A DNA stretch of 22,876 nt from a virus. Position numbers and translations under genes: made by a program. Location: positions 1-22,876 of the IMG/VR virus record IMGVR_UViG_3300021960_000549; one strand, 5' to 3'. The notes under the pieces are model-generated. The model was not told where the DNA came from. It did no database searches and saw only the letters and a list, made by a program, of their open reading frames with translations. This document shows, piece after piece, positions 1 through 22,876 of the stretch; positions within the stretch are counted from its first letter, which is position 1, and each line of letters starts with the position of its first letter.

Positions 1-51
1 CTGCTGAATAACCCTTAATAGCTAGCCTGTGATAGTACCTTTTGCACCGGC

Positions 52-699
52 CTAACGCCTTTTGCTGGCCAATGCTTCTGCTAATCTTTTGCGGAAACGC
101 TCCGACACCCCGTCTTTTCTGCCGAACACAACACCGGCCACTGTGTCTGCGTATGGGAATACTGGTTGATATAATCCCCGCCCCCTATACTTAGCAACCA
201 TTCTAATCTTCTGCCCACCCCGCCTAGTTTGTCTGCCATATCTTTCCCAAATACCAGCAAGATGCTCGCCTTGCAAGCCTTTAGGCACGCCGCTAAAGTA
301 TTTCGTGCGGTCGTTAATCATCTTTGCATACTCGCTACGCTTGATATTACCTAGCTTAGTTAGCTTGGTATGCTTAGTCGGTATCATAAGTGATCTGTTC
401 TTAGGGAAACGCGTGCCGCCATATACCATAAACTTTATATATTCTGCGCGTGCGCCTTCGACAAATACCTTTGCCATTAGGTTTTGCTTATTGCTTTTCT
501 CATATCGAAAGCCGGTCTTGGTAAAGCCTGTCGCGCCGCCCTCGAACACTTCTTGTGCCTTTTGTCTTAATGACTTTAGGGCTACAGTCGCTGCTACATC
601 GTTTAATGCGCGGCTTGTAGCATACGGGATATGACGGCGTTGAATGTCGGTTAGGCCGCGTGTTAAGGCTTTTATGTCTGCTTTAACGCTGATTTGCAT
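52..699 (-). CDS. minor tail protein Z-like (tail completion)
   Basis: This 215-residue basic protein resembles the prophage minor tail protein Z family (lambda gpZ), which acts in tail completion and joining tails to heads. The N-terminus has the family pattern of a beta strand, a basic helix, and then 'ATSRALNDVAATV' near residues 26-38, comparable to the AxRALNxTA motif of gpZ. The C-terminal third is rich in Arg and Lys. The ATG at 699 is chosen because it overlaps the upstream stop as TAATG; a longer reading to 750 would run 51 bases into the preceding gene. The location is odd: lambda Z lies between FII and U, whereas here those two genes are directly adjacent near 18243 and this gene is about 17.5 kb away, behind a terminator. 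Family assignment is by pattern only. It could instead be another phage structural protein with the same fold. Confidence 0.55.
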   Translation of the reverse strand: MQISVKADIKALTRGLTDIQRRHIPYATSRALNDVAATVALKSLRQKAQEVFEGGATGFTKTGFRYEKSNKQNLMAKVFVEGARAEYIKFMVYGGTRFPKNRSLMIPTKHTKLTKLGNIKRSEYAKMINDRTKYFSGVPKGLQGEHLAGIWERYGRQTRRGGQKIRMVAKYRGRGLYQPVFPYADTVAGVVFGRKDGVSERFRKRLAEALASKRR

Positions 700-884
700 T
701 AGTGTTGTGTCTCGCTTTCTAGCTCTAATATTACAACAGTTCCGTGGCAATCACGCGCATCGAATATGATGCCAGCGCATTCTGTGCAGTTAATCGTGCC
801 ACTATTAGCCTCTACAACTGCATAGGTGCTTTCGCCACATATGCCGCAATCGACCTCATTCTCAAAGAATAGCACATAATCCAT
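699..884 (-). CDS. small CxxC/CxxC putative zinc-binding protein
   Basis: This is a 61-residue acidic protein. Two CxxC pairs (C13/C16 and C33/C36), with knuckle-like CGICGE and CTECAG contexts separated by 16 residues, suggest a single zinc ribbon. No catalytic domain is visible, so the function is unknown. It is the first gene after the terminator at 900-928, and its stop codon overlaps the start of the gpZ-like gene (TAATG), so the two are probably translationally coupled. No clear promoter fits into the few bases between the terminator and its start, so expression may depend on read-through. Confidence 0.6.
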   Translation of the reverse strand: MDYVLFFENEVDCGICGESTYAVVEANSGTINCTECAGIIFDARDCHGTVVILELESETQH

Positions 885-899
885 CCGCTGACATTATCC

Positions 900-928
900 G
901 CAAAACAAAAGGCGGTCAATGCCGCCCC
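900..928 (-). terminator. Rho-independent terminator inside the early minus-strand operon
   Basis: On the minus strand the sequence reads GGCGG, a six-base loop, CCGCC, then TTTTGTTTTG. The arms are at 922-926 and 911-915 and the T-rich tract is at 901-910. This is the standard form of an intrinsic terminator. It lies in the gap between the DnaJ-type zinc protein (ends 940) and the CxxC protein (starts 884), so it should separate the last two genes from the rest of the operon, or at least attenuate them. Confidence 0.7.
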
Positions 929-939
929 TTGCCCCCTTC

Positions 940-1101
940 CTATTGTTGTTGTGGATTTTCTATTAACCCGCTGCCAAAACAAACGTCGCAATCATCTTGT
1001 ACTTCGCTGCCGCACGGGTCGTTTGCTCCCCGCTTACCTTGCCAATATATTAGCCAGCCATAGCCGTCACATTCGGGGCAAGTGATTTGCTCGTCATTCA
1101 T
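940..1101 (-). CDS. 53-residue DnaJ-type zinc-finger protein (CxxCxGxG twice)
   Basis: This short gene, of 53 codons plus stop, begins at the ATG at 1101 and ends with TAG at 940. It contains two CxxCxGxG motifs, CPECDGYG at residues 8-15 and CDVCFGSG at 38-45. This is the signature of the DnaJ/Hsp40 cysteine-rich zinc domain, but with two of the usual four repeats and with no J domain. An additional Cys at residue 30 lies between them. The C-terminus is QQQ. It overlaps the upstream gene by 8 bases (ATGAATGA), typical of coupled phage genes. In DnaJ these repeats bind zinc and contact protein substrates; what the isolated domain does in a phage is unknown. The cysteine spacing and the coupled overlap make it a convincing real gene. 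Confidence 0.7.
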   Translation of the reverse strand: MNDEQITCPECDGYGWLIYWQGKRGANDPCGSEVQDDCDVCFGSGLIENPQQQ

Positions 1102-1348
1102 CATCACCCTCAACTATATGAAAATGATTGTGCATTGCCCAAAAAGCCGTTTGCAATTTACGCGGTGTTTCTACATCGCATATATCAAAGCCGTCAGACC
1201 ATTCATAAATAAAGGCTTTAAGGGCTTTATATGTGATATCAATAGCCTCCATTTGATCTTGAGTTAGACATTCATACGCGGCTTCTTCTTCAGCTATGCG
1301 CTTTTCACGCTCTATTTGCCAATCTGATTTTTTAGCTTTTCTGCCCAT
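1094..1348 (-). CDS. hypothetical early protein, 84 aa
   Basis: The product is not recognised. It begins with a basic stretch, MGRKAKKSDWQIEREKR, followed by an acidic helix and a more hydrophobic C-terminal half ending in GDDE. The ATG at 1348 is preferred over the longer open frame to 1399 for two reasons: it overlaps the upstream stop as TAATG, and it has GGGAG at the right distance upstream. The charge pattern suggests a mostly helical soluble protein, possibly nucleic-acid associated at its N-terminus, but that is a guess. Confidence 0.6.
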   Translation of the reverse strand: MGRKAKKSDWQIEREKRIAEEEAAYECLTQDQMEAIDITYKALKAFIYEWSDGFDICDVETPRKLQTAFWAMHNHFHIVEGDDE

Positions 1349-1671
1349 TATTCGCTCCCTTCGATTAAACGATCTAAAACCGGCACTAATTGGTCGCAAT
1401 AAACGTCTTTTACTATTTCACGCGTTTTAATTTTGACAGTGCCTTTGCTTTTATAAAGTCGATATGCTTGCACCATATATGTGTCGTTTGGCATTAAGCT
1501 GATCATCACGCTGCCTTTATGCACTCTGCCATTAACTTCAAAATCTAACCCGCCTAATCGCTTAGCAGTTTCCGGTATCGCTATGAAATTTTGTGCGCCG
1601 TATGCGGCAAAAGCCCAAGGATCGACAGCCTTAACTTGATCCATTATTGTATCTGCAACTTCTGTTCCCAT
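1348..1671 (-). CDS. hypothetical early protein, 107 aa
   Basis: The protein is unrecognised. The start at 1671 (MGTEVADTIMDQ) is chosen because a perfect GGAGG lies a few bases upstream on the minus strand; the ATG at 1683 would overlap the previous gene by 11 bases and lacks this site. The sequence alternates short hydrophobic strands with charged turns (for example around 'GSVMISLMPNDTYMVQAYRL'), consistent with a small alpha/beta protein. Its stop overlaps the next start (TAATG), so it belongs to the coupled early operon. Confidence 0.65.
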   Translation of the reverse strand: MGTEVADTIMDQVKAVDPWAFAAYGAQNFIAIPETAKRLGGLDFEVNGRVHKGSVMISLMPNDTYMVQAYRLYKSKGTVKIKTREIVKDVYCDQLVPVLDRLIEGSE

Positions 1672-1672
1672 T

Positions 1673-1789
1673 TTAACCTCCAAAACGCGCCATTAACGCC
1701 CAAATATTGTAATCCGTTGTTACGGCATTAGTGCCGAAAGCAATTACAAAGCCTGTTACGAATAGCATCCCGATTGTATCTTTAATCAT
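1673..1789 (-). CDS. 38-residue single-TM protein
   Basis: This very short membrane protein has one hydrophobic segment at about residues 7-20 (GMLFVTGFVIAFG), a polar middle and a C-terminal ARFGG. The ATG at 1789 is preferred because GGGGG lies upstream at normal spacing and because it sits just past the stop of the lipoprotein gene. A reading starting at 1855 would be buried in that gene. The position directly after a small lipoprotein is reminiscent of phage envelope-protein pairs, but at 38 residues it is too short for an inner-membrane spanin. No function is assigned. Confidence 0.5.
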   Translation of the reverse strand: MIKDTIGMLFVTGFVIAFGTNAVTTDYNIWALMARFGG

Positions 1790-1790
1790 T

Positions 1791-2012
1791 TTAAACCCCC
1801 AACACGCTATGCCCACGACCCCGCAAGCACTCATTAAGCCATTTAATCTCCGCACCGAACTGCAAAGGCGATAACGCCTCTTTGACTAGCTGGCGGCACT
1901 CTGTAAGATCGCGTTGATATAGCTGCGCTTTATCGCCGCTGACCCGCAAATCAGCGACCGGCGTATAACTACAACCGGCCACCAATACTGCTATGACAAA
2001 CAGGCGGGGCAT
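1791..2012 (-). CDS. small phage lipoprotein with LVAGC lipobox
   Basis: The 73-residue product begins MPRLFVIAVLVAGC, a short basic n-region, hydrophobic core and clear lipobox with the lipidated Cys at residue 14. The mature part contains 'LTECRQLV' and ends with a 'CLRGRGH.VL' motif. I associate these paired cysteines with small proteobacterial and phage lipoproteins that often carry a glycine zipper, which is absent here. The start at 2012 overlaps the upstream stop as TAATG and has AAGGGCGG upstream. It probably sits in the periplasmic leaflet or outer membrane. An outer-membrane spanin is possible by size, but it lies in the early operon, away from the endolysin, and no matching inner-membrane partner is evident. 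Confidence 0.65.
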   Translation of the reverse strand: MPRLFVIAVLVAGCSYTPVADLRVSGDKAQLYQRDLTECRQLVKEALSPLQFGAEIKWLNECLRGRGHSVLGV

Positions 2013-2377
2013 TATGCCGCCGCCCTTAAAAGTTGTTCGACCGGCTGGCGGCAATGCTTGTAATTGTCGCGTGTCAAATACTTAACATCGCTATAAAAGC
2101 ACAACCAACAACCAAGACCGCTAACAAAAATCTGATCGTCATCAGCTTCGATTTCCAGCCGCGAAATCAAAGCATCCGCATCGAACCGCTTACCGCCAAA
2201 TGGATAAATGCCTTTATGGATGGCACGCACAAAAACAGGCAAGACCTTTTCTTTCAGTTCTTCAACCGATGTTACAGCCACTGGCATTTGGAAACGCTCA
2301 AAAAGCAGATAATCAGAAATCTGATCACCGCTGTTGCCATACATTGCTTCAGCATCATCAAAATAAAATGTAGTCAT
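2012..2377 (-). CDS. hypothetical early protein, 121 aa
   Basis: The product is not recognised. It is acidic at the N-terminus (MTTFYFDDAEAMYG) and has 'GLGCWLCFYSDVKYL' near residues 87-101, with two cysteines in a hydrophobic, aromatic context. It ends in a short basic helix. It has a strong GGGAG ribosome binding site within a leader that is nearly identical to that of the next gene upstream (see the repeat at 2375-2395 and 2589-2608). This suggests common control or duplication of the leader. Confidence 0.65.
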   Translation of the reverse strand: MTTFYFDDAEAMYGNSGDQISDYLLFERFQMPVAVTSVEELKEKVLPVFVRAIHKGIYPFGGKRFDADALISRLEIEADDDQIFVSGLGCWLCFYSDVKYLTRDNYKHCRQPVEQLLRAAA

Positions 2378-2395
2378 TTTGCAATCTCCCGTTTT
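2375..2395. repeat. duplicated translation-start leader, copy 1
   Basis: The 20 bases ending in the start codon of the 121-aa gene are the same as those ending in the start codon of the 65-aa gene at 2591 (copy 2, 2589-2608). On the minus strand each reads AAACGGGAGATTGCAAAATG. The proteins that follow are not alike, so selection or recombination acted on the leader itself. The AAACGGGAG core also precedes the plus-strand nuclease gene at 4999. Confidence 0.8.
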
Positions 2396-2591
2396 AACAT
2401 TCGCTCATTTCAAAAATGCCGCCGTACACGCCGTTGCCGTCGTTATCGTCGAAATCAACCTCGCCCCAACGCAATAATTGATTTAGATCGAAATTGTACC
2501 GCTCACTAACTTCTTTTAACTCATTGGCTACAAAAAGCTGTGTTTCTGATCCCCAAAACCATAAACAATATAATTTTGATGATTTTGACAT
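2394..2591 (-). CDS. hypothetical early protein, 65 aa
   Basis: This small unrecognised protein is acidic in its C-terminal half (VDFDDNDGNGVYGG) and aromatic at its N-terminus (LYCLWFWG). It carries the same leader and GGGAG ribosome binding site as the following gene. A promoter candidate lies upstream at 2625-2664, so this may be the first gene of a secondary transcript running to the terminator at 900-928. Confidence 0.6.
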   Translation of the reverse strand: MSKSSKLYCLWFWGSETQLFVANELKEVSERYNFDLNQLLRWGEVDFDDNDGNGVYGGIFEMSEC

Positions 2592-2608
2592 TTTGCAATC
2601 TCCCGTTT
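2589..2608. repeat. duplicated translation-start leader, copy 2
   Basis: This is the second copy of the 20-base leader described at 2375-2395. It covers the start codon and ribosome binding site of the 65-aa gene and is identical to copy 1 over these 20 bases. Confidence 0.8.
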
Positions 2609-2624
2609 GCTATTTGATTTATTC

Positions 2625-2664
2625 AGCGTATCGTGACCTTTTTAAGCTGTAAACACTTTTTACA
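2625..2664 (-). promoter_or_regulatory. candidate promoter with TGTAAA-N5-TTTACA inverted repeat
   Basis: On the minus strand TTTACA (2648-2653) is followed after exactly 17 bases by TACGCT (2625-2630), a -35/-10 like pair upstream of the 65-aa gene. The -35 element is one arm of a perfect inverted repeat, TGTAAA-N5-TTTACA, at 2648-2664. The same arms, with a 7-base spacer, lie in the main divergent control region at 4931-4949, and on the minus strand both continue into GCT. The -10 match is weak (T, A and final T). Assignment as a promoter is inference, supported mainly by the repeated arrangement. Confidence 0.45.
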
Positions 2665-3391
2665 CCTTTTCCCCAATCTTTTTTAGTTCAGCAATAACGT
2701 CAGGCCTGTTCTGCCGATAATAGCTGCGCATATTCTCCGATAAATTTTTCCATTCTTCGGCGGTTACCATTTTCCGCTGCGGCGGTGTCCAGTCATTAGA
2801 ATGATTGTTATAATTGCCGCTAGACGGCCTAGAATAGCCCGTGACGCGCTTTGGTTTCTTTTCGGCCTCTTTCCTACACCAGTTTTTCCAAAACGCGCTA
2901 CAATCTACATATGCGGCCTTGTTCCCGTTTTGCTGATCCCATAGTCTAATGCTTTCTAGTATGCTATCCGGCTTTAATCCTTTTTCGGTCGCATAGGCTT
3001 TGTCGTCGTCGTTAGGTTGCCAATCGACAACCTTTGTTTTCCTATTATTTCTAGGTAAGGGTTCTTTAAGGGTTATAGGGCTCACTGTGAGCCCCCCCTC
3101 CTGTCTGTGTGACAGGGGTATCACTGTGACAGGGGGTAGGAAAGACAGGTGATATTCTGTAGACCGCCCCGTGCGATAAACCCTTTTTATCAACAGTAAA
3201 TCTTCTAGCTTGCCAATTTTACGGCGAACAGTCGCTTCACTAGCCGCCGTAACCTCGCAAATATGACGGACGGAAGGCCACGCATAGCCGTATGACTGAT
3301 TATGATGATTAGCAATAACGATTAAAACTAGCTTTGCCAAAGGGTCGTCTAAAGGCGTATCCATCGCCCAATCCAACGCCTTAATGCTCAT
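2660..3391 (-). CDS. helix-turn-helix replication initiator-like protein
   Basis: The 243-residue protein starts MSIKALDWAM, then 'PLAKLVLIVIANHHN' and 'AWPSVRHICEVTAASEATVRR', a winged helix-turn-helix of the kind found in phage replication proteins (lambda O or DnaD-like, residues about 10-75). The C-terminal half has 'GLKPDSILESIRLWDQ' followed by an 'FWKNWCRKE' segment (about residues 138-175), matching the helical C-terminal domain common in such initiators and in DnaT-like proteins. A low-complexity basic linker lies between. The expected role is binding the phage origin and helping load a helicase. It overlaps the upstream gene by 11 bases. No iteron cluster was obvious inside the gene. 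A transcription factor is the alternative. Confidence 0.7.
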   Translation of the reverse strand: MSIKALDWAMDTPLDDPLAKLVLIVIANHHNQSYGYAWPSVRHICEVTAASEATVRRKIGKLEDLLLIKRVYRTGRSTEYHLSFLPPVTVIPLSHRQEGGLTVSPITLKEPLPRNNRKTKVVDWQPNDDDKAYATEKGLKPDSILESIRLWDQQNGNKAAYVDCSAFWKNWCRKEAEKKPKRVTGYSRPSSGNYNNHSNDWTPPQRKMVTAEEWKNLSENMRSYYRQNRPDVIAELKKIGEKV

Positions 3392-3656
3392 CGGCTTCGC
3401 CTAAAATCTCGATAGTTAATGCCGCATAGCCGATAATATCTAGCAAGCTGTCTAAATGCTTACAGTCGCTATTAGAAAGCCTCGACATTTTCATCGCAAT
3501 CATTATTGCGCCAAACTGCTCAGGCCTAATATCGACCCCAACGATCATTTCGATCATTCTTGCGGTTTGCTCCCAGTTCTCCCGCAGATCGCCGTAATTC
3601 GCGCCGCGTTCTTCTAGTATTTCTTCAACGCGCTCTAGTGCTTTAGATCGGTTCAT
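3381..3656 (-). CDS. DUF6378-like protein
   Basis: The 91-residue protein has the pattern 'ILEERGANYGD..ENW', then 'QFGAIMIAMKMSRL', then 'HLDSLLDIIGYAALTIEIL', which I recognise as the phage DUF6378 type: a helical domain with conserved ERGxxYG, KxxRL and D-hydrophobic-GY elements. The function of this family is not established; the helical layout recalls MazG-like nucleotide pyrophosphohydrolases, but I do not claim that activity. The ATG at 3656 is chosen for its GAGGAA site upstream; the longer reading to 3671 would overlap the preceding nuclease gene. Confidence 0.6.
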   Translation of the reverse strand: MNRSKALERVEEILEERGANYGDLRENWEQTARMIEMIVGVDIRPEQFGAIMIAMKMSRLSNSDCKHLDSLLDIIGYAALTIEILGEADEH

Positions 3657-3663
3657 TTTTTCC

Positions 3664-4065
3664 TCAAACAAACTTAAATTTTTCTATAGATATTTCTGCC
3701 ATTAGCCCGAAATCGCGCTCTATCCCGCGATCTGTTCTGCCGCCTATTGTGGTTTGAAAATCGACATTGAAATTACAAAACCCTAAACGATCAGTCCAAC
3801 AAACTATTAAAAATGTCGGGATATTAGTTTCAAAGCTAACCTGTCTTGCGTACATCATTTTATGCAAATGCAGTAATGACGTTTTATAGCGATTATGCTG
3901 AAAAGTGCGACACTTGACTTCTGCAAACGCCATTATTTGGCCTGACCTAGTTAAAGCAAAATCTAATTGACTATATTCAGGCAGCTTAACAGCGGTACAT
4001 TTCCACAGCTTGCTAATCCTGTTGATCGCTTGCAGCTCCATTCTTAGGTCGTACTCGGTCTCCAT
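3664..4065 (-). CDS. PD-(D/E)XK-type small nuclease
   Basis: The 133-residue protein shows a PD-(D/E)XK core: an N-terminal helix, then LDFAL with D35, a loop, and 'AFAEVKCR' giving E49-x-K51, followed by a helix (HKMMYARQVSF). A beta strand with 'TFLIVCWTD' comes next. It is the size of small Holliday-junction-resolvase-like or restriction-like nucleases. Substrate is unknown; DNA is most likely. AAGGAG lies directly upstream of the ATG at 4065. The first 53 bases overlap the zinc-ribbon gene upstream in another frame, so those two genes are tightly packed. It is one of four PD-(D/E)XK candidates in the window, and they do not look closely alike. Confidence 0.6.
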   Translation of the reverse strand: METEYDLRMELQAINRISKLWKCTAVKLPEYSQLDFALTRSGQIMAFAEVKCRTFQHNRYKTSLLHLHKMMYARQVSFETNIPTFLIVCWTDRLGFCNFNVDFQTTIGGRTDRGIERDFGLMAEISIEKFKFV

Positions 4066-4201
4066 TTACCACTCCTTTGTGTTCCATTTTACATATCGCG
4101 CATATATATAGATCGCCCTTTATTTTTAATTTCCCACGACATTTCGGGCATAAACCCAATTCATATAAACGCTCAAATGTGCCGTCACCTTTTTGGATCA
4201 T
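4013..4201 (-). CDS. small zinc-ribbon protein
   Basis: This is a protein of about 62 residues with a classic zinc ribbon: CPKC, 12 residues, CAIC, in a 'GKLKIKGDLYICAIC' setting, followed by a basic tail (DRVRPKNG). Such minimal ribbons bind nucleic acid or serve as protein interaction modules; the role here is not known. Two starts are possible, ATG at 4201 and GTG at 4207, with AAGG upstream of both; I chose the ATG. It overlaps the upstream gene by 17 bases and the downstream nuclease gene by 53 bases. Confidence 0.6.
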   Translation of the reverse strand: MIQKGDGTFERLYELGLCPKCRGKLKIKGDLYICAICKMEHKGVVNGDRVRPKNGAASDQQD

Positions 4202-4442
4202 AATCACGCAGCCTTGGCAAAAATGGTATGACGTTATGACGTTTTAACGCTGTTGCTATATAATCGGCTCTAATAACGCCTAAAGGCTCAACCCCGTCGT
4301 CGGCATTGCGCGGAACAACGCGCACCTCGATGCCGGCTTTGCCTTTTACGATTTCAACTGTTAAATCTTTGACATCAATCCAAGTTTCAGTCGAAATCAT
4401 TACATATTCGCGGTCGCCAACAGTATTCATATTTCTACTCAT
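4185..4442 (-). CDS. hypothetical early protein, 85 aa
   Basis: The product is not recognised. It looks like a small beta-rich domain (residues about 12-48: YVMISTETWIDVKDLTVEIV and 'GIEVRVVPRN') followed by a helix 'RADYIATALKRHN' and a proline-containing basic tail. AAAGG lies upstream of the ATG at normal spacing. It follows the first nuclease gene of the operon by 14 bases and overlaps the zinc-ribbon gene. Confidence 0.6.
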   Translation of the reverse strand: MSRNMNTVGDREYVMISTETWIDVKDLTVEIVKGKAGIEVRVVPRNADDGVEPLGVIRADYIATALKRHNVIPFLPRLRDYDPKR

Positions 4443-4456
4443 CTGCGCAAACCTTT

Positions 4457-4888
4457 CTACAAATCAGCTATAAAATCCCTAATGATATAGCAAGCTGTAT
4501 CCATATCAACCTCACAAGCATACCGCCAATCAATCTGCTCCGAACAATCCCTGTTTGGCGCATAATAATCTAGCTCAGTTAAAACTTGTATAGGCATACG
4601 CACGCGCGTGCTTTGCCGATCTAAGCGATAAAATAAAAGCGGCAATTTACCAGCTATTGAAGCTGCGGTACAAACCTGATCCCACCACTCTGGTGAAACA
4701 CCAGATTTATATCGTTTGCATTCGATTACAAATGGAAAGTTCATATCTTCGGTGCGTAAATCACCAAGATGCTTTTCGCGTGTTTGATCCAATTCGCGTA
4801 TAAAATTTAGGCCAAGTCTATCAAAAAGCTCATTAGCAATTTCATATTCATAGCCCCGACCTTTATTTCTGGATTTGCTTCCTGTCAT
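4457..4888 (-). CDS. PD-(D/E)XK endonuclease, resolvase-like
   Basis: The 143-residue protein matches a phage PD-(D/E)XK group I recognise: 'SRNKGRGYEYEIANELF' with the helix-one acid at E14 or E16, 'LGDLR' with D43, and 'FPFVIECKRY' with E56-x-K58, then 'WWDQVC.AA' and 'LLFYRLDRQ'. These give the complete catalytic set. Members are often annotated as Holliday-junction-resolvase-like endonucleases, fitting a role in processing replication or packaging intermediates. It is the first gene of the minus-strand early operon, with AAAAAGGAG directly upstream of the ATG and the divergent promoter region behind it. Confidence 0.75.
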   Translation of the reverse strand: MTGSKSRNKGRGYEYEIANELFDRLGLNFIRELDQTREKHLGDLRTEDMNFPFVIECKRYKSGVSPEWWDQVCTAASIAGKLPLLFYRLDRQSTRVRMPIQVLTELDYYAPNRDCSEQIDWRYACEVDMDTACYIIRDFIADL

Positions 4889-4907
4889 TTCACACTCCTT
4901 TTTTTGA

Positions 4908-4936
4908 AACCTATTTAAAAAAACAATAGCTGTAAA
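4908..4936 (-). promoter_or_regulatory. candidate early leftward promoter
   Basis: On the minus strand TTTACA (4931-4936) is followed after 17 bases by TAGGTT (4908-4913), 19 bases before the start codon at 4888. The -35 matches the bacterial consensus in 5 of 6 bases; the -10 matches weakly. It is the mirror image of the rightward candidate, which strengthens both. The startpoint would fall close to the ribosome binding site, giving a very short leader. Confidence 0.5.
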
Positions 4937-4949
4937 TAAAAAGTTTACA
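4931..4949. promoter_or_regulatory. operator-like inverted repeat TGTAAA-N7-TTTACA
   Basis: A perfect 6-base inverted repeat with a 7-base spacer lies in the middle of the 110-base divergent intergenic region. Its two arms are at the same time the -35 elements of the two opposed promoter candidates. A dimeric repressor bound here would shut both directions. A related repeat with a 5-base spacer is at 2648-2664. Confidence 0.55.
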
Positions 4950-4972
4950 ATCTGCGGATCGGCTGTTAGGGT
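4944..4972 (+). promoter_or_regulatory. candidate early rightward promoter
   Basis: TTTACA (4944-4949) is followed after 17 bases by TAGGGT (4967-4972), 26 bases before the start of the RecB/Cas4-like nuclease gene. The -10 overlaps a second inverted repeat (4963-4980). The -10 match to TATAAT is poor, so activity may need an activator or a host sigma factor with relaxed preference. Confidence 0.5.
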
Positions 4973-4980
4973 GTTAACAG
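4963..4980. promoter_or_regulatory. second inverted repeat, CTGTTA-N6-TAACAG
   Basis: A perfect 6-base inverted repeat with a 6-base spacer covers the candidate rightward -10 element and the predicted startpoint, so it could act as an operator specific to the rightward operon or as a short 5' hairpin. The function is inferred from position only. Confidence 0.45.
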
Positions 4981-4998
4981 TGGAAAACGGGAGTTAAG

Positions 4999-5847
4999 AT
5001 GACAAAACGGGAAATTAGCAAAGAATGGAAAGCGGCTGGTTTTACGCATCTTTCTGCTAGTCAATTAAACCCCTCGGTGAGCAATTGGCTTTTCAGATAT
5101 GTGTATTTGTCGCCAGAAGAACGCCGCAGTATTGGCGTTGGGGAACGCGCTGCTATAGGTACATCTGTGCATAACGCGGTGCAGTCAATAGTGTGTCACG
5201 GGGCTGATATTGATGAAGCTATCGAAGCCGCACAAATCGCGTTTGACTTTCATCCAGCCGATGAAGATGACGTTCTGCGCGTGAAGTTTCGTGAGTGTAT
5301 ACCAGCAATGGTGCATCAAGGCGTGAATGTTTGTGTAGAAAACGGCTTTATCGGCGCGGTCGATGAAGAGCGAATTGAATGTTGGTTAGATGACGTGAAC
5401 GTGCCGATATTAGGTTTTGTCGATTTGCTTGTCGAAGGCTTAATGTTTGGAGAGATGAAAACCAAAGCACCGCGCAAGACTAAGCTGCTTAAAGATGGCT
5501 CACAAGGCTGGGCAAAAGCAACACTGCCTAAAAAGCCGGAGTTTCCGCATATCTGCCAAGCGGCTATTTACTGGCACGCGTTGCGGGTTACGCCATCAAT
5601 AATCTATATTGCCGAACACGATGCGGTGATTTTTAACGCTTACAATTGCGAAGAATTGCAAGCAGACGGGATAGCGTACGCTTTAAATGAAATGCGGCAA
5701 AAAGCGTTGATCCGGCAAAATCTATTGAAGGTTAGCACCGATCCTAAAGTGCTAGCATCAATTACCGATCCCGATTGGGGTCATATGTACCAATGGAATA
5801 TGAAAGAAGAGTGGCTGGAAAGGGCTAAAGAATTATGGAAAATATAA
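4999..5847 (+). CDS. RecB/Cas4-type PD-(D/E)XK exonuclease
   Basis: The 282-residue protein carries the ordered motifs of the RecB/Cas4-like PD-(D/E)XK branch: 'LSASQLN' near residue 18, 'GTSVHNAVQ' with H58, 'LGFVDLLVE' with D142, 'GEMKTK' with E152-x-K154, and 'HICQAAIYW' with the Q187xxxY191 motif. All catalytic positions are present. The next gene, overlapping by 13 bases, is an ERF single-strand annealing protein. This makes an exonuclease-annealase recombination pair likely, as in lambda Red, with this nuclease as the Exo counterpart. It has GGGAG before its ATG in a leader (AAACGGGAG) shared with two minus-strand early genes. No four-cysteine iron-sulfur cluster pattern as in Cas4 is evident. 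Confidence 0.8.
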   Translation: MTKREISKEWKAAGFTHLSASQLNPSVSNWLFRYVYLSPEERRSIGVGERAAIGTSVHNAVQSIVCHGADIDEAIEAAQIAFDFHPADEDDVLRVKFRECIPAMVHQGVNVCVENGFIGAVDEERIECWLDDVNVPILGFVDLLVEGLMFGEMKTKAPRKTKLLKDGSQGWAKATLPKKPEFPHICQAAIYWHALRVTPSIIYIAEHDAVIFNAYNCEELQADGIAYALNEMRQKALIRQNLLKVSTDPKVLASITDPDWGHMYQWNMKEEWLERAKELWKI

Positions 5848-6428
5848 AACTACACGCGGCATTAGCCGACGTCAGACGCGCCGCATCTGTCGGCAAGTCT
5901 GGCAAGAACCCGATGTTCAAAAGCGAATACTCGACATTAGGCGACGTTTTAACCGCGCTAGACATATTGCCAGAATACGGGCTGTCATTCGCGCAGTATT
6001 TTCAAGATGGCGCGCTAGTGACTACAGTAGTGCATTTAGAAACCGGCGAAAAGATTAGCAGCTTTTTGCAAATTAGCCCCGAAAAAGATACACCGCAGTC
6101 ATTTATTAGCTGCGTTACATATTACCGGCGGGCAAGTTTGATGACGATGTTCGGATTGAATGCAAGTGATGATGATGGTAATCTAGCCTCTGGCTCTGGC
6201 GCGGTTCCCTCCCGTCCGCAGCCTCAGCCAAAGAGGCCAGTCGCTGCATCCACTCCGGCGGCTGGCCTCGCCTCCAATGATATTTTAGCAGAAAAATTAG
6301 ATGCCTGTAAAAGCGTTCGTGATGTCAACGCGCTTTATACAACGCTGTATGGGGCAGGCGGCATAAAATGCCCCGATGATCAATTGCAAATGTTTAAACA
6401 ACGGAAGGAAGAACTGCAAAATGACTGA
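5835..6428 (+). CDS. erf: ERF-family single-strand annealing recombinase
   Basis: The 197-residue protein has the ERF core: an N-terminal 'LHAALADVRRAA', then 'YSTLGDVLTAL' and the diagnostic 'SCVTYYRRASLMTMFGL' followed by 'SDDDGN' at about residues 93-115, equivalent to the family's TYxRRYxLxxxxGL...DDDG. A proline- and alanine-rich linker (about 120-147) leads to a C-terminal helical domain (147-195) of unknown partner specificity. ERF proteins anneal complementary single strands during phage recombination and genome circularisation. Its gene overlaps the upstream nuclease by 13 bases and the downstream small gene by 8, so the products are probably made together. Confidence 0.85.
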   Translation: MENIKLHAALADVRRAASVGKSGKNPMFKSEYSTLGDVLTALDILPEYGLSFAQYFQDGALVTTVVHLETGEKISSFLQISPEKDTPQSFISCVTYYRRASLMTMFGLNASDDDGNLASGSGAVPSRPQPQPKRPVAASTPAAGLASNDILAEKLDACKSVRDVNALYTTLYGAGGIKCPDDQLQMFKQRKEELQND

Positions 6429-6675
6429 TCAGTATGATGACACTAATCGCGGTGCGATTTTCAAAAATGACAATAAAACCGCAGACAATCAGCCAGATTA
6501 TACCGGCAAGATCAATGTCGATGGTGTCGAGAAACGCATTGCGCTATGGGTTAGGGAAAGTCAAAAAGGCACAAAATATATGTCCGCTGCAATTAGCGAC
6601 CCGATGCCACCGAAGGAACAGGATGCACCAAGGGCAGAACAGATGCAGCCTTTAGCCGATGCGATCCCGTTCTAA
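6421..6675 (+). CDS. small phage protein, DUF736/ssDNA-binding-like
   Basis: The 84-residue protein begins MTDQYDDTNRGAIFKND and continues 'PDYTGKINVDGVEKRIALWV', then 'KGTKYMSAAISD'. This pattern (NRGxxFKND, PDYxGxI, W, KGxKYxS) is widespread in phage recombination and replication operons and looks like a small beta-barrel, roughly like DUF736 proteins or OB-type single-strand binding proteins. The role is inferred from location beside ERF. The ATG at 6421 overlaps the ERF stop by 8 bases and has GGAAGGAAG upstream; the longer reading from 6376 is not needed. Confidence 0.55.
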   Translation: MTDQYDDTNRGAIFKNDNKTADNQPDYTGKINVDGVEKRIALWVRESQKGTKYMSAAISDPMPPKEQDAPRAEQMQPLADAIPF

Positions 6676-6880
6676 AAAGAAAATAACCTATGCACCGGCC
6701 TCAAATGCACAGGGTCGGTGCGTATGGTGCGACAAGACACTGCGCTTTAGCGACCCAGACTGGGTTGTTGATGGCGACAAACAAATTCTGCATCTGGGAT
6801 GCTTTAGGGAAAGATTGGACATAATCAATGCAAATAGAAAAGAACGTGCCAGTGCCGCCAGCCGGTCGCAGCAAGATTGA
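6659..6880 (+). CDS. small CxxC-HxxC putative zinc-finger protein
   Basis: The 73-residue basic protein has CVWC (C21, C24) and HLGC (H45, C48), a CxxC...HxxC set expected to bind one zinc ion in a short treble-clef-like unit. The ends are rich in Lys, Arg and Ser, suggesting nucleic acid contact. It overlaps the genes on both sides (17 and 53 bases). The ribosome binding site before its ATG is weak, so translation may depend on coupling. The function is unknown; the context suggests a replication or recombination accessory role. Confidence 0.6.
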   Translation: MRSRSKKKITYAPASNAQGRCVWCDKTLRFSDPDWVVDGDKQILHLGCFRERLDIINANRKERASAASRSQQD

Positions 6881-7028
6881 AATTATCAACGATATGGAAA
6901 TCGGCGACAGCGTGCTTTGCGATACCTATGAAAAGGCAATGTCGCTGCGTGATGCGCTGCGGTATCGTGGCCTAAAATATACTACCCGCAAAATGGATGA
7001 CGGGTGGCGGGTTTGGCGGCTGGAATAG
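6828..7028 (+). CDS. small phage protein of the MQIEKxVPxP...RVWRL type
   Basis: The 66-residue protein begins MQIEKNVPVPPAGRS, has 'MEIGDSVLCDTYEKA' and ends 'YTTRKMDDGWRVWRLE'. I recognise the overall pattern (EKxxPxP, M-x-x-GDS, TRKxxxGxRVWR) from small proteins common in marine phages, possibly the DUF7303 group; no function is established. It overlaps the preceding gene by 53 bases, and its stop codon lies in the loop of the operon's terminator hairpin. Confidence 0.6.
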   Translation: MQIEKNVPVPPAGRSKIEIINDMEIGDSVLCDTYEKAMSLRDALRYRGLKYTTRKMDDGWRVWRLE

Positions 7029-7043
7029 CCGCCTTACTTTTTG
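7015..7043 (+). terminator. Rho-independent terminator of the recombination operon
   Basis: GGCGGC (7015-7020), a 7-base loop containing the stop codon of the last plus-strand gene, and GCCGCC (7028-7033) form a perfect 6-base-pair stem. It is followed by TTACTTTTTG, a reasonable though interrupted T tract. The convergent minus-strand holin gene ends at 7034. There is no T tract on the other strand, so it should work only for plus-strand transcription. Confidence 0.6.
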
Positions 7044-7417
7044 CCAAAAAACTTAGTGGCTGACCGCACGCCAAAACTGGCTGCAACAATAACGCCTAAC
7101 GTGACTTGATACCATTCCGGCATAGTTTCCAGCGCAGCAAAACCTTCAGCGACTACATTTCTGCCCCAATCGCCGCAAAAGGCTAATATTAGCGGAATGC
7201 TAAAAAGACAGGTCAGCCATTCATCTTTCCAGCTAGATACGCTGGCATCAGCCATCTTTAAATCCCAGTCAATTTCGCCAGTCGCCTTTTTTTGCATCAC
7301 AATGGCTTCAGCTTGTGCCTTTGCTACCTTTACCCCTGTCTCAGCTTTAGCGGTCTCCACGCGGCCTTCTAGCCACGTTGACGCTAGGTTTGCAATCGGT
7401 GTTAAAAACTGGATCAT
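7034..7417 (-). CDS. holin, GTA-type 3-TM family
   Basis: The 127-residue protein matches the 3-TM holin family first named from gene transfer agents (PF11351 type): an N-terminal 'MIQFLTPIANLASTWLEGRVE', an Ala- and Lys-rich helix with repeated 'KAQAEA', the hallmark 'SWKDEW', a hydrophobic segment (LTCLFSIPLILAFCG), and a C-terminal 'WYQVTLGVIVAASFGVRS'. Holins permeabilise the inner membrane to release the endolysin. The ATG at 7417 is chosen: it overlaps the upstream stop as ATGA and has AAAGGG before it; the longer frame to 7456 lies inside the neighbouring gene. It is the last gene of the long minus-strand late cluster. Confidence 0.8.
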   Translation of the reverse strand: MIQFLTPIANLASTWLEGRVETAKAETGVKVAKAQAEAIVMQKKATGEIDWDLKMADASVSSWKDEWLTCLFSIPLILAFCGDWGRNVVAEGFAALETMPEWYQVTLGVIVAASFGVRSATKFFGKK

Positions 7418-7617
7418 TTGCTTTGCCCTTTGCTGTTTACATATAGGCCAAACCACGCTGCCCCTGCGCCAACGATCACGGAAACAAATCCGGCCTGTGC
7501 ATTATTCGGTGACGGCAATGCCATAAACCAAGCACAAGTCTGATAAAAGACTACCATATAACTTAATATCAACAAACGCGGCACAATGCGCCAAGCGTCA
7601 AGGCGTTCCGGTGTCAT
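7414..7617 (-). CDS. 67-aa two-TM membrane protein (holin or antiholin candidate)
   Basis: A basic N-terminus (TPERLDAWRIVPR) leads into a first hydrophobic helix (LLILSYMVVFYQTCAWFMAL), a short polar loop 'PSPNNAQAG', a second helix (FVSVIVGAGAAWFGLYV) and a polar tail. This topology and the coupled position between endolysin and holin fit an accessory holin or antiholin. I know similar small proteins from marine phage lysis regions, without an assigned function. It overlaps both neighbours by four bases (ATGA). Confidence 0.65.
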   Translation of the reverse strand: MTPERLDAWRIVPRLLILSYMVVFYQTCAWFMALPSPNNAQAGFVSVIVGAGAAWFGLYVNSKGQSK

Positions 7618-8060
7618 TCTGCCAAAGCCCTCATCCGATCAATAAGTCTGCCAGCGCGGTTAGGCACTTGCCTTGCCCATTTGCTATCTGCCATCTGGGT
7701 TGCCGCCTCATCATAGTCATAATTAGCTATAGCTGCACGCAGTTTCAGGAAACGACCCAACCGGCTGCGGCCTAGATTAAACGCCATATTGGCTAATATT
7801 AGCTGGCACTCATCCGGCAAATCATCCCAGTTTTCAAACAGCGACCGGCAATCTTCGACAGTGACTGCAATATCGAGCGCAAATAGCTGCCGACAGCGTT
7901 CCGGCGTGATTTGCGTGCCGACAGGTTTGCCGTGTTCCGCATCAGCTTCGCGGATCAAATGCCCGATACCAACGGTAGGCAGACCGTGTATGTCCAAATA
8001 AATATCTAGCCGCACGCCCTCATCGCTGGCTATTTCTTCCCGCAACTGATCCATATTCAT
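7614..8060 (-). CDS. endolysin, T4-lysozyme-like (GH24)
   Basis: The 148-residue protein is a phage lysozyme cleaving the MurNAc-GlcNAc bond of peptidoglycan. The catalytic triad is complete and spaced as in T4 lysozyme: E14 in 'SDEGVRLD', D23 in 'YLDIHG' and T29 in 'PTVGIGH', nine and six residues apart. The family helices 'LANMAFNLG' and 'KWARQVPNRAGRL' follow. No signal peptide or SAR anchor is visible, so it should need a holin, and holin candidates flank it. The start at 8060 has GGAG upstream and overlaps the preceding stop as ATGA; a second ATG two codons later is less well placed. Confidence 0.9.
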   Translation of the reverse strand: MNMDQLREEIASDEGVRLDIYLDIHGLPTVGIGHLIREADAEHGKPVGTQITPERCRQLFALDIAVTVEDCRSLFENWDDLPDECQLILANMAFNLGRSRLGRFLKLRAAIANYDYDEAATQMADSKWARQVPNRAGRLIDRMRALAE

Positions 8061-8482
8061 CGTCTCATCTCCAAAACAACAGCCACCGCTTTATCCCAGC
8101 TTTCACGTTCCGCATCTTCTGTAAAGCGCGTTGGCGACACCCGCATACTATATTGCCGTACTGCCGTAATCGGCAAGAACAAGCACCGTCTGGCATTGGG
8201 TGAAACAAGGCACAAAACATCATAATCTTCTTTCGTTGGCAAATGTTTCGCTTTACAGCCGTGACCAAGTTGGAAATGGTGACGCGCAGATCGACCATCG
8301 CGATTAGATAAAAGGCTAGCAGTCTTAATCTGACAGCGTAAAAACGTCTGATCAAGGAACGCCAGCGCATCAATTCGATCCATTGGGCAATGCGTCGCTT
8401 TCCAGCCCATAGACAATATTGCAGACAGAGCAATATATTCCCCCATCAACCCCGTTGCGGTTGCGCTATTTAACAATTGCAC
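8057..8482 (-). CDS. PD-(D/E)XK endonuclease in the lysis cluster
   Basis: The 141-residue protein has 'TGLMGEYIALSAILSMGW' with E15, 'RIDALAFLD' with D38, and 'LRCQIKTA' with Q51-x-K53. This is the arrangement of the PD-(D/E)XK endonuclease family that includes I-Ssp6803I-like homing enzymes, where Q replaces the usual acid. The C-terminal part (YDVLCLVSPNARRCLFLP) is the usual beta-strand continuation. The start is taken as GTG at 8482, keeping the complete first helix and overlapping the upstream gene by 17 bases; an ATG at 8446 is possible. A nuclease between endolysin and structural genes may be a free-standing homing-type or DNA-processing enzyme. No intron is apparent nearby. Confidence 0.6.
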   Translation of the reverse strand: MQLLNSATATGLMGEYIALSAILSMGWKATHCPMDRIDALAFLDQTFLRCQIKTASLLSNRDGRSARHHFQLGHGCKAKHLPTKEDYDVLCLVSPNARRCLFLPITAVRQYSMRVSPTRFTEDAERESWDKAVAVVLEMRR

Positions 8483-8963
8483 TAGCCGTTGCTGTTAAAA
8501 CCCCGATAAACAGCCCAATGATAACCACAACCAGCCCGACAGCAATAGCCCCTATTTTAAAATTTTCAAGCATCTCTTGCTGCCGCAGCAATTCCGCTTT
8601 TCTAGCCCTAGCACGCGCCTCTTTGGCCTCTTGGATGCGTTTGGCACGTTCTGCCAGTATCGACGCCCAAGTGCCGTGACCGAAGCGGAAATCGACCATT
8701 CGCGCCACCTCTGCGATTTGCTCCGCAGCCAGCTTTGCGTCAATCATTTCCTTTGCGACAGATTGCACGCCAAATTGGTCAGCTATGCCCAGACCCGTCT
8801 TTTTGTTGCTGGCCTCTTGCACCTGCTTTTGGCCGGTAAACAGCGCATCAATCTGACCGGCGATCTCGCCAATATCTTTGGCGGTGGAAATGTTACTTTT
8901 TATGAAATCTACGCTACTTTTGACAAGTGCGATCCCAGCAAGGGCGGTGCTGATTGGTTCCAT
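8466..8963 (-). CDS. coiled-coil protein with C-terminal TM anchor
   Basis: The 165-residue protein starts MEPISTALAGIALVKSSVDF, a mildly hydrophobic helix. A long Ala-, Glu-, Lys- and Arg-rich helix follows (about residues 100-135, likely coiled coil). It ends with a strong membrane segment at about 137-158 (GAIAVGLVVVIIGLFIGVLTA) and a very short tail. This is a tail-anchored topology, unlike an inner-membrane spanin, which anchors at its N-terminus. I have seen similar 'MExIxTALAGxALVKSxVxFIK' proteins in marine phages, without an established role. The ATG at 8963 is preferred over a GTG at 9002 because the family-like N-terminus begins there. Confidence 0.6.
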   Translation of the reverse strand: MEPISTALAGIALVKSSVDFIKSNISTAKDIGEIAGQIDALFTGQKQVQEASNKKTGLGIADQFGVQSVAKEMIDAKLAAEQIAEVARMVDFRFGHGTWASILAERAKRIQEAKEARARARKAELLRQQEMLENFKIGAIAVGLVVVIIGLFIGVLTATASAIVK

Positions 8964-9160
8964 TGGGATAGCATACCTTCCGCAAGTTGCTGACACCGCC
9001 ACTTCATCGGCATCAAGTTTGCAATGCTCCCAATATCGCGTGACATTTCAAAGGCACGTTTGCGGCAATCTTCCCGCGTTTCGCTGTAAATGTATGAATG
9101 AAACTCGACACATTCGGTTGGTGCGCCGATAACGCAAGCTAGAACAATCGCCTTAAACAC
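8909..9160 (-). CDS. small cysteine-containing, possibly exported protein
   Basis: The 83-residue protein has a short hydrophobic N-terminus (MFKAIVLACVIG) and four cysteines (C9, C17, C32, C56), with an acidic, helical middle 'ETREDCRKRAFEM'. The pattern resembles small marine-phage proteins starting 'MFKAxVLACVxGxPxxC' that recur next to lysis genes. The hydrophobic stretch is short for a signal peptide, so export is uncertain. It begins with GTG at 9160, overlapping the upstream small gene by 8 bases, and overlaps the downstream coiled-coil gene by 55. Confidence 0.55.
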   Translation of the reverse strand: MFKAIVLACVIGAPTECVEFHSYIYSETREDCRKRAFEMSRDIGSIANLMPMKWRCQQLAEGMLSQWNQSAPPLLGSHLSKVA

Positions 9161-9317
9161 GACCAGTTAAGCGTTTAATGGTGTCTGTTTCCCATATACG
9201 GATCAGAACCCAAACGCCAGTAAACAAGGCCACGATGTCGGGCATCATTCCGACCCAAGCAGCAAACGTGCCTGTTCCGGCTGCAACATCAATGATAACC
9301 TTGTTTTCTTCGCTCAT
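9153..9317 (-). CDS. 54-residue small membrane protein, holin-like
   Basis: This short gene runs from the ATG at 9317 to TAA at 9153. An acidic start (MSEENKVIIDVAAG) is followed by a hydrophobic stretch 'TFAAWVGMMPDIVALFTGVWVLI', with a proline near the middle, and a basic tail 'KRLTGR'. The layout (soluble N-terminus, one TM or a hairpin broken by MPD, positive C-terminus) is common in small phage holins or holin partners. The start overlaps the upstream stop as TAATG with AAGGCGG before it, and the stop overlaps the next GTG start. It is the only gene that fits between its neighbours. Confidence 0.6.
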   Translation of the reverse strand: MSEENKVIIDVAAGTGTFAAWVGMMPDIVALFTGVWVLIRIWETDTIKRLTGRV

Positions 9318-9610
9318 TATTCGCCGCCTTCAGCCGGAGTTTCTTCAGCCGGAGCCATCTCAGCAGCTTGTGCCGCCAGATGTGCCGCATAAGCATCCTT
9401 AACAGCCTGTGTATGTACCGCTGCACAGATAGCTTGCACCTCTGCGCTTTCGCCAGTGATGTCAGCGTCAGGTGCTACAACGTGCCGTGAAAAGCTACGG
9501 CTAATCTCAACACCATCACGCTTGATGACCGTTGCTGTGCGTACTTGAACGTGCTTGTAGTCGCCTACGATTTCGATTTTGTCTTGTACTGTTTCTTCTG
9601 TGAGTGCCAT
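9317..9610 (-). CDS. small phage protein following the tail fibre, 97 aa
   Basis: The 97-residue protein begins MALTEETVQDKIEIVGDYKHVQVRTATVIKRDGVEISRSF and has 'RHVVAPDADITGE'. This pattern recurs in phages directly after tail fibre genes but has no assigned function that I know. The C-terminus is an alanine-rich helix ending in a short PAEE/PAEG repeat encoded by an imperfect direct DNA repeat (near 9330-9355). AAAGGAG precedes the ATG. It may be a fibre-associated chaperone or a virion protein, judged only from position. Confidence 0.6.
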   Translation of the reverse strand: MALTEETVQDKIEIVGDYKHVQVRTATVIKRDGVEISRSFSRHVVAPDADITGESAEVQAICAAVHTQAVKDAYAAHLAAQAAEMAPAEETPAEGGE

Positions 9611-9637
9611 TTTTATCTCCTTTGGCTGGACTGTCCG

Positions 9638-9656
9638 ACCTGATGTCCAATCAGGT
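9638..9656. other. perfect 7-bp hairpin after the tail fibre gene
   Basis: ACCTGAT, a 5-base loop, and ATCAGGT form a perfect hairpin just after the double stop codon of the tail fibre gene. No T tract follows on the minus strand, so it is not a standard terminator. It could protect the 3' end of a processed transcript or attenuate entry into the lysis region. Confidence 0.5.
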
Positions 9657-9658
9657 TA

Positions 9659-10705
9659 TTATGTTCTGTAACTAATTGAAAAACCGTATCCATAAGTTTG
9701 TCCATTAGTCGCTGCGCTACTATTTGCATAGTTCCAAAACCCAGTTGTAGATTGCGAGCCAATAGTTAGATTTCCACTTAAAGTTACACCAGTTGAATAC
9801 CATTCTCTAAAAGTTATGCCCGAATAATTTATCGCAGCTACAGTAAAGGGCAGACCCGATACGCTACCAAAAACAGTTCCAGACTGCACAAATTGAACTT
9901 GGCATTGAATATTTACAAGGTTTCCAATTTTGGTGTATATACCAGTTTGAACAGCGTGCGAACTAGCGGTGCTGACGGTTGGCGTCCAAGTCCCCTCCTC
10001 ATAGTCATCCAGATGATTAGCCGCAGCAGTGCCGCCCAAGTAGACACCGCCGGAGAGGTAGAGGTCTTTGAAACGGTTAACAGAACGACCTAAATCTAAA
10101 GCATTGTCTGTTGACGGACCTAAACGAGTGCTGTTCCACTCAACATAATTTGTACCACTATAAGCTAAATTACCATTACCACTCTGACTGTTGATTGTTA
10201 AAGCAGCACCACCACGACTATTAATCGACCCCACAGAGACACCGTCTCTGCTAATACGCAAAACCTCACCATCGCTGCTTAAGCGGTTTAAATACATAGC
10301 AGGTGCGCCAGACTTAGCCACCTGTATATTAGCCGCCGCAGCAAGCATTACGCCTTCATTGCCACCAGAGCCATTGTTGAATAGGGAATTATCAGTAGTC
10401 CCCACCAATAAGTTTCCACTTGCATCCAGCGTCATCGCAGTGCTTGTGGCGTTATCGTCAATGCCTGTTGATGAAAAAGCACCCGTAGATGGATCAGTTT
10501 TTATAGTGGTTATCCAAGCAGTATTGCCGCTGTTTCTAACTTTCCAAGACCCGTCTGTGGTGTCAAACCAAAGCTGATAGGGATATGGCGTTGTCGGCGC
10601 AGATGACCCCGCGCTCATCGTTGCCGCAGCTTGCAGCGCATCGTTCAAATCTGACCGAAAACTAGGAAAAGTTTGGTTGGCAATGTTAAAATCGTGCTGT
10701 GACAT
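9659..10705 (-). CDS. tail fibre / receptor-binding protein
   Basis: The 348-residue protein has an N-terminal module 'MSQHDFNIANQTFPSFRSDL' followed by 'PTTPYPYQLWFDTTDGSWKV', a pattern typical of phage tail fibre attachment domains. The middle is a Gly-, Ser-, Asn-rich beta region with 'LDASGNLLVGTT' and 'NRFKDLYLSGGVYLGG', repeats familiar from trimeric fibres. A C-terminal module begins 'LDDYEEGTWTPTV' and runs through 'YTKIGNLVNIQCQV', also frequent in marine phage fibres. Its start is immediately next to the stop of the J-like gene, with GGGG as ribosome binding site, and it ends with two stops in a row. Host recognition is the likely role. Confidence 0.75.
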   Translation of the reverse strand: MSQHDFNIANQTFPSFRSDLNDALQAAATMSAGSSAPTTPYPYQLWFDTTDGSWKVRNSGNTAWITTIKTDPSTGAFSSTGIDDNATSTAMTLDASGNLLVGTTDNSLFNNGSGGNEGVMLAAAANIQVAKSGAPAMYLNRLSSDGEVLRISRDGVSVGSINSRGGAALTINSQSGNGNLAYSGTNYVEWNSTRLGPSTDNALDLGRSVNRFKDLYLSGGVYLGGTAAANHLDDYEEGTWTPTVSTASSHAVQTGIYTKIGNLVNIQCQVQFVQSGTVFGSVSGLPFTVAAINYSGITFREWYSTGVTLSGNLTIGSQSTTGFWNYANSSAATNGQTYGYGFSISYRT

Positions 10706-13492
10706 TTAAAACCCCGTTGCAACGTAATCAAACAACCGATCCACTGGCGTGCCGCCACTGTTGTAAAATGTGATCGTAAAGCCGGTTGCCGATTTGCTAG
10801 TTATACCATAATAATCGCCAGATTGCATATCCCCGACCGAAATTGAAACCGCGTTCAGTGCCTTAAATGGCGTTGTGAACGTGATAACCTTTGATCCCGC
10901 GCCACTTTGAATGTCATTCCCGCTTTGCGTTCTATCCGGCAAGCGCATTTCTGCGGTCAGTTCCTCAATGGCCGGTGTTTCTGCGCTGTCAGTGCTGGTC
11001 AGAACCGCCCTAAACCGCAACGCCCTTGCTGTATAGGTTCCAACTACAAACTGCCGGTAAGCAGTCCACGTCGGGCTGCCAGCGGGGTCGTCTTGCGTGG
11101 TGCTGACATATAAATCAACGTCAGTCGCGCCGCTTGCCGGTGTTCCAGTGTGCATAGATAGTTGCGAGACCTTCAAAACCGCGCTGGCTTGCGCCGTAAA
11201 TACCGCGCCAAGGTTGATGATGTTTGCAAAGTCATATGTGCCGCTGCTTGCAATAAAGCCAGCACCGGAACCACCGCCGAACAAGCCGGTTGCATCGTCA
11301 AAATTACCGGCAACGCTATCAAACAGATTGGTCGTATCCAGCCGCAGAACGTCATCGATCACAACGCAATCGGTCTTCGTGCCAAGAAAATCGCTGTGTT
11401 CTGACACTGTATCGGTCAAATTAAGCCCGTCAACTTGATCGACCAAAGCCACGCTGCTATCTGCATTGACGCTTTGCACGCCAAATTTGTTGACCGCCTT
11501 GATGAAATATGTGCCGGTTAGGGCTGGTGCGACAACAGTATTGGTCGGACGCGGCACTTTCTTGACGATTGTTTGCGCGTTGTTGTATGTCGCGCCGGTC
11601 AGCAATGGCGAATGCCGGATGACATAATGCGACAAATCTTGATCGGTTGATGCTGTCCAGCTTAAATCGGCGTTTTTGCCGATGATGTTGACGCTGAAAT
11701 TGGTCACGTCAGACGCAGCCGCAGCTTGCCCGACAATGGTATGATTAGCCGTTGCCCACGCAGACTTGACACCAAGCGCGTTGATTGACCTTGCGCGGAT
11801 GTTATAAGTGCCGCCGGACTGCACATTGACCAGCGTAAAGCGGTTGCCGGAACCTATGCCCAGTGACTTGTAAACTGTGTCTGTTGACAGCTTTGCTTGC
11901 ACCTCAAATTGCCGCGCATAGATGCTGGTGCTTTCAACGTCAGCGATCAGCACTGAAATAGCTTGCTGATTAAACAGTTCTAGCGTGTCAGATGGTGAAA
12001 TTGTAGGCGCGGGAATGTTGAATGGGTCTGGCAAGGTTGTATTGTCTTGAACAAAGGCAGTTTCTTCAGCGTTCCAAGTATAAACTGCGCTGTTTGTTTC
12101 GACTAATTGACAATCAACAGTTGCTTCAGTGCTGTTAAAATTTAATCGCCAGTTTACTACTTCAAACACTTTTTGCGTCCAACCCAGCCGCGCATTAGTG
12201 ATCATTACAGTGTCACCAACTTGAAACTGAAAAGCAGTCATTTTGAATTTAGCTTGAACACTAATTTGTTGCCGATTTTTGTATAGGATTTGCTTTGCAA
12301 TACGTTGCGCTCTTGCAGAATTGTCTGTAAATGGCAAATCAAAATTTAGATAACGGCGTTCACCGCCATCTTCGGTTTCAAACGTGCTGCTAGTGACCTC
12401 AGGATAATCTGTAGCTTGATAGTCGCTTTCTGGGCTAATGAACTGTCCTTTGATAGCGTTGAAGCTATCACGCGCCGAATTCGACGTGGTAACAAGAAGG
12501 CCACCAGCCAAATCATCTTCATCAAGCGTTACAGTTGGCGTGACATATGCGCCAGCCTTTAACGACCATTTGCCGTTGCTGTAATACAAAGACCCGCCCA
12601 ATGACGTCAGCATTTGCTCTAAATTGCTGCGCGGCGTGTTTTGCGTATCAATCACACCAGAAAAAACATATCTTTGTTGCGAACCGCCGCCAACTTTAGC
12701 AACGGTTTCTTCGCAAATATTAGCCGCAGCAATAAAGCTAGTATCATCAATTTCACTAGCACTTGCCCCAAGGCCATAGGTTGCATCGGTTAAATAATCG
12801 CGGATAACCAATGCTGGGTTTGAACTCCAAGAAGTTGATGCTGTACGCGGATCATAAACCTTTTTGCCAAGCACTTTTGCGCTAATATTTGGCACGCCTT
12901 GCGGAAATGCGTCTGGATCAAATTTTAATCGGCAATAGATATATGCTTGATCTGTCAATGTGTGGCTTGATGTCCAGCCAGACGTTGCCAAAAGGTCAGA
13001 TGGAATTGAGCCAGCATTGCCTTTTGTAATGCCGAAAATTTTAACTAAACCATCATATTTGTCTGGGCTTGAAACAACGCCAGTTCCAGAATTATAAGAT
13101 AAAATTTCATCATTAAAATAAAATGTTTGAAATTGCTGAATTTCGTGTGCGGCCAAGACGATAACCATATGCAAATATTCATCGTCATCAGTGGCTTCCA
13201 AAAAGACAATGGTGCCGCCAACCCGCGCAGTGCCATAAACTAATTTGCGTGTGCTGTTTGATGCTCTTGTTGTAATAGTTTTTGATTGGTCGATGCCACC
13301 ATTGCCACCACCGCCGATGTTCGGAATTTTTGGCTTTGGTGCAAGTGCAGATGCCGCTGCCGAAATAGCTAAATTCAATGCGAATGTTGACGCAACATAG
13401 GCGAAAGTTACCGTTGCAACGGTTCCGGCAATATAGGCAGAGCCTACTGTGGCTGCGGTTGCAACGGCTGCTGCGACTACTGCTGGTGGCAT
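10706..13492 (-). CDS. tail tip protein, lambda gpJ-like
   Basis: This 928-residue protein, the largest in the window, is the central tail tip or host specificity protein. An Ala- and Val-rich hydrophobic N-terminus (about residues 3-50) is followed by 'RKLVYGTARVGGTIVFLEA' (83-101), typical of the N-terminal part of J-like proteins. A long region up to about residue 450 corresponds to the phage-tail tip domain, and a fibronectin type III-like section follows (around 'NFSVNIIGKNADLSWTAS'). A C-terminal beta domain ends with 'FYNSGGTPVDRLFDYVATGF', which looks like a DUF2460-like or fibre-attachment end. GGAAGGTG precedes the ATG. It lies after the hydrolase-like gene and before the fibre, the standard tail gene order. 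Confidence 0.85.
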   Translation of the reverse strand: MPPAVVAAAVATAATVGSAYIAGTVATVTFAYVASTFALNLAISAAASALAPKPKIPNIGGGGNGGIDQSKTITTRASNSTRKLVYGTARVGGTIVFLEATDDDEYLHMVIVLAAHEIQQFQTFYFNDEILSYNSGTGVVSSPDKYDGLVKIFGITKGNAGSIPSDLLATSGWTSSHTLTDQAYIYCRLKFDPDAFPQGVPNISAKVLGKKVYDPRTASTSWSSNPALVIRDYLTDATYGLGASASEIDDTSFIAAANICEETVAKVGGGSQQRYVFSGVIDTQNTPRSNLEQMLTSLGGSLYYSNGKWSLKAGAYVTPTVTLDEDDLAGGLLVTTSNSARDSFNAIKGQFISPESDYQATDYPEVTSSTFETEDGGERRYLNFDLPFTDNSARAQRIAKQILYKNRQQISVQAKFKMTAFQFQVGDTVMITNARLGWTQKVFEVVNWRLNFNSTEATVDCQLVETNSAVYTWNAEETAFVQDNTTLPDPFNIPAPTISPSDTLELFNQQAISVLIADVESTSIYARQFEVQAKLSTDTVYKSLGIGSGNRFTLVNVQSGGTYNIRARSINALGVKSAWATANHTIVGQAAAASDVTNFSVNIIGKNADLSWTASTDQDLSHYVIRHSPLLTGATYNNAQTIVKKVPRPTNTVVAPALTGTYFIKAVNKFGVQSVNADSSVALVDQVDGLNLTDTVSEHSDFLGTKTDCVVIDDVLRLDTTNLFDSVAGNFDDATGLFGGGSGAGFIASSGTYDFANIINLGAVFTAQASAVLKVSQLSMHTGTPASGATDVDLYVSTTQDDPAGSPTWTAYRQFVVGTYTARALRFRAVLTSTDSAETPAIEELTAEMRLPDRTQSGNDIQSGAGSKVITFTTPFKALNAVSISVGDMQSGDYYGITSKSATGFTITFYNSGGTPVDRLFDYVATGF

Positions 13493-13493
13493 A

Positions 13494-13898
13494 TTACACC
13501 TTCCACGCTTTCTTGGCCGCGTTTAACGGCAGGAAAATTAAACCATCTTTGCTCATTGCGGCGACTTTATCACCGACCACCAATGATAACGCATCACCTA
13601 GCGGCGTGTCTATTAGTGCCACGTCGCCGCGCTGCGCTTTAAATGGCTCTATTTCGTCCAACCTAGACCCGACACTGGCCGCAAGATCGCCAAGCCCCAT
13701 TTTTACCAGAAACCTTGCAAAGCCTTTCTGTGATGAATATTGACCTATCCAGTCATCAAATCGTGACGACCCACAAATTGCTTTTTCGGCATATAAACAA
13801 AAATGACCGCAGTCGGCCTCGCCCCATTCAAACTTTTTGTGCCGCCATTCCTCGATATGATCGTTCAAGCGTGACGGCCAATCCTCTAACCGCCCCAT
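13494..13898 (-). CDS. DUF6950 / NlpC-P60-like tail protein
   Basis: The 134-residue protein has 'KFEWGEADCGHFCLYAEKAI' with C30 in the DCG context of the NlpC/P60-type cysteine peptidases, and a second half with 'AQRGDVALIDTPLGDALSLVVG' and 'DGLIFLPLNAAKKAWKV', the pattern of the DUF6950 group. The catalytic histidine expected in the GD...H segment is not obvious (it reads LSLVVG), so activity is uncertain. In lambda the K gene product holds the corresponding place. It lies between the tail-tip assembly gene (overlap 13 bases) and J. A role in local peptidoglycan opening or tip assembly is inferred. Confidence 0.6.
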   Translation of the reverse strand: MGRLEDWPSRLNDHIEEWRHKKFEWGEADCGHFCLYAEKAICGSSRFDDWIGQYSSQKGFARFLVKMGLGDLAASVGSRLDEIEPFKAQRGDVALIDTPLGDALSLVVGDKVAAMSKDGLIFLPLNAAKKAWKV

Positions 13899-14425
13899 TT
13901 TATAGATGCCTCCTGCAAAGAATTGACAAATTCAAAGCCTTTATCGTTAGCATCAAGGGCTTTTTGATCTTCGCTTGTCCAACGGCGCAATCGTGGTCGT
14001 TCCAAATCAATCAATCGACTTTCGGCAGTCAGTGTAATTGTGCAAGTTTCGCCCTCTTCGGCAATGCTCATCACATCCATTCGGCCGGAAAACACTTTAT
14101 AGCTGCTAACTGTGCCGCTGGTAATTGCCCCAAGGTGTATGTTTACAATGCGATATTTATAATTTTCAGTTAAAGCATATGATAAAATGCTGCTTGATAT
14201 GCCCGTCAGCGTCATTGAAACGCCCTTTGCGCCAATTTCTGCGGCCTCTTCAATAGCAGAAATCCCGATCAGCGTGCCGCCGCCAGTGTAAGTATTGCCG
14301 CCAAATGTCAAATCGCCATAGCCATTCCACAACCGTAAAGTGCCGCTGTCAAATTCAAGCTCAACTGCGACAAAACCAGTAAAGCTATCAGTGGCAAATT
14401 CTGATGGTACACCGCTGCGCGTCAT
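13886..14425 (-). CDS. distal tail protein, DUF2163-like
   Basis: The 179-residue protein has 'FVAVELEFDSGTLRLWNGYGDL' with 'TYTGGGTLIGISAIEE', then 'VSMTLTGISSSIL', and 'VFSGRMDVMSIAEEG' ending 'RLIDLERPRLRRWT'. I recognise this set from baseplate or tail-hub proteins of phages and gene transfer agents (DUF2163-like and lambda L position). It probably forms part of the ring at the tail tip that connects the tube with the J-like protein. It overlaps the upstream gene by ATGA and the downstream gene by 13 bases. Confidence 0.65.
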   Translation of the reverse strand: MTRSGVPSEFATDSFTGFVAVELEFDSGTLRLWNGYGDLTFGGNTYTGGGTLIGISAIEEAAEIGAKGVSMTLTGISSSILSYALTENYKYRIVNIHLGAITSGTVSSYKVFSGRMDVMSIAEEGETCTITLTAESRLIDLERPRLRRWTSEDQKALDANDKGFEFVNSLQEASIKWGG

Positions 14426-15051
14426 AGTGCTTCAACCGCTGCAAAGCTGATTGAATAAAAACCAGCGTTGTTAATTGTCCACGTTGCATCATTCGTCGCC
14501 AGCCGGAAAACGCCTTGTGCGCCGCTAACAACCACAGTTGCATTGTCTGCCGGTGATGAACGCAAATCCGGCCACAGGTTTAACGTAGCTTGACCGCTGC
14601 CGTTTGTGTCAACATCTTCTAGCACCTTATAAAGTCGCGCGGTTGCACCGCTGCCTAGCTGGATATAATCGCCAGCCTTCAAATAGCCGGAAGCAGACGC
14701 AGGAAGCCCGTCAATAGCCAACTCGTTACCAGTCTGGCTTGCACCATTAACAACCGGCGTGCCAGCCGCTGTGGCCGCTGATCCGCGTGGCGTTGCGGCA
14801 TTAGGATCGCCCAAAAGGAACGTGCCAAACTGACCACGCAACCGCAGCAAAAAGCTGTTCCAATATTCGCTGTCAGAACGTTTGACAGGCGGGATGCGGA
14901 TCGTTGCCGCCCAACGTGCGCCAGCGTGCCGAACAACTTGCTGCGAGAACGTGAATGGGCTTTCGCTAATTGACACAACGTCAGTCGCAGTAATTTCAAC
15001 CGCAGCAACGCCGGTCTGTGTCGGAAATGTGAGTGGATAAGTTTCAGCCAT
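14422..15051 (-). CDS. distal/minor tail protein, 209 aa
   Basis: The 209-residue protein begins 'YPLTFPTQTGVAAVEITATDVV' and has 'SPFTFSQQVVRHAGARWAA' plus 'SEYWNSFLLRLRGQFGTFLLGDPN'. This combination is common in tail genes just downstream of the tape measure in phages with this layout and probably is the distal tail protein or lambda M equivalent. A Gly- and Ala-rich insertion follows, and a beta C-terminal section ends 'GFYSISFAAVEAL'. It lies three bases downstream of the tape measure stop. Confidence 0.65.
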   Translation of the reverse strand: MAETYPLTFPTQTGVAAVEITATDVVSISESPFTFSQQVVRHAGARWAATIRIPPVKRSDSEYWNSFLLRLRGQFGTFLLGDPNAATPRGSAATAAGTPVVNGASQTGNELAIDGLPASASGYLKAGDYIQLGSGATARLYKVLEDVDTNGSGQATLNLWPDLRSSPADNATVVVSGAQGVFRLATNDATWTINNAGFYSISFAAVEAL

Positions 15052-15053
15052 AA

Positions 15054-16913
15054 CTATGCCCCAAATGCGCTGGCGAATGAACCACCGCGCCGCCTTGCGT
15101 CAATAACTGCCGCCTTCGATGCCTCTTGAATTTGCGGCAACATACCCATAACCTCTGCGCGTACTGTTTGCGATACGCCAGCCGATAGGTTAATGGTCTG
15201 ATTGACCACTACACCGCCGCCCATTTTGTCATTCGGGACAATCGTCCCGCTTTGATTTGGCACAAACATTTCTGCGCCGCGCTCACCAACAAGATAAGAT
15301 TTGCCAGCCGAAACAGAGCCACCATTAGCCCTAGCACCGCCAAATATTGCACTGCCAATTGTTTGCAAGAAATTACCGCCACTCATTGCTTGCGCCAGTG
15401 GCTGTGTAATGCTTTGTTGGATTTGGATGCGGATCAGATCGCTAATGATCGACCGCGCCATATTTTTAAACGCATCTTTTGCACTAGCAGCACCCATAGT
15501 CACATCAACAAGCGCATCTTCCAAAGATTTAACGCCACGCACCGCTGCATTGCCAAGCCCTTCTTTGACCTCATCGCCTTTCTCTTTTAATTTTTTTAAG
15601 GTTTCGGCAAATGTGTCAGCCTTTTCTTTTGTTGTTTCTAAATTAGGCATTAATGCCGCAAGCTGTGCGTCTAATGCAGCAATGGCTTGCCCCGTCAAAT
15701 GCGCCTCGTTTTTGTCTTTCTCAAGGCCAGCCTCAAGGCTGTCGAGATTAGGCAACAATTTATTAACTGCATCAGTGAGACCAGGGAACGCCTTCTCGGC
15801 CAGCTTCATTGACTCATCAGCCGCAAACTTTACTGCGTTAATAATCCTGTCAAGATTATCGGTCATTGACGCAATTACAGCAATTACAGTCAGCGTTCCA
15901 TACATCAACATTTTCTGTGCAGCGCGATACAATATCATAGCCTTTTGCGCTTTTAACAACGCACTGCCAAATTTAATAAACGCCAACGCTTGCCCAAGAA
16001 CGGCTTTAGCAAAAAGATAGGATGTTACGGCAATTAAACTGCGCCGTAAAAAGTCAATATTACGCGAAACAAAATCAGCCATTCTGCCGATATTTGTAAA
16101 TATAGATGGAATAAGGCGCACGCCGGACGCTAGGAATTGACCAATTGATGTTGCCAGCCCGTTACTGCTTTGCATCATATCGCCGAAAAATCTCGACACT
16201 TCGATCAACGCTTGATTAAAGCCAGCCTCGCCTATCGCCTTTTTGAAGGTGTCGAAATTATCGCCAAGATTTGAAAATGCGCCGTTTAAGGTTTTAGCTT
16301 GTTCTGCCATAGCACCGGCAAATTGCGTTTCACCCAACCCGACCAAATAGCCGGTAATAGCGTCTGCGCTTTTTTGCACTGTTGTCGTCATACCCTTAAA
16401 GGTAAACGAAACCTTGTCACCTTCTGTCTTGGCCTTGATACCAAATTCCTTTAGGCGTTCAAATTCTCCAACAGCCGCATCAGCCGCAGCCTCAACAAAC
16501 TGATCAAGGGATTTGCCTACGCCGGACGTAATGTTGCCAAACGCCACCATCGTTTTAATTGATGGCTTTAAACCAACGGCAATCAGCTTGTTAAAACTGC
16601 CAACAACTTCTTTTAATGCAAATGGTGTTTTGGCGGCAAACACTTGTAATATTTCAAATGCTTTTGACGCGCTTTCGGCTGACCCTAAAAACGTCTTTAG
16701 TGATGCTTCTAGTGACTGAAATTCTCTGTTTGTTTGAACAGTTGACTTGACCAAAAGGCCAAAGCCGGTTGCGCCAGCTAGGCCAGCAATGGCGGTCTGC
16801 ACGTTGAAAACCGCGCCTTTGATTTTGCCAAGGCTAGAACGCAAGCTGGCAAACGCTGTGCCGGTGTTATTCTTAGCGGTGATTGTGATCGGCAGATTAT
16901 TTTTCATTACCAT
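15054..16913 (-). CDS. tail tape measure protein
   Basis: The protein of about 619 residues sets the length of the tail and is packed in the tube before injection. It is helical, with a basic N-terminus, long amphipathic stretches and a hydrophobic segment near residues 290-355 that could form membrane helices during DNA entry. The last part (about 470-619) contains 'NMARSIISDLIRIQIQQSIT' and 'VGERGAEMFVPNQSGTIVP', matching the lambda-type tape measure C-terminal domain. By the usual 0.15 nm per residue the tail would be about 90 nm (inference). The ATG at 16913 is chosen because AGGG lies nine bases upstream; TTG at 16919 and ATG at 16907 are alternatives. Its start overlaps the end of the frameshifted G-T reading frame. 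Confidence 0.9.
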   Translation of the reverse strand: MVMKNNLPITITAKNNTGTAFASLRSSLGKIKGAVFNVQTAIAGLAGATGFGLLVKSTVQTNREFQSLEASLKTFLGSAESASKAFEILQVFAAKTPFALKEVVGSFNKLIAVGLKPSIKTMVAFGNITSGVGKSLDQFVEAAADAAVGEFERLKEFGIKAKTEGDKVSFTFKGMTTTVQKSADAITGYLVGLGETQFAGAMAEQAKTLNGAFSNLGDNFDTFKKAIGEAGFNQALIEVSRFFGDMMQSSNGLATSIGQFLASGVRLIPSIFTNIGRMADFVSRNIDFLRRSLIAVTSYLFAKAVLGQALAFIKFGSALLKAQKAMILYRAAQKMLMYGTLTVIAVIASMTDNLDRIINAVKFAADESMKLAEKAFPGLTDAVNKLLPNLDSLEAGLEKDKNEAHLTGQAIAALDAQLAALMPNLETTKEKADTFAETLKKLKEKGDEVKEGLGNAAVRGVKSLEDALVDVTMGAASAKDAFKNMARSIISDLIRIQIQQSITQPLAQAMSGGNFLQTIGSAIFGGARANGGSVSAGKSYLVGERGAEMFVPNQSGTIVPNDKMGGGVVVNQTINLSAGVSQTVRAEVMGMLPQIQEASKAAVIDARRRGGSFASAFGA

Positions 16914-17384
16914 TTTCAATCACCCTAAAATAAGCAAACCATTCGTTCAATTCATTTAGCGTCAATTCTTCAATTTCAGCCTGTGTCTTGTGAAGGCGAT
17001 CCGCCAAGGCCATCATATTCAGCCTTAACGGGTCGCCCTTTAGTTTTTTTCAGCGTACTCAATGCTTTCAACATCACCAAACATCTGCCCAGCAATATCA
17101 GCAATCAAGGCCACGCTGTCACCCATCAGAAACATTTTATCTTCAAGAGTGAACAATCGCTTGCCATCGGCATCTTCAGCTTTGCTAATAATCAAATCAA
17201 CCATACCGCTGATCGTCATATTGTTAAGAAAGTCTTTGTGCTTTCTTTGCAGCTTGTCGATGTCTCCGGCGGTAATGGCTCCAGAATAAATAACCAACGG
17301 CTGACCATCTTCGCCCCACTCATCAACTTTAATGACCTTCCGGTCGCGGTTACGCCTTGCGGCGATCTGTTCTCCCAAGCCCAT
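16897..17384 (-). CDS. tail assembly chaperone G-T, made by -1 frameshift
   Basis: If ribosomes slip back one base at A AAA AAC (17043-17049), the G-type protein (114 residues) is extended by 48 residues, beginning LKGDPLRL and ending at TAA 16897. The extension contains 'LADRLHKTQAEIEEL' and 'NELNEWFAYF', matching the T domain of lambda-like G-T proteins, where a helix with a TxxE motif precedes an 'ElxeWxAyf' helix. The extension has no good start of its own and fills the otherwise empty 126 bases between G and the tape measure. The fusion would bind the tape measure while the short form coats it during tail assembly. In lambda the ratio of the two forms is fixed by frameshift efficiency. 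Confidence 0.8.
17040..17384 (-). CDS. tail assembly chaperone G (unshifted form)
   Basis: The 114-residue protein starts MGLGEQIAARRNRDRKVIKV, has the beta strands 'PLVIYSGAITAGDIDKLQRK' and a helical part 'MVDLIISKAEDADGKRLFT', and ends in an acidic tail EYAEKN at TAA 17040-17042. Size, position between tail tube and tape measure, and the frameshift site at its last codons identify it as the lambda gpG counterpart. AAGGGG precedes its ATG. It prevents premature aggregation of tail components (known from lambda). Confidence 0.8.
   Translation of the reverse strand: MGLGEQIAARRNRDRKVIKVDEWGEDGQPLVIYSGAITAGDIDKLQRKHKDFLNNMTISGMVDLIISKAEDADGKRLFTLEDKMFLMGDSVALIADIAGQMFGDVESIEYAEKN
17043..17049 (-). 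promoter_or_regulatory. slippery heptamer A AAA AAC for -1 frameshifting
   Basis: Read on the minus strand in the G frame, the codons are GAA AAA AAC TAA. The heptamer A AAA AAC fits X XXY YYZ exactly, and the zero-frame stop comes directly behind it, favouring slippage. No strong downstream pseudoknot was identified by eye. Confidence 0.8.
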
Positions 17385-17395
17385 AATTTACCCCT

Positions 17396-17782
17396 TTAAA
17401 CGACAGTTTCAGTTAGACCACCAGTGCCTTGCAGCGAATAGGTAGCGGTGTTAATGCCATCAGATGTTACACCGATTGAACGGCTGGTGACAATCGCTGA
17501 ACCAGTCAATTGATGGTCGCCGGTTGTGTTGCCTTCCATCTGCAATTTCAGAACAACAGTATCGCCAGCGGTTACGTTGTTTTGCGCTGTGTCTGTGTCG
17601 TCAAAATATGTTTCAACAGTTGCGGTGAAATCTGTGAAGCTGGCTTTGTAAGTCTTTGAGGTATCGCCCATCACTGTATCTTCAATAGTGTCGGCAGTCT
17701 CATCAACAGAAAAGCTAATCACTTCAGCCATTACGTCTGTGCCGATTAGAACGACACCATCGTTTCCTTTAAAAGTAGCCAT
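17396..17782 (-). CDS. major tail (tube) protein
   Basis: The 128-residue protein begins MATFKGNDGVVLIGTDVMAE and contains 'SFSVDETADTIEDTVMGD' and 'SFTDFTATVETYFDDTDT', the beta-sandwich pattern of short tail tube subunits of siphophages. It ends 'GINTATYSLQGTGGLTETVV'. It lies between the tail terminator and chaperone genes, the lambda V position, and is compact, lacking the extra Ig-like domain of lambda gpV. Many copies polymerise into the tube around the tape measure. Confidence 0.85.
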   Translation of the reverse strand: MATFKGNDGVVLIGTDVMAEVISFSVDETADTIEDTVMGDTSKTYKASFTDFTATVETYFDDTDTAQNNVTAGDTVVLKLQMEGNTTGDHQLTGSAIVTSRSIGVTSDGINTATYSLQGTGGLTETVV

Positions 17783-17799
17783 CGTTTTAAGTTCCTTTT

Positions 17800-18243
17800 C
17801 TAAACGGCAGTTTCAACGTCATTTTCTTTGGTGCGGTATTGCACCGATATTGTAAACCGACCAACGGCCACCGGCTGTTCGCCATCGCCCGAATAGTCAG
17901 CCTCAAACGCAACAACCTGTGCATCTTTTGCCAGATTGTTTAGCGTTACATCAGCGGCAATGGCCTCTTCAACCTCAACCGCAATAGTGTCCAGCGCATT
18001 ATCATAATTCGCTGTGCCAATAACATATGCCTCAACGGCGACATCTAAAACCCGATTTACTGAACGCGCCAGCGTAATTGTATCAAATTCGGTCGCTTCG
18101 CTCTTGGTAAAAATACATAAAGCTGGCAACTTTGTCTGTTCTAGCGGAAAGATACGGCTGCGGAATACGTTGCTGCCGGTTGTGGTCAATCCCGTCAATG
18201 TCGTCACGATCTGGTCGCGGATTTGCTGCCGGACGTGTGCCAT
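17800..18243 (-). CDS. tail terminator protein, lambda gpU-like
   Basis: The 147-residue protein begins MAHVRQQIRDQIVTTLTGL and has 'RIFPLEQTKLPALCIFT', 'RVLDVAVEAYV' and 'AVGRFTISVQYRT'. This is the pattern of the tail terminator family (gpU-like), which caps the tube and joins it to the head. The start overlaps the upstream stop as TAATG (18243). In lambda, gene Z lies between FII and U; here the head-tail joining gene is directly adjacent. Confidence 0.75.
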   Translation of the reverse strand: MAHVRQQIRDQIVTTLTGLTTTGSNVFRSRIFPLEQTKLPALCIFTKSEATEFDTITLARSVNRVLDVAVEAYVIGTANYDNALDTIAVEVEEAIAADVTLNNLAKDAQVVAFEADYSGDGEQPVAVGRFTISVQYRTKENDVETAV

Positions 18244-18539
18244 TATTGTTTTTCCAATACCAGCGTGGTCATACCAGTGCCGTCATCCTGCACAATCCGC
18301 ATCGTATAGGCCACCGCGTTGATCGTAATAGTGTCGCCTTCAGCGGCTGTGCTAACGTCTGCGGTGCGGCAAACAAATCGCGGTTGTTGTAATGCAAAGC
18401 CAACGCCCCCACCAGCGTCAACCTCGACAAAATCATTATCAAAGATGCCGTTAATCGTGGTCGCATTATAGGTCGCAGCAACCCCGAAATCATCAACGCC
18501 AACAAAAATGGCGCGGTCATCTGCGGTTTCGACTGCCAT
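18243..18539 (-). CDS. head-tail joining protein, FII-like
   Basis: The 98-residue protein has 'FGVAATYNATTINGIFDNDFVEVD', 'PRFVCRTADVSTAAEGDTITI' and 'YTMRIVQDDGTGMTTLVLEKQ'. These match the small beta-barrel head-tail joining proteins of the lambda FII type that complete the head and receive the tail. It is coupled to both neighbours by TAATG overlaps. The assignment rests on position and pattern. Confidence 0.7.
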   Translation of the reverse strand: MAVETADDRAIFVGVDDFGVAATYNATTINGIFDNDFVEVDAGGGVGFALQQPRFVCRTADVSTAAEGDTITINAVAYTMRIVQDDGTGMTTLVLEKQ

Positions 18540-18730
18540 TAGTCGGCATCCTCATCAGCAACTTTAGCCACTTTAGTCACTTTAGCTGACCATAGCTTTG
18601 CATAACCGCGATCAATCAGCTTGTTTGCTTCATCTTCACGCACATCGTGATCTTCGCCCTCAAGCATAATGCCGACTGAACCCGCTTGGCAGTCTTTTAG
18701 CGTTGTGATTTTGATCAGTTTTGTTGTCAT
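18539..18730 (-). CDS. small head-region protein with KV repeat tail
   Basis: The 63-residue protein reads 'IMLEGEDHDVREDEANKLIDRGYAKLW' in its core and ends in KVTKVAKVADEDAD. The core aligns with 'VVGDIVEVTENVGFDLVNTGKVEVY' of the next gene upstream, so the two small genes are probably related (same spacing of V, E, L and G residues). Such proteins are common after phage capsid genes and their function is not known. The basic C-terminal repeat is encoded by three tandem 9-base units at 18561-18587. Confidence 0.55.
   Translation of the reverse strand: MTTKLIKITTLKDCQAGSVGIMLEGEDHDVREDEANKLIDRGYAKLWSAKVTKVAKVADEDAD
18561..18587. repeat. three tandem 9-bp units (ACTTTAGYY)
   Basis: Three consecutive copies of ACTTTAG plus two variable bases lie in frame near the end of the 63-aa gene and encode the KVT/KVA/KVA tail. 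Such a repeat can change in copy number by slippage without shifting the frame. Confidence 0.7.
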
Positions 18731-18939
18731 TTTTTCTTTGTGTTCCGTTTAATAAGGCTAGACGCTGATTTTTTTGTTAGGCCAATTGCCCGATCAGTGA
18801 TGCCTTGCTTTTCTTCATACACCTCAACCTTGCCAGTATTGACCAGATCAAACCCCACGTTTTCAGTAACCTCGACGATATCGCCAACAACGTGCGCTTT
18901 ACCGCCGATCAGAATATTCCGCTTGCATTTGATTTTCAT
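18727..18939 (-). CDS. small head-region protein with basic tail
   Basis: The 70-residue protein begins MKIKCKRNILIGGKAHVVGD, followed by 'IVEVTENVGFDLVNTGKVEV' and a lysine-rich C-terminus (SSLIKRNTKKK). The first part looks like a short beta domain found in many phage head regions. It seems related to the next gene. GGGGG on the minus strand provides the ribosome binding site, next to a CCCTATAGGG palindrome (18947-18956). The function is unknown. Confidence 0.55.
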   Translation of the reverse strand: MKIKCKRNILIGGKAHVVGDIVEVTENVGFDLVNTGKVEVYEEKQGITDRAIGLTKKSASSLIKRNTKKK

Positions 18940-18960
18940 ATTAGCCCCCTATAGGGTGAA

Positions 18961-18986
18961 GATAGGGCAACCGAAGCTGCCCTATC
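18961..18986 (-). terminator. strong UUCG-capped hairpin after the capsid gene
   Basis: On the minus strand GATAGGGCA-GC-TTCG-GT-TGCCCTATC forms an 11-base-pair stem (9 perfect pairs plus a G-T and a C-G pair) closed by a C(UUCG)G tetraloop, one of the most stable RNA loops known. It lies 8 bases beyond the capsid stop codon. The following bases (TTCACCC) are not a proper T tract, so partial termination or 3'-end protection of the capsid mRNA is more likely than full termination. Confidence 0.7.
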
Positions 18987-18993
18987 ATTATAT

Positions 18994-21246
18994 TTATGCG
19001 TCGATGTCAAGACACGCAGCAAATGACTGTGCGTGACGAACAGCAATGTCCAGCTCTTGCATTACGCGGATACGTACTGCGCCGGTTGAACCGGCTGTGT
19101 ATGGATCCACAAGTACATCTGGTGTGCTAAAGAAGCCCATCATCAGTTGGCTAAAGTCACCAAAGATCATTGCAGAAAGTGCGGTTCCAGTGCCTTTGGT
19201 CAGATCAGATGGAACATTGTTGGTTATTGAAAGATTATAACCATACAAGCTGTTCCAAGGTGCATCTAACAGCATAACGCTATCTGTTGACGCAACCTTT
19301 GCAGTTGAAGCCATTAGTGACTTAACCTTTGGATTGGTCAGATAAGCAAGCGTGTTGCCGTTAATAGCAGCATTGTCAACTTCAACTTCTTTAACCAAGT
19401 TGACAATATCATCCCAAGCAATCGCGCCACCGTTTGTGCCAATTGCAACTGAACCGATACCGGATGTGCCAGTGATGCCGGTTGGCTCGTTAGAGCCGCC
19501 ACCTTCAATCGCAACATCTTCAATTTTTTGTGCGATTGCGTTCAGCAGATCATCACGAACAATCTGCTCAACCGATGGATCAGACTGGATCATCAGCAAA
19601 CGAGAAATGTCGGTGAATGCTCCAAGTGATTTTGGAGACATTGTGATTTGCGAAAACACAGCGTTCACCTCAGATGTCGCACCATTCTCAGCAACGAAAC
19701 CGGCAGATACGCCAGTTGCTAGCTTTGGAATAGCAACATCGCCACGCAGACCAGTCATAAAGCGTGCGCCAAGCTCGTTAAACACCAAACGTGACCGCAG
19801 GGCATCAACAAACTGATCACCAAGATGGTCTGTGCCGACTAAGTGACCACCGGCTGTAGCTGTGCCAACAGTCAGGTCACGACGACCGCCCCAGAAGCTA
19901 TCTGGCGCATAAAAGCCGCGTGCCTCGCGTCCAGTGCGCTTTGCGATTTCTTCTGAAACCTCGCGCTCAAGACCATTTAGGCCAGAGCCATTCACCAAGC
20001 CGCGAACAGCTTTGATGAACGAATAGTCGCGCTGCTCTTTAGCTGACATATCAACCGCACCGGCTGACTGCTCAAGTGGCTTACCTTCGCCGATTGCGTC
20101 CAGCAATGTTGCGCGGAATTGTGCAACAGACTGACCTTCGCCGATAGCTTTATCGGCTAGATCACGCCGATTGTGTTTAACAGCAAGATTGATGATCTCG
20201 CTGGCATTCTTTTGGAAATCGCGCTTGGCTGCTTCAGCGGCTGCTTCGCGGATTTCGTCGTGATTTACTTCAGACATTTTAGGTGTCTCCTTTTGTTTAA
20301 TCACTGGTTCAACAAATTCAGCTTTGCGGTTCACGCCGACACCAGCGTCAGCGGGAACGGATACAATGCTGGCTTCATACGGAACCCACGAGCTAATAGC
20401 GACCGTCCCGTCGCGTTCATTCTTTTGTTCCATTTCGCGGATTTGGTATCCGATGCTGACGTTGCTTCGAATACCGTCCTTGACGTCTTGATAAACCTCT
20501 TGTGCCAGCGCGCTTTTTCCAAAGCGAACCACTGACCGCAACTTGCGATCAGCTTGATCCAAATAGGTACGTTCAATAACGCCAATCTGCTTTGTCAGAT
20601 CGTGATCCAGCAATAATGGCGCGTGGCCGCTGTCCAATCTTGACAAATCTACCGCGCCATCGCTATGACGCAAAACCTCTAAACCAAAAGAACGCTCAAC
20701 GGGTTCTTCAGATGAAATCGACATTCTGACGCGGCGGTCATCTTCCTCGACCATATCCGCTGCGCGCGCGCGAAACACAAGTTCGCCACGATCAAGCCGA
20801 TCTTCATTATGTGTTTGTTCGTTTTCCATTGGTGCATTATCCACCAATTCATCGCTATTTTCAATTGGTTCAATTTCAGACATTTCAATGCCCCTTTCGC
20901 CTTCATCTATTCGGTCAAGCGCAGCATCTTTTGCCCTTGCCCACGTTTGACCGGCATCGCCGCCCCACGCTGCCCACGCAACGCGACCTTTGGACGGATA
21001 GCCATCTTCACCGGCAGAAAAACCTTCGGCTTGCTTGTCGACCTCGTGCCGACTAAAAAAGCTGTGCATCCGGCGCACTGTATCGGCAGATAGCTCTTGC
21101 CGGTTAGCCAGTTGTGTTGCACGCGCTACCGCAACATCAGTGCCGCCTTGCTTGCCCTCTTCGCGCCACTTTTTGAATTTACGAGCTTCCGCTGCCATAC
21201 CGTCGGTTGGCTTTAGGCTGATTTCAACGCCTTTATACGTCGCCAT
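18994..21246 (-). CDS. prohead protease-major capsid protein fusion
   Basis: This 750-residue polyprotein has three parts. Residues 1-110 are a domain with 'TDVAVARATQLANRQELSADT' and 'GYPSKGRVAWAAWGGDAGQTW', known from phage protease genes. Residues about 155-310 form an HK97-type prohead protease: H215 in 'LLLDHD', S264 in 'SNVSIGY' and E291 in 'PYEASIVSVPAD' are the likely catalytic residues. Residues 324-750 are an HK97-fold major capsid protein with an N-terminal helical scaffold (delta) region (to about 445) and 'GGHLVGTDHLGDQFVDALR' starting the shell domain. It overlaps the portal gene by 14 bases. Two internal in-frame ATGs, at 20883 (residue 122) and 20277 (residue 324), have strong ribosome binding sites, so protease-capsid and capsid-only products are likely too. 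The first ATG has a weaker site. Confidence 0.9.
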   Translation of the reverse strand: MATYKGVEISLKPTDGMAAEARKFKKWREEGKQGGTDVAVARATQLANRQELSADTVRRMHSFFSRHEVDKQAEGFSAGEDGYPSKGRVAWAAWGGDAGQTWARAKDAALDRIDEGERGIEMSEIEPIENSDELVDNAPMENEQTHNEDRLDRGELVFRARAADMVEEDDRRVRMSISSEEPVERSFGLEVLRHSDGAVDLSRLDSGHAPLLLDHDLTKQIGVIERTYLDQADRKLRSVVRFGKSALAQEVYQDVKDGIRSNVSIGYQIREMEQKNERDGTVAISSWVPYEASIVSVPADAGVGVNRKAEFVEPVIKQKETPKMSEVNHDEIREAAAEAAKRDFQKNASEIINLAVKHNRRDLADKAIGEGQSVAQFRATLLDAIGEGKPLEQSAGAVDMSAKEQRDYSFIKAVRGLVNGSGLNGLEREVSEEIAKRTGREARGFYAPDSFWGGRRDLTVGTATAGGHLVGTDHLGDQFVDALRSRLVFNELGARFMTGLRGDVAIPKLATGVSAGFVAENGATSEVNAVFSQITMSPKSLGAFTDISRLLMIQSDPSVEQIVRDDLLNAIAQKIEDVAIEGGGSNEPTGITGTSGIGSVAIGTNGGAIAWDDIVNLVKEVEVDNAAINGNTLAYLTNPKVKSLMASTAKVASTDSVMLLDAPWNSLYGYNLSITNNVPSDLTKGTGTALSAMIFGDFSQLMMGFFSTPDVLVDPYTAGSTGAVRIRVMQELDIAVRHAQSFAACLDIDA
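20287..20294 (-). promoter_or_regulatory. internal ribosome binding site for capsid-only product
   Basis: AAAAGGAG lies 9 bases before the in-frame ATG at 20277 (MSEVNHDE), which would give a 427-residue major capsid protein, the usual length for an HK97-type subunit with its scaffold domain. It is one of the best ribosome binding sites in the window, although it lies within a coding region. Confidence 0.75.
20891..20897 (-). promoter_or_regulatory. internal ribosome binding site before the protease domain
   Basis: AAAGGGG lies 7 bases before the in-frame ATG at 20883 (residue 122, MSEIEPIE). Translation from here would drop the N-terminal domain and give protease plus capsid protein. Confidence 0.6.
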
Positions 21247-22735
21247 CTTTTTTGCTCACTTCTTCCTCTGATAGCTTTACGCCGCCAAAACTAGTTAATC
21301 CACCGCCAAACGGCTGGAAGGCTGTCTCAATTCCAAACCTTTCGGCAAGCTCTCTTTCCCGATTAACCTGTTCAAACACTTCTTCAGTGTCACGCCCATA
21401 TTGGCTGTGCACGTCTTGCAGACTGACAATGCCGTTTTGCAAAGCTGCAACACTTGCGCTAATTTCTTTTGACGGGTCAACCCAAGCAAAGCCGCGTGGC
21501 CGGTAAATTACTTGATCTGCAAACAGGTCATATTTCCCCATCGGCAAATTAACGCGGCCAACAGTAATAGCCATTTCTAGCCAAGCGCGATAAACCGGAT
21601 CAATAAACTGGTCGATCATAAATTGCTGCACCATCTTAAAATGGTCACGATCTTCAATTGTGCCTTGCCGGATGCTGCTATAGCTAACGCCTTCAAGGTT
21701 GTTTGCCAGCGATACATAGCTGACCCCAAGGCCTGACGCGATCCCGCGCAATATACCCTTTTCAAACTCCGCAAAGCTGTCAGTCGGGTTTTGCGGGTCA
21801 AAGGCGGTAAATGACATTCCAGCCGGTAACTGCGTAAACGTGGCTGGCTCCGCTGACATTATTGGCGCGTTATTGTCGTAATCGTCGCCGACAAAGCCAT
21901 CGCCCTCTGGGCTGGTGAAAAAGCCCATCTTTGATGCGGCAACCCGCGCATTTACAAGCGTCGCCTCTTCATAGCCGTCCAGCATCTTTAAACGGGTCAG
22001 CACGTTGCTCATCCAAGGCACGCCACGGGTTTGCCCAGCGCGGTCTTGCAAATAGCAGTGGATAATCTCACTAGCCGGCACAATCTTGTGATGACGCTTT
22101 GTCTTGCTGCCATACCCTTGATCGTGATGCGGGTGATCTTCAAACAGATAATAGTTTAGCGGCTTGCCGGTGCGCCGATCCAACTCCACGCCCATACGCA
22201 CTTCATTGCCGTTTGCTAATCGTGCGTCATAGCCCTCATCGAGATAGTCAGCTTCCAGAAACTTTAGCGAAAAGCCAAATGGGTTTCCGGCTGGGTTCTT
22301 GATTTTTTGGATTAGCACTTCACCATCGCGTGCCAGCGTTTCCATAAACAGCCGCTGCGCTTGCACCCACGATACGCGGCCATCTACTGTGCAAAAACCA
22401 GCCCGACCCCACTGTTGCCACGCTTGTTCGATGATGCGATTGCCTACGCTGTCTAGTGAATTATCGTCATTGCGCTTGCGAACCTGTATTCGCACGCCAT
22501 TTGCGCCGACCACGTTTGTCGACATAATCTGCAAATATCTTTTGGCATATGGATGGTTACGGCTGATTTCGCGGCAACGATCCCGCAAAACGCGCAATGA
22601 TGGCTTAATTTCGCTGTCCGCCGATCGGCTGCTAGATACAAAATCACTGAATAATCGGCCAGTGTCAGCCCCGTGAAACGCCCGAACCGCCTTGCGTGGC
22701 TGGGGCTTCGCTTTGAAAAAGTCAAAGATGCCCAT
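21233..22735 (-). CDS. portal protein, lambda type
   Basis: The 500-residue protein matches the lambda B portal family: 'LRDRCREISRNHPYAKRYLQ' and 'VVGANGVRIQVR' at the N-terminus, 'DGEVLIQKI' in the middle, 'IIHCYLQDRAGQTRGVPWMS' (the conserved RxGQxRGxPW element), and 'NNLEGVSYSSIRQGTIEDRD' near residue 350. Twelve copies form the ring through which DNA is packaged and the tail attached. The gene starts with ATG at 22735, overlapping a TAA in another frame, and lies between the gpW-position gene and the protease-capsid gene. The end is acidic and basic (EEEVSKKDGDV). Confidence 0.9.
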   Translation of the reverse strand: MGIFDFFKAKPQPRKAVRAFHGADTGRLFSDFVSSSRSADSEIKPSLRVLRDRCREISRNHPYAKRYLQIMSTNVVGANGVRIQVRKRNDDNSLDSVGNRIIEQAWQQWGRAGFCTVDGRVSWVQAQRLFMETLARDGEVLIQKIKNPAGNPFGFSLKFLEADYLDEGYDARLANGNEVRMGVELDRRTGKPLNYYLFEDHPHHDQGYGSKTKRHHKIVPASEIIHCYLQDRAGQTRGVPWMSNVLTRLKMLDGYEEATLVNARVAASKMGFFTSPEGDGFVGDDYDNNAPIMSAEPATFTQLPAGMSFTAFDPQNPTDSFAEFEKGILRGIASGLGVSYVSLANNLEGVSYSSIRQGTIEDRDHFKMVQQFMIDQFIDPVYRAWLEMAITVGRVNLPMGKYDLFADQVIYRPRGFAWVDPSKEISASVAALQNGIVSLQDVHSQYGRDTEEVFEQVNRERELAERFGIETAFQPFGGGLTSFGGVKLSEEEVSKKDGDV

Positions 22736-22737
22736 TA

Positions 22738-22860
22738 TTAAAACCTCACTAAGATGGTTTGACTTGACCGATAGCCGTTCCGCGCATCTTCTGTGCGGCG
22801 TTCCTTAACATATTCTTTGCGGTAAAAGTCACGCGCTTCGATCAAATCTTGGAACGACAT
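22738..22860 (-). CDS. 40-aa gpW-position head-tail connector-like protein
   Basis: This short gene runs from the ATG at 22860 to TAA at 22738 and is close to the portal gene. It begins MSFQDLIEARDFYRKEYV and has 'NGYRSSQTIL' before the end. Lambda W, a 68-residue head completion protein, sits in the same place between terminase and portal and has a comparable helix followed by a 'YRS' turn and a second helix; here the second helix would be missing. The frame stays open toward the right edge, and no ribosome binding site is seen before the ATG, so the true start may lie outside the window. The remaining 16 bases at the edge are too few to assign, but the terminase gene would be expected there. 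Confidence 0.45.
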   Translation of the reverse strand: MSFQDLIEARDFYRKEYVKERRTEDARNGYRSSQTILVRF

Positions 22861-22876
22861 TTTTGTCAATGACCGC

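Follow-up and report, generated by a model that had tools for sequence, protein, structure and literature searches.

The protease gene C of phage lambda contains a scaffold gene, Nu3, nested in the same frame (Shaw and Murialdo, 1980, cited in PMC8508860), and in the herpesvirus UL26/UL26.5 system the protease-scaffold form (VP21) amounts to about 10% of the scaffold (PMC12474303). In HK97 the protease and the major capsid protein (MCP) are encoded by two separate genes, gp4 and gp5, whereas the MD8-like Pseudomonas phages carry protease, scaffold and MCP in a single gene, for which the paper mentions no internal start (PMC8508860). A "tripartite capsid gene" is also named for Gifsy-2 in the papers that cite its description.

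The locus described here, from a marine phage, lies in a window of 22,876 bases that is the whole (positions 1–22,876) of the virus record IMGVR_UViG_3300021960_000549. As in lambda C/Nu3, an internal in-frame start (site 2, codon 324), preceded by a ribosome-binding site and conserved beyond chance, is found at the border between protease and scaffold, and the putative inner product shares its C-terminus with the outer one. In lambda the inner product consists of scaffold alone, and gpE, the MCP, has a gene of its own; here delta and capsid would form one inner product, and the protease is of the S78 rather than the gpC type. Since site 2 starts a delta scaffold fused to the MCP, the design is C/Nu3-like with the capsid attached; because the inner product includes the MCP, it is a variant and not a member of C/Nu3 proper. 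The first-pass annotation had taken lambda as a precedent for nested starts but not for protease with capsid; the precedent applies and is closer than it claimed, site 2 being the start of the delta scaffold. The proposed minority of full-length protease form, the inner product in excess and the shared C-terminus also recall UL26/UL26.5. The UL26.5 inner product is made from its own transcript, whereas here a putative internal ribosome-binding site would serve, and the herpesvirus capsid protein is separate whereas here it is part of the inner product.

Additionally, as in HK97 gp4/gp5, an S78 protease would act on a delta-MCP precursor of HK97 fold, but from one gene instead of two. The union of protease, scaffold and capsid in one gene is shared with MD8 and, as far as the citing papers describe it, with Gifsy-2, and the ClpP relatives tested below share an SD-ATG (an ATG preceded by a Shine-Dalgarno sequence, SD) in the linker; the Gifsy-2/MD8 protease is ClpP-like, whereas Pfam finds S78 only in this gene. 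The phrog_617 fusions of R4C, RcRhea, VP882, phiHAP-1, S-CBS1/3 and the Roseobacter CRP phages share this S78-delta-MCP gene, its place beside the portal gene and its internal ATG; their N-terminal modules differ, and their annotations say no more than "major capsid protein" or "major head protein". The R4C structure paper makes no mention of a protease (PMC10276861).

Layout of the fused gene

The fusion matches phrog_617 ("major head protein") over residues 161–745 (E=2e-132) and phrog_2859 over residues 15–109 in the PHROG search, and Pfam places S78 at 197–308 and Phage_capsid at 474–743 (Table 1). As in phrog_617-type fusions, S78 and an HK97-fold capsid stand in one frame with the conserved protease His and Ser, and the gene order is portal, fusion, then connector and tail genes. 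H215 and S264 of the protease are invariant in the alignments, and we take them, by family knowledge, to be the catalytic His and Ser. The delta domain is expected to be cleaved off during maturation, and the best solved structural match of the capsid domain is the capsid of the marine siphophage R4C (8gta). The AlphaFold model of the fusion, whose overall pTM is low (0.36), contains two long low-confidence linkers, residues 118–166 and 309–333, and its first delta-domain helix begins at residue 329. Both internal ATGs thus lie, as the first-pass annotation had described, at domain borders and behind good SDs, and both fall within the predicted linkers.

Table 1. Features of the fused gene and its surroundings; positions are those of the window and anti-SD duplex energies are in kcal/mol.
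Feature	Position	Strand	Basis
Portal protein gene (phrog_21), directly upstream, 14-nt overlap with fusion start	21233..22735	-	PHROG
Fused N-terminal module + S78 prohead protease + delta (scaffold) + HK97-fold MCP, 750 aa	18994..21246	-	Pfam, PHROG
Weak SD region of full-length start, GAGGAAGAAGTGAGCAAAAAAG-ATG, overlaps portal 3' end	21247..21262	-	anti-SD energy -4.2
N-terminal module, residues 1–121, optional, phrog_2859-like	20884..21246	-	PHROG + relatives
SD of site 1, AAAGGGG, 7 nt before ATG	20891..20897	-	anti-SD energy -7.0
Internal ATG, codon 122 (site 1), A at 20883	20881..20883	-	sequence
S78 prohead protease domain, about residues 168–308	20323..20745	-	Pfam, alignments, AlphaFold model
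SD of site 2, AAAAGGAG, 9 nt before ATG	20287..20294	-	anti-SD energy -8.7
Internal ATG, codon 324 (site 2), A at 20277; putative start of free delta-MCP, 427 aa	20275..20277	-	conservation
Delta/scaffold domain, residues 324 to about 465; helical, variable	19852..20277	-	model + structure comparison
Mature capsid domain, about residues 466–750, HK97 fold	18997..19851	-	Pfam + structure match

While portal and protease are conserved, the N-terminal end of these fusions, which lies between them, forms a hypervariable cassette region. Among the window and four relatives (L032, L059, L025, L076) it holds a phrog_2859-like module, an M-x-RHI module or almost nothing; the L032 cassette includes a Hva1_TUDOR-like domain just under the Pfam cut-off. 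Elsewhere, the N-terminal module is found on proteases for prohead or capsid maturation in the archaeal virus HGTV-1, Pontimonas phiPsal1 and Actinomycetia phage DSL-LC01, and Vibrio phages and PaBG have it in proteins of other kinds.

Two candidate internal starts of different standing

Site 2 lies in the context aaacAAAAGGAGacacctaaaATG (codon 324 region, AAAAGGAGacacctaaaATG) and site 1 in gaaGGCGAAAGGGGcattgaaATG (codon 122 region, gcGAAAGGGGcattgaaATG). Of the three starts, the full-length one has the weakest anti-SD duplex and site 2 the strongest, and in a 99%-identical copy of the gene (L005) the site 2 SD ranks first among 19 in-frame ATGs and first among 42 in-frame ATG, GTG and TTG codons. 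Its SD region is also more accessible than those of control ATGs (0.60 vs 0.40 unpaired). A short hairpin surrounds the site 2 AUG (window positions 20258–20307) and recurs in homologues such as L006, L162, L169 and L166 with stems that differ in sequence (GGUC-AAAAU-GACC, GGAC-AAAAU-GUCU, GGCC-AAAAU-GGC); the mean folding z around site 2 is -0.66 over 37 representatives, and the hairpin could be a modulator of initiation or chance.

Conservation was followed in a first homologue set of 80 viral contigs (76–99% identity), 3 bacterial contigs and 23 isolate phages (about 30–47%), and in a second, partly overlapping set of 80 viral contigs. The site 2 ATG is present in all 105 fused genes of the first set, the most distant of which share only about 30% identity; in the second scan, the genes that cover site 2 are all fused and all have the ATG. 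In an alignment of 106 proteins the Met column is occupied in 104 of 105, the Met of PT1 and Arya falling one column off; among 26 diverse members the next best Met column reaches 15, which leaves site 2 as the only near-invariant Met of the family. The column entropy is 0.24 bit against about 2–3.5 bits for the hypervariable linker around it.

The SD is conserved along with the ATG. At site 2 the anti-SD energy averages -7.0 kcal/mol across 102 distinct upstream haplotypes; for 1976 further in-frame ATGs in these genes the average is -2.0, and -5 kcal/mol is reached by 87% of the haplotypes vs 11% of those ATGs. Only 8-mers that begin between -16 and -11 carry the signal, and positions -40 to -20 of these linkers lack it, so a purine-rich linker composition does not simply account for it. 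Nominal p-values overstate this evidence because the sequences are related, and the fair test is that on clusters: taking one member from each cluster at 60% identity, 17 of 21 reach -5, whereas 10,000 draws of random in-frame ATGs averaged 2.7 and never exceeded 9. The SD is kept while the residues that it encodes vary (KETPKM, KEVKM, EKVIM, SKENTM, QRSDPM), although synonymous shuffling yields a mean z of only about -1.3, which means that codon choice adds to the signal and that part of it is carried by the choice of amino acids. Chance SD-like codons were ruled out by the in-frame ATG controls, the synonymous shuffles and the position profile. FoX3 and MQ-4 have a weak SD at site 2, and three cyanophages, S-CBS3 (L089), S-CBS1 (L090) and S-LBS1 (L093), retain the ATG within a linker rich in Pro and Ala but have no SD. 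Cyanobacteria can initiate translation without an SD, and the SD-less ATGs of these three phages fit such a mode of initiation.

Since an ATG with a correctly spaced SD is deeply conserved in a linker that otherwise changes freely, the sequence comparisons strongly support codon 324 as an independent start for the capsid protein; the view that site 2 exceeds chance was upheld overwhelmingly. A split relative agrees: a Reyranella MAG (L004) encodes the MCP on its own, as a 434-aa protein with Met1 aligned to site 2, and the S78 protease lies in a separate frame after it. The prophages of this bacterium (L004, L192–L193) have an inverted order, MCP first and the separate protease second.

The standing of codon 122 is different. 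The predicted N-terminus of its product is MSEIEPIENSDEL, (M)SEIEPIENSDELVDNAPMENEQTHNEDR, which would read SEIEP once Met is removed. In a relative without the N-terminal module (L021, 99% identical over 118–750) the site 1 ATG is the gene start, and in relatives of the L021/L044 type the portal stop overlaps it (ATGTCTGA). On the other hand, the ATG is missing in many relatives that bear the module; others have further small inserts after the module, and site 1 is lost where such inserts replace the border, in which case other SD-ATGs often precede the protease, many of them at an M-x-RHI motif. The chances are about even that site 2 is real while site 1 is unused, a leftover of the gene start seen in module-less relatives, and that the gene gives two products and not three. 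The use of this ATG as gene start beside the portal stop and its absence from many module-bearing relatives favor that reading; the good SD in this phage (-7.0), however, does not, nor does the enrichment of SD-ATGs in the module/protease linkers. Across the wider family such SD-ATGs are enriched at this border at shifting positions, and the best linker ATG beats the control windows in most of 33 linker clusters, with a mean fraction of 0.13 vs the 0.5 expected (a best-of-several measure). Additionally, in CRP-823 (L085) the module (1498–2214) and the protease-MCP (2174–4426) are separate overlapping frames, which are fused in its close relatives CRP-821/822, and this too speaks against an unused site. 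Site 1 appears moderately beyond chance in this lineage, and a functional start at codon 122 is plausible. Of the nested starts that the first-pass annotation proposed, then, codon 324 is strongly supported by conservation and by the split relative, a comparison of the kind that it had suggested, whereas codon 122 stands in part, being the gene start of a module-less relative but lost in many that carry the module.

Proposed nested products and the protease dose

From these patterns it is highly probable that the one gene yields nested products with a common C-terminus, the inner one being the scaffold-capsid protein. As site 2 begins an HK97-type delta scaffold fused to MCP, the nested product would be a normal delta-MCP. 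The sequences establish where the sites lie, how they are spaced and how deeply they are conserved; initiation itself, the ratio of the products, co-assembly and cleavage are what we infer from this arrangement. Few ribosomes would enter at the weak first start and little full fusion would be made, while direct entry of ribosomes at the codon 324 SD-ATG would supply an excess of delta-MCP, the ordinary scaffold-capsid precursor; in this phage the codon 122 start would probably add a protease-delta-MCP without the N-terminal module. The fusion molecules would join the procapsid through their MCP part, so that a limited dose of protease would be built into it, and there the protease would cut off the delta domains and free itself. 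The virus would thus probably make many shell proteins per protease, although an initiation rate is not quantitatively predictable from SD strength.

It is improbable that the full fusion is the only product, cut by its protease before or during assembly, and that the internal ATGs are relics of separate genes. The site 2 SD-ATG does resemble the start of a formerly separate gene, the free MCP of L004 starts there, and HK97-type proteases are known to cut themselves as well as the delta domain. A relic would decay, however, yet all members retain site 2, even those that share only about 30% identity, in the midst of a linker whose sequence has been entirely replaced; it was on this deep conservation plus linker turnover that the relic reading was rejected. 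The space inside the procapsid also speaks against it. The R4C capsid has 11 pentons and 60 hexons (PMC10276861), that is, 415 MCPs. By a rough estimate, 415 full fusions in a T=7 head, with about 465 inner residues each, would bring in roughly 21 MDa, whereas the site 2 product would need about 6.5 MDa. The larger mass would presumably come close to, or exceed, what the interior of an HK97-size procapsid can hold. Mature virions cannot discriminate between the two readings, since both products lose their delta domain, and the solved R4C chain covers only residues 362–629 of the annotated product. It is most improbable that the SD-like sequence merely pauses ribosomes at the border and aids folding with no initiation, since its place at a domain border would suit pausing, yet pausing has no need for an ATG at SD spacing and here the ATG is invariant and the SD peak falls at the exact start spacing.

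The pattern of a putative nested scaffold-capsid start extends to fusions with another protease. ClpP-MCP fusions (L194–L196, 80 viral loci and Pseudomonas phage F10) were tested in the same way, leaving out a frameshift in the ClpP fusion of PAN70, which falls within a homopolymer run and may reflect an error in sequencing. An in-frame ATG occurs in the linker between protease and capsid in each of the 63 ClpP-MCP fused genes. When these are grouped at 65% identity into 25 clusters, the ATG closest to the conserved column averages an anti-SD energy of -5.7 vs -2.3 for controls, 21 of the 25 reach -5, and the position profile likewise peaks at SD spacing. In F10 a stronger SD-ATG (-11.4) sits within the ClpP domain, at residue 185 of the annotated gene, so that SD strength alone is no marker of the border there. 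A made-up delta-like peptide used as query returned no matches.

The design looks convergent because unrelated ClpP-MCP fusions share the arrangement of an SD-ATG in the linker; the S78 and ClpP forms may accordingly be of separate origin, the alternative being recombination of the delta-MCP half. We consider it likely that an internal scaffold-capsid start is a general rule of protease-capsid fusion genes, that it is maintained by selection and arose independently at least for the S78 and the unrelated ClpP-like proteases, and that single-gene heads set the dose of protease by translation initiation. Single-gene fusions are already known, but the general pattern of internal starts is apparently unreported: a literature search, with most subscription papers and the key Gifsy-2 paper outside its scope, found no earlier report of a nested MCP start in protease-capsid fusions.

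Genes that fuse a protease to the capsid protein are widespread, and annotations treat the product of each as one protein of 600–1000 residues; the internal start signal was found in hundreds of related genes. Were each shell subunit to bring its own protease, 415 copies would have to be accommodated in a T=7 head, a number hard to fit or control, and a conserved internal start would be a simple answer. It would correct the annotated capsid start in hundreds of genomes, with a bearing on mass-spectrometry and structural work on these heads, and the pattern is directly testable in R4C, RcRhea, F10 and Gifsy-2-like phages. The nested protease/scaffold logic of lambda and the herpesviruses would thereby be extended to the capsid protein itself.

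Elsewhere in the window, a plus-strand ORF of 282 aa (4999–5847) has a weak match to phrog_1706 ("CRISPR/Cas system associated"), and it adjoins an Erf-like ssDNA annealing protein at 5835–6428.
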